Notes: generated by a model from the sequence alone, not told the origin. A stretch of DNA of 59,410 nucleotides from Candidatus Desulfofervidaceae bacterium (GCA_027064585.1 JAMOPI010000011.1:1-59410), one strand, 5' to 3'. Shown: positions 1-59,410, counted from the stretch's first letter. Program-made: numbers and translations.

Positions 1-1
1 G

Positions 2-106
2 GAGCGGGACAGGAAGTTAAGGGAGGCCAGGGCAGCCCGCCTTGAGCAGTTTAATAAATTTAAAACCACCTTAATTGCGAAGCCTAATTTGTCCAATTCC
101 CGCTGA
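2..106 (+). CDS. C-terminal end of an unidentified gene (partial)
   Basis: A frame open from the window edge ends at a TGA at 104-106 and encodes about 34 residues. The segment is rich in Arg, Glu and Lys (ERDRKLREARAARLEQFNKF), as in a basic coiled-coil tail. No family can be recognised from so short a piece. It could also be chance open frame, since no start is visible. It converges on the toxin gene that ends at 127. Confidence 0.3.
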   Translation, partial: ERDRKLREARAARLEQFNKFKTTLIAKPNLSNSR

Positions 107-126
107 ACCAGGACAGATTTATTAAA

Positions 127-459
127 TTACCCCTTTAGGATTTTTACTATACAATTTATAACTTCTTCAATCTTCTTCTTTTTTAATGTCCCAATTCTAT
201 ACAGAATTATACTCTCATCTGCTGTAAAAATTTTGTTTGGTCTTATATTACTTTCTTGTCTTAATCCGCCTTCTTCAAAATCAGCATCGTTCAACCTTAT
301 AGCATATTCATCTCTTACATTTTTACTTGTTATTTGACACAAAATCAAATCTTTCCCTTTTAAATTAGCTATTACTAACGTGGGTCGTCGTTTTGCTCCT
401 TTCAGGTCAGAAAAAGGAAAAGGGATAACGACTACATCTCCTTTTATAAATCTTTCCAT
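127..459 (-). CDS. MazF/PemK-like toxin of a type II toxin-antitoxin pair
   Basis: Predicted endoribonuclease toxin of the MazF/PemK superfamily, about 110 residues as usual for the family. The N-terminal pattern GDVVVIPFPFSDLKGAKRRP, followed by a TLVIAN strand and a central ITS motif, is typical of the SH3-like barrel. These toxins cleave mRNA when the labile antitoxin is lost. An in-frame ATG lies 27 nt further up, but the ATG at 459 is preferred: it follows a GAGGAAG ribosome site by a few bases, and family members begin about ten residues before the first beta strand. The start lies inside the end of the upstream antitoxin gene (16 nt overlap), implying translational coupling. Confidence 0.8.
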   Translation of the reverse strand: MERFIKGDVVVIPFPFSDLKGAKRRPTLVIANLKGKDLILCQITSKNVRDEYAIRLNDADFEEGGLRQESNIRPNKIFTADESIILYRIGTLKKKKIEEVINCIVKILKG

Positions 460-644
460 GCTTCGTCTTCCTCTGGTAAAAGCCAATCTTTGGCTAAAGT
501 TTTTTCGCTTAAAAATAAAGTTTCATTGTTTTCGACTTTTAATTTGAGAAATTCAATAAAATCAATCACTTCTTTCCAATAAGATGGGGGTAATTGCTTC
601 AATTTTTCTAAGACAATTTCTTCATATTTTGTTTGGGGTTGCAT
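444..644 (-). CDS. DUF2281-like antitoxin
   Basis: Small acidic protein of 66 residues. The N-terminal half (EKLKQLPPSYWKEVIDFIEF) matches the DUF2281-type antitoxin pattern in which short helices around a Leu-Pro-x-x-x-x-x-Glu-Val motif precede a C-terminal toxin-binding tail. That tail is acidic with two Trp (DWLLPEEDEAWKDL), as expected for a peptide that wraps a basic toxin. It is translated first, overlaps the toxin gene, and probably represses their shared promoter. An AGGAT ribosome site precedes the ATG. The family call rests on pattern and position; the pairing is well supported by the gene overlap. Confidence 0.7.
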   Translation of the reverse strand: MQPQTKYEEIVLEKLKQLPPSYWKEVIDFIEFLKLKVENNETLFLSEKTLAKDWLLPEEDEAWKDL

Positions 645-796
645 AGTGTTATCCTACCTTGTTCTTTTTATCGTATTCTTTTCTAACTTAACATTTATTT
701 AAAATTTTGTCTAATTTCCAAATACTATAAACTCCGCGCTAGCAAATAAATATAAGCTTTCATTCATTTGGCTTAACGCTATTCATCAACACTAAC
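645..796. other. AT-rich spacer between toxin-antitoxin pair and nrdJ remnant
   Basis: About 150 nt with no convincing gene. It should hold the promoter of the antitoxin-toxin pair (minus strand), but no -35/-10 pair stands out among the many A/T runs. Stop codons occur in all frames. Confidence 0.4.
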
Positions 797-1962
797 TTAT
801 TCACACTGAGAAGAATCACAGGTGCGGCAGACGGCACAGCCAGTTTTAATGAGCCCTAAAACAATCAATGTCTGTCCTGGCTTGCTCCGGTCCCGATAGA
901 CGGTAACGCCCTTTAAGTTTAACGCATAGGCCTTTAAATAGATTTTCCTTAGGCCTTTAAATAGATTTTCCTCTTGACATCAATGACATTGTCCAAAAAG
1001 TGCACGGCTGTGTCTACTACTATTCCCAATTTATCATAATTTATGCCATCGGCCTCAACGAACTTAGAAAGATTGATAGACCCTAGGTTACAACTCTCAA
1101 AAGGTAAAAGTGGTTGCTCGCCGCAGGGATTGGTAGCCTCAATTTCGCCCAAGGCAGGCGTGGGATTAAATCTGTTGACAATGTCTATAAAGATTACCCC
1201 TGGATCACCAGTTTCCCAGGCCGCTTTGGCGATTTTGTCAAATATATAACGGGCAGAGACTTTGCGTACGGGCTTGCCGGTGCGGGGGTTAATGAGTTCA
1301 TATTCGGCGTCGTTTTTAAAGGCTTGCATAAAGCTATCGGTAATGGCTACAGAAAGGTTGAAGTTTCTCAATTGCTGCGCTTGTGTCTTGGCTTCAATGA
1401 AGATTTCAATATCTGGATGGTCAACACGCAAAATACCCATATTGGCCCCTCGGCGCATGCCTCCTTGTTTAATCGTCTCTGTGGCCACATCATAAATCCG
1501 CATAAAGGAAACAGGCCCACTGGCTACGCCATAGGTGCTTTTGACAAGATCACCTTGAGGGCGGATACGGGAGAAAGAAAAGCCTGTGCCACCACCACTC
1601 TTATGGATAATGGCGGCATATTTAAGGGTGTCAAAGATGCTTTCTATAGAGTCTTCTATAGGCAGAACAAAGCAGGCCGAAAGCTGTCCCAATTCTCGTC
1701 CGGCGTTCATAAGGGTAGGGGAGTTGGGCAGAAATTCTAGCTTGGTCATGAGGGTGTAAAATTTATGGGCCACAGCTTCAATGTCTGCCCTTTTATCGTA
1801 TAAAAGGTCTGCCGCCGCTACGGTCTTTGCCACCCGCCAAAACATTTCTTCTGGCGTCTCTATAGGCTCGCCGGAGGCATCCTTTTTAAGATAGCGCTTT
1901 GCCAAGACAAAAAGGGCATTTGGAGTTAAAGGCAAATTAGTTTTTACTTTAACTTTATCCAT
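797..1962 (-). pseudogene. nrdJ: Class II (adenosylcobalamin) ribonucleotide reductase, internally deleted and frameshifted
   Basis: The intact 5' part encodes 337 residues of a B12-dependent ribonucleoside-diphosphate reductase: SPTLMNAG near residue 81, LSACF with the first redox Cys (C97), glycine-rich [10 protein letters not shown] near 124, the thiyl-radical motif NPCGE (N278, C280, E282) and ESCNL with C291. Just after LDNVIDV the sequence jumps to what is normally the extreme C-terminus. The first copy of a 23-bp tandem repeat runs into a stop. The second copy, in another frame, continues as KAYALNLKGVTVYRDRSKPG and ends in a Cys-rich tail with its stop at 797-799. The second half of the barrel, with the substrate-phosphate loop, is missing, so the product should be inactive. 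Start at 1962 follows a GAGGAG site. Downstream of the AAA+ gene in the same operon. Confidence 0.8.
928..972 (-). repeat. 23-bp tandem duplication at the nrdJ deletion junction
   Basis: Two adjacent copies (928-950 and 951-972 plus one base) of a unit containing AGGCCTTTAAATAGATTTTC. Because 23 is not a multiple of three, the duplication shifts the frame. With a single copy the N-terminal part would read straight into the C-terminal part. The repeat sits exactly where the two ends of the gene are joined. Confidence 0.9.
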
Positions 1963-1994
1963 ATTTATCTCCTCTTTTTCACCCATTCACCATT

Positions 1995-4900
1995 TTAGTT
2001 TTGCCCCATCCAATTCCTTATCATTTGGTCAAGCTCGGCTTTATCCGTTGGCTCGTCTACCCATATTTCAAAAAAGCGGCTGCGCAGGGAAGGGGAAAGC
2101 AGGTTACGTGAGCCGTGGATGCGAGGCGGATTGATGGCCAAGAAGAGACGAAAATTGGGATGGGCCTTATAGACTCTTCCCTCTTCACTCATGAGATAGC
2201 CAAAGTCAATGAGGGTGTTTAGGTATTCAGAAAGGGGATTTAAGTTGGCCTCATCAATAAGGAGCCAAAAACCTTTCTCTACCGCCTCAAAGAGCAATCC
2301 TGGGCGATAGCGCCATTTCCCTTTATCATCCTGGACATATCCACCTAAGAGTTCTTCTAAGCTGGTGTCTGAAGAAAGGTTGATGTAGAACAGGTTTGTT
2401 CCCTTTTCCCTCGCCAGATAGCGCAAAAGGGTGGTTTTTCCTGAGGCAGGCATTCCTACTAAAAGTACAGGCTCATGCTGAAGAAGGGCAGTGAGGATGT
2501 AAGATAAGGTGATCTTTTGGGACTTGGTAGGCGTAATTTTACCTTCTTCTTGGGGAATAAAGTTATTGCCCTTAGTGACCTTAAGCTCGGTCATAAGGGA
2601 CCTGAGCCTTCTCCCTTGGGCCTCAATCATTGTCTTTAAGTCCAAGCCCTTTATTTTAAAACCAAAGTGGGTGTCTAAGAGGGCCATGAGGGCCTCTTTT
2701 TCGGTTTTATCCCTTATGCGGGCGAGATAAACGCCATAAAGGGCAGAAAACAAATGACTAAGTAATTCTCTTTCTGTAAGTTCCCTTTGAAAAAGCCATT
2801 CTATCCTTTTACCCAGCCGGATAATGTCCCTCAAAGAAAAGATATAGCTGTCTCTTTCTTCTTTGCCGATTAGTCTTGCCTCTGCCTGCGTCTCTAGGAT
2901 ACGGTGAAACCGGGCTAGAACAAGGGCAAAGGAGGCGGGGATGGAAAAAAGACTGCTTAAAATTTCAGCAATTTCTTGTTCAGATAAGGGGTTTTGGTAG
3001 TAAATTTGCCACCGGGAGAGAAAGACTTGGGAAAGTTTTTGACGCCCAGCATAGCTTTCGGGATTGGCGGTGGCAAAAAGCCTGAAGTCGGGGTGGGGTT
3101 TAAGACGTTTTTGCTTCCCATCCTGCGAATAGATAAAATAGCCTGTGGTCAGATAGTCGTTTAGGACTTCTATTACCTCTGAAGAGGCCAAGTTGATCTC
3201 CTCTAAAACCAGCCACTTGCCCTCCTTGGCGGCCTTAAGAATTACCCCATCCTGCCACTTAAACCGGCCCTTCTTATCTGGCTTTATCCCTCCAATGAGC
3301 TCAAATTTAGAAGAATAGGGGTTGAGGGTATAGGAAAGATGCTCATAGCCTAAGAGACTGGCCAGCCATTTTACGAGAAAACTCTTGCCTGTAGAGGTAG
3401 GGCCTAGGAGCAAAAGGGGATGCTTGAGTAAATAGGCAAGGGCGATGGTCTTTAACATCTGAAAACCCGTAGCCGTAAAGACACAAGGAGAAGGAAGAGT
3501 CTTCTTTTTTCTTTTAAGCACTAAATCCCCAAGAATTACTTCATCTTCTTTGATCCTTATAGCCGAGGCAAAACTGCCCTTTAAGGGCGTATCTAGGCTT
3601 TTGTTTAATGCCTGTTCAAACCGATTTATTACTTGCTTTAATTCTTTATCCTGTAATTCCTGGGCAATGGCCTTTGTTAATACCTTGGTAGCCCCTTGGA
3701 CAATCTCGTCTTCCTTTAAGGAAAGCATCTTTTCTAGGTTTGTTAAGTATTTTTTCTCTCCCTGCTCAATGAAGTGGGCGTATACCTGTAAAAGATTGTC
3801 GGCTGCGGCCTTGATCATGTCTGGATCTTCACTTTCTAGCCAGGCCTCTAGGTCGTTTAAATAATCCATCTTTCCCCTGATGGCCAAGGTGGCATAGATC
3901 TCGGCTAGGGAAGAAATAGCACTAATGCGGACATAGATCTTAGGATGTTCAAGCAGAAGCTCAATTTTGTCTAGCGCAGGGAGAATTTGCCTTTCAATCA
4001 TCTTTTTATAAATTGTGGTCAAGGCAGAAAGGGCGACAATACAGACATAAAAATCTGCATCATCAAGCATTTTCTCCAGTTCTTTAAATGCATTTTCATC
4101 CCCTCTTTGCGCAAGGAAACCATAGACCTGGGCCAAGGCAATGGAGATCTTCCGGCTAAAATACCAGTCTTTGGAATCAAGCATTCCTTTTAGCCTCTGC
4201 AGACAGGCTGTGTTCCCTCTCGCCACTTCTTGGGCACATACCTTGCCTAAGGCATTTGCTGCAGCGTTGGTTACGGGGCTATAACGGTCTTTAAGTAAGA
4301 CCTCTAGTTTTTCAAAAGAAGGATTTTGTCCTTCTTGGACAAGATAGAGATAAATGGGGTAAATGGCATTAATGGCGGCAATACGCACCCGCCAATCCTC
4401 ATTAAAGAGAAGCGATTCTAAACAGCCTAAATGGCAAGAACGCTGGGCTTTGAAGAAGGCCAGATAGATTTTCCCCAAGGCAATGGCAATTCTTTCCCTT
4501 ACCCGGCCATAGGGGCTATGCCGCATGTTTTCAAGAAGATGGAGATCAACTTCCCTCTGTTTAGTGATAAGGGCGGCATAAATTTCGGCTAAGGCCTCTA
4601 TGGCTGCGGTGCAGATATTTAAGTCCTTTTCTGTAAGTAAATTTTCTATGGGAGTAAGGTCAGGCCATTTCCCTTCTTGGATGGATTTAAGAAATGCCCG
4701 TTTAAGTTGGGCAAGAGCAGCCAAGACGATTTCAGATTGAGGATCAGCTAAAAGCCTTAGCAGCGAAGTCAAATATTTGCCCTCATCCTCCTCTAAAAGC
4801 AGGCAATAGGTTTCTGCCAACACACTGGCAGCGGTCTTACGCACATGCCAATCAGGGTGACGGAGGAGTTCCTCAAGTGTTTTTAAATACCTTCCTTCTC

Positions 4901-5456
4901 CCTGCCTAATTAAAAACTGATAAATTTCTCCCAAACACCGGGTAGAGAGTTCTCGGATACGCCAATAAGGGGCATTTAGCTGTTCTTTCAATTCTTCTAA
5001 AATTATTTCTCTTATCATTTGGCTGGGAATGCAAAAAAAGGCCGTCTTTAAGGCCAAAGTCCTCACTACCTCTTGGCGGTGTTTTAGCAGGCGGGATAAG
5101 AGTAAGAGAACGTTTTTTATCCCCTCATTTTGGGCAAAGGTACTAAGAAAGGCAATTAATTCTCCCAAACCTTTAAGGATGGCCACTTGAGCCTTAGGTT
5201 CAAAAGAAGAAATGTCCTCTTTGACCATTCCCCTTTCTTTGAGTTGGTTTAAAATATCTTTCCTAATTTCCTTTTTATCGCTACTCTGGGTAAAACCATA
5301 GTTTAAGGCCTCAAACAATGCGTTTTTATATCCAATCTGTTGGAGATAATTTAAGGCCTCAGCCGTCCTTTTTAAGTGGCGGACATTTAGTTGGGGCCAC
5401 TTTGCCTTTAAGTGGAGGTAAATTTCTGCTAAAGCACTGTTAAAATCTTTAGGCAA
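1995..5456 (-). CDS. HEAT-repeat protein with two midasin-like AAA+ (AAA_5) modules
   Basis: Protein of 1153 residues. Residues about 1-640 are HEAT/armadillo-like repeats of roughly 42 residues carrying W-x-V/I-R and A-L-x-x-I/V-Y signatures. Two MoxR/midasin-type ATPase modules follow. The first has Walker A GPTSTGKS near 685, Walker B LVLEEIN and an ATANPESYAGR sensor region. The second has Walker A GMPASGKT near 1003, Walker B LLIDEAN and an AINPP sensor with an Arg-rich LRSRFF end. MoxR-type ATPases work with VWA proteins to remodel or load metal into target enzymes, and the VWA gene lies directly upstream with an 8-nt overlap. The start is a TTG after a GAGGAG site. I know no characterised protein with this exact architecture; the target is unknown. 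Confidence 0.8.
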   Translation of the reverse strand: MPKDFNSALAEIYLHLKAKWPQLNVRHLKRTAEALNYLQQIGYKNALFEALNYGFTQSSDKKEIRKDILNQLKERGMVKEDISSFEPKAQVAILKGLGELIAFLSTFAQNEGIKNVLLLLSRLLKHRQEVVRTLALKTAFFCIPSQMIREIILEELKEQLNAPYWRIRELSTRCLGEIYQFLIRQGEGRYLKTLEELLRHPDWHVRKTAASVLAETYCLLLEEDEGKYLTSLLRLLADPQSEIVLAALAQLKRAFLKSIQEGKWPDLTPIENLLTEKDLNICTAAIEALAEIYAALITKQREVDLHLLENMRHSPYGRVRERIAIALGKIYLAFFKAQRSCHLGCLESLLFNEDWRVRIAAINAIYPIYLYLVQEGQNPSFEKLEVLLKDRYSPVTNAAANALGKVCAQEVARGNTACLQRLKGMLDSKDWYFSRKISIALAQVYGFLAQRGDENAFKELEKMLDDADFYVCIVALSALTTIYKKMIERQILPALDKIELLLEHPKIYVRISAISSLAEIYATLAIRGKMDYLNDLEAWLESEDPDMIKAAADNLLQVYAHFIEQGEKKYLTNLEKMLSLKEDEIVQGATKVLTKAIAQELQDKELKQVINRFEQALNKSLDTPLKGSFASAIRIKEDEVILGDLVLKRKKKTLPSPCVFTATGFQMLKTIALAYLLKHPLLLLGPTSTGKSFLVKWLASLLGYEHLSYTLNPYSSKFELIGGIKPDKKGRFKWQDGVILKAAKEGKWLVLEEINLASSEVIEVLNDYLTTGYFIYSQDGKQKRLKPHPDFRLFATANPESYAGRQKLSQVFLSRWQIYYQNPLSEQEIAEILSSLFSIPASFALVLARFHRILETQAEARLIGKEERDSYIFSLRDIIRLGKRIEWLFQRELTERELLSHLFSALYGVYLARIRDKTEKEALMALLDTHFGFKIKGLDLKTMIEAQGRRLRSLMTELKVTKGNNFIPQEEGKITPTKSQKITLSYILTALLQHEPVLLVGMPASGKTTLLRYLAREKGTNLFYINLSSDTSLEELLGGYVQDDKGKWRYRPGLLFEAVEKGFWLLIDEANLNPLSEYLNTLIDFGYLMSEEGRVYKAHPNFRLFLAINPPRIHGSRNLLSPSLRSRFFEIWVDEPTDKAELDQMIRNWMGQN

Positions 5457-7176
5457 GGTAAAACTCCTCTATCTTTTTCTCTAAAAGGTGGCCCAATGCC
5501 TGAGGTAATTCTTCTAGTCTTTCTATCTGGATGGCGTTTTTGTAACGCCTTTTTACATCGGTGATAAATCCACCAATGCCAATTCCGATGACCTCTATGT
5601 CCTTGTTTTCTGCCTCTTCCTGCAAGATAGCAAAGCTTTTGCCTGTATTGTTGACATTGCCCTCACCGTCGGTAATCATAATGATTAGTCTTAAGGCATC
5701 GTTAGGTGTATTTTCTAAAAGACCTGTCGTTAAGGCTAGGGCATCGGCGTCGGCCGTAAGTCCGGCGGGAATATACATAGAAATCTCAGCAAACAGCTCT
5801 GCCCTTTGCCTTGGGTTGAGCTCTGTGGTTAGCTCCTTATGCACCACTACGGTATCGGCAAATCCTACTAGGGCATAATTTATTTTTAGTTGGCTTAAAG
5901 TTTCCATAAAGAGCAAGAGGGCCTTTAAGGCCGCACTCCTTTTGGGTTCTACCATAGAGCCAGATTCATCTAAAACCAAGGCAATGTAATGCTCTCGCTC
6001 CGTAGGGAGCCTGCGCCTTAAAAAGATTTCTAAGTCACTTCTTTCTAAGGGGATGTTTTGGTCAAGCTTGCGTGTTTGGTTCATAGCCTTTCTTAAATCG
6101 GGTCTTTGTCCAGATTGGAAATAGCCTATATAACAATGTTTTCTGTTTTGGACCAAACAGTTTTCCAATACCCCATAGAGGTGTTGAATAAGGGAAGAAA
6201 TCTCAGGATAAAACCTTTGGTATAAAGAAGGGGTGGTAGAAGTTAGGTCCTTTTGTATGCGGATAAGGTTTCTAAGACTTAAACCTTTAAGAGATTTCCG
6301 TAGAGGTTGCTTAATGCCTTTAGGGGAAGGGGTAAAACTCCATTGCTCTTGCATATCTTGGGTCTCTATTTTAGGACGGAGGTCCTCTGCCAAGGCCTGT
6401 GCCCCTTGTTCTATAAGCCCCTGCACCATTTGTTGGGTCGTTTCGGTCTGAACATTAGGGGCTAGTTGTTCCTTAATTCTTTCTTGGGCTGTATCTACAA
6501 GTCTCTCATAAACTGGCAGGATGTGAGTAGTGATAAGTTGGGCGGTCTTAAGGGTAAGAGCAAACTTTTCCTTTTCTCCTACCCATCCTTTAGGATAGCA
6601 AGAAAAGATTGCTTCAAAAAAGGGATGAGTTTCCTCGAGGGCCTTTTTTACCTCTGGATTAAGAAGGAGGGGAGGGAATTTTTTGAACCGCCAAAGGTAA
6701 AGCACGCCAAGCAGATACTCAACGTGGGGATAAAAGACATAAGGATGAATGTCTTTTTTGATTTGTCTTTGTAAGTGGTTGATATATTCGGTCTTGGTCA
6801 GATCTTCTGACAAAAGTTGGTTATAAATCTGTTCTAAGTAAAATATTGCTCCTGGATAGAGAGAAATGACCCACTCGTTGGTGCGGATGTCCTCAAACAC
6901 ATGAAAAAGCAATTTAAGGTAGTTTTTAGAAAAAAGTTGGAGAAAAGGTTCTTTTCTTGGATCAATCCGGGTAATTTGTCTATGGCCAATTTCATGGAGG
7001 ATGAAACCAACGGTTTCTTCAAGTGAACATCGCTGGGTCAGGTCTTTAGGAAACTCCAATAAATTCCGTTCATAATCGTAACGCCAGACGTGTCCAGGTT
7101 TGACTTTAAGGGTAGTGTCTTCCCCTAAGGCCGTAGAAAGGATTTCAATCAGGCCAATTAGGTCTAAGTTAGGCAT
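5449..7176 (-). CDS. CobT/NorD-like protein: HEXXH metallopeptidase-like motif plus VWA domain
   Basis: Protein of 575 residues from the ATG at 7176. An upstream in-frame ATG at 7251 would add 25 residues but overlaps promoter sequence. The N-terminal part has HEIGH (61-65) in a hydrophobic helix and a downstream FEDIRTN segment (94-100), the arrangement of a zinc-peptidase HEXXH with a third acidic ligand. The C-terminal VWA domain has the MIDAS motif DESGS (D403, S405, S407) and later the conserved Thr and ITDGEGN segments. VWA partners of MoxR-type ATPases (NorD, CbbO, CobT, ViaA) act as adaptors. Here the ATPase gene follows with an 8-nt overlap. Peptidase activity is not certain: CobT-like proteins carry comparable remnants. 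Confidence 0.8.
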   Translation of the reverse strand: MPNLDLIGLIEILSTALGEDTTLKVKPGHVWRYDYERNLLEFPKDLTQRCSLEETVGFILHEIGHRQITRIDPRKEPFLQLFSKNYLKLLFHVFEDIRTNEWVISLYPGAIFYLEQIYNQLLSEDLTKTEYINHLQRQIKKDIHPYVFYPHVEYLLGVLYLWRFKKFPPLLLNPEVKKALEETHPFFEAIFSCYPKGWVGEKEKFALTLKTAQLITTHILPVYERLVDTAQERIKEQLAPNVQTETTQQMVQGLIEQGAQALAEDLRPKIETQDMQEQWSFTPSPKGIKQPLRKSLKGLSLRNLIRIQKDLTSTTPSLYQRFYPEISSLIQHLYGVLENCLVQNRKHCYIGYFQSGQRPDLRKAMNQTRKLDQNIPLERSDLEIFLRRRLPTEREHYIALVLDESGSMVEPKRSAALKALLLFMETLSQLKINYALVGFADTVVVHKELTTELNPRQRAELFAEISMYIPAGLTADADALALTTGLLENTPNDALRLIIMITDGEGNVNNTGKSFAILQEEAENKDIEVIGIGIGGFITDVKRRYKNAIQIERLEELPQALGHLLEKKIEEFYLA

Positions 7177-7182
7177 CAGTTC

Positions 7183-7210
7183 ATTATAGCAAAAAACGGG
7201 GAGAGAGCAA
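7183..7210 (-). promoter_or_regulatory. Sigma-70 type promoter of the VWA/AAA+ operon, near leaderless
   Basis: TTGCTC, a 16-nt spacer and a perfect TATAAT on the minus strand. The last base of the -10 box lies 7 nt from the ATG at 7176, so transcription would begin at or next to the start codon. No Shine-Dalgarno sequence precedes this ATG. Confidence 0.5.
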
Positions 7211-7244
7211 AATGGGAATGAGGCAAAAGTAAAAACATTTCCCC

Positions 7245-7273
7245 TTGACAAGGTGATTTTTGACTTATAGAAA
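7245..7273 (+). promoter_or_regulatory. Promoter of the sulfide-assimilation operon
   Basis: Consensus TTGACA at 7245-7250 and a weak -10 (TAGAAA at 17-nt spacing, or TATAGA at 15). It precedes the first gene by about 30 nt, with a GGAGGAAGGG ribosome site in between. It lies back to back with the promoter of the VWA operon. I see no SAM, TPP or T-box leader here. Confidence 0.55.
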
Positions 7274-7302
7274 AAGAAAACTTTGAGGCCGGAGGAAGGG
7301 AA

Positions 7303-8475
7303 ATGAAGACCATAGAGGAAATCAATGCCAAGATAAAAAAGGGGAAGGCAGTAGTGGTTACGGCTGAAGAAATTCTAGAAGTCGTAAAGGAAAAGGGGAT
7401 AAAGAGAACATTGCAAGAAGTAGATGTGGTCACCACCGGTACCTTTAGTCCGATGTGTTCCTCCGGCATGTTGCTTAACTTAAAACAGCCCAAGCCGTCA
7501 ATGAAATTAGGAGGGGGCGAGGTTTTCTTAAACGGAGTAATGGCCTATGCTGGCTTTGCCGCTGCCGATCTCTATCTGGGGGCAGCAGCCTTGCCTGAGG
7601 ACGACCCTCGTAACCAGGTCTATCCCGGTGCCTTTAAGTATGGAGGAGGACATGTCATAGAGGAGTTTGTGGCCGGAAAAGATATAAAAATTGAGGCCTA
7701 TGCTTACGGCACCCATTGTTACCCAAGAAGGGAGTTTACCGGCTTTATCAACATTCATTCAGTAAACAATGCTGTTTTATTGAATCCTCGTAATGTCTAT
7801 CAGAACTATAATGTGGCTGTGAATCTATCTTCAAAAATGGTTTATACCTATATGGGAGCCCTTTTGCCTAGATTAGGCAATGCTAGCTATGCCACGGCTG
7901 GACAGCTTTCTCCTTTATTGAATGATCCTTATTACAAAACGATCGGTATAGGCACGCGCATTTTTCTAGGAGGCGGAATCGGTTATGTCATCTGGCACGG
8001 TACGCAACATAGACCCAAGGTGCCTCGTACAAATAAGGGTATTCCTACGCGACCAGCTGGTACTTTGGCCTTGATCGGGGATTTAAAACAGATGAATAGC
8101 TATTGGATTAGGGGAGTATCTCTGCGGGGATATGGCGTAAGCCTAGCCGTGGGAGTGGGTATTCCTATTCCCCTTTTAAATGAGGAGATTCTTTCCTATA
8201 CCCTGGTGTCAAACGAGGATATCATCATGCCAGTGGTGGATTATGGTGAGGCCTATCCTGAAGGAAGGTCAGAGGTATTAGAAGAGGTGACTTACGCCGA
8301 GTTACAGTCAGGAGAGATAGAAATCGGTGGGAAAAAGGTGCCTACAGGTACTTACTCTAGTTATGCGCGGGCAAGAGAGGTGGCAGAGACATTGAAGGAA
8401 TGGATCAAGGCAGGCAAGTTTACCCTTACCCAACCAGCCGTTACCTTAGAAGAGTTAGGAGTAAGCTATGGTTAA
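7303..8475 (+). CDS. L-aspartate semialdehyde sulfurtransferase (COG1900/DUF39 homocysteine biosynthesis protein)
   Basis: Member of the DUF39 family that, in methanogens, converts aspartate semialdehyde and sulfide to homocysteine together with a NIL-domain ferredoxin. It spans 390 residues, full length. Two Cys expected to carry persulfide or disulfide chemistry are visible: C52 in FSPMCSSGM and C139 in YGTHCYPRR. Other family features are the Gly-rich RIFLGGGIGYVIWHGTQH segment and a PVVDYGEAYPEGR stretch. The next gene encodes the matching ferredoxin and overlaps by 8 nt, the same order as MA1821-MA1822 in Methanosarcina acetivorans. It replaces O-acylhomoserine-dependent homocysteine synthesis in sulfide-rich anaerobes. 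Confidence 0.9.
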   Translation: MKTIEEINAKIKKGKAVVVTAEEILEVVKEKGIKRTLQEVDVVTTGTFSPMCSSGMLLNLKQPKPSMKLGGGEVFLNGVMAYAGFAAADLYLGAAALPEDDPRNQVYPGAFKYGGGHVIEEFVAGKDIKIEAYAYGTHCYPRREFTGFINIHSVNNAVLLNPRNVYQNYNVAVNLSSKMVYTYMGALLPRLGNASYATAGQLSPLLNDPYYKTIGIGTRIFLGGGIGYVIWHGTQHRPKVPRTNKGIPTRPAGTLALIGDLKQMNSYWIRGVSLRGYGVSLAVGVGIPIPLLNEEILSYTLVSNEDIIMPVVDYGEAYPEGRSEVLEEVTYAELQSGEIEIGGKKVPTGTYSSYARAREVAETLKEWIKAGKFTLTQPAVTLEELGVSYG

Positions 8476-8890
8476 GAAAAAGTATCTTTTAATCTTTCCA
8501 CCAGAGGCGGTAGAGCAGCCCGTAACCTATCGCTTAATTAGCGATTATCACTTAGTTATCAATATCTTAAAGGCCAGTGTTTCTCCAGGCAGAAAAGGAC
8601 GCTTGACCTTGGAGATAGAAGGAGAGGAAAAAAATCTTTCCCGAGCCATTGCCTATTTAAATAGTATAAATGTGGAAATCAAACCGGTTATAGAGAATAT
8701 TCGTTGGCGTGAGGAAAAATGCGTTCACTGCACGGCCTGTGTGCCAGGGTGTCCAGGCCAGTGCTTTGTCGTGGATAGAAAAACTATGCGGGTATCTTTT
8801 CATGAAGAAAAGTGTGTGGGGTGTAAGCACTGCCTCTCGGTGTGTGCCTATGGGGCAATAGAAGTGGTAGAGGAAAACAATGCGTCTTAG
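8468..8890 (+). CDS. NIL domain / 2x[4Fe-4S] ferredoxin partner of the sulfurtransferase
   Basis: Protein of 140 residues. Residues about 5-75 form a NIL domain (a small ACT-like ligand-binding fold). The remainder is a bacterial-type ferredoxin with eight cluster cysteines: C85, C88, C91, C95 and C116, C119, C122, C126, plus an extra C99. In Methanosarcina the equivalent protein is needed with COG1900 for homocysteine formation, presumably reducing the persulfide or disulfide on the sulfurtransferase. The start overlaps the preceding gene by 8 nt after a TTAGGAG site, and the end overlaps the YcaO gene by 11 nt. Confidence 0.88.
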   Translation: MVKKKYLLIFPPEAVEQPVTYRLISDYHLVINILKASVSPGRKGRLTLEIEGEEKNLSRAIAYLNSINVEIKPVIENIRWREEKCVHCTACVPGCPGQCFVVDRKTMRVSFHEEKCVGCKHCLSVCAYGAIEVVEENNAS

Positions 8891-10601
8891 AGATGTCTTT
8901 AAGGGCTATACCCTAGATCAAGACAAGGTTATCTCTCCTGAAGAAACCTGTCGGAAGGTTAAGGCTAAATTAAAGGAAACGGGTCTTAACATTTTCCAAA
9001 AGACCGAACGCATTGATCAGGGCCGTCTGGGGATTCCTGTTTATTTCAGCTTTTACGGAGAGGAAGGAAGAAGAATTACCGGCAAGCGAACACAGATGGG
9101 TAAGGGGGCTACACCGGCCCAGGCAGAGGCCAGTGCCCTGATGGAGCTGGTAGAGAGATATAGCTATTTCAGTTTTAAACAGCATTCCCAACATTTTGTC
9201 ATTGGCACCTATAACCAAATTTTCCATCCCATTCCTCTGGAACTTATCGTCCATTCGGTGCATGATAAGGAGAATTTAGAAAGGGCCAAGGTCGTCTTTG
9301 AAAATATAGCCTTGCGCTGGGTAAAGGCCTACAATCTTACGCGCGATGAAGAGGTGTGGATTCCTTTTGATTGGTTCGTGGCGATAAACGAATTTAACGG
9401 AACTTCAGCAGGTAATGCGTTGGAAGAGGCAATTATCCAAGGTCTGTGCGAGGTTGTAGAAAGGCATGTATGTGCTGTTATTGCTAGGGAGAAGAGGTTT
9501 ACGCCTGCTATTGATCCAGAGACAATTAAAGATAAAGTCGCTAAAGAATTATTACAAAAATATCTTCAAGCAGGTATTGTGCTTTATCTAAAGGATTTCA
9601 GCCTGGACATAGGTCTTCCTACGGTAGGTGTCCTTGCCTATGACCCTAAGACCTATCCTCAAAGTGAGATTGTCTTTACGGCCGGAACACAGACAGATCC
9701 TACTAAGGCCTTGATAAGGGCCCTGACCGAAACCGCTCAGTTGGCTGGCGATTTTTTAATGTCTCCTGGCTATGTGCCTAGTGGTTTGCCTAAACCAAAA
9801 AGTTTGAAAGAAGTAGATTATGTCATAAAAACCCAAGAAAAGATATCTATTTCGCAGTTACCGGATATTTCTGATCAAAATATACGCATAGAAATAAAAA
9901 GGGCAATTGCGGCCCTAAAAGAAAAGGGATATGAGGTTCTGGTTTTAGATTTAACCCATAAAATTTTGAAAATACCTGCAGTTTATGTCATAGTGCCAGG
10001 GGCATGCTTTTGGCAAAGAGCACAAGGGGAAAGTGTACCTTTGTTCTTATGTCGTGTTGTTTCAGAATTGTATTCTAGGGAGGATTTTATAAAGATTTTA
10101 TCCTTTCTCCAAAGTGTATTTCCTGAGCACTACGCCATTCCCTTTTATTATGGAATGGTTTATTTTAATCAACAGGCCTTTGATCAGGCCAGGGAATGGT
10201 TTAAAAGGTCTTTAAAGGCTAAGCCTACTTTAGAAGATAGGGCCATAATTTTGGCCTATTTGGGGTGTTGTTATAAAGAGAAGGGAGAATATAAACAGGC
10301 CATAGCTGTTTTTAACGAAAGTCTGGCCTGTGATCCGGAACAAAAAGAGGTCTATAATTTTATAGGCACCTGTTACCATCAACTTGGGAAATACGAGGAG
10401 GCCATAGAGGCCTTCCAAAAGGCCATTGCCCTTGATCCGCATTCGGCCATTGATTATGCTAATATTGGTGTGAGTCTAGAAAGAATCGGGAGAGAGGCTG
10501 AGGCGGCCTTTTTCTACCAACAGGCCTTAAATATAGATCCTTCTTTGCACTTTGCCCGTATAAATTTAGAAAAATTGGAGGGGGAAAGAACATGCCATTA
10601 G
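8880..10601 (+). CDS. YcaO-domain protein fused to C-terminal TPR repeats
   Basis: YcaO enzymes use ATP to activate backbone amides for cyclodehydration or thioamidation. The family ATP/Mg motifs are seen: [12 protein letters not shown] near 83-94, and the [16 protein letters not shown] segment near 180. There is no proline-rich C-terminus of the azoline-forming type. Residues about 420-570 instead form four TPR repeats (for example [19 protein letters not shown]), likely for partner or peptide binding. No TfuA, leader peptide or precursor gene is nearby. The neighbours use inorganic sulfide, so sulfur insertion into a protein or tRNA target is a reasonable inference, but the substrate cannot be read from sequence. 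Confidence 0.8.
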
Positions 10602-11377
10602 ATGAATTAAAGATTACACAGGCCATCATTGAACGTTTTACGGAAAAATTAAAGTCTGCCTTGAATTTGGATGTAGCCATTGTTGGCGCTGGTCCTTCGG
10701 GAATGGTGGCTTCCTATTATCTTGCCAAACAGGGACACAATGTGGCCATCTTTGAGAAAAAGTTAAGCATTGGTGGCGGTATGTGGGGCGGCGGCATGAT
10801 GTTTAACCAGATTGTCGTGCAAAAGGAAGGAAAACGCATTTTAGATGAATTTGGCGTAAAGACCGTGCCTTATAGAGAAGGATATTTTACGGCCGATGCC
10901 ATAGAGGCAACAACGGTCATCTGTGCTAAAGCCTGTCAGGCAGGGGTTAAGGTATTCAATTGTATATCTGTAGAAGATGTGGTGGTGAGAGAGGGAAGGG
11001 TATGTGGTTTGGTCATCAACTGGTCGCCAGTAGAAGTGACTGGATTATATGTGGATCCACTGGTGGTGAGGGCACGTTATGTGGTGGATGCCACCGGCCA
11101 TACCACTGAGGTGATGAAGGTCATTGAAAGAAAAATGGGGGCGAGGTTGCTTACTCCCAGTGGGAAGATAGAGGGAGAAAGGTCCCTCTGGGCAGAGGTG
11201 GCCGAAACCACGACATTAGAGAACACAAAGGAGGCGTATCCAGGCATCTTTGTCTCTGGCATGGCTGCTAATGCTACTTTTGGCTCCTATCGGATGGGAC
11301 CAATTTTTGGAGGAATGTTGCTTTCAGGCGAAAGGGTGGCCCAGCTTATCCATAAGCGGTTACAGCAAGAAAATTAG
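10592..11377 (+). CDS. thi4: Thi4-family thiazole synthase, sulfide-dependent (archaeal) type
   Basis: Makes the thiazole precursor of thiamine from NAD+, glycine and sulfur. The sequence shows the dinucleotide-binding VGAGPSGM (31-38), the GGGMWGGG segment (61-68) and VVDATGH (164-170), and at 261 residues is typical of archaeal-type Thi4. Yeast Thi4 gives up its own Cys205 as sulfur donor, while methanogen enzymes have His there and use free sulfide. The aligned position here is Tyr153 in GLYVDP, so a suicide mechanism is excluded and sulfide use is likely. The start follows a GGAGGGGGAAAG site and overlaps the YcaO gene by 10 nt. The 3' end overlaps flgL by 4 nt in convergent orientation. 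Confidence 0.85.
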
Positions 11378-12282
11378 GTTAAGTAATTAAGCAAATTGTT
11401 TTGAATAACCTTAGCCATGGCTGCCAGGGTGGACTGATACATCGTCTGGCACATGGCCAAGTTGCTTGTTGTTTTGGCTATATCAGCATCTTCTGTATCG
11501 GAAAGAAGTTTACTTATATCTCCCTGCATGTTGCTTAACTCAAGTTGAACTTTTTCAAACCGTTCCATAATATTGCCAAGTTCGGCGTGTTTTTTATTAA
11601 TTTTTCCATAAAACTCATTTATATATGACAATAGCTTTCTTATTTTGTTAGAGTTGTTATTTTCCAAGGCATCTGCCAGTTCGTCATAAAGCTGAAAGAT
11701 ATTATTTTCTGGTGTAAGTGTAGGTGGGCTAGTTGGATCATACTGGGGAGCGAGAAATTCACCCGTAATATTAAAGCCCAAATGCATATAAGGGCTAATG
11801 TTTACTTTAATTTTGTTTGTATCTCCGTGATAGTAATTATCACTTTGAAAAGGTTCTTCGTTTGTCTTAAAACCGGCAAAGATGTATCTGTCTCCTAATT
11901 TTGTATTAGCAATCTGTAAAAAATGGCCTTTAAGTTGTCTAATCTGTCCAGCCATTGCCTTGCGTGTTTCGGCCGTAGCCGTATCACTTGCCTGTGAGAG
12001 GGCAATTTCTTGTGTCTTAATAACTACATCTTCCATTTGTTTAAAGGCCGTCTCGGTAATGTTCATCCAAGCAATGGCTTGGTTAATATTGCGGTTGTAT
12101 TGGTCAATGTCATGTAATTCAGAGTAATAACCTAAGGCCTTAGCCGCACCAAATGGATCGTCAGAAGGACGATTGATTTTTTTACCAGACGATATTTCCT
12201 CAAAGGATCTCGCTATATTGTCATTTAAACGTTCCAAGTTAGTGAGGAACCGTCTGTAAATCATATTCTGAGTAACGCGCAT
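11374..12282 (-). CDS. flgL: FlgL, hook-filament junction protein (HAP3)
   Basis: Hook-associated protein 3 sits between FlgK and the flagellin filament. The N-terminal flagellin-like helix pattern is clear ([29 protein letters not shown]), and so is the C-terminal helix ending in NNLLNYLT. At 302 residues it is a compact version of the usual ~300-residue protein. It is the last gene of the flg block, 14 nt after flgK. FlgL is exported by the flagellar type III apparatus encoded upstream. Confidence 0.93.
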
Positions 12283-12296
12283 GACCTAGCTCCTCT

Positions 12297-13781
12297 TTAA
12301 GCGCCAAGATTGATTAAAGTTTTCATCATTTCATCAGCGATATTAATCAATTTTGCAGAGGCATTGTACATTTGCTGAAAACGAATAAGATTAGCCGATT
12401 CTTCGTCTAGAGAAACTCCAGAGACAGTATCAAAGTCCTTTTTTGTTTCATCTAAGACCATCTTTTGGTGATCATAATTGGCCTTTGCTTCATCTGTTTC
12501 TGTTCCTACTTTACCAATAAGAGAGTGATAGAAGTCATTAAAGGTAGCGTTGTTAAGTTCAGAAAGAGACGTTTTTTTCAAGTTTAATATTTCTAAGGCC
12601 TTCTCATTATTACTGGGTTCTTCAGGAGCAGAGGCAGCCGCAATGCGTTCAGGATGGCTATCTATACCATAATAGGTAGTACCACTTACTGTCCATTCTT
12701 CCGGGGCCAAATCAATATGAGTAGCTGCACCGGCAATACCAGTAGTAGTTTTTAATAGAGGATCATCCAAATGGTTATTTAAGACAAAGAAAAATCGTTC
12801 ATTATCACTGTTAAGGTCATAAGCATCACTATTGCCATAATCATTACCGTAATGAATAGTATTGATTTGTTTCACCAATTGGAAAGCAAGTTTGTCCAGT
12901 TCATTTAAATATTGGGGTACTACTTCATCCCTGATTTCCAAATAAGCCCCTATTTTGCCATTGTTTATCCGATTCGTAATATCTATTTTGGTCCCATCTT
13001 CTCCTACCCAATTAATTCCATAATGTCCATCTGTTTCTGCTTTTAATTCTAAACTATACGCATTTTTACCTTCTACAAGAGGAGCACCGTCAATAAGGAC
13101 CGTAACGCCTTCCTTTGTTTCAAAAGTAGTAATATTAGCAAGCTGTCCAAGCTTTCTAATTAAGGCATCCCTTCGGTCGCGAAAGTTATTTGCTTCTACT
13201 CCTTTTATTTCTATTGCTTGGACTTGTTCATTTAGATAGGCAATCTGTTTGGCAAGGTCATTTATACGGATAACAGCATTTTCTATTTCTGTATCCATAT
13301 CTGTTTGAATTTCTTTTAAATCTTTACTCATTTTATGGAAGGTATCACATAAGCTTTGAGTCTTATAAAGTAAGTTTTGGCGAGATACAATATTAGTAGG
13401 ATCGGTACTTACTTCTTCCCACGCCTCCCAAAAGGCATCTAATGCCTCACTTAATCCTCCACCTTGCGTGTCATTAAAAATTGTATCAATACGACTAAGT
13501 CCATATTTCTTTACATTGTGGTAACCCATATTCATTTCTTCCTGGAGCCACCTTTGTCCCAGAAAGGAGTCATATACTCGGCTAATCTTGATAACTTCTG
13601 CCCCTCGCCCTATTAAAATAGGCAAAGAAAGGATTGGTGGCTTTTCTTGAAAGACAACCCTACGCCTTGTGAAGTCTGGATTATTTGCATTAGAAATATT
13701 ATCTCCTGTGGCCATTAAGGCCGTTTGACTGGCTCGGAACGTACTTATCCCTATATCTATAAGGCCATAAATCCCATGCAT
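12297..13781 (-). CDS. flgK: FlgK, hook-associated protein 1
   Basis: First junction protein on top of the hook. The N-terminal rod/hook-type helix contains GISTFRASQTALMATGDNIS followed by NANNPDFTRRRV. The C-terminus has the matching SLDEESANLIRFQQMYNASA pattern. At 494 residues it is shorter than enterobacterial FlgK (about 547), the variable middle domain being reduced. It follows flgM with a 24-nt gap and precedes flgL, the standard order. Confidence 0.93.
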   Translation of the reverse strand: MHGIYGLIDIGISTFRASQTALMATGDNISNANNPDFTRRRVVFQEKPPILSLPILIGRGAEVIKISRVYDSFLGQRWLQEEMNMGYHNVKKYGLSRIDTIFNDTQGGGLSEALDAFWEAWEEVSTDPTNIVSRQNLLYKTQSLCDTFHKMSKDLKEIQTDMDTEIENAVIRINDLAKQIAYLNEQVQAIEIKGVEANNFRDRRDALIRKLGQLANITTFETKEGVTVLIDGAPLVEGKNAYSLELKAETDGHYGINWVGEDGTKIDITNRINNGKIGAYLEIRDEVVPQYLNELDKLAFQLVKQINTIHYGNDYGNSDAYDLNSDNERFFFVLNNHLDDPLLKTTTGIAGAATHIDLAPEEWTVSGTTYYGIDSHPERIAAASAPEEPSNNEKALEILNLKKTSLSELNNATFNDFYHSLIGKVGTETDEAKANYDHQKMVLDETKKDFDTVSGVSLDEESANLIRFQQMYNASAKLINIADEMMKTLINLGA

Positions 13782-13805
13782 TCCAAAAACCTCTGGCGCG
13801 GTATC

Positions 13806-14147
13806 TTACTTAGAATAAATATTATTGATTATGGTATTCTGAAGTAATTTAACAGCAGTACCTTTAGCATTTACCCGATATGTACCTTTAGCAATGGCTG
13901 CTTTCACTTGGGCTACTTTTTCTTTTCTTAAGGGTGAGGCTTGGGTCATGATTTGTTTCTTTAAGTTCATTACTTCCCTAAACCGATTAGAAATTTGCAC
14001 TCTCTCCCTGCTTTGAGCCCTTCTGGTTTCTACTGCTTGTCCTTGAAATTTGGTAGTAGATCTTTCCTTTTGTGTCTTAGTTTCTTGTTGAAGTTTATTT
14101 GGTTTTTGCAGAAGAGGGATATTAAAACCATTTCTTGTAATCTTCAT
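13806..14147 (-). CDS. flgM: FlgM, anti-sigma-28 factor
   Basis: FlgM holds FliA (sigma-28, encoded at 23406-24176) inactive until the hook is finished and FlgM is exported. The conserved sigma-binding C-terminal part is visible at about 72-105 (SPLRKEKVAQVKAAIAKGTY), ending in a helix. The N-terminal half is basic, Gln-rich and probably unstructured, as is normal for an export substrate. It overlaps flgJ by 4 nt (ATGA). The match is to a short motif, so confidence is lower than for the structural genes. Confidence 0.8.
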   Translation of the reverse strand: MKITRNGFNIPLLQKPNKLQQETKTQKERSTTKFQGQAVETRRAQSRERVQISNRFREVMNLKKQIMTQASPLRKEKVAQVKAAIAKGTYRVNAKGTAVKLLQNTIINNIYSK

Positions 14148-14506
14148 ATTTGTTTCCCCCCTTTTTCCAGTCTATTTAGAGAATCGTCCATTTTATGAAT
14201 TTGTTCGGCAGAATTCCAAACTTTTGCCTTTTCAAATTGCCGCAAAAGTATTTTAGCTAGACCAATACCTCCCGCTTTTGCCACCTTTTGAGCGAGCTGT
14301 TCATCTAACATGGATGTGTAAATTTCCTTTGCCATTCCCCCTCCCAAAAGATCAGATTTGGGAACAGTTTGGCGCATTGTCTTTAACATATAGTAAATGA
14401 AAAATGATTCAAATTCTTGGCAAACTTCTTTTAATTTTTGAGGATTTTCTGTAGTTTTATTTTTTAAGCTAAACCCATGCGGAAGAGCAATAGGATTTGG
14501 CTTCAT
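14144..14506 (-). CDS. flgJ: FlgJ, rod-binding protein without muramidase domain
   Basis: Rod cap/scaffold. At 120 residues it corresponds only to the N-terminal rod-binding half of enterobacterial FlgJ: the segment FESFFIYYMLKTMRQTVP and the GGGMAKEIYTSMLDEQLAQ helix are diagnostic. No glucosaminidase domain follows, so a separate enzyme must open the peptidoglycan, as in many deltaproteobacteria. It shares one base with the flgI stop (TAATG). Confidence 0.9.
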   Translation of the reverse strand: MKPNPIALPHGFSLKNKTTENPQKLKEVCQEFESFFIYYMLKTMRQTVPKSDLLGGGMAKEIYTSMLDEQLAQKVAKAGGIGLAKILLRQFEKAKVWNSAEQIHKMDDSLNRLEKGGKQI

Positions 14507-15597
14507 TAGATTACCTCCAGTTCTGCTTCAAGGGCACCAGCGGCCTTTATGGCTTGTAAGATAGCAATTAAATCTCGTGGTGTTGCACCAATGGCATTTA
14601 GGGCCTTTACCAAATCTTTTATTGTTGCCCCACGGGGTACAAGATAAAGAGGCGTCTTTTCCTCTTGGATTTGAACCTGAGTTTTAGGAGTAACAATAGT
14701 TTCACCTGTGGAAAAAGGCAAAGGTTGTGAGACTTGAGGGGCTTCTTTAATAATAATGCTTAGACCACCTTGGGCTACGGCCACCGTAGAGATGTGCACA
14801 TTTTCCCCAATAACCACTGTTCCTGTCCTTTCGTTAACTACTACCTTAGCAGGTGTGTCTACTTGAACCTCTAAATTTTCTAAACGGGCAATAAAATCAA
14901 TTAGACTCTGCTGGTATTGCAGGGGGATGTTAACATTAATCGTTGTGGCATCTATAGCCTTGGCGATATAGGCGTTAAAGGTATTATTAATTGCCTTTGC
15001 CACATCAGAGGCAGTGGTGAAATCTGGATGATTTAAAACAACAGAAAGCTGATTGTCTTTGACAAAACGGATAGGAATGGGTCTTTCAACTGTGGCTCCA
15101 TCAACTACCCTACCTACAGTTAAAAAGTTCTTTCTTACTCTGGCTCCAGCTCCGCCGCCTCCGAACCCCCCAACAGAAATGGGACCTTGGGCAATGGCAT
15201 AAACCTTACCATCTGGTCCCCTTAAAGGAGTCATTAAAAGCGTTCCTCCTTCAAGGCTCTTGGCATCTCCCATGGAAGATACAAGAACGTCAATATGACT
15301 ACCAACCTTAGCAAAGGGAGGCACATTCGCCGTAACCATGACGGCAGCCACATTGCGGGTACGTAATTGTCTTGTGTCTATTTTTACCCCAAATCGCTCT
15401 AACATATTGGCAATGGATTGAAGGGTAAAGATAATTTGCTGTCCATCACCAGTGCCAGCTAAGCCGACCACGAGGCTATAACCTATTAACTGATAGTTTC
15501 TTACCCCGTAAATATGAGATACATCCTTAAGCCGGGCGGCAAAGAGGGGAGAGGTAAGAAAAGAAAAGAGGAATAATGCACCTATTATTCTTTTCAT
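14506..15597 (-). CDS. flgI: FlgI, flagellar P-ring protein
   Basis: Forms the periplasmic ring around the rod. It has an N-terminal Sec signal peptide (about 20 residues ending LFAA) followed by the invariant RNYQLIGYSLVVGLAGTGDG segment. Length (363) fits the family. Its presence with FlgH proves an outer membrane and an L/P-ring flagellum. It lies 10 nt after flgH. Confidence 0.95.
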   Translation of the reverse strand: MKRIIGALFLFSFLTSPLFAARLKDVSHIYGVRNYQLIGYSLVVGLAGTGDGQQIIFTLQSIANMLERFGVKIDTRQLRTRNVAAVMVTANVPPFAKVGSHIDVLVSSMGDAKSLEGGTLLMTPLRGPDGKVYAIAQGPISVGGFGGGGAGARVRKNFLTVGRVVDGATVERPIPIRFVKDNQLSVVLNHPDFTTASDVAKAINNTFNAYIAKAIDATTINVNIPLQYQQSLIDFIARLENLEVQVDTPAKVVVNERTGTVVIGENVHISTVAVAQGGLSIIIKEAPQVSQPLPFSTGETIVTPKTQVQIQEEKTPLYLVPRGATIKDLVKALNAIGATPRDLIAILQAIKAAGALEAELEVI

Positions 15598-15607
15598 TTC
15601 TCCACTC

Positions 15608-16267
15608 CTAAAACGGCCAGATATTATCTAGTACGCGCATGAACCAGCCTGGCTTTTGTTTATCTGCTATTGCGCCTCTACCCGTATAAATGACCTCGGC
15701 ATTAGCAATGCTGGTAGAAAGAACAACATTATCTGGTGAGATATCTTCTGGGCGCACTATACCCCGAATAATCATGTACCGTCTTTCGTTGTTGATAACT
15801 AAGTCCCTTCTGCCTTCAATTAATAGATTTCCGTTAGGAAATACCTTGACAACCTGAGCAGCGAAGGTAGCCACCAGCTTTTCCTGGCGGCTGGTTTCAC
15901 CTGTTCCCTGAAATGAGTTGTTTGAGTTGGCTGAAAGGGAAGTTTCTTTAGATATATCTATTCCAAAGAAATTATTAATTCCTCCGCCCATAGAGGACTT
16001 ACGGGAAGTTTTAGTTACCGCCTTGTTATAGGCCTGCGCATTTTCTACTACCCTTACGATAATTGTATCTCCTACCTGGTATGCCTTATGATCAGCAAAG
16101 AGATGGGCTTCAGGACTGGATTCGGTAAAAAGGGAGTGTTCAGGTGGTTGTTCTATTTTGGGAGAGACAATGGTTGTCGGTGGAAGCTGGACTTGTTGAG
16201 GCGTAGAAGCACAACCGCTTATCAAAATCCCTAATAACCCTGTTATAAAAAGGCATCTTCCTCGCAT
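15608..16267 (-). CDS. flgH: FlgH, flagellar L-ring lipoprotein
   Basis: Outer-membrane ring lipoprotein, 219 residues. The lipobox LISGC puts the lipidated Cys at residue 19. Family signatures are LFADHKAYQVGDTIIVRVVE, ATFAAQVVKVFPNGNLLIEG and the C-terminal VRPEDISPDNVVLST block. Packed between flgA and flgI. Confidence 0.95.
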   Translation of the reverse strand: MRGRCLFITGLLGILISGCASTPQQVQLPPTTIVSPKIEQPPEHSLFTESSPEAHLFADHKAYQVGDTIIVRVVENAQAYNKAVTKTSRKSSMGGGINNFFGIDISKETSLSANSNNSFQGTGETSRQEKLVATFAAQVVKVFPNGNLLIEGRRDLVINNERRYMIIRGIVRPEDISPDNVVLSTSIANAEVIYTGRGAIADKQKPGWFMRVLDNIWPF

Positions 16268-16268
16268 C

Positions 16269-17216
16269 CTAAAACTCCACTTTTACTGTATGAGCGTCTA
16301 TAACCTTAGCATAAATGGTCTTTTTTGAAGTAAGATTTAATACCTTGATCATATCTCCTTTACAGCCGTCTTCTTTAGCCATTCCTGGAGCCGTTATCCT
16401 CAACACCGGCGATTCGGCGACAATCGTCACCTTACTTCCACGTTTAACAATAGGCACCCTTTTTATTTTATTTTTAGTGAGTACCTCGCCCATTTTAAGG
16501 AAATATTTTGTCTCTTTCCCGATTACTTCCTTAGGATCAGAAATTAGATCAACAGGGATGCGATCCAGTGTCCTTTTTTCTATCCGCACATCCTGTGCTG
16601 TAATTACTTCATTTCGCCTTAAAGACCTGGTAGTGACCACAACTGAAATTTTTGTCTTTACTTTTGCAATTACCCAAGTTTTGGCTTCATCCTTTCCATT
16701 TACACTAAACACAAGAGGTAAGGAGAAACTTCCTATGTAAGTTCCTTGTGCTGGTTCTAAACAACGATAAGTGATTTTACCTACAGGTAGAATTAGGTCC
16801 GAGGGGGCCTTTAACTGAATGGTCTCTATTTTCCCTTTAGGATTATGTTTTAAAATACAAGCCTTTGCCATTTCTTCTATTTCTTTTGCTGGGATCTTAA
16901 TATAGTCTCTGATTATCCTTACCTTGGCTGGCGCCTTTAAGATAAAATCTTTTAAGGCTATTCCCCTTTGTAACAAGCGGGCTTTAAGATATTGTTTTGA
17001 AATTTCAAGACTGCCTCCAGGGATAACGATATTGCCTAAGACGATATTTTGCCAAGCTGCAGGTAAGTCTTGCTTATTAAGCACAATATCCTTTAGACAT
17101 ACTACTTCTGTATTTACTTTGATCTCAGGTGGAATTTGAATCACGACAGCTGCTCTTAGCGAGGCAGCAATTAGTAAAAAGACTAGGATTATTAACATAA
17201 TCCCCAGGCTACGCAT
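16269..17216 (-). CDS. flgA: FlgA, P-ring assembly chaperone
   Basis: Periplasmic chaperone for FlgI, with an N-terminal signal anchor (MRSLGIMLIILVFLLIAASL). The C-terminal SAF-type domain contains SLRRNEVITAQDVRIEKRTL and the LRITAPGMAKEDG segment typical of FlgA. Length 315 residues, longer than the enteric protein (about 219) because of an extra N-terminal beta domain, as in other deltaproteobacteria. Gap to flgG is 3 nt. Confidence 0.9.
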   Translation of the reverse strand: MRSLGIMLIILVFLLIAASLRAAVVIQIPPEIKVNTEVVCLKDIVLNKQDLPAAWQNIVLGNIVIPGGSLEISKQYLKARLLQRGIALKDFILKAPAKVRIIRDYIKIPAKEIEEMAKACILKHNPKGKIETIQLKAPSDLILPVGKITYRCLEPAQGTYIGSFSLPLVFSVNGKDEAKTWVIAKVKTKISVVVTTRSLRRNEVITAQDVRIEKRTLDRIPVDLISDPKEVIGKETKYFLKMGEVLTKNKIKRVPIVKRGSKVTIVAESPVLRITAPGMAKEDGCKGDMIKVLNLTSKKTIYAKVIDAHTVKVEF

Positions 17217-17219
17217 TCT

Positions 17220-18008
17220 TTACCTCTTTACATTATTGGCCATTTGTAACATTTCATCGGCCGTTTGGATGGCCTTGGCGTTTACTTCATAGGCCCTTTG
17301 GGCAATGATCATGTTCACCATTTCTTCTACTACGCTTACATTGGACATTTCCAAATACCCTTGAGCGATGGTGCCAAAGCCCTCTTCGCCCGGATTGCCA
17401 ATAATAGGGTCCCCAGAAGAATCAGTGGGCATGTAAAGGTTGCGACCAATACTCCTAAGGCCGGCTGGATTAATAAATTTAACTAATTGAATCTGACCAA
17501 TTTGACTGGCTTCTGTCTGTCCAGGTAACGTAACCGAAACCGTCCCATCAGAACCAATAGTGATACTTTCAGCGTTTTCAGGAATGGTAATTTCGGGCTG
17601 CAAGGGATAACCATCAGAGGTTACAATCTGACCATCCCGATTGAGCTTGAAGGCACCGGAACGGGTATAGGCTAAATCTCCATTTGGCAAGAGAATCTGA
17701 AAAAAACCATCACCTTCAATGGCTAGATCAAGAGGATTATTAGTTTGTTTGTAATCTCCCTGTGAGAATATCTTTTGCACGGCTACTGGTCTTACGCCTT
17801 GCCCCAATTCAATTCCTGTTGGCACCGTTGTCTGTACCGTAGAGGCTGTCCCAGGGGCAGTGAGGGTTTGATACATCAAGTCTTGAAAGTCTGCCCTTGC
17901 GCGTTTAAATCCAACGGTATTAACATTGGCCAGGTTGTTAGAAATAACATCTACATTTAAATTTTGTGCCTCCATACCCGTAGCAGCAATCCATAATGCC
18001 CGAATCAT
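17220..18008 (-). CDS. flgG: FlgG, distal rod protein
   Basis: Distal rod subunit of 262 residues. N-terminal motif [20 protein letters not shown], central [11 protein letters not shown] block, and C-terminal [20 protein letters not shown] helix are all family hallmarks. Preceded by flgF 23 nt upstream and followed by flgA. Exported by the flagellar type III system. Confidence 0.96.
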
Positions 18009-18031
18009 GGTTATTACCTCCGTTTAAATTT

Positions 18032-18718
18032 TTATGCCCTTACATTTCCTACGTCATTTATAGCCCGTGTTGTAGCCTCATCTATGGTTTGAATATCTTT
18101 TTGACAAGCTTCATAAATACGTAAAACTTCTATCATGTTTGCCATTTCTTTAACTACATTTACGTTAGAATCTTCCAAATATCCCTGCCATATCTCTGCC
18201 TTTTCTGCTGGAACAGGAGATAAACCGGCAGCCGGAATTAATAAACTTTCACCTAAACGGCGCAGGTTGTTCTCAGGAAAGGAGACGATTTTTAGTTTAT
18301 CTATGACCTTACCGTCTACGATTACCATACCTTCGTTATTAACGGTAAAACTGTTACTACTTATCACAATGGGTCCCTTTTCGCCTAGAACAGGACATCC
18401 GTTTACCGTAACGAGCCTTCTATTTTTGTCCAAAGTAAAATCTCCTCTGCGGGTAAAGGCAATACCTTGAGGGGTTTGAATAGTAAAATAACCATCTCCC
18501 TGAATAGCCAGATCAAATGGGTTATCCGTGCGATGAATAACGCCTGGAGAGAGATCTGTCTTTTCCTCTCCAATAGCAGCCAAAAAGTATTGCCTAAAGG
18601 CAATTCTATCCTTTTTAAAGCCAGGGGTATTAGCGTTTGCTAAGTTATTAGTAATTGTATTTAGTTTTTCTTCTTGGATAATGTTTCCTGAGACGGCTAT
18701 ATAAAGCCCAGGGTGCAT
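18032..18718 (-). CDS. flgF: FlgF, proximal rod protein
   Basis: Rod protein of the FlgF/FlgG family, 228 residues. Shows NNLANANTPGFKKDRIAFRQ at the N-terminus, DLAIQGDGYFTIQTPQG in the middle and a C-terminal NVVKEMANMIEVLRIYEACQ helix. Its place directly before flgG and its shorter, more divergent sequence identify it as FlgF. Confidence 0.9.
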   Translation of the reverse strand: MHPGLYIAVSGNIIQEEKLNTITNNLANANTPGFKKDRIAFRQYFLAAIGEEKTDLSPGVIHRTDNPFDLAIQGDGYFTIQTPQGIAFTRRGDFTLDKNRRLVTVNGCPVLGEKGPIVISSNSFTVNNEGMVIVDGKVIDKLKIVSFPENNLRRLGESLLIPAAGLSPVPAEKAEIWQGYLEDSNVNVVKEMANMIEVLRIYEACQKDIQTIDEATTRAINDVGNVRA

Positions 18719-18730
18719 AAATTACCTCCT

Positions 18731-20026
18731 TTACCGCTTAAGATTTACCAGTTCTGTCAGCATTTGGTCACTGGTGGTTATTACCCGGGCATTGGCCTGA
18801 AAGGCACGCTGGATAAGGATCATGTTTGTAAAAGATGTGGCCAAATCTACATTAGACATTTCTAAAGAGCCAGAAAGAATTCTGCCTCTTCCTCCAGTAT
18901 TTGGAGTACCTATTACTGGTTGGCCGGAACTACCTGTTTGGGCATAGAGATTGTCCCCTATTTTAGCTAGATTGTATGGACTTATAAACTTAGCCAAGGC
19001 AATCTGATAAAGCTTCTTAGTTTGCCCATTAGAAAATAGGCCATAAATAACCCCATTAGCATCAACAGAAATATCTGTTAAACTACCTGCAGGATAACCA
19101 TCTTGTCCTAAGAAGTTTGTAGAGAAAGGAAGAGAAAACTGCGTGGAGCCATCCAAACCTGTTGCCCCACTTTCCTCATCTGTACCTGTGCCATAATTAA
19201 AGGCGATTGTTTGAGTATCGGCACCACCGCCAAAATCAAAGCTAATACCAGAGTTATCGTTGTCATCCCTTAAAGATCCGTTAGGATTGAAGTTTAGGGT
19301 TTGGGAGCCTGCGTAGACTAAATCTCCATCAGCATTAGTATATACATAATGAGCTGTCCATGTGTTTGGCGTAGTAGGATCTTTAGCAAAATAGACACTC
19401 ACTGCATGATCTTTCCCTAGAGAATCATATACCGTAATAGTAGTAGAATAGTTATACGCATCCGAAGGAGGAGAGGAAGAAAGAGTACTTCCAGGAGTAT
19501 AGGATGTCCACCAGCTTCCATTAGAGGGAGCCTCTGCATCAGCATTTAGGTTTACTTTAAGGTTAATATTACTTGAAGCCCTAGCTTCACATACTGCATC
19601 CGAGAGGCTAATATTGCCTAACACACTATTGATAGTACCGTCTTCGTTAATTTTCCAACCTTGCAATCTATACCCTTCAGGTGTAACAAGGTATCCATCC
19701 TTATCTAAAATAAAACTACCTGCCCGGGTGTAATAGTTGCCCTCACCATTGTTAACAATAAAAAAACCATCACCGTCAATAGCCAAGTCTGTAGATTTAC
19801 CTGTGGTAATAATGGAACCCTGGATTAAGTTAGGTATTGTGCTACTTAGACGTACTCCACCACCAATATTGACCTTACCAATAGAAGAATAAAGCAAATC
19901 AGCAAAGTCATAACGTGAAGACTTAAAACCAACTGTATTAACATTAGAAATGTTGTTACCAATAACACCCATGGCTAAGCTTGTAGTATTAAGGCCACTA
20001 ACGGCCGTAAATAAGGACTTAAGCAT
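18731..20026 (-). CDS. flgE: FlgE, flagellar hook protein
   Basis: Universal-joint subunit of the hook. N-terminal MLKSLFTAVSGLNTTSLAMG with [20 protein letters not shown], and C-terminal SNVDLATSFTNMILIQRAFQ give a firm assignment. At 431 residues it carries a moderately sized surface domain rich in Thr, Ser, Gly and Asp between about 130 and 330. Directly follows the scaffold gene flgD. Confidence 0.96.
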   Translation of the reverse strand: MLKSLFTAVSGLNTTSLAMGVIGNNISNVNTVGFKSSRYDFADLLYSSIGKVNIGGGVRLSSTIPNLIQGSIITTGKSTDLAIDGDGFFIVNNGEGNYYTRAGSFILDKDGYLVTPEGYRLQGWKINEDGTINSVLGNISLSDAVCEARASSNINLKVNLNADAEAPSNGSWWTSYTPGSTLSSSPPSDAYNYSTTITVYDSLGKDHAVSVYFAKDPTTPNTWTAHYVYTNADGDLVYAGSQTLNFNPNGSLRDDNDNSGISFDFGGGADTQTIAFNYGTGTDEESGATGLDGSTQFSLPFSTNFLGQDGYPAGSLTDISVDANGVIYGLFSNGQTKKLYQIALAKFISPYNLAKIGDNLYAQTGSSGQPVIGTPNTGGRGRILSGSLEMSNVDLATSFTNMILIQRAFQANARVITTSDQMLTELVNLKR

Positions 20027-20040
20027 CTTTCTACACCTCC

Positions 20041-20724
20041 TTAACTGTTTTCTTGTTCAATAGTTAATATCTGGTCAAGCGTAATAGGTTGATCGCTACC
20101 CTCTAGGCGCAAGTAAAGATTGCCATTATCAAATTCAGCCGCCACCACCTTTCCTGTGACGCAGGTGATAACATCTACAGGTGTATTATCTGCTGTTGTA
20201 GCTGTAACCTTAAAGGTATATTTCCCCGAAGGTAAAAGATTGCCTTCATCATCCCGTCCATCCCAATTCACAGAACGTTCTCCTGCTTCTTGTGTCCCAA
20301 TTTCCATAGTTCTTACTTTTTCTCCATCTTGATTGAAAATAGATATAGTTACCTTTTGGGCATCTTCATTTAATAGGTAACTAAGTTCAACATTACCGTC
20401 TTCGTCAAGGTAAACGATGTTTCCTTGTGCCGTTACTTCTTTGCCTATCAAGTTTAAGGCTGCCAAGTTGTTTAGGGAAGTTTGATAATCAATGGAAGTT
20501 TTCATGTAATCTTCCATATTGTTTAATGCCTCTAGTTGGCCCAGTTGTGAGATCTGCACTAACATCTGATCTGGATTAAGAGGATTTAGAGGATCTTGAT
20601 TTTGTAATTGGGTAATAAGAAGTTTGTAAAAATCCTCCTTACTTAAAGTGTTAGATGGTTCATTTGTTGTGCCCGTGGTATTTAAATTTACTCCTCCAAC
20701 GTTGTTTGTTTGTGAAATAATCAT
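20041..20724 (-). CDS. flgD: FlgD, hook-capping scaffold
   Basis: Cap that guides hook subunit polymerisation. Conserved N-terminal LSKEDFYKLLITQLQNQDPL and QISQLGQLEALNNM patterns precede a beta-rich C-terminal domain with the FlgD GERSVNWDGRDDEGN turn. A start 10 codons further up would overlap fliK. The ATG at 20724 is preferred because an AAGGAGG site lies 5 nt before it. Confidence 0.94.
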   Translation of the reverse strand: MIISQTNNVGGVNLNTTGTTNEPSNTLSKEDFYKLLITQLQNQDPLNPLNPDQMLVQISQLGQLEALNNMEDYMKTSIDYQTSLNNLAALNLIGKEVTAQGNIVYLDEDGNVELSYLLNEDAQKVTISIFNQDGEKVRTMEIGTQEAGERSVNWDGRDDEGNLLPSGKYTFKVTATTADNTPVDVITCVTGKVVAAEFDNGNLYLRLEGSDQPITLDQILTIEQENS

Positions 20725-20737
20725 CTTTTCCTCCTTA

Positions 20738-22111
20738 TTAAACCCAAAAGTCAATTTCTCCAGTAGAAGAAAATGGTTTCTTTTCTTCTACGGCTTTGAT
20801 AGGGGTTATTTCCTTTTCCCCTGGTTCTTTTTGTTCAGAATTGTTTTTTCCCTCTCTATTCCCAGAGCTAGCTGACTGTTGCCCGCCCAAGGCCACGCTA
20901 AACTCGCCTACCTGTACCCCTTGCTGCAACAAAGTCTGCCGTAAGGAGGCTAAATTGGCCTCTATAAGTGTTTTGGTGGCGTGATAGGCGGCAATAAAAT
21001 GCACCTTTACCACACCATTTTCTATGCCCACTTTCACATGTAATTTCCCCAAACTGGGAGGTTCTAACTGAATGGTAGCTTCCTTTTTCCCTGCTTTTAA
21101 CTGAATGTGAACTCCCTTAGCGATCTGATCAAGGACATTGGATTTGTCTAGATAATGAGGCCCTTGTGGAGCATCTGCCTTTTCTAACGGAGAGACATGA
21201 ATGCCTATTTTTGGTTGGGTAGAAGTAATGATAGGTTTATCTTTTGATTTTGTTTTTATATTTGTCTTAACCACTTCCTTAGGAGGTAAAGGTACTTTAA
21301 CTTCAGTTTTTTCTTTGGTTGCATGGGGACTGAATTGTGGGTTGAGCAGAATGGTTTTTAAGGATTTTCCCTGTCCTTCTTGAGTTTGAGGTAAGGAAGA
21401 TGCTAATTGAGTTTCCTTACCATTTTGAACCAATTCCTTTGAGTTCAAAAGCTTTTTCATAAATTCCAAATTTTCATTTTCATTTTTGTTTATTAAGCCC
21501 TTTTGAGTAATTTCAGGGTTGCCTTTCGGGTTTAATTTTTTAGGAATATCCTTTGAACAAACATTATTGTTTTTATCCTGGACATCCAGTTTTTCTCCTA
21601 ATATTTCTTGTAAACGCTGAATGATCCCTGGCAATCTTTCGTCCAAACCCACCCTTGGAGATTCAGATGAATTTATTTCTGGATTGTTAGATATTTGATG
21701 CAAACAAACATTTACCAAGGCGGTGTTTAAGCCCTCTATTTGATGAGAATGAGTAAAGGCTTCCAGTTCTTTTTTTAGATCCTTTAAAATAGACAAAAGG
21801 GTTTTCTCATCCTTTAAAGTAGCGGGTTTCTCTAAAATAGTTTCCAGTCTTTCTAAGAGCGTAGATAACAACTTTTTCTTTTCTTCTAGATTAGAGAAGC
21901 CTGGCCTAAACTCTGCCTGTTTTTCACTTGTTGATATAGAATTACCTTCTAAATTGTTTATGTTTGGATGATCTAGCTGAGCAAAAAGGAGATTTAAAAT
22001 AGCAATAAAATTCTGGTCAAACTTACCTTTAACGGCCTTTTGGGACTTAACCCCTAATAAATTTGCGGGTTCTATCTTTTCTAAATGAGTGATAAAATTT
22101 CCTTTAACCAT
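20738..22111 (-). CDS. fliK: FliK, hook-length control protein
   Basis: Molecular ruler that switches export from hook to filament substrates. The first ~340 residues are hydrophilic, Lys/Glu/Asn-rich and poorly conserved, as in all FliK. Residues about 345-430 form the Flg_hook domain, with IQLEPPSLGKLHVKVGIENG followed by long helices (ATKTLIEANLASLRQTLLQQ). Location between flgC and flgD fits the usual rod/hook block. Confidence 0.9.
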   Translation of the reverse strand: MVKGNFITHLEKIEPANLLGVKSQKAVKGKFDQNFIAILNLLFAQLDHPNINNLEGNSISTSEKQAEFRPGFSNLEEKKKLLSTLLERLETILEKPATLKDEKTLLSILKDLKKELEAFTHSHQIEGLNTALVNVCLHQISNNPEINSSESPRVGLDERLPGIIQRLQEILGEKLDVQDKNNNVCSKDIPKKLNPKGNPEITQKGLINKNENENLEFMKKLLNSKELVQNGKETQLASSLPQTQEGQGKSLKTILLNPQFSPHATKEKTEVKVPLPPKEVVKTNIKTKSKDKPIITSTQPKIGIHVSPLEKADAPQGPHYLDKSNVLDQIAKGVHIQLKAGKKEATIQLEPPSLGKLHVKVGIENGVVKVHFIAAYHATKTLIEANLASLRQTLLQQGVQVGEFSVALGGQQSASSGNREGKNNSEQKEPGEKEITPIKAVEEKKPFSSTGEIDFWV

Positions 22112-22122
22112 TTTTTTCTCCC

Positions 22123-22575
22123 TTAACGGCCAATTTCTATGGCCTTTTGGATCATAGCCTTAGCGTTATTAATAGCGGCAACATTGGCTTCATATGCCCT
22201 TAGGGCTGAGATCATATTTACCATTTCTTCAATAGGATTGATGTTGGGGAGCCTGACATAACCGTTTTTATCTGCATCTGGATGAGAAGGGTCATATACG
22301 ACTTTAAAGGGACGTGGATCAGAAACCACAGCCACAGGTACGGCGGCCTTTAGGCTCTGACTTAGCTTTGCCTGTAAGATATCTCCAAATTCCCCAGTCT
22401 GGACAGGCTTCAGCACAGGAACGGCCGCTACAACTAAATCCTTACGCCGATATGGTCCACCTTGGGGTGTGCGGGTTGTGTCTATATTGGCCAAGTTACT
22501 GCTAATGATATCCATTCGCAGACGTTGAATTCTCAATCCAGTTGCCCCTATTTTAAACGCCAAAAAAGGGTCCAT
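22123..22575 (-). CDS. flgC: FlgC, proximal rod protein
   Basis: Rod subunit of 150 residues. The N-terminal RMDIISSNLANIDTTRTPQG and the invariant YRRKDLVV segment mark FlgC. The C-terminus has the EEMVNMISALRAYEANVAAI helix. It lies 3 nt after flgB in the block started by the sigma-54 promoter at 23046. Confidence 0.96.
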   Translation of the reverse strand: MDPFLAFKIGATGLRIQRLRMDIISSNLANIDTTRTPQGGPYRRKDLVVAAVPVLKPVQTGEFGDILQAKLSQSLKAAVPVAVVSDPRPFKVVYDPSHPDADKNGYVRLPNINPIEEMVNMISALRAYEANVAAINNAKAMIQKAIEIGR

Positions 22576-22578
22576 GGC

Positions 22579-22995
22579 TTACCTCCTGCCTTCATTAATG
22601 GCCGTTCTTAACTCGGCAAACTTTTTAATCATAGTTTGGACTAATACTTGATACTGCATTGTATTCTCTGCCAGTTGACTCATCTGATAGTCGATGTCTA
22701 CTGTATTTCCATCAAGTCCAGGGATGGGTGAAGATATCTGAACAAAAGTTGGTTTCACATCTTCAATGGTTTGGGCTGTAAGGGACATGTGTTTAGGATC
22801 AGTCCGAACCGGATTAATTTGAGGCTGAGTTCTGTCTAGAATCTGCTTTAGTTGTTGCTTAAAACTTAGATCGTAGGCCTTATAATTGGGGGTTTCAGCA
22901 TTGGCAATATTGGCCGTAAGCAAATTGTGTCTTAACTGGCAAAAATCAAGCACCTTTTCAATGATTTTAAAGGAACTACTAAATAACTCGCTCAT
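22579..22995 (-). CDS. flgB: FlgB, proximal rod protein
   Basis: First gene of the rod/hook block, 138 residues. NLLTANIANAETPNYKAYDL near the N-terminus and the C-terminal QLAENTMQYQVLVQTMIKKF helix are typical. A GGGAGG-like ribosome site precedes the ATG. The leader predicted from the sigma-54 promoter is about 40 nt. Confidence 0.95.
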   Translation of the reverse strand: MSELFSSSFKIIEKVLDFCQLRHNLLTANIANAETPNYKAYDLSFKQQLKQILDRTQPQINPVRTDPKHMSLTAQTIEDVKPTFVQISSPIPGLDGNTVDIDYQMSQLAENTMQYQVLVQTMIKKFAELRTAINEGRR

Positions 22996-23045
22996 TTTTT
23001 TCCTCCCAACTTCTCCTAAGAGGGAATATTTTGCTATTCTTAATA

Positions 23046-23062
23046 AAGCAACTTTTGTGCCA
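23046..23062 (-). promoter_or_regulatory. Sigma-54 promoter of the flgB operon
   Basis: On the minus strand the sequence reads TGGCAC-AAAAG-TTGCT, an exact match to the -24/-12 consensus TGGCAC-N5-TTGCW. It is 50 nt upstream of flgB in the only sizeable gap (about 150 nt) in this part of the cluster. Confidence 0.9.
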
Positions 23063-23115
23063 CTTAAAATTCTTTTTAAAACTTAGGTTTACCCCTCTAA
23101 CTCAACCTGCCCATT

Positions 23116-23132
23116 TGTGCCTAATTGGCACA
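23116..23132. promoter_or_regulatory. Palindromic activator site upstream of the flgB promoter
   Basis: TGTGCC-TAATT-GGCACA, a perfect inverted repeat with a 5-nt centre. A half site TGTGTC starts 21 bp further upstream at 23137. The site lies about 55-70 bp upstream of the -24 element, a normal place for an NtrC-type enhancer site. The same pattern occurs twice upstream of the TPR-fliE operon and once between fliQ and fliR. Confidence 0.65.
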
Positions 23133-23145
23133 CCCCTGTGTCAAT

Positions 23146-23415
23146 TTACACCTTGATGTCAATGCCACCTTTGAAATCCTTTTTCGCCCTTTTCTTTTTT
23201 TGTCCTTCTCTTTTTTCTTCTCTTTGCTTTTCTTCTAGCCTAGTTTTTTCCTTTTCAGGAGTTTCTGGAACCTTTTGGTCTTTCCGGATAATTTCATTGT
23301 GCAGGTTGAGGAAGAACATCTTTTGGGCTTCTTCATTCATGCGTTGGTGGGCCTGTTGGGACTTTTCTATAAGAGATGTATGAGAAAAAATTTGGGCAAT
23401 GTCCATTACCCGCAT
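23146..23415 (-). CDS. Small charged protein at the end of the fliA operon, function unknown
   Basis: Protein of 89 residues whose second half is almost entirely Lys, Glu and Arg (about 50-80), probably a coiled coil or unfolded. It overlaps fliA by 10 nt, so it is co-transcribed, and it ends just before the regulatory region of flgB. No family is recognised. Similar short Lys/Glu-rich genes are common at this position in deltaproteobacterial flagellar clusters. A structural or chaperone role would be speculation. Confidence 0.6.
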   Translation of the reverse strand: MRVMDIAQIFSHTSLIEKSQQAHQRMNEEAQKMFFLNLHNEIIRKDQKVPETPEKEKTRLEEKQREEKREGQKKKRAKKDFKGGIDIKV

Positions 23416-24176
23416 CGGTCTTCTCTCCTTAATTTATGTCTCAACTTTGCTCTTAAGCGAAGTAAGGCCTTAGTGTGAAGTTCAGACACAGTTGATTTGG
23501 CTAATCCTAAAATTTCACCAATTTCCCTAATGGTAAATTCATCAAAGTAATAAAGGGAGATGACCAATTTTTCCCTTTCAGGGAGTTCTTCTATTGCCTG
23601 CGCCAGAATGGAAAGCAATTCTTTAGAAAAGACGCTTTCTATGACTGCTTCATCGTCACTATAAATAATACGATCTAAAAGAGAAAGCTTGTTATCTCCA
23701 CTTGTATCTATTAGATCATCCAGATAAACTATACCTATTCCTTTCAACTGATGGAGCAGTTGATAGTATTCTTCAAGGCTTATCCCTAGGGTATCGGCCA
23801 CAATTTCATCGCTCGGAGGTTGTCCCAGCTTTTGCTCAAGTTCTAAATAGACCTTTTCTAACTGCCTTGCCTTTTGCCGTAGGGCCTTTGGCATCCAGTC
23901 AAGACCACGCAGTTGATCTAAGATCGCACCTCGGATACGAAATTTAGCGTAAGTAGCAAAGTTAGTGTTTTTAGTAGGGTCAAACTTATCTACAGCCTCA
24001 ATAAGTCCCATAATCCCTGCTTCTATTAGATCTTCTTTGTCTAAAGTTGGAGGAAGGTATACTAACATTCTCTCGACAATATAATACACAAGGGGCAGGT
24101 GTTTTAATATCAATTCTTCCCGTGTCAATGTATTAACCGGTTTTACACCTTGGGTATATTCTGTCATTAAGTTCAT
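23406..24176 (-). CDS. fliA: FliA, sigma-28 factor for late flagellar genes
   Basis: RNA polymerase sigma factor of 256 residues. Region 2 shows DLIEAGIMGLIEAVDKFDPT and FATYAKFRIRGAILDQLR. Region 4 has ELPEREKLVISLYYFDEFTI and the helix-turn-helix IREIGEILGLAKSTVSELHT. It would transcribe flagellin and chemotaxis genes, which are not in the window, and be held by FlgM (13806). It overlaps flhG by 4 nt (ATGA). Confidence 0.96.
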   Translation of the reverse strand: MNLMTEYTQGVKPVNTLTREELILKHLPLVYYIVERMLVYLPPTLDKEDLIEAGIMGLIEAVDKFDPTKNTNFATYAKFRIRGAILDQLRGLDWMPKALRQKARQLEKVYLELEQKLGQPPSDEIVADTLGISLEEYYQLLHQLKGIGIVYLDDLIDTSGDNKLSLLDRIIYSDDEAVIESVFSKELLSILAQAIEELPEREKLVISLYYFDEFTIREIGEILGLAKSTVSELHTKALLRLRAKLRHKLRREDRCG

Positions 24177-25078
24177 TTATTCATCCCCCTTCCTATAAGC
24201 CTATGCAAAAATTTATTAAATCCCTGTTTGTCAATCTGCTCCTTTGACACGTTGCAGAGGTTTTTCACGATTTGGTAGAAACATCTACTTGCTTTGGCAT
24301 AAGGGAAGGCCTCTACGACAGCCTTTTGCATTCTGACTGCCTCTTTTAGCTTTTCGTCGTGAAGGATGTAGCCTAGGTAATATAACTGAATTTGAAGAAA
24401 TTTAGAGGACACTAGCTTTAATTTTTCAAACAGCTCTTTTGCTTCTGCTTCGGAGTTAACATTATTTAAGATAATTTTAAATTCTTTTACACCATACTTT
24501 ACCGAAAGTACCTTCATCAAGGCATAGGCATCAGTAAAGGATGTAGGATCAGGTTCAACAATGTTGATAATTTCAGAAGCCGCTAGGTTGAAGTAAATGA
24601 CGTTAGAAGAAATCCCCGCGGCTGTGTCAATTAAGATGAAATCATAGGCCTCATCTAAATAGGAAAACTCCGCCAAAAGTCGCTTCCTTTGTTCAGTTGT
24701 AAGATTAGTTAGCTCTTCTACTCCCGAACTAGCTGGAAGTACCTTTACTCCGCCTGGCCCAGAAACAATTACTTCTGTTAACCGTTTTTGCCCCATAATG
24801 ACATGCTGTAAGGTATACTTAGGCGTAAGACCAAAAAGAATGTCAATATTGGCCAATCCTAAATCTGCATCTACAATCAAAACCTTTTTACCTAACTGGG
24901 CCAGGGCATAGGCCAAATTGGCCACCGCATTAGTCTTTCCTACCCCTCCTTTCCCGCTAGTGATAGAAATAACACGAGATTGAGATACCTTTATTTTATA
25001 CATTTCGCCTACAAAATACCTTGCTTTAGAAGAAATGGTTTGTTCATTGTAGCCCTTGGCAGTGTCTTTTAACACCAT
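24173..25078 (-). CDS. flhG: FlhG (FleN/YlxH), MinD-like ATPase controlling flagellar number
   Basis: P-loop ATPase of the ParA/MinD family, 301 residues. Deviant Walker A SGKGGVGKT (41-49), then VDADLGLANIDILFG and a DTAAGI switch II motif. Partner of FlhF encoded just upstream; together they set the place and number of flagella, usually polar and few. The start at 25078 lies inside flhF but has a GGAGG site 3 nt before it; an alternative ATG at 25000 lacks one. Confidence 0.93.
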   Translation of the reverse strand: MVLKDTAKGYNEQTISSKARYFVGEMYKIKVSQSRVISITSGKGGVGKTNAVANLAYALAQLGKKVLIVDADLGLANIDILFGLTPKYTLQHVIMGQKRLTEVIVSGPGGVKVLPASSGVEELTNLTTEQRKRLLAEFSYLDEAYDFILIDTAAGISSNVIYFNLAASEIINIVEPDPTSFTDAYALMKVLSVKYGVKEFKIILNNVNSEAEAKELFEKLKLVSSKFLQIQLYYLGYILHDEKLKEAVRMQKAVVEAFPYAKASRCFYQIVKNLCNVSKEQIDKQGFNKFLHRLIGRGMNK

Positions 25079-26276
25079 TTCCCTCCTCTCTGTTTGTATT
25101 AATAATCAGATTTATTACCCGCTCCGGGGTAGCTATCTCAATATCTTCTGGTACCCTCTGTCCGGTAGTAAAATAAGACAGAGGCTTGCCGGTATAGATT
25201 ATCTGGTTAAAGATGCTTCCAAAGCTTTCTGTCTCGTCTAATTTAGTAAAAAGAAGATTTCCTACAGAAAGAGGCTCAAAATAAGAGGCAGTTTTTAAAA
25301 GAAATTCGTCCTTTGCCGTTACTTCCATTACAAGATAGTAAGATATAGGTTTGGATAAGTGTCTAAAATACCTTTGCAGCTCCTTTATGTGAAATTCGTT
25401 ATAAGGGCTACTTCCAGCCGTGTCAATCAAAATGACATCTTTATCACTATTTTTCTCTATCGCCTTTGCCAATTCCTTGGGTGAAGTGACTATTTCTATA
25501 GGAAAGTCTAAGGTGCGTGCATAGAAACGAAGTTGTTCTCTTCCAGGTAGACGTGGATCAATCGTAATGGCTATTACTTTTTTATTGGCCTTAAGGATAC
25601 GTGCCGCAATTTTTGCCAGAGTAGTTGTTTTACCTGTCCCCGTAGTTCCTATAAAAGAGACGATTTTTTGGTCTCCCTGGGCATCTTCTAAAGGAGGGGA
25701 AACCTTGATTAAATTCTTTAGAAGAGTAAGGAGGAAATCCCGCAAGGTGATGTCTTCATTTATACCCTCTGTCAAAACTCCTTCTCTAAAGGCCTCCATC
25801 AATTTAAGGGCAATTTCTTGAGAAAGTCCATTATGTTTCAATTGACGGCAAAAATCCAAAATTCCTAATTCTTTTTTTTCACCTTTTGGAGGTGCTGGCA
25901 AAAAGGTCTCTAGCAACATCCGTAGCCTTTTTATCTCCTGATTTACCTGTTTTAAATTATGTAATAACTCAATAGAAGGCACATTAGATGTAATTTCTAA
26001 TTTGTCTTCCTTTTCTTTATACTTCTCAGAAGCAAGTAAGTTTTTTTCCAGAGCTGATAGATTTGTTTCTATTTCTTGGTGTAAGGGAGGTTTTTCTGAA
26101 GATAAAGGTGTATCTATGGCAGCCGTTACTTCTACTCCTTTACTAAAAAGACCAAGTAGCCCTTTGCCTTTTTTAATCTCTTTTACAGAGAGAATTACGG
26201 CTTCAGGTCCTAATGTTTCTTTTACCTGTTTTATGGCTTCCTGAATAGTAGGAGCTTCAAATCTTTTAATTTTCAT
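25044..26276 (-). CDS. flhF: FlhF, SRP-type GTPase for flagellar placement
   Basis: GTPase of the Ffh/FtsY class, 410 residues. N-terminal MKIKRFEAPTIQEAIKQVKE is the FlhF signature. The G domain has Walker A GTTGTGKTTT near 210-218, DPRLPGREQL and the DTAGSSPYN motif. It marks the pole for basal body assembly. The gene overlaps flhA by 11 nt and flhG by 35 nt. Confidence 0.95.
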   Translation of the reverse strand: MKIKRFEAPTIQEAIKQVKETLGPEAVILSVKEIKKGKGLLGLFSKGVEVTAAIDTPLSSEKPPLHQEIETNLSALEKNLLASEKYKEKEDKLEITSNVPSIELLHNLKQVNQEIKRLRMLLETFLPAPPKGEKKELGILDFCRQLKHNGLSQEIALKLMEAFREGVLTEGINEDITLRDFLLTLLKNLIKVSPPLEDAQGDQKIVSFIGTTGTGKTTTLAKIAARILKANKKVIAITIDPRLPGREQLRFYARTLDFPIEIVTSPKELAKAIEKNSDKDVILIDTAGSSPYNEFHIKELQRYFRHLSKPISYYLVMEVTAKDEFLLKTASYFEPLSVGNLLFTKLDETESFGSIFNQIIYTGKPLSYFTTGQRVPEDIEIATPERVINLIINTNREEGNGVKRHCQGLQ

Positions 26277-28341
26277 GATCTAACCTCACCACACCCAGTG
26301 ATTTTATTTTAACATTACTTGGGATTTCATTATAAGCTAAAACGACCAAATTAGGTAGTGCCCTTTCAGTCAACCTTTTTAAGTGCCTTCTTACTTTAGA
26401 TGAACAAAGCACAATAGGCAAATGTCCTTGCATCGTTAATGCCGATACTGCTTGGTTGATTTTGTTAATTAACTTGTTTATCACTTCTGGTTCTAATGCA
26501 GGATATATGCCAAATTCGGTTTGCTGAAGGGAATTGGCAATTAAGTCTTCTACTTCCTTATCTAAAATAACAACAGGGATGGTTCCATCTTCGGTTTGAT
26601 ACTGTTTGGCAATAAACCGGGAGAGTCGTTCCCGCACATATTCGGTGAGAAGCTCTGGATCTTTTGTCACAGGAGCATAGTCAGCTAAGGTTTCTAGGAT
26701 AGTGACTAAGTCTCGTATAGGTACTTGTTCCTTTAATAAATTTTGTAAAACCTTTTGCACAGTGCCCAGATTCAAAACCGCAGGTACCAACTCATCCACT
26801 ACCTTCGGATGTGTTTTACGCAGGGAGTCCAGAAGATTTTGTACCTCTTGCCGGTCAAGCAATTCATGGCAGTAGCGTTTGATAATTTCAGTAAAGTGGG
26901 TAATTAGGACCGTAGAGGGGTCAACGACAGTATAACCCAAGGCCCTTGCCTGTTTAACGGCGTTTTCAGGTATCCATAGGGCCGGAAGACCAAAAACAGG
27001 CTCTTTGGTTTCAATCCCTTCTAACTTTTCTTTTACATTGCCCGGATTAATGGCCAGCTGATAACCAATCATCAATTCTCCTCTGGCTACTTCTACTCCC
27101 TTAATTAAAAATACGTACTCATTAGGTGAAAGTTGTAAATTGTCCTTAATGCGTACAGGGGGAAGGATAAACCCCATTTCCTCTGCATATTTTTTGCGCA
27201 AAATTTTTATCCTTTCTAAAATGTCTCCCCCTTGAGAGGCATCTACTAAACTGATTAAACGGTATCCAATTTCCAAAGTGATAGGATCAAGGGGGGGTAT
27301 TTCAGTAATTTCTTCCTCTGGTGGTGGAGTCTCTTCTTCCACTTCCTCAATTTCTGCCTTTTTCTGTTCTTGGAGGAGAAAATAACCTATGCCACCCAAA
27401 AAGATACCAAGAAGCATAAAAGGAATGTGAGGTAGCCCAGGAATAAGACCAAAACCAAAAACAATAGCCGCTGCTGTAAGCACTGCTCGAGGATGACCAA
27501 ACAGTTGTTTTGTGAGCTCATGTCCCAAATTTGATTCCGAGGCTGCCCTAGAAATAATCACACCCGCAGCGGTAGATACAATAAGGGCAGGAATCTGACT
27601 GACTAAGCCATCACCGACGGTCAGAATGGTATATGTTTTGGCTGCCTTAGCTAAGGGCATGCCTTGTTGTAAGACGCCGATAATTAGACCACCGACAATG
27701 TTAATTAAGGTAATGATAATACCGGCAATAGCATCTCCCCTTACAAATTTGCTTGCACCATCCATTGCCCCATAAAAATCTGCCTCTCTCGCAATTTCTT
27801 CCCGGCGTCTCCTTGCTTCGGCCTCGTCAATTAAGCCAGCATTTAAATCCGCATCAATACTCATTTGCTTTCCAGGCATGGCGTCTAGGGTAAAACGAGC
27901 AGCCACTTCAGCGATGCGACCTGCACCTTTAGTAATGACGACAAAGTTTATGATGACTAAGATAATAAACACAACAAAACCAACCACATAATTTCCTCCA
28001 ACAACAAATTGTCCAAAGGAGTGGATAACCCTGCCAGCGGCTAAGGGACCTTCGTTTCCGTGTAAAAGGATTAACCTTGTAGAAGCAATGTTAAGGGATA
28101 GCCGAAAAAGGGTAGCTACAAGCAATAAAGAGGGAAATACGGAAAACTCAAGGGGATTAAGCACATACATGGCTACAAGGAGGATGATTAAAGAAAAGCT
28201 GATACTGAAAGTAAGAAAGACGTCAAGTAAGAATGGAGGTAAAGGAAGAATCATAACTACTAGAATTAAAACAATACCAAAGGCGGCAAAGACATCGCTG
28301 CGCTTTAATATATTTTGTGGTAATGCTTGAATGTTTGCCAT
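26266..28341 (-). CDS. flhA: FlhA, export gate of the flagellar type III apparatus
   Basis: Protein of 691 residues with about eight N-terminal membrane segments, the FHIPEP-type LLVATLFRLSLNIASTRLIL stretch, and a DAMPGKQMSIDADLNAGLID loop. The large cytoplasmic domain follows, beginning after the acidic linker EEVEEETPPPEEE (about 340-352). It forms the nonameric ring that receives substrates. It shares one base with the flhB stop (TAATG). Confidence 0.96.
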   Translation of the reverse strand: MANIQALPQNILKRSDVFAAFGIVLILVVMILPLPPFLLDVFLTFSISFSLIILLVAMYVLNPLEFSVFPSLLLVATLFRLSLNIASTRLILLHGNEGPLAAGRVIHSFGQFVVGGNYVVGFVVFIILVIINFVVITKGAGRIAEVAARFTLDAMPGKQMSIDADLNAGLIDEAEARRRREEIAREADFYGAMDGASKFVRGDAIAGIIITLINIVGGLIIGVLQQGMPLAKAAKTYTILTVGDGLVSQIPALIVSTAAGVIISRAASESNLGHELTKQLFGHPRAVLTAAAIVFGFGLIPGLPHIPFMLLGIFLGGIGYFLLQEQKKAEIEEVEEETPPPEEEITEIPPLDPITLEIGYRLISLVDASQGGDILERIKILRKKYAEEMGFILPPVRIKDNLQLSPNEYVFLIKGVEVARGELMIGYQLAINPGNVKEKLEGIETKEPVFGLPALWIPENAVKQARALGYTVVDPSTVLITHFTEIIKRYCHELLDRQEVQNLLDSLRKTHPKVVDELVPAVLNLGTVQKVLQNLLKEQVPIRDLVTILETLADYAPVTKDPELLTEYVRERLSRFIAKQYQTEDGTIPVVILDKEVEDLIANSLQQTEFGIYPALEPEVINKLINKINQAVSALTMQGHLPIVLCSSKVRRHLKRLTERALPNLVVLAYNEIPSNVKIKSLGVVRLDHEN

Positions 28342-29414
28342 TATGCCGCTACACTCCTTCCTTTAAGCCGATAGACATAAGCTAAAATTTCAGCCACTGC
28401 CTGATAAAGAATGGGTGGAATAAAATCTCCTATTTCTACTGTTTTATAAAGGGTCTGTGCTAACCACTTGTTTTCTATAACTACTACCCCATTTTGCATA
28501 GCGATTTCTTTTATCTTTTTAGCTAAATAACCTGCTCCTTTAGCTATTACTTGGGGAGCCACCATTTTATGATAATCATATTTTAACGCCACGGCCAGAC
28601 GGGTAGGGTTGGTAATGACTACATCCGCCTTAGGTACTTCCTGAAGCATTCTTTTCCGTAAAATTTCTATTTGTCTCTTTCTGAGCCGGGATTTTACTTG
28701 GGGATCTCCTTCTCTCTCTTTAAACTCCTCCTTTACCTCCTGTTTGGTCATTTTTAAGTTTTGTTCATACTCATATCTTTGGTAAAGATAATCAAAAAGA
28801 GATAAAACACAGAGAATCAAGCCAGCGTAAAGGCAAATTTTAAAAGCTACCTTAACTGTATAAGCAAATACCTCTTGATAGGACATGGCTGCCAGCTTAG
28901 GTAAGTGAGGCAGTTCTGCTTTGATAGTTTTATAGGTAACAAATCCAATAATAACGAGTTTTAAGATAGATTTTAATAATTCCACAAAGGCAGCAAGAGA
29001 AAAAAGCCGTTTAAGGCCATTAATAGGATTGATGCGGTTAAGATCAGGCTGCAAAGGTTTAATTGTAAAAAGAAAGCCTGTTTGAAGATAATTGGCTAAG
29101 ATCCCAAGAGTCATAAGGGAGATAAAAAAAGGCAAAAGAATATAAGAACACAATTTTACTACATAGAGACCTAAGAAAAGTAGGTTTGTATCGTTTAATT
29201 GCCATGTTCCTATTTGCTGGAAAAATTCACGTAAGGTAAGAAGAAGTTCATTTTGCACATAATGGCCATAAAAATAAAGTACCAGCGTGCTTCCTAAGAT
29301 AATAAAGGCTGAAGGTATTTCTCTACTTTTGGCTACCTGTCCCTTTCGTCTGGCCTCTTGGCGTCGTTTCGGTGTTGCCGGTTCAGTGCGTTCGTCATTT
29401 CCGAGAAAAGGCAT
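28341..29414 (-). CDS. flhB: FlhB, export switch protein, with NPTR instead of NPTH
   Basis: Membrane switch that changes export specificity after self-cleavage between Asn and Pro. The N-terminus (ERTEPATPKRRQEARRKGQV) and four hydrophobic segments are standard. The cleavage motif reads N269-P270-T271-R272, same numbering as in E. coli, where residue 272 is His. The codon is CGT. Asn and Pro, which carry the chemistry, are kept; His normally speeds it. Length 357 residues, full. Confidence 0.94.
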   Translation of the reverse strand: MPFLGNDERTEPATPKRRQEARRKGQVAKSREIPSAFIILGSTLVLYFYGHYVQNELLLTLREFFQQIGTWQLNDTNLLFLGLYVVKLCSYILLPFFISLMTLGILANYLQTGFLFTIKPLQPDLNRINPINGLKRLFSLAAFVELLKSILKLVIIGFVTYKTIKAELPHLPKLAAMSYQEVFAYTVKVAFKICLYAGLILCVLSLFDYLYQRYEYEQNLKMTKQEVKEEFKEREGDPQVKSRLRKRQIEILRKRMLQEVPKADVVITNPTRLAVALKYDYHKMVAPQVIAKGAGYLAKKIKEIAMQNGVVVIENKWLAQTLYKTVEIGDFIPPILYQAVAEILAYVYRLKGRSVAA

Positions 29415-29415
29415 T

Positions 29416-30207
29416 TTAACCTCCCATTAACCTTAGTCCAATTTCCAGTTCCTTAAATGTTTGTATAAAAAAGTACTTGTAACACCAGCCCAAAAAGGGT
29501 AGGGAGGCGCCAAGGATAAAAAATCCTATGCCGATTTCCAAAGGAAAGCCTACAATAAAGACATTTATCTGGGGCATTGTTCTGGCGATAAGACCTAAGG
29601 CGATATTAGTAAGTAGCAAGGCTACAAGCACCGGAGCAGAGATCTTAATGGCAATTGCAAAGATACCTCCTGTTAAACGCAGAATTTCTTGGACTAATGA
29701 CCCTTTAATGACCCAAGTAGTAGCTACCGGAATCAAGGAAAAACTTTTGACCAAAGCAGCAATAAGAATGTAATGCCCATTAAGAGTTAAGAAGATTAAA
29801 ATAGCCAAAAGACTTTTAAATTGGGCAATAATAGATATCTGATTGCTAGAATAAGGATCAATAACATTAACAATGGCAAATCCCATCTGGTAACCAATGA
29901 ACTGACCACCCAATTGGATAGCGTCAAAGATCAATCTAACAATAAATCCCAAAGTAAAGCCAACCAAGAATTCCTTTGTTACTCCTAAAGCAATGAGCCA
30001 GAGGTTTAGAGGAATGACCTTAGGGGAGAAAAGAGGACATAGGATCACACTTAACATTCCAGCCAGTCCGGATTTAGCTTGCCAAGGAACGTTTCTTCCT
30101 CCTAAGAATGGGAAAAGATAAATAATGGTAAAGATGCGAATAAACACAAGTAGGTACCAAGGAAGGTATGGTAGATATTGGTGTAAAAGGATGGTCAGTT
30201 CCTTCAT
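29416..30207 (-). CDS. fliR: FliR, export gate component
   Basis: Integral membrane protein of 263 residues with several strongly hydrophobic helices. Family marks are FLVGFTLGFIVRLIFDAIQL with GGQFIGYQMGFAIVN, and the C-terminal ISAPVLVALLLTNIALGLIA block. It joins FliP and FliQ in the helical export core. Separated from fliQ by a 59-nt gap with a palindromic regulatory site. Confidence 0.95.
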   Translation of the reverse strand: MKELTILLHQYLPYLPWYLLVFIRIFTIIYLFPFLGGRNVPWQAKSGLAGMLSVILCPLFSPKVIPLNLWLIALGVTKEFLVGFTLGFIVRLIFDAIQLGGQFIGYQMGFAIVNVIDPYSSNQISIIAQFKSLLAILIFLTLNGHYILIAALVKSFSLIPVATTWVIKGSLVQEILRLTGGIFAIAIKISAPVLVALLLTNIALGLIARTMPQINVFIVGFPLEIGIGFFILGASLPFLGWCYKYFFIQTFKELEIGLRLMGG

Positions 30208-30230
30208 AGTGTGTCCTTAAATATCTTTTG

Positions 30231-30247
30231 TGTGCGCTTTTGACACA
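30231..30247. promoter_or_regulatory. Palindromic site between fliQ and fliR
   Basis: TGTGCG-CTTTT-GACACA, one mismatch from the TGTGYC-N5-GRCACA pattern seen at both sigma-54 promoters. A half site TGTGTC begins 21 bp away at 30210, the same spacing as at flgB. No -24/-12 element is seen between it and fliR, so its role is unclear. Confidence 0.45.
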
Positions 30248-30266
30248 GCGGTGGGACAAACTGTCA

Positions 30267-30536
30267 TCACTTTACATACAAAGGTAGTTGCGTAAAAATA
30301 CGTGTAGTGAAATCCATCATTATACGCAGCATCCAAGGGGCAAAAAACAGTAAAGCAGCCACCACCGCCAAAATCTTAGGAACAAAGGTTAAGGTCATCT
30401 CTTGAATTTGAGTTACGGCTTGGAATATGCTAACAAGCACACCGGCAATGAGGCCAGCAATCAACATAGGCGCAGAGATGAGCAAGGTAACCTTAAGAGT
30501 TTGCTGTCCTATTCCTAAGACAAATTCAGGTGTCAT
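30267..30536 (-). CDS. fliQ: FliQ, export gate component
   Basis: Two-helix membrane protein of 89 residues, the invariant FliQ size. Pattern LLISAPMLIAGLIAGVLVSI followed by FQAVTQIQEMTLTFVPKI is diagnostic. Located between fliP (9-nt gap) and fliR. Confidence 0.96.
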   Translation of the reverse strand: MTPEFVLGIGQQTLKVTLLISAPMLIAGLIAGVLVSIFQAVTQIQEMTLTFVPKILAVVAALLFFAPWMLRIMMDFTTRIFTQLPLYVK

Positions 30537-30545
30537 TTCCCTTCC

Positions 30546-31271
30546 TTAAAAGTGATGAAAACTTTGTAAAAGGGATCCGGCAATCAAATCCCAGCCATCT
30601 ACCAAAACAAAAAGCATTAGCTTAAAGGGCAACGAAATCATAATCGGTGGCAACATCAACATACCCATAGATAGCAAAACTGATGCCACTACCATGTCAA
30701 TAATAAGGAAGGGGATATAAATAAGAAATCCCATCTGAAAGGCCGTTTTTAACTCACTTAAAATGAAGGCAGGAATGATAATACTCATAGATAAATCTTC
30801 AGGTGTAGCCGGATGAGGTTGTTTGGTAAACTTAACAAAGAGGGCTAGGTCCTTTTCCCGTGTTTGGGCTAACATAAACTGACGCAAAGGTTTTACAGCG
30901 TTCTGGCAGGCTTTATTTAAAGAAATCTCATGGTGTAGATATGGTTGAAGGGCATTTTGATTAATATTTTGCCAAACGGGGGTCATAATAAAAAAGGTTA
31001 GAAAAAGAGAGAGACCAATTAAAACTTGATTAGGAGGCATCTGTTGCGTGCCTAGGGCTTGTCTTAGAATAGAAAATACAATGATAATACGGGTAAAAGA
31101 AGTCAGCATGATTAAGATAGAAGGAACCAGGGTAAGGATGGTAAGCAGAAGGGCAATCTGTAAAACAGTACTTACATCTTGAGGTTTATTAACTAGATTG
31201 GTCCAATCTTGTGCCCATATAATAGAAGGTAGGCTTATAATGCTTATTGTAAAAAGTAATACCCTTTTCAT
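30546..31271 (-). CDS. fliP: FliP, export gate component
   Basis: Membrane protein of 241 residues with a cleavable signal peptide ([20 protein letters not shown]) as in other FliP. Hallmarks are [38 protein letters not shown], and the C-terminal [20 protein letters not shown] segment. Overlaps fliO by 4 nt. Confidence 0.96.
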
Positions 31272-32344
31272 ACCTTTTTTAACTGTTCCATCTTTTCTTT
31301 TAAGACTTCTACGGCCTTAGACATAACTTCTTCGGCCTTAGCCGTTTCTTTTTGTAAATTTACGGCGAACTCAGTGGAAAAAACATTGTTTGTGTTTTTT
31401 TCTTTGGTCTCATCTAACTTTGCCAAGGTAGTAATCTGTTCTGGTGTTATGCCTAAAACAAGTTTTTGTCCTGCTATCTCCACTAAAACAATCATCTGTT
31501 TAGGAGAAAAATGATGAACAGCCAAAATTTGAATAAAATCCTTGTGAAATCCTAATTTTTTCTGTTTAAACATCAAAAACTTTTTCCACCCCCAAAAACT
31601 TATTAAAATTGTGCCGAGTACAACCAAGAGAACACTAAAGCTTTTAAATAAAGCCCCTAACAGAGACTTAGGTAGGTTTACTTTAGAAGAAGGCATTGAC
31701 TGTTTAGATTTATCTGTCTTTTCTATGTTTTCCTCTGCCGAAGGCCTTGGTTGAGTAGATTGGGATGGACTAGAAGTTAAGTGGTGTAACACCTCGTCAA
31801 TAGCAGTTTCTTCATTTTCCGCTAAAATTTCTTTTCTTACAGTATCTAAAGACAATTTAACTCCTTCATTTTTCTTCAGGTTAGTTTGAGATTGAAAGGT
31901 CTGTGTCTGAGAAGCACTTTTTTTAGATACATCTAAAATTAAGGCAATTTTTCTATTATCAAGATAGTCATAACATACACTTTTAAGTATTTGTTTTACG
32001 GGACGGTCTAAAACAATGTTGATGATGTTTAAATCAGCAGAGGGCTGCTTAACAAAAACATGCTTTATGGCAGGAAGGCTGGATAAAAACTTAAATTTAG
32101 TTTCTTCTACAACTACATTTTTTAAATAAATCAGAAGTACATTCTCTTTCCAGGTTACCTTCCATTGCGTGCGTGGAGGATGAATTTTAAAGCAAAGTTT
32201 AAGTGTGATCTGGTTTTTTTTAGGGATTAATTCAACGTTTTCAAGTGTGTTTAAGGGTAAAGTCGTTTGATCAAGGGCTGTAAGAGAGGAAACGTTAATA
32301 AGTAAGCCCAAGATGGGTATAAAGATTATTCCCCACTTCTTCAT
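31268..32344 (-). CDS. fliO: Enlarged FliO-like protein with N-terminal AMIN-like periplasmic domain
   Basis: Protein of 358 residues in the fliO position between fliN and fliP. It begins with a signal peptide. Residues about 30-150 form a beta-rich segment resembling the AMIN domain (a cell-wall or secretin-targeting module). After a Ser/Glu-rich linker comes one membrane helix near 232-252. A cytoplasmic FliO-like part with [20 protein letters not shown] and a coiled-coil tail completes it. Ordinary FliO is about 100-140 residues. FliO helps assemble the FliP ring; the extra domain would face the periplasm. The AMIN call is by pattern only. Confidence 0.75.
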
Positions 32345-32353
32345 GTCTCCCTC

Positions 32354-32683
32354 TTACTTTAATTGTTCAATCCTTTCTGTTTGGCTAATAATAGAAGTAA
32401 TCCGCACTCCGTACTTGTCATTGACGACCACAACTTCTCCTTTGGCAATAGGTTTTTGATTAACCAATATTTCTAAAGGTTCACCTACAGGAGTAGACAA
32501 CTCAATGACAGAGCCTTCCCTCAACCGCAAAAGGTCTCTGATAGTCATTTTTGTCCGTCCCAGTTCTACGGTTACCTGAAGAGGAACATCTAATACCAAT
32601 TCCAGATTAGGTGAAATAATTTGCTGATCACTTACTTCCTTAAGAATTTCCTTTACTTTTTCCTTCGGAATGGACGATTTCAT
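32354..32683 (-). CDS. fliN: FliN, C-ring switch protein
   Basis: Switch complex protein of 109 residues with one SpoA domain: VPLQVTVELGRTKMTIRDLL and GEPLEILVNQKPIAKGEVVV are characteristic. The start lies 44 nt inside fliM but is fixed by a GAGGAGGAAG ribosome site just upstream. Confidence 0.96.
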   Translation of the reverse strand: MKSSIPKEKVKEILKEVSDQQIISPNLELVLDVPLQVTVELGRTKMTIRDLLRLREGSVIELSTPVGEPLEILVNQKPIAKGEVVVVNDKYGVRITSIISQTERIEQLK

Positions 32684-33683
32684 TTTCTTCCTCCTCTAGA
32701 ATAAACGGCGCTAAAATTTCGGAGATTTTTACAGCTTTATTACCCCTCATCTGCACTGGATATCCCTTGAACCGAGGGATTCCTTCTACCTTGATAGTGA
32801 TCTCTTCCGATACACTTTTGTTTAGATCTATAACCTGGCCAACCTGGAGGTTAATAATATCTTCTAAGGACATCTGTTTTTGAGCTAACTCTACCCTAAT
32901 TTCCACTTCAGTATTTAAGAGATTGTTTATTATTTTTTGCAAAGTTTCAGGGTTAACTCCTTCTTTTGCTTCTTCTTTTTCCCCCTCTATACGATTTTTA
33001 AATGGTTCTATGGTGTAGTGAGGAATACAAAAGGCCATGTTGCCGTTAAACTCACCAATAGTTACCTTAATAGGGATAACAGTAAAAACATCGTCTGGAG
33101 AAAAACCCGTTAAAAGTTGAGGGTTGAATTCCGATCCTTTAGAGGTAATTTTTATCTCTGGAATAACTGTTTGCCAGGCTTCTTCTAAATCAGAGAGGAC
33201 AAAGTCAATAATCTTACGCATTAACGATTGTTCTAAAGGGGCAAAAGAATTAAAGCCTTCTTTGTTAACGATAACCTTACCATTGCCCCCACAAAGAAGG
33301 TCAATTAATATAAGAGCAAGCTCGGGGTTCACTACCAAAAGACAATGGCCATGGAAAGGTTCTATTCCTAGAATTTCTATCCAACAAATTCCAGGTAGCC
33401 CTTCAATAAGATCAGTATATTTTTGATAATCAAAATTAAGAAGTTGCGTTCTCACCACACGGCGCAAACGTAGGGAAAGGGAAGCCCGAAGATTTACTAC
33501 AAACCGGCTAAATACTACATTTAAAAAGGCCGAAAGTCGCGGAGATAACCTCTTTTGAAAAATAAAATCATATTGTTGTACCTGAGTAGTTTGCTGGACC
33601 TCTTTATCATCTAAAGGTATTTGCTTCTCTGCCAAGGCCTCTTTAAGTGCTTCTATCTCTTTCTCTGAAAGGATTCTTGCCAA
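32640..33683 (-). CDS. fliM: FliM, C-ring switch protein
   Basis: Protein of 347 residues. The N-terminal LSEKEIEAL (5-13) corresponds to the CheY-P binding peptide, so rotation is likely under chemotactic control. A CheC-like middle domain contains PGICWIEILGIEPFHGHCLL (the GG loop is not conventional), and a C-terminal SpoA domain ends in FKGYPVQMRGNKAVKI. Long 44-nt overlap with fliN. Confidence 0.94.
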   Translation of the reverse strand: MARILSEKEIEALKEALAEKQIPLDDKEVQQTTQVQQYDFIFQKRLSPRLSAFLNVVFSRFVVNLRASLSLRLRRVVRTQLLNFDYQKYTDLIEGLPGICWIEILGIEPFHGHCLLVVNPELALILIDLLCGGNGKVIVNKEGFNSFAPLEQSLMRKIIDFVLSDLEEAWQTVIPEIKITSKGSEFNPQLLTGFSPDDVFTVIPIKVTIGEFNGNMAFCIPHYTIEPFKNRIEGEKEEAKEGVNPETLQKIINNLLNTEVEIRVELAQKQMSLEDIINLQVGQVIDLNKSVSEEITIKVEGIPRFKGYPVQMRGNKAVKISEILAPFILEEEENEIVHSEGKSKGNS

Positions 33684-33694
33684 AGTTAACCTCC

Positions 33695-34252
33695 CTATTG
33701 GACTACAAACTCGGTAAATAACACCCTCAGAACTTTACCCTCTTGAAGTAAGGCATTAAGTTTCCGCTTGATTTCTTGTCGCAAATGCATTTTACCTGTA
33801 ATATCCGCAATTTCGTTAAAACTTTTATCGCTTAAACACATGATGATTTGATCTCTAACTTCTGGCATCCTGTCTTCTATTTCCTTGCTAACGGCAGAGG
33901 AATCCACCACCAGGTCTACCGTTACCTTTAGATACCTTCGGCCACCTTCATCCAACAGATTGACGACAAAAGGATCTAAATGTACAATTTTTTTCTTTTG
34001 TATTGTTTGCTCTCCTTCTTCACTGGTTGCTTTTTTTTCTTCTGTTACTTTTTGAGGTTGAGCCATTTGTTTACCACTACTTACGGCCACAAGAATTTTT
34101 TGCATTTGAAGTAACTGATAGCCAATAAACCCTATTCCCCCAATAATACTAACTACAACTAATCCTGCTAAGCCAAAGAGAGCAAGTTTTACAATACTTC
34201 CTTTTTTAGCTGTCTTTGCCTCTTCTGTTTGTTCTTTTTCTTCTTCAGCCAT
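33695..34252 (-). CDS. fliL: FliL, basal-body associated membrane protein
   Basis: Single-pass inner membrane protein of 185 residues. An acidic/basic N-terminal tail precedes one helix near 20-48. The periplasmic part shows VHLDPFVVNLLDEGGRRYLK and a C-terminal EGKVLRVLFTEFVVQ strand typical of FliL. It forms a ring around the stators and stabilises them. Located between motB and fliM. Confidence 0.93.
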   Translation of the reverse strand: MAEEEKEQTEEAKTAKKGSIVKLALFGLAGLVVVSIIGGIGFIGYQLLQMQKILVAVSSGKQMAQPQKVTEEKKATSEEGEQTIQKKKIVHLDPFVVNLLDEGGRRYLKVTVDLVVDSSAVSKEIEDRMPEVRDQIIMCLSDKSFNEIADITGKMHLRQEIKRKLNALLQEGKVLRVLFTEFVVQ

Positions 34253-34255
34253 TTT

Positions 34256-34918
34256 TTACCTCCTTCCAAAATTTAAGACAAATTTTTTCTTTTTAATAAA
34301 GATTTCCACCCTCCGGTTTTTCCCCCTTGCGGTTAAATCTCCACTTGTTACCAAAGGTTTTGTATCTCCATAGGCCTTAAGGACAAATCTATTTTCATCT
34401 ATTTTTTTAACCTTTACAAAGTAATCTAATACTGCTTCTGCCCTAGCGGCAGAGAGTGTCCAAGGATCCCATTCTGAACTGTCTGCATATCCCTTAATTA
34501 TCACATCAGCCAATATCTTTCTGAGTAAGAGTGCAATTTCATCCAGGATTGGATAGGCATTAGGAGAAAGTTTAGTACTGTTGGGTTTAAAAAGTAATTT
34601 GTCTGGAAGCCGTAAAACCCAACCATCCTTACGGGGGATTACCTCAATTTTTTGCGTTAATCTAGCCAAAATTTCCTTTGGTAACCCACGCCTAAGCTCT
34701 TCTATAATTTTTTTTCTAGAAATGACCACAATCTTTCCAGTTCCACCCCGCTTAAAAATACCTATACCCTGTTGACTAAGAAATGATTGGCTAATAACAT
34801 AAAATTTTTTCTTAAAGGTTTCTTGCTCAAACGAAGCCATAGAGATTAGCATAACGAAGAATGTCAATAATAAAGTAACCATATCAGAATAAGTTACCAT
34901 CCAAGAATCTTCCCCCAT
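34256..34918 (-). CDS. Second MotB-type stator protein (OmpA-like domain)
   Basis: Stator subunit of 220 residues with a very short cytoplasmic tail, one membrane helix starting TYSDMVTLLLTFFVMLIS with the proton- or sodium-binding Asp (D12), and an OmpA-like peptidoglycan-binding domain (VIIKGYADSSEWDPWTLSAA, NRFVLKAYGD, RRVEIFI). It is a diverged paralogue of the upstream gene, 10 nt away. Tandem motB genes could give a hetero-dimeric stator; which copy pairs with MotA is unknown. Confidence 0.88.
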   Translation of the reverse strand: MGEDSWMVTYSDMVTLLLTFFVMLISMASFEQETFKKKFYVISQSFLSQQGIGIFKRGGTGKIVVISRKKIIEELRRGLPKEILARLTQKIEVIPRKDGWVLRLPDKLLFKPNSTKLSPNAYPILDEIALLLRKILADVIIKGYADSSEWDPWTLSAARAEAVLDYFVKVKKIDENRFVLKAYGDTKPLVTSGDLTARGKNRRVEIFIKKKKFVLNFGRR

Positions 34919-34928
34919 TTTTAATCTC

Positions 34929-35666
34929 CTATTTGTTATTAAAAATTTTAAAGATAAAGCCTTTTACTTCAACTTCTTCTTTTTCTTTTTGACTTACAGG
35001 CACTGGTTTACCTTTCAAGACAATCCACACCCGCCTATTTTTAGCCCGATGTTCAGGTGTGTCATTAGGGAACAATGGATGGGTTGGACCGTATCCAACT
35101 GCTACAAAACGGTTAGGAGGTAGTCCTTTTTGATCTATAAAATAACTTATAACGGCTAAGGCACGTGCCATTGACAATTCCCAATTTGACCGGTACTTCC
35201 CTCGTCTAATAGGAGTTGAGTCAGTATATCCCTCTACAAGAACTTGATTTTTACAACTATTAATCAATTGGCCAATTTTGTCTAAGACACTTAAAATCCG
35301 GGCATTTAGTCTGGCACTACCAGGAGCAAAAAGTAAATCCGCGCTAAAACCTATTATTAATCCTCTTTTTGTAAGACCTAACTTGATTTTATCAGCAAAA
35401 GGTAGACTTTTTATCATTTTCTTTAATTGCATGATGGCACTGTGGTCAATTCCTTCTAAAGTGTATTCCTCTAAAGGGGCAAAAGTTTTCTCTAAAGGAC
35501 TGATGTTTCCACCTACAACCCCAAAACTTGTTTTAATTGAGTAGATTCCCTTAACTACCTTTTCTGGCGTAAAGACAGCCATGGTCATTAACAAGACAAA
35601 AAAGGTCAAAAGGAGGGTAACCATATCTGAATAAGTAACTATCCAACCATCTAAATCTTCTGCCAT
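34929..35666 (-). CDS. motB: MotB, stator protein
   Basis: Stator subunit of 245 residues, directly after motA (9-nt gap). Membrane helix TYSDMVTLLLTFFVLLMTMA with the ion-binding Asp D14. C-terminal OmpA-like domain with VLVEGYTDSTPIRRGKYRSN, ARALAVISYF and RFVAVGYGPTHPL, ending in RAKNRRVWIVL. It anchors the stator to peptidoglycan. Confidence 0.94.
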   Translation of the reverse strand: MAEDLDGWIVTYSDMVTLLLTFFVLLMTMAVFTPEKVVKGIYSIKTSFGVVGGNISPLEKTFAPLEEYTLEGIDHSAIMQLKKMIKSLPFADKIKLGLTKRGLIIGFSADLLFAPGSARLNARILSVLDKIGQLINSCKNQVLVEGYTDSTPIRRGKYRSNWELSMARALAVISYFIDQKGLPPNRFVAVGYGPTHPLFPNDTPEHRAKNRRVWIVLKGKPVPVSQKEKEEVEVKGFIFKIFNNK

Positions 35667-35675
35667 CTTTTCCCC

Positions 35676-36446
35676 TTACTTTTTCTGTTTGGCTAATTCT
35701 CTTAATTTAGGTTCTAAAAATACATGTAATTTTTGCTCTACAATGCGAGGGTTAAGTCCTTCAGAAATAGAAAGGATACCTTCTAAAATCATTTCTTTAA
35801 TCAAACATTCGTATCTGCTCAAAACTTGTAATTTACCACTAATAGGATTAAAGATGACGTTAGATAAGATTGCGCCATAAAAGGTTGTAATCAAGGCTAC
35901 GGCCATAGCTGGACCAATGGCGTTAGGATCTGACATGTTCTGTAGCATTTGAATGAGACCAATTAGGGTGCCTATCATACCCATGGCTGGCGCATATCCC
36001 CCCATAGTAGCCATGATTTCAGCACCTGACTCATGCCTTTTTTTCAAATATTCTATCTCCTTGCCTAAAGTGCTTTCTATGACCTTAGGTTCAAAACCGT
36101 CTACTAACATTTGTAACCCCTTTTTTAAAAAGGTATCTTCTACCTTTTCGGCCTCTGTTTCTAAAGATAGAATACCTTCTTTTCTTGCCTTTTCTGCAAA
36201 AGAGACTAGCATCTGTACATACGGCACAGGAGAAGTTTGCTTATTAAAAAATGCATTTTTAGCTACATTGGCCGCTCGCAACACATCCTTAAGGGGAAAA
36301 TTAATCAAAGTAGCCCCAATTGTACCTCCGACGACAATGAGGGCAGAGGGAACGTCAATAAATAAGCTGAGCCCACTGCCTTGCATAATAGCGATGATCA
36401 TCAAAGCGAAAGAAGCAACAATACCTATAATCGTGGCAATATCCAT
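35676..36446 (-). CDS. motA: MotA/PomA, stator channel protein
   Basis: Four-helix stator protein of 256 residues. It has LFIDVPSALIVVGGTIGATL near the N-terminus and PAMGMIGTLIGLIQMLQNM in helix 3, followed by PAMAVALITTFYGAILSNV in helix 4. These resemble the PomA-type (often sodium) branch, but coupling ion cannot be decided from sequence alone. Confidence 0.95.
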   Translation of the reverse strand: MDIATIIGIVASFALMIIAIMQGSGLSLFIDVPSALIVVGGTIGATLINFPLKDVLRAANVAKNAFFNKQTSPVPYVQMLVSFAEKARKEGILSLETEAEKVEDTFLKKGLQMLVDGFEPKVIESTLGKEIEYLKKRHESGAEIMATMGGYAPAMGMIGTLIGLIQMLQNMSDPNAIGPAMAVALITTFYGAILSNVIFNPISGKLQVLSRYECLIKEMILEGILSISEGLNPRIVEQKLHVFLEPKLRELAKQKK

Positions 36447-36450
36447 ATTC

Positions 36451-36939
36451 CTACCTCAGCTTTACTATTTCTTCTGTTATCTTAGAGGCAATTTTAGGGT
36501 CTATATAACCCCATATTTTTCCTGCTTTCCTTTTGTCCATACGGAGCATAATCTGAGCGGCTACTATAGGATCAAGTTCTCCAATTCTCTGAGCAGCTTC
36601 TTGCGGTGGTGTAGCCTCATAAATCCTTGCCAACTGATTATACCGATTATCTTCCAATTTCTTCAGTCTTTGAAAATAGGTATCTAATGCCTTTTTTAAC
36701 TGCTTTAACTCAATTAGTTTTTTTAAGATATCTGCTCTAATAGCCTCTAGGTGTTTCTCTTCTTCTTTTAAAAGTTGCTCTTTTTGCAATAACCGTTTTT
36801 GTTTTTGTTTGATAACCTTTAAAAGGGCACTTTCTTTCTCTACATTTACCTCTTGTCCTGTTTCTTGGGCACTAATAAAAGACACTGAAAATATATTAAT
36901 TATAACGGCTAAAACAATCAAGCCCATTTTAAGTTTCAT
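36451..36939 (-). CDS. MotE-like flagellar protein (MgtE N-terminal-like domain)
   Basis: Periplasmic protein with a signal peptide (MKLKMGLIVLAVIINIFSVS), a long coiled coil about 25-95, and a C-terminal helical domain ARIYEATPPQEAAQRIGELD, ILRMDKRKAGKIWGYIDPK similar to the N domain of MgtE and FliG. Such proteins (MotE) chaperone the periplasmic motor proteins in some bacteria. An upstream ATG at 36969 also has a ribosome site; 36939 is preferred because it gives a clean signal peptide and avoids overlap with fliJ. Lies between fliJ and motA. Confidence 0.75.
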   Translation of the reverse strand: MKLKMGLIVLAVIINIFSVSFISAQETGQEVNVEKESALLKVIKQKQKRLLQKEQLLKEEEKHLEAIRADILKKLIELKQLKKALDTYFQRLKKLEDNRYNQLARIYEATPPQEAAQRIGELDPIVAAQIMLRMDKRKAGKIWGYIDPKIASKITEEIVKLR

Positions 36940-36943
36940 TCTT

Positions 36944-37384
36944 TTACCCTTCTTTGCGGATAAAGCCATTTATTCCTACCTCATCTAACAAATATTGCTC
37001 CTTTCGGCGTAAGAGCAACTGCCGTTGCTGCTGCCACCTTTCTTTTAATCTTTCAAGAACCTTTTTTTCTTTAGATATAAAAATAAGTTCTTGGCGTTTA
37101 TTCTCCCATTGTTTTTGAAAGATATTCACCTCTCTTTGGGCTTTTTTAAATTTATATTCCACCGCCGCAAGGTAATGAAAATAGGCCATTATTTCCCCAA
37201 CATCTTGGACATCGTTTTGGCAACTTCTTAGTTTGTTTAAAATTTCTTCTTTCTTCCTCTTTAGTTGCCTGACAAAGGCCTGTTTTTCTCTAAGTTGATG
37301 TTCCAAATGGGCCAATTCTTTCGCCAATTTTTCTTCTACTTTTTGTTTATAATTAAGCACAGGTTCTAACTTAAATCTAGCCAT
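36944..37384 (-). CDS. fliJ: FliJ, export chaperone
   Basis: Coiled-coil protein of 146 residues, almost wholly helical and rich in Lys, Glu and Gln (ARFKLEPVLNYKQKVEEKLA start). FliJ forms the stalk of the export ATPase FliI, encoded just upstream with 8-nt overlap. The assignment relies on position, size and the family-typical first 20 residues. Confidence 0.88.
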   Translation of the reverse strand: MARFKLEPVLNYKQKVEEKLAKELAHLEHQLREKQAFVRQLKRKKEEILNKLRSCQNDVQDVGEIMAYFHYLAAVEYKFKKAQREVNIFQKQWENKRQELIFISKEKKVLERLKERWQQQRQLLLRRKEQYLLDEVGINGFIRKEG

Positions 37385-38681
37385 TTAGAATATCCCCTAG
37401 TTGTTTAATACTCTGCTCAAGGTCTGTATTTTCATCTATATCTTGTTTAAGATAAGCTCTCATTTGGTCAATTAGTTTTAAGGCCCTGTCAATACGAGGA
37501 TTGCTTTCCTTTACATAGGCCCCAATATTGATCATATCCTCAGCCTCTTTGTAAGTAGCAAGTAATTCCTTAAATTGGTTACTCAAAGAGAAATGCTCCT
37601 TAGTTGTTACATCATACATCACCCTGCTTACACTACTTAAGACATCAATCGGTGGATATTGATTCTGCCGCGCCAATTCTCTTGAGAGGACGATATGTCC
37701 ATCAAGAATGGCACGTGAAGCATCGGCAATAGGATCATTCATATCATCTCCTTCTACCAACACCGTGTAAAGGGCAGTGATACTTCCTCTTTGCCAAGCT
37801 CCCGCCCTTTCTAACAATTTAGGTAAAAGGGCAAAGACAGAAGGAGTATATCCCTTAGTGGTAGGAGGTTCACCAGCCGAAAGTCCTAGTTCCCTCTGGG
37901 CCATAGCAAAACGGGTTAAGGAGTCCATGATCAACAGGACATCTTTACCCTGATCCCTAAAGAATTCAGCAATAGCTGTGGCCACAAAGGCCCCACGCAT
38001 TCTCAATAGCGGAGGTTGGTCTGAAGTGGCCACGACTAGGACTGTTTGGGTTAAGGAATCTTTAATATGCTTTTCCACAAAATCCCTAACTTCTCTTCCT
38101 CTTTCTCCAATAAGGGCAATGACCTTTACATCCGCCTTGGCGTATCTCACCATCATACCTAGCAGAGTAGTCTTACCTACGCCACTCCCAGCAAAAATGC
38201 CAACCCTTTGACCCTTTCCAAGAGTAAGTAATCCATTAATTGCCCTTATACCTACATCAAGGGGCGTATTAATTCTTACCCTTGCCAGCGGATTGGAGGG
38301 AAGGGCATAGAGATAATATTCTTCCTCTACCGGAAGCGGCCCTTTACCATCTAAAGGTTCTCCCAATGCATTAATGATCCTGCCGAGCAACTTTGTGCTT
38401 ACACCAACCGTAGCCCTTTTCCCTAAATGAATAATTTCACTACCTGGCAAAATTCCCTGTATTTCACCAAAAGGCATTAAAATAATAGAATCTTCTTTAA
38501 ACCCAATTACCTCTGCCTGAATTTTATGCCCATTGGCAGCGATTTCACATACATCGCCAATAGCAGCTCGTATACCTCTTCCTTCTAATGTTAGGCCCAC
38601 CACCTGGGCTACTTTACCTTTAACCAAAATGGGATCAGCGGCTTCTAATATACGATAATATTTTGCTAAATCTAACATCAT
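37377..38681 (-). CDS. fliI: FliI, flagellar export ATPase
   Basis: F1-ATPase beta-like protein of 434 residues. Walker A AGSGVGKT at 164-171, ALIGERGREVRDFVE, and the Walker B VLLIMDSLTRFAMAQRELGL segment are all present. It energises substrate unfolding at the export gate with FliH and FliJ. Overlaps fliH by 4 nt. Confidence 0.97.
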   Translation of the reverse strand: MMLDLAKYYRILEAADPILVKGKVAQVVGLTLEGRGIRAAIGDVCEIAANGHKIQAEVIGFKEDSIILMPFGEIQGILPGSEIIHLGKRATVGVSTKLLGRIINALGEPLDGKGPLPVEEEYYLYALPSNPLARVRINTPLDVGIRAINGLLTLGKGQRVGIFAGSGVGKTTLLGMMVRYAKADVKVIALIGERGREVRDFVEKHIKDSLTQTVLVVATSDQPPLLRMRGAFVATAIAEFFRDQGKDVLLIMDSLTRFAMAQRELGLSAGEPPTTKGYTPSVFALLPKLLERAGAWQRGSITALYTVLVEGDDMNDPIADASRAILDGHIVLSRELARQNQYPPIDVLSSVSRVMYDVTTKEHFSLSNQFKELLATYKEAEDMINIGAYVKESNPRIDRALKLIDQMRAYLKQDIDENTDLEQSIKQLGDILNG

Positions 38682-39403
38682 TTGCCTTCTATCTTCTTAA
38701 GAGGATAAACAAGATTTTCCCACTGCGTTTCTAAGGTAGCATCTACCTGACTAAATTTAGTTTCTATTACACACCCTCCTGGGGTGATGTTTTCGTCCTT
38801 AGTCAAAATTATATTTTTATTCTGTCCAATTTCTTCTAAAAATGAAGGGCGATGTTGAACAATAAACTCGTAGTCCTTTGGGTTTAACTTAATGTTTATT
38901 GTATCTGTCTCAGTAAGTTTTCTAATGGCTTCTCTAATGTTGTTTAAAATAATCTCACGATTTTGTGTTATTTCAGTTTTAATTATCTTTTTCGCAATGG
39001 CTAAGGACAGCCCTAAAATGTCTTTTTCTAACTGAGATAAAAAGAGGGGTCTAAAATGTTTTATTTCTTCTATTATTTTTACCAAACTGTTAAGTGCTGG
39101 TTCAACACGCGTTTCAATTTCTTTCTCGGCCTCCCTTTCTCTCTTTTCTCTGCCTTCCTGATAGCCTTTTTTAAAACCTTCTTCGTAAGCAATTTTTTTT
39201 ATCGTCTCTGCTTCTTTCTGAGCGTTACGCAATAGTTCCTTAATCTTTTCTTTTTCCTCTTCTTTTTCTTTTTTCTTCTGAACTTGCTTTTCTTCTGCTT
39301 TTTCAGAAACAAGTGTGAAGAGGGGGGTTATTTTATCTTTTTTTGGCTCTTTAAATTGCCCTGCTTCTTGAAATCGGAATATTTTTACCTTAGACAAGGA
39401 CAT
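38678..39403 (-). CDS. fliH: FliH, regulator of the export ATPase
   Basis: Protein of 241 residues: a Lys/Glu-rich coiled coil (about 30-90) including the FliH helix YEEGFKKGYQEGREKREREA with Gly-x-x-x-Gly spacing, then a conserved C-terminal domain (LSLAIAKKIIKTEITQNREI, ITPGGCVIETKFSQVDATLE). It links FliI to the C ring. Confidence 0.93.
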   Translation of the reverse strand: MSLSKVKIFRFQEAGQFKEPKKDKITPLFTLVSEKAEEKQVQKKKEKEEEKEKIKELLRNAQKEAETIKKIAYEEGFKKGYQEGREKREREAEKEIETRVEPALNSLVKIIEEIKHFRPLFLSQLEKDILGLSLAIAKKIIKTEITQNREIILNNIREAIRKLTETDTINIKLNPKDYEFIVQHRPSFLEEIGQNKNIILTKDENITPGGCVIETKFSQVDATLETQWENLVYPLKKIEGK

Positions 39404-40397
39404 TTTCTTCTCCGCCCTTCTGTAAAATAATCTTTCCTTCTTCTTCTAATCTTTTGGCGACATCCACAATCCTTTGCTGGGCAGCCTCTACATCCTTCAG
39501 ACGTACTGGACCCATGGCTTCCATGTCATCTATAATCATTTCTCTTGCCCGCTTAGACATATTCCGTAAAAAGAGATCTTTTAGTTCTTCACTAGCGGCC
39601 TTTAAGGCCAAGACAAGGTCGCGGGTGTCAATTTCACGGAGCAGTGTCTGAACCCCACGGTCATCCATTCCAATGAGATCGTCAAAGGTAAACATCTTAC
39701 TCTCTATTTGCTTGGTCAAATTGGGATCTATTTCTTCTAAATCAGCAAGTATATTTTCCACAGTGTGTCTATCTAGTTTTTTAACAATCTCAAGTACCTT
39801 TGGCAGTCCACCCTTTTTCCCTGTTTCCATAGTGGATATAGAAGATAACTTATCTCTAAATGTTTCTTGGATTTGTTCAATAACTTCAGGGGGGATATTT
39901 TCTATTGTAGACATGCGGTAAATAATATCTGCCCTTATGTTTTCTGGCAGTTGAAGAAGAGTTTCTTTAGCCTTGTCTGCAGGAAGTAAAGACAGGATTA
40001 AAGCAATAATTTGGGGGTGTTCATCTTGAATAAGGGTAGCTAGCATGCGGCTATCAAGGTGTTTGGCGTCAAAGATACCTTCTCTTTCTCCAGAAGAGGT
40101 GAGGCTCTGAATGGTCTGTGTAAATTCTTCCAGTCTTTTTTCACCCAAGGCCTTTTTTAAGAGTTGATGGACAAACTTTTCTCCCCTGCCTACAAGGGCA
40201 ATCGCCCTTAACTTTTCTTTGGCCTCTAACAATACTTCCCGCAATTGCTCTGTTTTTATGATAGGTAAACGGGAAATAGTCTGGGTTATTTTACGAATTT
40301 CCTCATCTTCTAAGTTTCGTAATACTTGGGCGGCGGTATCTTCATCTAGGCATAACAGGAGAATAGAGGCCTTTTGTACCCCCTTTAATTTGGCCAT
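39390..40397 (-). CDS. fliG: FliG, rotor switch protein
   Basis: Torque-generating rotor protein of 335 residues. N-domain KLKGVQKASILLLCLDEDTA, middle-domain EHPQIIALILSLLPADKAKE with the EHPQ motif, and the C-domain charged helix MSKRAREMIIDDMEAMGPVR that meets MotA are present. It shares one base with the fliF stop. Confidence 0.97.
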   Translation of the reverse strand: MAKLKGVQKASILLLCLDEDTAAQVLRNLEDEEIRKITQTISRLPIIKTEQLREVLLEAKEKLRAIALVGRGEKFVHQLLKKALGEKRLEEFTQTIQSLTSSGEREGIFDAKHLDSRMLATLIQDEHPQIIALILSLLPADKAKETLLQLPENIRADIIYRMSTIENIPPEVIEQIQETFRDKLSSISTMETGKKGGLPKVLEIVKKLDRHTVENILADLEEIDPNLTKQIESKMFTFDDLIGMDDRGVQTLLREIDTRDLVLALKAASEELKDLFLRNMSKRAREMIIDDMEAMGPVRLKDVEAAQQRIVDVAKRLEEEGKIILQKGGEENVLV

Positions 40398-41986
40398 TAA
40401 CTTTCCTCCCTAAGCCAGATTCTTGCTACCTGTGCAATACGAGTTGGATCCTTCTTAGCAATTTCTACTATTTCCTTCTTCAAGGTATCTAATTCATCCG
40501 TAAGGGCCTTAGGAGGTTGAGGAGCTCCTATAGCCACCTCTACTTCCCTTACAGGTTTAGGTAATTCCGAAGGTACTGGCACCTTCTTTTCTGGAGCTAA
40601 GAGATTTCTAAGCAAGCGGGCAAGGATAAAGATCATGATCAATAAGATAATACCTTTAAAGGCAGTTACAGCAATTTGATACCACATCCGTTTCTTTTCT
40701 ACTGCTGCCATTGTCGTCTCCATAGCTGCCTGGGCCTTAAGAAAACTCTTATCAAAAGGAACACTTATTACCTCTACTTGGTCTCCTCGCTCCTGAGAAA
40801 AACCAACAGCCTTTTCTACAATGGCCTTAAATTTAGCCAGTTCTTCTTCTGACCTAGGGATATACTTATTATTTTTATAAACACCATCTACTAATACGGC
40901 AACAGAAATGCGTTTAATTTTCCCCATGGGTTCACGAATGTGCTGGGTGGTTTTACTTACTTCATAATTAATGACATGGTTGAGTTTGTGTTGTTGATAG
41001 GGTTGTGACCCTCCTCCAGGAGGTTGCACCTGCTCTTTAATTTGAGGCACATTAGAGACAATTCCAGGAATGCCAACTGGAATGTTTTCACTCCCCTTAC
41101 TCGTTTCTTCCATCTTTTGCTCGCTTCTAATGGCTGTCATGTCTGGATCATAAAGCTCCTGAGTTTTTTCCATTTGAGAAAAGTCCATATCCACTGATAC
41201 TTTAGCAATTACCTTACCTGGCCCTACTGCCCTCTCAAGTAAATCTTCTACCTTCTTTTCTAAAATTTCTTCTACCTTTTGCCGATATTTCAATTCTTCG
41301 GCAATAAGTTCTCCCGAAGTTTCTTCTCCTCTTTTCCCAGCCAACATGTGTCCAGCCGTGTCTACAATGACTACATCTTCGGGCCTTAATTGGGGAACGC
41401 TGGCCGCAACCAAATTGACAATAGCCTTAACTTGACGCTTAGTTAAGGTTTGGTTGGGGTTTAATTGTAAAAGGACAGAGGCAGAGGGTCTTTTTTCTTC
41501 TTCGGTGAAAAGTGTTTCCTCAGGCATAACGATATGGACACGGGCCCATTTTACTTCTTCTAAATTGGCAATTGTTCTTGCCAATTCTCCTTGGAGGGCG
41601 CGTTGATAATCAATCTTTTGGACAAAGTCAGTTACGCCTAAATTCATCCGGTCAAAAATCTCAAACCCTATTTGTCCTCCTTTAGGTAATCCCTCACTGG
41701 CCAGCTCTAGACGAATTTCATACACCTTATCTTGAGGTACATAAATATCCCTTCCTCCATTTTTTAATTTATACTTTACACGCATTTCTTTCAACCGATT
41801 AATAATTGGACCTGCATCCTGGGGAGAAAGGTTGCCATACAACAATTGATATTGAGGTTCTTGTAACCAGAGAAGACTAACAATTAATCCACTTAACAAG
41901 AGTGTTCCTGCCGCTGCCAGGGCAATTTTTTGCCCTAAAGATAACTTTTTTAGTTTTTCAATCAAAGCGTTTAATTGCTCCATCAT
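40397..41986 (-). CDS. fliF: FliF, MS-ring protein
   Basis: Membrane ring of the basal body, 529 residues, with helices near 20-42 and 440-462. Ring-building motifs: YQLLYGNLSPQDAGPIINRL, DYQRALQGELARTIANLEEV and VHIVMPEETLFTEEEKRPSA. The C-terminal tail TRIAQVARIWLREES is the FliG-binding helix. Confidence 0.97.
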   Translation of the reverse strand: MMEQLNALIEKLKKLSLGQKIALAAAGTLLLSGLIVSLLWLQEPQYQLLYGNLSPQDAGPIINRLKEMRVKYKLKNGGRDIYVPQDKVYEIRLELASEGLPKGGQIGFEIFDRMNLGVTDFVQKIDYQRALQGELARTIANLEEVKWARVHIVMPEETLFTEEEKRPSASVLLQLNPNQTLTKRQVKAIVNLVAASVPQLRPEDVVIVDTAGHMLAGKRGEETSGELIAEELKYRQKVEEILEKKVEDLLERAVGPGKVIAKVSVDMDFSQMEKTQELYDPDMTAIRSEQKMEETSKGSENIPVGIPGIVSNVPQIKEQVQPPGGGSQPYQQHKLNHVINYEVSKTTQHIREPMGKIKRISVAVLVDGVYKNNKYIPRSEEELAKFKAIVEKAVGFSQERGDQVEVISVPFDKSFLKAQAAMETTMAAVEKKRMWYQIAVTAFKGIILLIMIFILARLLRNLLAPEKKVPVPSELPKPVREVEVAIGAPQPPKALTDELDTLKKEIVEIAKKDPTRIAQVARIWLREES

Positions 41987-41989
41987 CGT

Positions 41990-42286
41990 TTACACCTGCA
42001 TTCTCATAATTTCTTGATAGGCTTCAACTAATTTATTTCTTATTTGCATCATTAACTGAAAGGAAAGATCGGCTTTTTCTAACGCAATCATTACCTGGTG
42101 CACATCGGCCTCACCGGCCATAAATTTATCTACTGTCTTTTCTGCCACCTTTTGTTCCTGATCTACACTTTTAAGATAATTTTTGAGAAGATCGCCAAAG
42201 GATTGAGGACTAGAGGCCTTTTGTCCTTTTTCCTCTAACTGATTGATATTTAAACCTACTTGACTAAAACTTACCTTGTCTATCAT
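41990..42286 (-). CDS. fliE: FliE, MS ring-rod junction protein
   Basis: Protein of 98 residues. The C-terminal helix pattern EADVHQVMIALEKADLSFQL followed by MQIRNKLVEAYQEIMRMQV is diagnostic. First classical flagellar gene after the TPR gene, overlapping it by 4 nt (ATGA). Confidence 0.95.
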   Translation of the reverse strand: MIDKVSFSQVGLNINQLEEKGQKASSPQSFGDLLKNYLKSVDQEQKVAEKTVDKFMAGEADVHQVMIALEKADLSFQLMMQIRNKLVEAYQEIMRMQV

Positions 42287-44262
42287 TTTTTCACCTCCTT
42301 ATTAAACAGCTGAATAAACTTCCCATTTTTCTCTTTCCATTGGATATCTTCTTTGTTAAAAGCAGCTAGAGAATGCCACAAATTATCTGAACTTTTTTCT
42401 AAAAGATTATAAAGAGAAACTGCTTTTTTATTTTTTCCCATCTGTTGATAACACAAACACATTTGATAGAGGATGAAATTTTTTTCTTCTTCATCACGAC
42501 TCATATCTAGAGCGATATGATAATGATTAAGGGCTTTTTTATAATCTTCTTTTTTAAAGAAACATTTGGCTAATAAAAGATAAGCCTTTTTCTTGAGATT
42601 TGCTTTTTTTGTTTTGTCCAATAACATCTGCAAGAAGTAAATGGCCTTGTCTAATTCACCCGTATAAAAATAACATTGAGCAAGAGGGAAATAAAGAGAT
42701 GAATCTTTTGGGCAGGTATTTAAAAAATATAAATAATACGGTAAGGCCTTGCCATATTTTTGCTCCTGATAATAGACCGCAGCGAGTATTTTCGTCCCTT
42801 CACATTTTAGCTTAAGGTTCATTGTCTCTTTTAAAAAAGGTTCTAACAAATGTTCTGCGTCAGGATAATAGTTTAAGTCAAAATAAATCTGACCTAAACG
42901 CAAGATTATATCTTCGGTAAGAGGTAATCTTTGATAATAATCCAATGCCTCTTCATAAAGACCCTCTTTATAATATGCGTCAGCGATTTTAGGGGTTATT
43001 TTCTTCATCTCTGCAGGGGTAAAATAAGATTTATTATCTAGAAAGACCTTAAGAAAGGCAAGATACCTTTGCGAGGTATATAATTCATTTAACCACTCTA
43101 GCAAGGTTTCTCTTAAAAGAAGAAGGCAAGATTCTTTTAATTTGCCCCTTGGAAAAAGGCAGAGGTGTTTTTTTAATAATGCAATTCCTGTTTTATATTC
43201 ATGATGTTTGAGTTTAAACTGGACCATCCGAAAATGGGCCAATTCGGCCAGTTCCCTTAAAGGTGATTTAGAAAGTTCTACATAGGTATCCCACGGATGT
43301 CGGTAGGCTTCATAACAGGAGGCAATGGGAATTTTTAGATTGGGCTGCTCTGCACCAATATCAGCCATGCGGAACTTACTGATCCAAGCCTCATCACTCG
43401 TAGGGTAGTTCTGAATTACTTGGCAATAAAATGTCAATGCCTTTTTGTATTGTTTGAGTTTTAGGGCAGTATCTCCTGCTTTAACGAGTGCCCTTCTTTT
43501 TAATGATGCTTCTTTAAGAAGGGAAGCAGTTTCTTCATATGCCTTTAAGGCCTTTTCATATTCTTCATAGGCAGAAAATACTTCTCCTAGATTAAAGTAA
43601 GTACGAGGATGTTTGCGAAGATATGTGTAAGGAGAGACTCCTTTTTTAAAGGCTTCCTGATAAAATTCCCTGGCCGCAACAAGATTTTTAAGGGCCATAT
43701 AGGCATCTCCTAGGGCAAAACAGATTTCCATGTAAAGCTTGCGATCTTTACAATTCTTTAGGGCCTTTTTGAAACAATAAACGGCCTTATCATATTCTCT
43801 TAATTTAAAGGCAATTTTACCTCGTTCATACCAAAAGATATTGATATATCCACTACGTGGATAACCTTGGATGGCGTTATTTAAAATCTTATCAGCGTAG
43901 GAAATATCGCCCAATTGGGCATAACTACGGGCTAAAAGTAAGATGGCCCTAGGTGCTTCAGGGAAAAGGGGATAATCCTTAACTGCCTTTTGTAAAACGG
44001 CAATAGCCCGCTCGTATTCTCCTAATTGATAATATGCTTCTCCCAAAAGATAAAGGGCATTTTTGACTAAAATATGCTTGGGATAAGCGTTTAAGAACGC
44101 TTTTAGCTTAAGGACAGCGAGCTTATATTTTTTCTCTTTAAAGGCCTTCCGTCCCTCTTGATAAAGAGAAGGCACTGCTTGAGCCCTACTAAAGGTAGGT
44201 ATCCAAAAAAGAGCAATTGCCACAAATATAATGCCAAACCTTTTTGAAAAACAGCACACCAT
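42283..44262 (-). CDS. TPR-repeat protein, first gene of the fliE operon
   Basis: Exported protein of 659 residues: signal peptide (about 1-28) then TPR repeats over almost the whole length (for example AYYQLGEYERAIAVLQKAVK, ALGDAYMALKNLVAAREFYQ). No catalytic domain is visible. It is the leading gene of the large flagellar operon, 14-16 nt downstream of the expected start from the sigma-54 promoter, and coupled to fliE by ATGA. A periplasmic assembly or stator-associated role is likely from context, but the family has no name I can give it. Confidence 0.75.
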   Translation of the reverse strand: MVCCFSKRFGIIFVAIALFWIPTFSRAQAVPSLYQEGRKAFKEKKYKLAVLKLKAFLNAYPKHILVKNALYLLGEAYYQLGEYERAIAVLQKAVKDYPLFPEAPRAILLLARSYAQLGDISYADKILNNAIQGYPRSGYINIFWYERGKIAFKLREYDKAVYCFKKALKNCKDRKLYMEICFALGDAYMALKNLVAAREFYQEAFKKGVSPYTYLRKHPRTYFNLGEVFSAYEEYEKALKAYEETASLLKEASLKRRALVKAGDTALKLKQYKKALTFYCQVIQNYPTSDEAWISKFRMADIGAEQPNLKIPIASCYEAYRHPWDTYVELSKSPLRELAELAHFRMVQFKLKHHEYKTGIALLKKHLCLFPRGKLKESCLLLLRETLLEWLNELYTSQRYLAFLKVFLDNKSYFTPAEMKKITPKIADAYYKEGLYEEALDYYQRLPLTEDIILRLGQIYFDLNYYPDAEHLLEPFLKETMNLKLKCEGTKILAAVYYQEQKYGKALPYYLYFLNTCPKDSSLYFPLAQCYFYTGELDKAIYFLQMLLDKTKKANLKKKAYLLLAKCFFKKEDYKKALNHYHIALDMSRDEEEKNFILYQMCLCYQQMGKNKKAVSLYNLLEKSSDNLWHSLAAFNKEDIQWKEKNGKFIQLFNKEVKK

Positions 44263-44285
44263 CTTCCTCCTTAGGAGCTTCTTAC

Positions 44286-44301
44286 AGCAATCTCTATGCC
44301 A
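44286..44301 (-). promoter_or_regulatory. Sigma-54 promoter of the TPR-fliE operon
   Basis: TGGCAT-AGAGA-TTGCT on the minus strand, one mismatch from consensus. It lies 24 nt before the TPR start codon, leaving a short leader with an AAGGAGG ribosome site. Confidence 0.85.
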
Positions 44302-44363
44302 ATTGATATTAGGAATAAAAGATGTATAGATGAATGCATATTTTTGATTTGGCTAAATAGTGG

Positions 44364-44380
44364 TGTGTCAAAAGGACACA
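44364..44380. promoter_or_regulatory. Palindromic activator site 1, TPR-fliE promoter
   Basis: TGTGTC-AAAAG-GACACA, perfect inverted repeat with 5-nt centre, about 63 bp upstream of the -24 element. Probable enhancer site for the NtrC-type regulator encoded immediately upstream. Confidence 0.65.
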
Positions 44381-44389
44381 ACTATCTTT

Positions 44390-44406
44390 TGTGTCATTAA
44401 GGCACA
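44390..44406. promoter_or_regulatory. Palindromic activator site 2, TPR-fliE promoter
   Basis: TGTGTC-ATTAA-GGCACA, matching the same pattern, 26 bp from site 1. Paired sites of this sort are usual for NtrC-family activators, which bind as oligomers. Confidence 0.65.
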
Positions 44407-44411
44407 GCCAA

Positions 44412-45779
44412 TTATGAAATACCATATTTTTTCATCTTCCGATACAAAGAGCGGCGGCTAAGCCCTAGGATACGGGCAGCCTGAGAGCGATTGCCTGAAG
44501 TGCGTTGTAATACCTTCATAATATATCTCTTCTCCATTTCTGCTAGGGTAGTTTGAGGTTCTTCTTGTGCAGATAAGAATAAAACTGGGGAAGAGACATT
44601 TTCTTCTATATATTCTGGAGGTAAGTCTTTTAAAGTGATGTATTCAGTTTGAGTCATAATATAAGCCCGTTCAATCACATTCCGCAATTCTCGGACGTTT
44701 CCTTCCCATGGTATTTCTTTTAATCGTTCTATGACCTCAGGTTTTATTCCCTTTATATCCTTACCTATCTGTTTATTAAGCTCGGTGACAAAATATTCGG
44801 CCAGGACAGGAATGTCTTCTTTTCTTTCCCTTAGAGGGGGGAGGTGAATATGAATGGTGTTAAGGCGATAAAAAAGGTCTTTGCGGTATTTTCCTTCTTT
44901 GACCATTGTTTTTAAATCCCGGTTGGTGGCGGCAATGACTCTTACATCTATCTTTTTTATCTTTACATCTCCTATCCGCTGAATCTCATGCTGTTCCAAG
45001 GCCCGTAGGAGTTTTGCCTGTACGGAGAGAGGCAATTCTCCTACTTCGTCTAAAAAGATGGTTCCTCCTGAGGCGATTTCAAATAAACCGGGTTTGTCCC
45101 GTGTTGCACCGGTGAAAGCTCCTTTTACATGCCCAAAAAGTTCACTTTCAAGTAGGGTTTCTACTAATCCAGCACAGTTTATAGTAACGAAAGGTTTACT
45201 AACTCTGGGACTCAAATTATGAATGGCCCTAGCGATCATTTCTTTACCTGTTCCCGTTTCACCCGTAATAAGCACTGTGGCCGGATACTTGGCGATGTGC
45301 TTAATGGTGTTGAAAATTTCTAGCATGGCCAAGCTTTGGCCGACCATACCTTCAAAGGTATATTCCCTTCCAACTTTCTTCTCCAAAAGAGTTACATGTT
45401 TTTTTAAAAGCCGATGTTCAAAAAGTTTTTTTAAAATAACTTTCAATTTCCTGAAGTCTATAGGTTTAGTTAGATAATCATAAGCTCCTAATTTGACTGC
45501 TTCTACAGCTGTGTCAATAGAGGGATAGCCCGTCAGCATGATAACGTCAATAGAAGGATCAAATTCTTTGATTTTCTTAATTAGTTCAATCCCATCCATA
45601 CCGGGTAAACGGAAGTCTGTAATAACTAGTTCAACTACGTGTTTAGCAATGATATCTAAACCCTTTTCAGCAGTATAGGCTGTAAAGACTTCATACCCTT
45701 CATTTTTTAAAAAATCTTTTATGACTTCGCATACTTGAGGTTCGTCATCAACAACCAGCACCTTATATTTAGTAGCCAT
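44412..45779 (-). CDS. NtrC-family response regulator, probable flagellar sigma-54 activator (FlrC/FlgR-like)
   Basis: Three domains: receiver (1-120) with phosphorylation site D55 in VITDFRLPGMDG and acidic pair D11-D12; AAA+ sigma-54 activator with Walker A GETGTGKE near 170, GAFTGA loop and GGTIFLDEVGELPLSVQAK; and a C-terminal Fis-type helix-turn-helix NRSQAARILGLSRRSLYRKM. The start at 45779 is chosen over 45794 for its CGGAGAA ribosome site. No kinase gene is adjacent. Its position beside the flagellar cluster and the palindromes between its 3' end and the fliE promoter point to control of flagellar genes. Confidence 0.88.
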   Translation of the reverse strand: MATKYKVLVVDDEPQVCEVIKDFLKNEGYEVFTAYTAEKGLDIIAKHVVELVITDFRLPGMDGIELIKKIKEFDPSIDVIMLTGYPSIDTAVEAVKLGAYDYLTKPIDFRKLKVILKKLFEHRLLKKHVTLLEKKVGREYTFEGMVGQSLAMLEIFNTIKHIAKYPATVLITGETGTGKEMIARAIHNLSPRVSKPFVTINCAGLVETLLESELFGHVKGAFTGATRDKPGLFEIASGGTIFLDEVGELPLSVQAKLLRALEQHEIQRIGDVKIKKIDVRVIAATNRDLKTMVKEGKYRKDLFYRLNTIHIHLPPLRERKEDIPVLAEYFVTELNKQIGKDIKGIKPEVIERLKEIPWEGNVRELRNVIERAYIMTQTEYITLKDLPPEYIEENVSSPVLFLSAQEEPQTTLAEMEKRYIMKVLQRTSGNRSQAARILGLSRRSLYRKMKKYGIS

Positions 45780-45810
45780 TTTTGTTCTCCGCATATTTCG
45801 TAGATGTCTT

Positions 45811-45840
45811 TTAATAGAATTTAATTGCCTTTGCTGTCAA
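45811..45840 (-). promoter_or_regulatory. Promoter of the response regulator gene
   Basis: Consensus TTGACA, 18-nt spacer and TATTAA on the minus strand, about 30 nt before the regulator start codon. Separates it from lapB. Confidence 0.55.
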
Positions 45841-45868
45841 GTTTGTTTTAGGCATGGGAAAGTTTTGC

Positions 45869-47023
45869 TTAGATTTTAGGCTGCATGGTGTCCCACTTTT
45901 GGCATTGGGGGCATTTCCAGGAGAGTTCGGTGGCTTCATAGCCACAATAAGTACATTGATATATATTTTGAGGAAAAGCCTCTTTTGAAATCTGTTCTAA
46001 TACCTCTATAGCCTTCTCAGTGTTTCCTTCTTCTAGATAAGTCTGGGCCAAAAGTTGTTGGGCGACAATATGAGAAGGTGTCTTTTCTAAGGCAGCCAAA
46101 AGGCACTCCCTGGCTCCATTTAATTTCTTTTCGCTGAGATAATATCGGGCCAAAAAGATGGCTGCAAAAATGTTGTGCTCTGGTGCTTTTTCTAATTCGC
46201 TAATAAATTTCCTAAAGACCTTTTGACCCTTTATTTCAGACAGATACTTCTCTAACCGCCCAAAGGCTAAAAAGCTATATTCTGGTGAGACAGAGATGGC
46301 CTTTGTCCAGGTCTTGATGGCTTTTTTAACGTCTCCCCGCTCAAAATACAGATCTCCTAAATGGAGATAAGCATCTACACACTTTTCATTAATTTTAATA
46401 GCTTTTTTATAATGGTCTTCAGCTTTGTCTTTTTCCCCTTCTGCCTGCAATTTTTTGCCCATCTCGGTTTGAAAGTGGGCCAGCATTAAGCTGTAGTCTT
46501 CTTTAAAAATCTTAGCCAACTTTTCAATTACCTTAAAGGCTGCCTCCCAGTCTTTAAGGGTTTGATAAACCTCAGCCAATTCTAGGTACGCCTCCTTTTT
46601 ATGGGGAGCACGACGAATAACTTCTCTAAAGGTATTAATGGCCCGATCTAAAAATCCTCCTTTTTTATAGTCTAAAGCCAAGTCATAGAGGGCCTGAAGC
46701 CGTATATTTGCATCTAAGTGCGGACGCGTGATGATACTCTGGTGAATACGAATGGCCCGTTCAATTTCTCCTTTGTCCCGAAAGAGGTTGGCGAGGGCAA
46801 AATAGGTTTCTATGGTATCCGTATCAAATCTGACTGCCCTCATAAAAGATTCAATAGCCCGGTCCGGCTCGTTAGAAAGCATGTAGCGAAAGCCCGTTAA
46901 AAAGGCAATTTGGCTTTCTTTGGCCTTTTTTATATGCTTGGGCGTAAGTCGTTTACCAAGGAGAATACCAGAAACAAAACCAAAAAGGAGGGCTATGGCG
47001 ATGTAAAAATAAATATAGGGCAT
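45869..47023 (-). CDS. lapB: LapB (YciM), TPR-rubredoxin membrane protein
   Basis: Protein of 384 residues with an N-terminal membrane anchor (about 5-22), TPR repeats (about 35-350), and a C-terminal rubredoxin-like metal site, CTYC then CPQC. In enterobacteria LapB tunes LPS synthesis by presenting LpxC to FtsH. The neighbour lapA strengthens the call. Length matches E. coli LapB (389). Confidence 0.92.
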   Translation of the reverse strand: MPYIYFYIAIALLFGFVSGILLGKRLTPKHIKKAKESQIAFLTGFRYMLSNEPDRAIESFMRAVRFDTDTIETYFALANLFRDKGEIERAIRIHQSIITRPHLDANIRLQALYDLALDYKKGGFLDRAINTFREVIRRAPHKKEAYLELAEVYQTLKDWEAAFKVIEKLAKIFKEDYSLMLAHFQTEMGKKLQAEGEKDKAEDHYKKAIKINEKCVDAYLHLGDLYFERGDVKKAIKTWTKAISVSPEYSFLAFGRLEKYLSEIKGQKVFRKFISELEKAPEHNIFAAIFLARYYLSEKKLNGARECLLAALEKTPSHIVAQQLLAQTYLEEGNTEKAIEVLEQISKEAFPQNIYQCTYCGYEATELSWKCPQCQKWDTMQPKI

Positions 47024-47374
47024 TTAACCTTCCTCTTTTTCCTCTTGGGTTGCGGCCAGTTCCTTTTCCTCCGTTAAAGGCAGATTACGCAAAGAATCTA
47101 ATTCTTCCTTGAGTTGTTTAATTTCTCTATTTTTGGCCCTTACCTCTTTTGCCTTTGTTAGCCAGCCTTTAAAGGTATAGGCCACACCAAATACAACTCC
47201 TAGAATAAAAGTCAGAATAATTAAAAGATAAAGAGGTATAGACACTGTGAACGTCTTTACATAGAGATCTAAACTAAGCTGGACAACTTGGTTCATCGTC
47301 TGAAGGTTTTGGATCATAAAAACCACTACTACCGCCAAAACCGCTGCCCAAAAGATTGCCTTAAGCCAACGCAT
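47024..47374 (-). CDS. lapA: LapA-like membrane protein (DUF1049)
   Basis: Two hydrophobic helices (about 5-23 and 42-66, LYLLIILTFILGVVFGVAYT) followed by a coiled-coil tail KAKEVRAKNREIKQLKEELD. This is the LapA/YciS layout. Its stop touches the lapB start, so the two are one unit as in enterobacteria. A slightly longer acidic tail is the only difference. Confidence 0.88.
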   Translation of the reverse strand: MRWLKAIFWAAVLAVVVVFMIQNLQTMNQVVQLSLDLYVKTFTVSIPLYLLIILTFILGVVFGVAYTFKGWLTKAKEVRAKNREIKQLKEELDSLRNLPLTEEKELAATQEEKEEG

Positions 47375-47875
47375 TTACCTTTCCTCCTCTTCCTTTAATC
47401 TATCATAATAAGGCTTTAAACGCTTATATGTAACCTTTAGATGTTCAGGGATGACTCTTACCTCACCAAGCACGGTCATAAAGCTGGTATCTCCTATCCA
47501 GCGGGGGACAATATGAAAGTGCAAATGCTGTTCTACCCCAGCACCAGCCACCTTACCAACATTTAGACCAACATTAAACCCATCGGGATTCATTTCCTGT
47601 CTAAGAAAGCTTAAAGAAGCCTGTATTTTGAGCATTAGATCTGTCAACTCTTCTAGCGTCAATTCATCTAAAGAATACACATGTCTTATGGGTGAAACCA
47701 AGAGGTGACCATTATTATAAGGAAACTTATTCATCATCACCATTGTCAACCGGCCCTTAAACAAGATCAAATTTTCTTCATCTGTTCCCTTCCGCTGGTG
47801 AGGACAAAAGATACAACCCTCTTCTTTCTCTCCCAGGATGTACTCCATACGCCATGGTGCCCATAGGACCTTCAT
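47375..47875 (-). CDS. HIT-family nucleotide hydrolase/transferase
   Basis: Protein of 166 residues. Active-site triad HLHFHIVPRW (H-x-H-x-H) and an N-terminal Cys pair CIFC that usually binds zinc, as in bacterial Ap4A phosphorylase-like HIT proteins. Other family marks are LFKGRLTMVMMNKFPYNNGH and LLVSPIRHV. Acts on dinucleoside polyphosphates or nucleotide adducts; exact substrate unclear. Confidence 0.9.
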   Translation of the reverse strand: MKVLWAPWRMEYILGEKEEGCIFCPHQRKGTDEENLILFKGRLTMVMMNKFPYNNGHLLVSPIRHVYSLDELTLEELTDLMLKIQASLSFLRQEMNPDGFNVGLNVGKVAGAGVEQHLHFHIVPRWIGDTSFMTVLGEVRVIPEHLKVTYKRLKPYYDRLKEEEER

Positions 47876-47885
47876 AGACCCTCCT

Positions 47886-48614
47886 TTATAACTTGATTAA
47901 CTCTATTTTTCCCCAAGCCGTAAGATATTTGCTTAAAATAATAACCACTCCCTGAATGCCTTCTATCTTTTGGGCAAAGGCAATAGCTGCCTGCAGGTCT
48001 TCCTTTTTCTTCACCAGATTGCCAATAGCCGTAGCCGCAGCATCGGCAAGGGCGGCATCAGGTGCAATGACGGTAACGGCATCGGCTTGTCCTTGACTAA
48101 GTGAGTGTCCAATTTTGGCTGAAGAGGTACACACAGAAATAGCATTAGAAGGATGTATCTTTAATCCTATTCGCCCACTTAAAGGAGAATCACCCGCAAA
48201 AATGGCAATGTTTACTGGCCGTTTAATGCTTAAATAAATATCACCCCCGTTTTCCACAATAACCTCTTCTGAAAACTGGTTTAAATACTCACCCACGGCC
48301 TGGGCCATTGCTCCGGCCACGGCCGCCATTGGGCCTACGCCCGCATTTTGAGCGGCCCTTAGCATCCGTTGCACTATTTTAGGGGCAAATGGATCATAAG
48401 GCAAGGGGGAGAAGCTTTTTTGAAAAACAGGATAAAGAGAGATATATCTTTCCAACTGTGCCCGATACTTAAAGACTGCTTCCCTGGCCTCTTTTGTTAG
48501 GTCCTGCCTTGCCTGGATAAACAGATCAGTTTCTTTGACCGTGATGGCAAAGCTAACCAGATCTGTCCAGCACCACTGACGGTAAAATCGGTCTTTAAGA
48601 GTGTGGTAATTCAT
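47886..48614 (-). CDS. UPF0280 (COG2122) ApbE-superfamily protein
   Basis: Protein of 242 residues with the UPF0280 patterns VGPMAAVAGAMAQAVGEYLN, ENGGDIYL, SVCTSSAKIGHSLSQGQADA. In Methanosarcina acetivorans a member (MA1715) was implicated in homocysteine synthesis with the COG1900 and NIL-ferredoxin proteins, both of which are encoded at 7303-8890 here. Overlaps dnaE by 20 nt. The biochemical reaction of the family is not settled as far as I know. Confidence 0.88.
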   Translation of the reverse strand: MNYHTLKDRFYRQWCWTDLVSFAITVKETDLFIQARQDLTKEAREAVFKYRAQLERYISLYPVFQKSFSPLPYDPFAPKIVQRMLRAAQNAGVGPMAAVAGAMAQAVGEYLNQFSEEVIVENGGDIYLSIKRPVNIAIFAGDSPLSGRIGLKIHPSNAISVCTSSAKIGHSLSQGQADAVTVIAPDAALADAAATAIGNLVKKKEDLQAAIAFAQKIEGIQGVVIILSKYLTAWGKIELIKL

Positions 48615-51600
48615 TTCTTAACTGCACTGCATTATAACCCAATACAGTGTTGACATGCGTGATAAATACTTTTGTAGGCTTGACCCGCAGATGAGTCGGT
48701 AGAGACACTAAAGTGCCGGCTGGTTTTAATTGAAAATATACGGGACAAGTGCCACGGTGTTTAGAAAGCACTCCTTTTAAGCGCAAAAGCTGTTCTCGTT
48801 TTACCGCGTCTTCTTGTAATACAATGAGAATACTCTTAGGTTTGTTTCTTTCTTTTTTTTCTATCTTCTTTTGTTTAAGTAGGGCCTTTAATTTTTCCCT
48901 GGCTTCGGCCAGGAAATAGACCTTATCAGCAATAATCTTAACCGTGTTTTCATCCTTACTTAGATGACCAGTAACAAAAATAGGCTGGTCAGAATTAAAA
49001 TACTCCCTCGTCTCACGGTAAAGGTTACTAAAGACAATTACTTCTACCTTTCCTCGTAGGTCTTCCAAGGTAACAAAGCCCATGCGTTCTCCCTTGCGAG
49101 AAGTAGTTTCTTTAAGGGCAGTAACGATACCTCCAAGCATGACAGGGGTGTGGTCAGCTAGATTTTTTAACTCCTCGGTATTGGTATTGCTTAGTTCCTT
49201 GAGTGTTTCTTCATAGCCTTTAAGAGGATGTCCAGTAAGGTAAAAGCCAAGTGCTTCCTTCTCATACGCAAGCCTTAAATCCTCACTCCACTCGTCTACA
49301 TCTGGCAGTTCCAAAGTTTTTTCCTGTGATTTCCCACTTAGGTCAAATAGGCTTAACTGAAGGGCGTTATTTTGTTGTTTTTTTGTCTGGATCTTTTCCA
49401 TAACATCACTCAAGCCCATCATCAGTTGGGCCCGCTTATGCCCAAGGCTATCAAAGGCACCGGCCTTGATCAAGGCTTCAATAACCCGTTTATTAACTTT
49501 TTTTAGATCCACGCGTTCACAAAAGTCTATAAAAGACTTAAACGGCCCTTCCTCTCGTGCCTTTAAGATATAAGGTACGGCAGCGGTGCCCACATTTTTA
49601 ATTGCGGCTAGGCTGAACCGAATCTTCCCGTCCTCTACGATAAAATCTAGCTCACTCTTATTGATGTCTGGGGGTAGGATTTCTATTCCCCTGTCCTGAC
49701 AGGCAACGACATATTTGACCACTTCATCCATAGACCCCATTTCGCAGGTCAAAAGGGCGGCCATGAATTCCAGGGGGTAATGTGTCTTTAAATAGGCTGT
49801 ACGGTAGGCAATTAAGGCATAGGCGGTAGAGTGAGATTTGTTAAAGCCATAACCGGCAAATTTCTCAATCAGACCAAAAATGTATTCTGCCTTTTCTCTA
49901 GGCACACCGTTTTTCACTGCCCCTTCAATGAAACGACTTCGCTCAGCTGCCATAAGCTCTGGTTTCTTTTTGCCCATGGCCTTGCGTAGGATGTCAGCCT
50001 GTCCCAAGGTATAACCAGCTAGCTTCACGGCAATACGCATGACCTGCTCTTGATATAAAATGACGCCATAGGTTTCCTTTAAAATAGGTTCAAGCTGAGG
50101 TAAGGGATATTGAATGGGTGTTTTGCCATGCTTGCGGTTGATAAAGTCATCCACCATTCCACTTTCCAAGGGGCCAGGACGATAAAGGGCAATAAGGGCG
50201 ATTAAATCCTCAAAGCAGCTTGGTTTTAACCGCCGCAAGAGCTCCCGCATACCCGAACTTTCAAGCTGAAACACCCCGGCCGTATCTCCTTTACAAAGCA
50301 ACTTATAGGTTGGTTTGTCATCAAGAGGAATGGATGAAAGGTCAAGTTTTATCCCTTTATGCTTTTCAATCAGATCAAGTGTCTTTTGAATAACGGTAAG
50401 GGTTTTAAGGCCTAGAAAGTCAAATTTAATTAACCCAACCTTTTCCACACCCTTCATGTCAAACTGGGTGACCACTTCACCCTTGCTTCCACGATAAAGG
50501 GGCAGGTAATGCACCAAGGGCTTGTCGTCAGAAATGACCACACCCGCAGCGTGGGTAGAGGCATGCCGTGGCAGACCCTCTAAAAGCTGAGCAATTTCCA
50601 AAAGCTGCTTAACCTTCGGATCCTGCTCAGCCAACTCTTTAAGCTGAGGTTCACTTTTAATGGCTTCTTTAAGGGTAATATTTAAGACTGGTGGGATTAG
50701 CTTAGCAATCTTATCTACCTCTTGATAAGGCATATCTAGGGCACGACCTACATCCCTAACGACAGCCCGTGCTTGCATCTTACCAAAGGTAATGATCTGG
50801 GCGACATGTTCCTTACCCCCATACCTGCGCATGACATACTTAAGTACCTCTTCCCGCCGGGCCATACAGATGTCAGTATCTATATCTGGCATGCTTTTGC
50901 GCTCTGGGTTTAAAAACCGCTCAAAGAGAAGACCATAGGGTAGGGGGTCTATTTCGGTAATATCCAAGGCATAGGCGACTAAACTTCCAGCGGCTGAACC
51001 TCGCCCTGGGCCTACGGGAATGCCCTTTTTCTTGGCATAGCTGATAAAGTCAGCCACAATCAGAAAATACCCGGCAAATCCCATTTCGGTAATGGTCTTT
51101 AATTCATACTCAAGTCGTTCCCAATAAGGTCTTTGTGCTTCTTCTGAAAGCCCTCTTTGTTCTAACTTTCGCTTCAATCCCTGCTTGGCCTCTTTATAAA
51201 GGTAACTCTCTAAGGTGTCTCCTTTAGGCACAGGGAAGACAGGAAAGTGATAAGTACCCATATCCAGCGTCAAATTGCACCTTTCGGCAATGAGCAAGGT
51301 GTTTTTGATGGCCTCTGGCACCTCCTTGAAGGCTACCTTCATTTCCTGTGGCGACTTAAAATAAAATTCATCTGTAGAAAAGCGCAGACGGTTTTTGTCA
51401 TTAATGTTTTTGCCGGTCTGAATGCAAAGTAAAATGTCGTGGGCAAAGGCGTCTTCTTTGTTAAGATAATGGCAGTCATTGGTTGCCACTAAGCCAAGGC
51501 CATATTCCTTGGCCAGTTTGATAAGACCTTTATTAGCCACCTCTTGTTCTGGAATTTTATTTGACTGCAATTCCAAAAAAAATTTTTCTCGGCCAAAGAT

Positions 51601-52083
51601 ATCTAGGTATTCTTCTAAAGCCTTTTTAGCTGCATCTTCATTACCTTGGACAAGAAGCTCTGGGATTTCTCCATGCAGACAAGCGCTTAGGGCAATAAGG
51701 CCTTTATGATACTGCCTTAAAAGTTGCTTATCCATCCGTGGCTTATAATAAAATCCATCTAAGTAGGAAATGCTTACCAGTTTTAACAGATTGCGATATC
51801 CTTCTTCATTCTCGGCCAAAAGGACAAGGTGATAAAGCCTTTCCTTGCCAGCCTTCTTTTTATGATCTTTTGCCAAATAAACCTCACAGCCAATGATAGG
51901 TTTTAAATCATACTCCTTAGCTGTTTCATAAAATTCAATCACACCAAAGAGATTACCGTGGTCAGTCATGGCCACGGCCGGCATGCCAAACTCCTTGGCC
52001 TTCTTCATCAAATCGTTAAGCCGGATTGCTCCATCCAAAAGGCTATATTGTGTATGTACATGCAGATGGATAAAATCACCCAT
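48595..52083 (-). CDS. dnaE: DNA polymerase III alpha subunit
   Basis: Replicative polymerase of 1162 residues, full length. PHP domain with HLHVHTQYSLLDG (6-18) and TDHGNLFG; catalytic Asp pair in PDIDTDI near 396-402, and third Asp in KFDFLGLKTL. The tail carries helix-hairpin-helix and OB-fold segments (VMLGGIVTALKETTSRKG). An AAGGAG site and sigma-70-type promoter precede it, so it appears to lead the dnaE-UPF0280-HIT-lapA-lapB unit. Confidence 0.97.
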   Translation of the reverse strand: MGDFIHLHVHTQYSLLDGAIRLNDLMKKAKEFGMPAVAMTDHGNLFGVIEFYETAKEYDLKPIIGCEVYLAKDHKKKAGKERLYHLVLLAENEEGYRNLLKLVSISYLDGFYYKPRMDKQLLRQYHKGLIALSACLHGEIPELLVQGNEDAAKKALEEYLDIFGREKFFLELQSNKIPEQEVANKGLIKLAKEYGLGLVATNDCHYLNKEDAFAHDILLCIQTGKNINDKNRLRFSTDEFYFKSPQEMKVAFKEVPEAIKNTLLIAERCNLTLDMGTYHFPVFPVPKGDTLESYLYKEAKQGLKRKLEQRGLSEEAQRPYWERLEYELKTITEMGFAGYFLIVADFISYAKKKGIPVGPGRGSAAGSLVAYALDITEIDPLPYGLLFERFLNPERKSMPDIDTDICMARREEVLKYVMRRYGGKEHVAQIITFGKMQARAVVRDVGRALDMPYQEVDKIAKLIPPVLNITLKEAIKSEPQLKELAEQDPKVKQLLEIAQLLEGLPRHASTHAAGVVISDDKPLVHYLPLYRGSKGEVVTQFDMKGVEKVGLIKFDFLGLKTLTVIQKTLDLIEKHKGIKLDLSSIPLDDKPTYKLLCKGDTAGVFQLESSGMRELLRRLKPSCFEDLIALIALYRPGPLESGMVDDFINRKHGKTPIQYPLPQLEPILKETYGVILYQEQVMRIAVKLAGYTLGQADILRKAMGKKKPELMAAERSRFIEGAVKNGVPREKAEYIFGLIEKFAGYGFNKSHSTAYALIAYRTAYLKTHYPLEFMAALLTCEMGSMDEVVKYVVACQDRGIEILPPDINKSELDFIVEDGKIRFSLAAIKNVGTAAVPYILKAREEGPFKSFIDFCERVDLKKVNKRVIEALIKAGAFDSLGHKRAQLMMGLSDVMEKIQTKKQQNNALQLSLFDLSGKSQEKTLELPDVDEWSEDLRLAYEKEALGFYLTGHPLKGYEETLKELSNTNTEELKNLADHTPVMLGGIVTALKETTSRKGERMGFVTLEDLRGKVEVIVFSNLYRETREYFNSDQPIFVTGHLSKDENTVKIIADKVYFLAEAREKLKALLKQKKIEKKERNKPKSILIVLQEDAVKREQLLRLKGVLSKHRGTCPVYFQLKPAGTLVSLPTHLRVKPTKVFITHVNTVLGYNAVQLRNELPHS

Positions 52084-52123
52084 TGGTTACTCCTTATTAT
52101 TTAAGTGCCTTTTCAGAGATAGA

Positions 52124-52152
52124 ATACTACCACATGCCTTTGTTTAACACAA
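52124..52152 (-). promoter_or_regulatory. Promoter of dnaE
   Basis: TTGTGT, 17-nt spacer, TAGTAT on the minus strand, 41 nt before the dnaE start, which has a separate AAGGAG ribosome site. Each box has four of six consensus bases. Confidence 0.45.
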
Positions 52153-52234
52153 GGAGGTTAAATCTTCTCCAAATCTGCGATTGATTTTTTTAAAAAAGAT
52201 ATTTTAGACAGAATTATCCTTATCCTTCTAAAAA

Positions 52235-52361
52235 AATTATATGCCAGGGTCTCGCTTATACGGTCAAGGATCTTCACTTGCTGCGGACTTGCCCTTGACC
52301 ACTAAGCGAGCAAAGGCGCTAAAGTTATAATTGGCCTTGAAGAAAAGATAAGTATGTTTTC
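52235..52361. repeat. Dispersed hairpin-forming repeat, copy C
   Basis: A ~127-bp element in the spacer between the EF-G-like gene and dnaE. Its core is an 8-bp inverted repeat GGTCAAGG (52262-52269) / CCTTGACC (52293-52300). The right flank ACTAAGCGAGCAAAGGCGCT followed by TTATAATTGG...CTTGA.GAAAAGATAA closely matches copy B, and the left flank AATTATATGCC matches copy A. The two outer ends are imperfect inverted repeats of each other. No open frame or tRNA-like fold is seen. The rest of the 388-nt spacer holds only the dnaE promoter and a hairpin near the EF-G-like stop. Confidence 0.7.
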
Positions 52362-52441
52362 AATTTATGATTGATTTTTAAAAGGCACTTGGGAAAGAGA
52401 GATTGTGAAGGATGAATTATATACCCACCCAGAGAATTTTA

Positions 52442-52465
52442 CCCCGGCCCCATCACGGGGCCAGG
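52442..52465 (-). terminator. GC-rich hairpin just after the EF-G-like gene
   Basis: Inverted repeat with core GGCCCC-N5-GGGGCC and a few more pairs, 7-30 nt past the stop codon. It lacks a proper U-run (GTAAAATTC follows), so it may only stabilise the mRNA end or need Rho. Confidence 0.4.
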
Positions 52466-52471
52466 AAGGTT

Positions 52472-54556
52472 TTATTGCTCTTTTGCCTTTTTGGTCTCTT
52501 CTATAATCTTTTCTGCTAGAGGCCCAGGTACTTCTTCATAGTGGGAGAATTCCATGGTGAAGGAAGCCCGTCCACCCGTAATAGAGGTAAGATCAGAGGC
52601 ATAGGTAAGAATTTCAGCCATAGGCACAAGGGCTGTAATAATTTGATATTTTGACTTTGATTCAAAACCTAAAACCTTTCCCCGGCGGCTATTTATATCT
52701 CCAATAACATCACCCATGAGTTCTTCAGGCACGGTGATGGTTAATTTCATAATGGGTTCAAGCAAAATGGGTTTGGCTTCCATAAAGGCCTTTTTAAAGG
52801 CCATAGAACCGGCAATCTGAAAGGCCAAGTCAGAGGAATCTACTGGGTGGTAACTACCATCAAAGAGGGTAACTTTGACATCCACCACTGGGTATCCAGC
52901 CAGAATACCCTCTTCCATCGCTCCACGAATGCCCTTTTCTACGGCAGGAATATAGTTTCTTGGAATAACACCACCAACAATCTTGTCCACAAATTCAAAC
53001 CCCTCTCCCCTTGGCAAGGGTTCAATTTCAATCCAGGCATCACCATACTGACCCCGTCCACCGGTCTGTTTTTTATACTTACCCTGGGCTTTGGCCTTAC
53101 CCTTAATGGTTTCTTTGTAAGGAATTTTAGGGGCCTTTAGGTTTACCTCTACATTGTATTTCCGTTTCAGTTTTTCTATCGTATTTTCAATGTGTAACTG
53201 ACCTGTACCAGAAAGGAGTAATTCCTTAGTTTGAGGATCGCGTTGCAAACGCAGAGATGGATCCTCTTCGGATAATTTTACAAGTGAGGAATGGATCTTC
53301 TCTTCATCTCCTTTAGACTTGGGTTCAATGGCAAAAGAAATGACCGGTGGCAACGGCTCGGCTGCCTTAAAGACAATGGGATTCTTTTCATCACATAAGG
53401 TATCTCCAGTGAGGGTATCTTTGAGTTTGGCCACGGCGGCAATCTGGCCGGCAGTTACGCCTTGCAGAAAACGTTGCGTTTTTCCTGCTAAAGCAAAGAT
53501 TTGACCTATCTTTTCCTTATGTCCCTTAGTAGCGTTTAGGACCGTGCTGTCTGCACTAAGTTGGCCTGAAAAAACCCTAAATACGCTAATCCGGCCAGCA
53601 AATGGATCAGAAATAGTCTTGATAACCAGGGCAGAAAAGGGCTCATTAGGATCAGGTCTTCTTTTTATCTCCTTTTGGGAATCATCAGGATCATATCCAA
53701 CGACTGCTCCTCTATCTAAAGGAGAAGGTAAGCACTGATTTACCAGATCTAGTAATAGGTGAGTACCAATGTTTAGAGTGCCAGACCCGCAAAGAATGGG
53801 CATAAATGCCTTATTAAGGGTGCCTTTACGCAGGGCCTTTTGCCACTCTTCGTCTTTTATCTCTTCTCCCTCTAAATACCTTTCCAAGAGACTGTCATCG
53901 GTCTCAGCCAAAAATTCTACCATCTTTTCCCTAAATTCCTCGGCCTTATCTTTATATTCATCAGGGATTTTCCCCTTTTTGAACTTGCCTGAGCCATCCT
54001 TCTGGTAAACCCAAGCCTCCATGGTTAACAGGTTGATAATTCCCGCAAAACTTTCCCCTTCTCCTAAGGGCAGACATACAGGAACGGCCTTTAAGTTAAG
54101 CATGTTGTTTAGCTCTTCAATGACTTTCTCAAAAGAGGCGTGTTCTTTATCCATTTTTGAAACAAACCCGATATAGGGAAGGCCATATTTATTGGCATAA
54201 CCTAAGATTTTCTCTGTTTGAAACTTTACCCCTTCTGCTCCATCTATGACCAATATAACTCCATCTGCTCCTTGAAGGGCAATAATTGTCTCCGAAAGGA
54301 AGTTATCATCGCCTGGAGTATCAATAAGCGTAACTTCACATTCCTTCCAGCTATACGGGTGAAAGGCCGCACTAATAGACATGTGTCTTCTCGCCTCTTC
54401 TGGTTCATAATCCAGCACACTATTACCCTTTTCCACACTACCCAGTCGCTCTGTTGCCTTGGCTGTAAAAAGCATGGCCTCTGCCAGAGAAGTTTTACCC
54501 GATCCTCCAGGTGCAATAAGAGCAATGTTGCGTAATTTTTGGATGTTATTACTCAT
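52472..54556 (-). CDS. Elongation factor G-like GTPase (EF-G paralogue type)
   Basis: EF-G-like protein of 694 residues with all five domains, yet its G domain departs from true EF-G. The P loop is APGGSGKT (15-22) rather than GHIDAGKT, switch II reads DTPGDD (79-84) with Asp83 in place of the catalytic His, and G4 is SKMD instead of NKMD. Domain IV retains QTGGRGQYGDAWIEIEPLPR. It therefore belongs to the EF-G-like second lineage found in many bacteria, not the canonical translocase gene. Start at 54556 has a GAGGAGGG site; 54571 is an alternative. Last gene of the RNB operon. Confidence 0.88.
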   Translation of the reverse strand: MSNNIQKLRNIALIAPGGSGKTSLAEAMLFTAKATERLGSVEKGNSVLDYEPEEARRHMSISAAFHPYSWKECEVTLIDTPGDDNFLSETIIALQGADGVILVIDGAEGVKFQTEKILGYANKYGLPYIGFVSKMDKEHASFEKVIEELNNMLNLKAVPVCLPLGEGESFAGIINLLTMEAWVYQKDGSGKFKKGKIPDEYKDKAEEFREKMVEFLAETDDSLLERYLEGEEIKDEEWQKALRKGTLNKAFMPILCGSGTLNIGTHLLLDLVNQCLPSPLDRGAVVGYDPDDSQKEIKRRPDPNEPFSALVIKTISDPFAGRISVFRVFSGQLSADSTVLNATKGHKEKIGQIFALAGKTQRFLQGVTAGQIAAVAKLKDTLTGDTLCDEKNPIVFKAAEPLPPVISFAIEPKSKGDEEKIHSSLVKLSEEDPSLRLQRDPQTKELLLSGTGQLHIENTIEKLKRKYNVEVNLKAPKIPYKETIKGKAKAQGKYKKQTGGRGQYGDAWIEIEPLPRGEGFEFVDKIVGGVIPRNYIPAVEKGIRGAMEEGILAGYPVVDVKVTLFDGSYHPVDSSDLAFQIAGSMAFKKAFMEAKPILLEPIMKLTITVPEELMGDVIGDINSRRGKVLGFESKSKYQIITALVPMAEILTYASDLTSITGGRASFTMEFSHYEEVPGPLAEKIIEETKKAKEQ

Positions 54557-54590
54557 TTTTTCCCTCCTCAAAAGGAATCGCTTTTTTACT

Positions 54591-55043
54591 TTAAGGAACT
54601 ACTGCCAACGAGCGTTTTTCCTTTTCTAAAGCCGTTAATCTTAAGCTAATTTTCCTGAAAACAAATTGTGCATCTTCCTTCGCCGGCAGATAGTTGTGTT
54701 TTCTCCCCTTTACTTCTACACGGACCAGAGAAGGTGCTACATACTTTACTTTAATTACTACTAGGCTATTGTTATAAAGAGAACGAACTTTTACACTTCT
54801 TTCTAAATCAGTAGCATTTACCTCTTCAATGGTCATCGGTAAGGTCTTTAACAGCTTTGTGATGGCAATTACAGCATCAGACTGAGAGACCATAAAGGTG
54901 TCTTTGAAACAACACTCTTTATAGGCTGACATAACCTGTGTTCCTCCTACTCCCATTACACTTCCAGCAATCATGGGTAAGGAACAGCTGCTAAAAAGGG
55001 CATAGGCTAATCCTAAAAAGGTTAAGAAAAGATATGTTCTCAT
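54591..55043 (-). CDS. DUF3568-like small lipoprotein
   Basis: Protein of 150 residues with a signal peptide and lipobox LFSSC at about 16-20. It continues SLPMIAGSVMGVGGTQVMSA and an alpha/beta part with TKLLKTLPMTIEEVNATDLE, the pattern of DUF3568 lipoproteins common in Desulfobacterota. Function unknown. Lies 7 nt after the MoaE-like gene and before the EF-G-like gene in the same operon. Confidence 0.7.
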   Translation of the reverse strand: MRTYLFLTFLGLAYALFSSCSLPMIAGSVMGVGGTQVMSAYKECCFKDTFMVSQSDAVIAITKLLKTLPMTIEEVNATDLERSVKVRSLYNNSLVVIKVKYVAPSLVRVEVKGRKHNYLPAKEDAQFVFRKISLRLTALEKEKRSLAVVP

Positions 55044-55049
55044 TGATAA

Positions 55050-55412
55050 TTACTCCTCTTTCTTTTTCACGGCCTTAGTTTTAATCAGATTTACTGTATC
55101 TTCTAAAACAGGGAATACATGTTCTCTTATATCCCCAGCTACGGCCACAGCCATTAAAGGCTCGGCTATTTTAAACACTCCCTCACGCACTTTAATAAGA
55201 ATTTCAACAATCCCAGGTGCCTTCTTTTTTTCTTCTATGATTTGCTTAACCATCTGGTGATCCACTTCTACTTCTAGTCTTTCTACGGATCTTCCATTAC
55301 TACGTGCAAATCCTCTTACGACCCCTAAATGGAAGGCAATCATACCTACTTTAGAGAAATCAGGATGGTTTTTAATTTCCTCTACCAATTCATCTAGGCT
55401 TATATCCTTCAT
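55050..55412 (-). CDS. MoaE-like protein
   Basis: Protein of 120 residues resembling the catalytic subunit of molybdopterin synthase: GMIAFHLGVVRGFARSNGRS, then LEVEVDHQM, and ILIKVREGVFKIAEPLMAVA followed by VAGDIREHVFPVLEDTVNLI. It is shorter than true MoaE (about 150) and the lysines of the MoaE active site cannot be placed with confidence. No other moa gene is nearby. It overlaps the ribonuclease gene by 4 nt. Confidence 0.7.
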   Translation of the reverse strand: MKDISLDELVEEIKNHPDFSKVGMIAFHLGVVRGFARSNGRSVERLEVEVDHQMVKQIIEEKKKAPGIVEILIKVREGVFKIAEPLMAVAVAGDIREHVFPVLEDTVNLIKTKAVKKKEE

Positions 55413-57385
55413 GCTAATACTACCTTTAAAATCTCTTTGGTTGGATTAACGACATCAAGTCTTACCCTGATTTTATCTCCCTGTTGAAATTTCCCCTTTG
55501 CTCCTAGTAGTTCTGTTTCTATGAGATACTCAGGTAAGAGGAGACGGTATCCGCGCGTGGTCTCTTCAAGCACATATGCGTCTATATGTTCCTTTACATG
55601 CTGTTTTAGATAAGTTAGAATCCAGTATTTGATGCGCCTAGAGCACACAACCCCGGTACGATGAATGATTTCTTCAAAATGAGGAATGAGAAAGGAGAGT
55701 TCTGTTTCTGCATATAGAGGCTCTCCTCTTTGCAAATAATGAATAAGCTGTCTTTGCATAATCATATCCAGGTAGCGTCTCAAAGGAGAGGTAATGCTGG
55801 TATATTTGTCTAGACCCAGAATGTGGTGAAATCCAGGCTTTGTGTCTAGGACAGAACGGTTAAGAAGCTTCCTTTGTAGATAAAGAACGAAAAGATCCTG
55901 TGAGGTTCCGTTCATTATGCGTTCACGGGGAGGGAGTTGGGCACGATAAAGGGCAGGAATGCCTTTTTCATACATAAAAGAGGCAGCAAGATAATTGGCC
56001 ATAATCATAAATTCCGCTACCAAAACGCGCGCTGGCTGTTCAGGATTGCGCTGCTTTATATCTACTACCTGGTCAGCAGAGAAAGAAAAGACTAATTCTG
56101 GCAATGCGATAACCAATCCTCCTTGCTTAAGTCTTTTTTCTCTAAATTTCAGTGCTAGCTGGTATAGAATATTGAAAGTTTCATCTTCTGTCAACAAATT
56201 ATTTACCTCATCATAGATAAAATGCCGATCTATTTTGATAATACCTGGGACGATCTCGTAACGAATAATATCTGCCTGTTTATTTAATGTCACTAAAAAA
56301 CTTAAAGACGGCTTTGGGCCTCCCTTTTTCAAACTTGCCAGATGTTCTGATATTCCCTCTGGGAGCATAGTAATCTTTTGGTCAGGGAGGTAAATGGTTG
56401 TGCCTCGTTCTTTAGCCTCTTCGTCTAAAGGACTTCCCTGCGTGATAAAAGGACTTAGATCAGTGATGTGGATGCCGACGAGATAATATTGTCCATCCTT
56501 TTTTAAAGAAAGGGCATCGTCATAGTCCTTTGTTTCTGGCCCATCAATGGTGAAGGTATAAACGTCCTGCAAATCCCTTCTTTTTTCGCTAAAAAAGGGG
56601 GGGGAGTTAATTAAAATTCGGGCAGCTGCTTTAACTTCATCTGAGAATTGGGTAGGGATGTGAAAGCGATGAAGAAGTATATTTTCGTGTTTAGAAAAGA
56701 CTCCTAGTTTGACCAAAAGTAAAAAAGGCTGATCTTCTGTATTAAGCCCAGCCTTTTCTAAAATTTCTCTTGCCAGTTTTGCCTGCGGGGCTTCATCTCG
56801 CCAAAAGCACCACTCTTTTATTACTTTAATATATTCTTCAGCTTGTGCTGGTGATTCAACCTTTTCGCCCTGCCAGACGGCCTTAAACCAACTGGCTGCC
56901 TCTTCTACCTTACGTTTTTTCTCTGCCTCTTTAGTCCTTTGGGTAAGGATTTCTTCTACCCGCTCCTGTGACTGGACTTCAAAGACATTTCCCCTTAGTT
57001 TAAAATGCAGCCGATCGGCAAAAAGTGCCCTAAAAATGGCACTCTCTTGGGCAGAAGAGGTAGTTTCAGGGAAATAAAACTCGGCCAACTCTCTAGGCGT
57101 ATAAGTGCCACCTTCAGAGACTAAAAGTTCCCAAAGGGCCAAGACATCTATCTCTTTGGCCAGACTCTCACGCTTAGCAATTTCGGCTCTTAATTTCTCT
57201 AAAAGGACTTCACGAGGTTGGTTTAAAGGAAGACATTCTTTAGAAATTAGGCAGATGCGACTTTTACTTAAGACAATTTCACGATTATTGATATTTAACA
57301 GACGAACTTTACCTTTTTTTTCTTCTAGACAAATGGAAGTGATAATCTTTTGGGCATCTATATATTCAACTATCCTGCCTTCCAT
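55409..57385 (-). CDS. RNB-domain exoribonuclease (RNase II/R family)
   Basis: 3'-5' exoribonuclease of 658 residues from the ATG at 57385. An N-terminal winged-helix-like part carries the MEGRIVEYIDAQKII start. The RNB domain near 270-590 shows the catalytic Asp cluster TIDGPETKDYDDAL and YTSITSPLRRYLDMIMQRQL. A short C-terminal S1-like strand region ends the protein. It is smaller than E. coli RNase R and closer to RNase II-like proteins of deltaproteobacteria. A start 19 codons upstream would lie inside the promoter. Confidence 0.9.
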   Translation of the reverse strand: MEGRIVEYIDAQKIITSICLEEKKGKVRLLNINNREIVLSKSRICLISKECLPLNQPREVLLEKLRAEIAKRESLAKEIDVLALWELLVSEGGTYTPRELAEFYFPETTSSAQESAIFRALFADRLHFKLRGNVFEVQSQERVEEILTQRTKEAEKKRKVEEAASWFKAVWQGEKVESPAQAEEYIKVIKEWCFWRDEAPQAKLAREILEKAGLNTEDQPFLLLVKLGVFSKHENILLHRFHIPTQFSDEVKAAARILINSPPFFSEKRRDLQDVYTFTIDGPETKDYDDALSLKKDGQYYLVGIHITDLSPFITQGSPLDEEAKERGTTIYLPDQKITMLPEGISEHLASLKKGGPKPSLSFLVTLNKQADIIRYEIVPGIIKIDRHFIYDEVNNLLTEDETFNILYQLALKFREKRLKQGGLVIALPELVFSFSADQVVDIKQRNPEQPARVLVAEFMIMANYLAASFMYEKGIPALYRAQLPPRERIMNGTSQDLFVLYLQRKLLNRSVLDTKPGFHHILGLDKYTSITSPLRRYLDMIMQRQLIHYLQRGEPLYAETELSFLIPHFEEIIHRTGVVCSRRIKYWILTYLKQHVKEHIDAYVLEETTRGYRLLLPEYLIETELLGAKGKFQQGDKIRVRLDVVNPTKEILKVVLA

Positions 57386-57395
57386 TTTGCTATTG

Positions 57396-57424
57396 AGCTT
57401 ACAATGCATATAGATGAATGTCAA
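57396..57424 (-). promoter_or_regulatory. Promoter of the RNB ribonuclease operon, near leaderless
   Basis: Consensus TTGACA, 17-nt spacer and TAAGCT on the minus strand. The -10 box ends 11 nt before the ATG at 57385, so the leader would be about 4 nt. No ribosome site precedes that ATG. Confidence 0.6.
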
Positions 57425-57506
57425 TTGGTTGATGGATCCCAAAATCCGGGATTGATTTATAGTATTCGTAAAAAATGATGAGTTCCCTTCCTCCTTACTT
57501 AACAGA

Positions 57507-57614
57507 AATTATACGCCAAGGTTTCGTTAAGTGGTCAAGGGTCTACGCTCGTTGCTCGCTATGGGTCTGCGCCTAAAGGCGCAGGCTGCGCCCTGCGGGC
57601 TTGCCCTTGACCAC
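57507..57614. repeat. Dispersed hairpin-forming repeat, copy A
   Basis: Left flank AATTATACGCCAAGGTTTCG resembles copy C. Perfect 11-bp inverted repeat GTGGTCAAGGG (57531-57541) / CCCTTGACCAC (57604-57614). The 62-nt loop is GC-rich and contains its own hairpin TGCGCC-TAAA-GGCGCA. Confidence 0.7.
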
Positions 57615-57650
57615 ACTCGGCCCTGACAAAAAAGATCACAAAAGAGGAAG

Positions 57651-57674
57651 GGAAAAAGAAAATTTCCTTTTTCC
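57651..57674. other. Hairpin between repeat copies A and B
   Basis: Perfect 8-bp inverted repeat GGAAAAAG / CTTTTTCC with an 8-nt loop AAAATTTC. Role unknown. Confidence 0.4.
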
Positions 57675-57692
57675 TTCTGGCCTCAAAAAGAA

Positions 57693-57815
57693 AATTGCGC
57701 CGAAGCGAGCGAGGTCAAGGCAGTTCATCAGTTACCCGCATGGCTTGGCCTTGACTGCTAAGCGAGCGAAGGCGCTATAATTATGATTGGGCTTGAGGAA
57801 AAGATAAATGTTTTC
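57693..57815. repeat. Dispersed hairpin-forming repeat, copy B
   Basis: Core inverted repeat GTCAAGGC (57714-57721) / GCCTTGAC (57748-57755), flanked by GCGCC and GGCGC and by direct AAGCGAGCGA blocks on both sides. The right flank, TAAGCGAGCGAAGGCGCTAT through GGAAAAGATAAATGTTTTC, matches copy C almost base for base. The 57.44-57.98 kb spacer holds copies A and B and hairpins, but no gene. Confidence 0.7.
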
Positions 57816-57844
57816 TCACCTTTTAGGTGAAAGGTATTTTTTTT
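57816..57844 (+). terminator. Weak terminator-like hairpin after repeat copy B
   Basis: TCACCT-TTT-AGGTGA stem followed, after 6 nt, by eight T. No gene ends here on the plus strand, so if real it would end a transcript running through the repeat, or act on the leader of the UPF0016 gene. Confidence 0.25.
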
Positions 57845-57981
57845 AAAAAAATGTTTATTACAGCACACTTACGGGGTTTCTTGTCGGGTAATTGCGGATT
57901 TTGGCTAAATTTTTAAACTTGCCTTTGTCTAGAGACATCTGTTAGACTGCTCTTACTACTAGCGCTAAAGGAGGTTAAAAA

Positions 57982-58251
57982 ATGGACTGGAAGCTTTTTT
58001 TAACCGTTTTTGTAACGGTGTTTCTGGCTGAGTTAGGAGATAAGACGCAATTAGCTACTCTGGTCTTTGCCGCCCAAAGCGGAAGAGTGTGGGCCGTATT
58101 TTTGGGCTCAGCCTTGGCTCTTATTACCTCTTCTTTTATGGGAGCCTTTTTGGGAGCATATATTAGTGGCTACCTCTCTCCTAAATGGATAAGGCTTATA
58201 GGGGGAAGCCTTTTTATTGTTATAGGACTTTTTATGGTGTTTAAGCAGTAA
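57982..58251 (+). CDS. Half-size UPF0016 (TMEM165/GDT1-type) membrane protein
   Basis: Protein of 89 residues with three hydrophobic segments and one family motif E17-L-G-D-K-T22. UPF0016 proteins (Mn2+/Ca2+ exporters such as TMEM165 and bacterial Mn exporters) usually have two such repeats in about 200 residues. Here only one exists, so a homodimer, or a pair with another half gene elsewhere, is expected. An AGGAGG site precedes the ATG. I see no yybP-ykoY riboswitch pattern upstream. Its end overlaps the Nudix gene by 11 nt in convergent orientation. Confidence 0.85.
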   Translation: MDWKLFLTVFVTVFLAELGDKTQLATLVFAAQSGRVWAVFLGSALALITSSFMGAFLGAYISGYLSPKWIRLIGGSLFIVIGLFMVFKQ

Positions 58252-58714
58252 GGGTGCTTCCTTCCTTGGCACACAACTCTTTTAGACGGTCTGTTGCCTT
58301 TAGTAAAATCTCTCTTTCTCCCTTATAGCTACATGCGGAAATGGCCTTTTCTATGGGGAACCACCTCACTTCTTCTACTTCAAAGTCATGTTGAGAAATA
58401 TCGCCTTTAAGGGCCTTAATTAGAAAAAAGTGTACTTTTTTTCTTACCTTCACCTTTTCTAACGGATGAAAGAACCAGTATTGAATGGTGTCAATCTTTT
58501 CTATTACCTCTCCCTCGAGTCCAGCTTCTTCTTTAACTTCTCTTAAGGCCGCTGTAGTGATCCTTTCTCCTGGTTCTACCCATCCCTTAGGCAGACTCCA
58601 AACATCCTGTTGCTTAAAGGACACATGGCGACAAAGAACGACCTCTGGTGTCTTTCCCTGACACCGATAAACCACCCCTCCAGCCGAAACTTCAAACTTA
58701 ATCCGCTTGTTCAT
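58241..58714 (-). CDS. Nudix hydrolase
   Basis: Protein of 157 residues from the ATG at 58714, which has a GGAAG site and directly follows the end of queD (17-nt overlap). Complete Nudix box GWVEPGERITTAALREVKEE followed by AGL. N-terminal FEVSAGGVVYR is typical of Ap4A or (di)nucleoside polyphosphate hydrolases of the MutT group. Substrate cannot be decided. A start at 58780 would lie deep inside queD. Confidence 0.92.
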   Translation of the reverse strand: MNKRIKFEVSAGGVVYRCQGKTPEVVLCRHVSFKQQDVWSLPKGWVEPGERITTAALREVKEEAGLEGEVIEKIDTIQYWFFHPLEKVKVRKKVHFFLIKALKGDISQHDFEVEEVRWFPIEKAISACSYKGEREILLKATDRLKELCAKEGSTLTA

Positions 58715-59081
58715 CTTCTTCCCAATACTGCGCACAAGCAGTCTCTGATTCCCAGACCGTAACACACTTAAGCATGACATGTGTAGGCAGTAATGGCCTT
58801 ATTTCATGGAAAAGATATTGGGCGATAAGTTCAGAGGTAGGATTTTGTTTGTCAAAAGGAGGCACTTCATTAAGATAGGTATGATCTAGCTTATCAAGGC
58901 AGATATTTACTAAATCCTTTAACTCCTTAAAATCCATGACCATACCTAAAGGGTTAAGCCCTTTGGCCACAACCTCCACCTCTACCTTCCAATTATGCCC
59001 GTGTAAGGCCTCACATTTACCCTGATAATCACGCAAACGATGGGCCGCGGAGAAATGGGCGATAACTCTTAAGGCATACAT
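58698..59081 (-). CDS. queD: QueD, 6-carboxy-5,6,7,8-tetrahydropterin synthase
   Basis: Queuosine-pathway enzyme (6-pyruvoyl-tetrahydropterin synthase fold), 127 residues. Zinc ligands H14 (FSAAHRL), H28 and H30 in CEALHGHN with catalytic Cys23. Also the DHTYLNEVPPF segment with the second catalytic Asp-His, and the C-terminal ESETACAQYW Glu that anchors the pterin. Other que genes are not in the window. Confidence 0.92.
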   Translation of the reverse strand: MYALRVIAHFSAAHRLRDYQGKCEALHGHNWKVEVEVVAKGLNPLGMVMDFKELKDLVNICLDKLDHTYLNEVPPFDKQNPTSELIAQYLFHEIRPLLPTHVMLKCVTVWESETACAQYWEEDEQAD

Positions 59082-59087
59082 AACTTT

Positions 59088-59116
59088 CCTTTAATGAAAA
59101 ATACAGAAAATGTCAA
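59088..59116 (-). promoter_or_regulatory. Possible promoter of queD-nudix
   Basis: Consensus TTGACA with 17-nt spacing to a poor -10 (TAAAGG), which ends 7 nt before the queD ATG and overlaps its AAGGAAAG ribosome site. Either a near-leaderless promoter or chance. Confidence 0.3.
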
Positions 59117-59183
59117 CCGTTGATGCGGCTGTGTGGGCTAAAGATAAAATAAACACGGTAAAGGCCAATCCCTGAGTTTTTCT

Positions 59184-59212
59184 TTGACAAGTATAAAAAA
59201 ATAAACTATAAA
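59184..59212 (+). promoter_or_regulatory. Promoter of the gene at the right edge
   Basis: TTGACA, 17-nt spacer, TATAAA: the best sigma-70-type promoter in the window. A 40-nt leader with AAGGAGGT leads to the ATG at 59252. Confidence 0.75.
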
Positions 59213-59251
59213 AGTGCCTATCCTAAGAGAGAGCAAGGAGGTTAGTTAAGA

Positions 59252-59410
59252 ATGCCAGTGAAGGTAATGGAAGAGTGGTTCTATTATGGACCGATTAGGA
59301 AGGGAGCGCGGCCTTTGGTGGACATGCTCAATGCCTGGGCCTCTGTGGGGGTAGATGTAAGGAATATTCCGGACAGAAGGGGGCTATTAAACAGATTTAT
59401 AGGTGCACAT
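59252..59410 (+). CDS. Unidentified gene, 5' end only
   Basis: First 53 codons of a gene cut by the window edge. A strong promoter and an AAGGAGGT site 9 nt before the ATG make it real. The peptide begins MPVKVMEEWFYYGPIRKGAR and contains NAWASVGVDVRNIPDRRGLL. No signal peptide or membrane helix. I do not recognise the family. Confidence 0.7.
   Translation, partial: MPVKVMEEWFYYGPIRKGARPLVDMLNAWASVGVDVRNIPDRRGLLNRFIGAH

Follow-up and report, generated by a model that had tools for sequence, protein, structure and literature searches.

Contig C11 of Candidatus Desulfofervidaceae bacterium (59,410 bp, analysed at full length as the window; genome size 1.92 Mb) carries two overlapping genes, whose products combine a putative metal-binding motif, a von Willebrand-type (VWA) domain, a HEAT array and two AAA modules. 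The pair lies next to a gene of a B12-dependent enzyme. What kind of machine do these genes encode, and does it serve the neighbouring enzyme in the manner of CobS-CobT?

Architecture and conservation of the gene pair

The positions of the features are summarized in Table 1. The reading frames, the HEIGH, VWA, HEAT and AAA-AAA architecture, and the 8-nt overlap of the two genes (positions 5449-5456, from the ORF coordinates) agree with the original prediction. Pfam searches assigned VWA, VWA_2 and CobT_C (the last above its cut-off) to the product of gene 1, and HEAT repeats, two AAA_5 modules and, between these modules, the midasin lid PF17867 to that of gene 2.

Table 1. Positions of the features of the gene pair and of the adjacent reductase remnant within the window
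Feature	Coordinates	Strand	Remarks
Gene 1: zincin-like domain, linker, finger and VWA (MIDAS)	5449..7176	-	575 aa from ATG; ORF call, Pfam, model
N-terminal zincin-like domain, residues 1-240	6457..7176	-	no match to any family in Pfam, NCBIfam or PDB
HEIGH (HExGH) motif, residues 61-65	6982..6996	-	H, E, G, H invariant 14/14
FEDIR motif, residues 94-98, with E95 (or D96) as the candidate third metal ligand	6883..6897	-	invariant 14/14
VWA finger motif GYFxSGQxPDLRxxM, residues 344-372	6061..6147	-	profile-aligned to the midasin MIDAS finger region
VWA domain, residues ~397-571; intact MIDAS D403-S405-S407, T474, D503	5464..5988	-	Pfam, alignment
Gene 2: HEAT-AAA1-lid-AAA2 protein	1995..5456	-	1153 aa, TTG start; ORF call, Pfam, model
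HEAT array (residues ~97-617) of ~13 helix pairs, preceded by a short helical segment at the N-terminus	3606..5168	-	Pfam, model
AAA1, residues 660-825: Walker A GPTSTGKS, Walker B LVLEE, sensor 1 N798, arginine finger R815, helix-2 insert hairpin	2982..3479	-	
Midasin-type AAA lid PF17867, residues ~826-957, sensor-2-like R876	2586..2981	-	45.6 bits, cut-off 22.7
AAA2, residues 968-1140: Walker A GMPASGKT, Walker B LLIDE, sensor 1 N1109, arginine finger R1127	2037..2555	-	
NrdJ 5' remnant (B12-dependent ribonucleotide reductase), judged outside the system	949..1986	-	345-aa ORF

In the AlphaFold2 model of protein 1 (mean pLDDT 73.5), a helix and three strands are followed by the HEIGH helix, the FEDIR helix, a long helical middle part and, joined to it by a low-confidence linker, the VWA domain. 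Residues H61, E62, G64, H65, F94, E95, D96 and R98 are invariant in the alignment of all 14 homologues covering them, which come from three distant lineages; E95 is located 30 residues past the second His of the HExxH motif. This invariance indicates that the HEIGH motif, noticed originally in a single sequence, is not a chance occurrence, and the functional link, said at the time to fall if the HEXXH residues were not conserved, stands on this point. Judged from the sequence and the predicted helices, the domain displays the gluzincin feature, i.e. an HExxH helix with a Glu on the next helix, and the protein probably carries a metal site. Searches of Pfam, NCBIfam and PDB detected no homology to known zincin or peptidase families, and no DUF2201 match was found in Pfam; the sole peptidase-family signal was a weak one, given by the domain of one member to MPTase-PolyVal (E-value 0.18). 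Remote relatives sought in 395 + 393 genomes came only from carriers already known, and none of the literature searched dealt with DUF2201-type metallopeptidase-VWA proteins. An isolated and strictly conserved zincin-like domain is newly brought to notice in syntrophic anaerobes and methanogens.

The MIDAS residues of the VWA domain (D-x-S-x-S, T and D) are kept in 13/13 homologues. A profile search with this domain gave midasin MIDAS as the first match (2e-7), in an alignment that passes through the finger motif. The best Foldseek match of the gene 1 model was Rea1-MIDAS (6qt8; 9e-10), followed by Mdn1-MIDAS and NorD.

In the model of protein 2 (AlphaFold2, mean pLDDT 82), ~13 HEAT helix pairs lead through a small beta segment to AAA1, which bears the helix-2 insert hairpin; the helical lid and AAA2 follow, and AAA2 stops one helix past its core. 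It is a reasonable guess that the HEAT array constitutes a substrate arm. The two modules are related to each other (83 bits, 34% identity) and both retain Walker A, Walker B, sensor 1 and the arginine finger in all sequences covering them, with EE in place of DE in the AAA1 Walker B of all homologues. Together with the helix-2 insert, these constitute features of clade 7 AAA+ proteins. A lid after AAA2 is absent from every homologue examined, AAA2 has no sensor 2, and in Syntrophia this module is followed only by a low-complexity tail whose last residues are KR(F/Y)TH(F/Y). Since its C-terminal lid is missing, AAA2 is not a complete AAA+ unit, which refines the original description of two ATPase modules in one chain. 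The combination of AAA and VWA parts follows the logic of the MoxR-VWA remodellers, and the MIDAS, finger, Walker motifs, sensor 1 and arginine fingers are all present.

A PDB profile search with the AAA tandem ranked midasin above all other entries: its six-module protein as a whole gave 3e-142, and the best alignment of a single tandem reached 154 bits. Dynein, CbbQ, CobS and NorQ scored 41 bits or less. Taken singly, both modules matched midasin AAA3 best (AAA1, 92 bits; AAA2, 99-106 bits), while CobS and all of the other MoxR proteins and dynein remained at or below 48 bits (CbbQ 30-48, dynein ≤44, NorQ ~34-35). The lid profile PF17867 was found in 5 of 198 Desulfobacterota genomes, the very five that carry the pair, whereas 14 control genomes gave no match. 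Foldseek matches of the HEAT-AAA model were led by dynein and Rea1/Mdn1. In a tree of AAA modules, those of midasin and of the prokaryotic proteins interleave, midasin AAA3 grouping with AAA2 of the prokaryotic proteins and AAA1 of midasin lying outside both; with supports of 0.72-0.76, this grouping is only a hint. No prokaryotic midasin was described in the literature searched. By these scores, the ATPase half resembles midasin more than any solved bacterial relative in the data searched, and the term midasin-like proves stronger than it was when first applied, as module scores, lid and MIDAS all point to midasin.

Distribution, pairing and fusion

Gene 2 was found in 5 of 247 sampled genomes of the phylum, all of Desulfofervidaceae, and gene 1 adjoins it in the same five (5/5 sampled). 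There is one copy per genome, and all sampled members of this family carry the pair, while its other neighbours vary among them. When 84,980 species genomes were scanned with the AAA-tandem alignment, in a search that requires one of two conserved 8-residue stretches and that distant relatives may thus escape, 15 loci were revealed. These belong to (i) Desulfofervidaceae, (ii) Syntrophaceae and other deltaproteobacterial MAGs and (iii) archaeal MAGs of methanogen classes; the loci outside Desulfofervidaceae share 56-60% identity across the AAA tandem. A contig scan with the VWA sequence alone as the query gave no matches, in contrast to that with the AAA-tandem alignment. The carriers amount to 9 of 155 genomes in the class Syntrophia; in the sample of the archaeal phylum, they number 6 of 247. 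Five of these six archaeal genomes contain mcrA and are therefore methanogens. Relative to the genome sets searched, the two-part motor is rare and confined to a few anaerobic bacteria and methanogenic archaea.

In the bacterial MAGs outside Desulfofervidaceae, the system is encoded as one chain of ~1,800 aa, arranged as zincin-VWA-HEAT-AAA-AAA. In the archaea, two separate genes encode the system, and the VWA protein is extended at its N-terminus by ~240 aa, for which family searches detected no known relatives. The constant adjacency of the genes and their fusion in Syntrophia support the view that they form one functional unit, the natural fusion being the strongest evidence that they build one machine. 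Inspection of the neighbours of the homologues, proposed with the original prediction, showed the VWA partner to be always adjacent or fused, while a cofactor-enzyme neighbour is not general. No neighbouring gene is conserved across all three lineages.

Putative mechanism and alternative readings

We consider it somewhat more probable than not (about 0.57) that the pair constitutes a prokaryotic midasin-like, ATP-driven client-remodelling machine, whose client would probably be a metalloenzyme or a large assembly. This reading is favoured because the pair has each of the parts that act in the NorQD mechanism, the zincin-like domain taking the place of the N-terminal domain of NorD, and the motor bearing a HEAT arm. 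NorD puts its finger into the NorQ pore and engages the client through its MIDAS and N-terminal domain; a linker is twisted by ATP hydrolysis, leading to the insertion of iron (PMC13036017). Midasin, Rea1 and other MoxR/VWA pairs are proposed to dock the finger in the same way (PMC9976466).

The pair may work like midasin or like NorQD, in which two proteins realise the same principle. The HEAT protein would supply two linked ATPase modules (AAA1-lid-AAA2), and three copies of it could form a six-module ring, with lids on every second module. The VWA finger of the partner would enter the ring pore, and the MIDAS would grip an acidic residue on the client, as in midasin (Rea1/Mdn1) and NorQD, with the zincin-like domain and the HEAT array binding, recognising or positioning this client. 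ATP hydrolysis might then strain or open it; most likely it would be a metalloenzyme or a large assembly under maturation, and the zincin-like site may hold or sense metal. We infer this ring stoichiometry, the finger-in-pore docking, the type of client and the metal role of HExGH/FEDxR. Because AAA2 has neither a lid nor sensor 2, the modules may fail to assemble into a standard six-site ring. The fused form would place three VWA domains at one pore, and its ratio of one VWA per two AAA modules, compared with one per six in NorQD, counts against a remodeller. Metal-site maturation is favoured as the more likely task, and a zincin protease is the main rival.

As a regulated metalloprotease, the system would bind zinc through HExGH and E95 and cut a client unfolded or presented by the AAA modules, the VWA and HEAT parts giving specificity. 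This reading is supported by the full HExxH with its catalytic Glu and by the invariant Glu downstream, both kept in 14/14 homologues, and the predicted order of helix, three strands, HExxH helix and Glu helix is that of a small gluzincin. VWA-AAA partners of the MoxR class are nevertheless known as remodellers, and apart from the weak MPTase-PolyVal signal the domain matches no peptidase family in the databases searched; we thus regard proteolysis as rather improbable. Unlikely to a higher degree is a general assembly factor for a ribonucleoprotein or other large complex, i.e. a true midasin analogue in ribosome maturation. Although the strongest similarity in both sequence and structure is to midasin, in the AAA modules, the lid and the MIDAS, the patchy spread of the pair (5/247, 9/155 and 6/247 genomes) is not what a core ribosome factor would show, a connection to ribosomal genes was not seen, and the midasin linker (~1,700 aa; PMC11603028) is missing. 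MoxR-vWA pairs with repeat domains also occur in biological-conflict systems (PMC7159879), but a defence role is very unlikely here and was rejected: there was no meaningful PADLOC match and the genomic behaviour is wrong, with a constant architecture lacking a variable effector or a third core component common to all lineages, and with a single copy per genome in all sampled members of one family. Searches of plasmid, phage and viral (IMG/VR) collections found no relatives, which also led us to reject a mobile or viral origin. The plasmid and phage matches to AAA1 were single-module CobS/MoxR-like proteins, located beside DUF3150 or CobT genes where inspected.

The least credible reading is a metal or cofactor loader, in the style of CobS-CobT, for the adjacent cobalamin-dependent reductase or another B12 enzyme. 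The reductase gene directly follows gene 2 in both members of the genus of the window (intact and overlapping in L007), and only there, and the CobT_C match of the VWA domain might be taken in the same sense. In the window, however, the genes run, as first described, into a class II reductase remnant, i.e. the 5' part of NrdJ. This ORF is followed by out-of-frame pieces that correspond to later stretches of the intact gene, the middle of the gene is missing, and a repeated GAAAATCTATTTAAAGGCCT is present at the junction; an assembly error may be responsible. The reductase family (PF02867) is absent from carrier genomes G038 and G107 and located on another contig in G163, the reductase never adjoins the relatives in Syntrophia or archaea, and the CobS model TIGR01650 scored 34.5 bits against a curated cut-off of 558.55. 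With the reductase a remnant here, its family absent or elsewhere in carriers, and no such adjacency outside Desulfofervidaceae, the suggested link to cobalamin falls; the distribution of PF02867 has already largely refuted it, and the neighbouring B12 enzyme gene is probably a bystander.

A link to metal was seen in another lineage. In all eight Syntrophia loci whose contig extends that far (L017, L018, L020, L025, L028, L029, L054 and L057), the gene following the fused one encodes a DUF4213/DUF364 protein, with 69-88% identity to the L017 copy, while the upstream neighbours differ. A structure paper has linked the DUF364 family to heavy-metal handling ("heavy-metal chelation"; PMC2954201). 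Searches found DUF364 neither in Desulfofervidaceae nor in two archaeal carrier genomes, and a metal role is therefore supported in one lineage only.

Comparison with known AAA+/VWA systems

With the general class of MoxR AAA+/VWA remodellers, the pair shares the clade 7 AAA+ features and an adjacent or fused VWA domain with MIDAS and finger. It does not fall into the NorQ/CbbQ group, defined by a single AAA module closest to these proteins. With NorQ-NorD and CbbQ-CbbO it shares the two-protein plan of an AAA+ component and a finger-bearing VWA partner with a distinct N-terminal domain, and the NorD VWA is among the best Foldseek matches of the gene 1 model. In contrast, NorQ is a single-module homohexamer without HEAT repeats, which gave 2-3 times fewer bits per module than midasin, and the N-terminal domain of NorD is not detectably related to the zincin-like domain. 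The resemblance to CobS-CobT consists of the AAA+/VWA pairing and the CobT_C match, but the CobS equivalog model remains far under its cut-off, and no cobaltochelatase large subunit was seen nearby. Dynein heavy chain has concatenated AAA modules and a place among the top Foldseek matches, but it scores 44 bits at most and has no VWA partner, and its six modules, stalk and linker are absent here.

The likeness to midasin (Rea1/Mdn1) extends to AAA3 as the best match of both modules, the PF17867 lid, the tandem arrangement in one chain, and a finger-bearing MIDAS VWA as the top profile and Foldseek match. Strictly, the system is not midasin, as it has neither six modules nor a C-terminal MIDAS in the same chain: two modules are present in all homologues, the second without a lid, and the MIDAS is carried by a separate protein or, in the Syntrophia fusion, lies N-terminal to the AAA modules. 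It is also prokaryotic, and has a HEAT array and an additional zincin-like domain.

The origin of the six one-chain AAA modules of eukaryotic midasin and dynein is a standing question, and the pair offers a small, expressible system for the study of concatenation, finger docking and the pulling of clients through the MIDAS. We tentatively raise the possibility, itself doubtful, of a "split midasin", in which AAA1-lid-AAA2 and the finger-MIDAS VWA would be the closest prokaryotic kin of the concatenated-ring line of midasin and dynein, intermediate between homohexameric MoxR rings and six-module eukaryotic motors, and equipped with a previously undescribed zincin-like domain and a HEAT arm. In this system the MIDAS partner occurs both split and fused, and midasin is a nearer match of the modules and lid than the solved MoxR proteins are.

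The ribonucleotide reductase remnant and its putative toxin-antitoxin neighbours

The class II (B12-dependent) ribonucleotide reductase next to the zincin-VWA and HEAT-AAA-AAA genes is a remnant with an internal deletion, at whose junction lies a 20-nt direct repeat (GAAAATCTATTTAAAGGCCT). This remnant is the only PF02867 protein in the genome, and the deletion reflects genuine decay or else a collapse in the assembly. The broken gene is directly followed by a gene for a PemK/MazF-type toxin, and the short ORF upstream of the latter appears to encode the cognate antitoxin.

Features of the window and of the Syntrophia and archaeal loci
Feature	Position	Strand
Ribonucleotide reductase remnant	window 949-1986 and 800-967	-
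PemK/MazF-type toxin gene	window 127-486	-
Short ORF	window, from about 643	-
Divergent cluster	window 7303-11377	+
DUF4213/DUF364 gene	L017:9776-10543	
C-terminal tail (example)	L018 near 9750-9776	
VWA N-terminal extension	L026:3329-4060; L022:3406-4130	
185-aa protein	L022:9870-10427	

The divergent sulfur gene cluster

The divergent cluster, which looks like a sulfur-incorporation operon, encodes a homocysteine-biosynthesis enzyme (HcyBio), a NIL-ferredoxin, YcaO fused to TPR repeats (an unusual fusion) and a sulfide-dependent Thi4.

Syntrophia and archaeal loci

In every Syntrophia locus extending that far (L017, L018, L020, L025, L028, L029, L054, L057), a DUF4213/DUF364 gene is located immediately 3′ of the fused zincin-VWA-HEAT-AAA-AAA gene. 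The fusion proteins end, after a low-complexity stretch, in a conserved KR(F/Y)TH(F/Y)(S/T) tail.

The VWA protein of the archaeal loci L026 and L022 carries an N-terminal extension of about 240 aa, for which no Pfam or NCBIfam match was found. A conserved 185-aa protein is encoded directly 3′ of the archaeal HEAT-AAA-AAA gene (L022, L019, L021, L023, L026, L027); in L022, an HSP20 gene precedes the VWA/HEAT-AAA-AAA pair.
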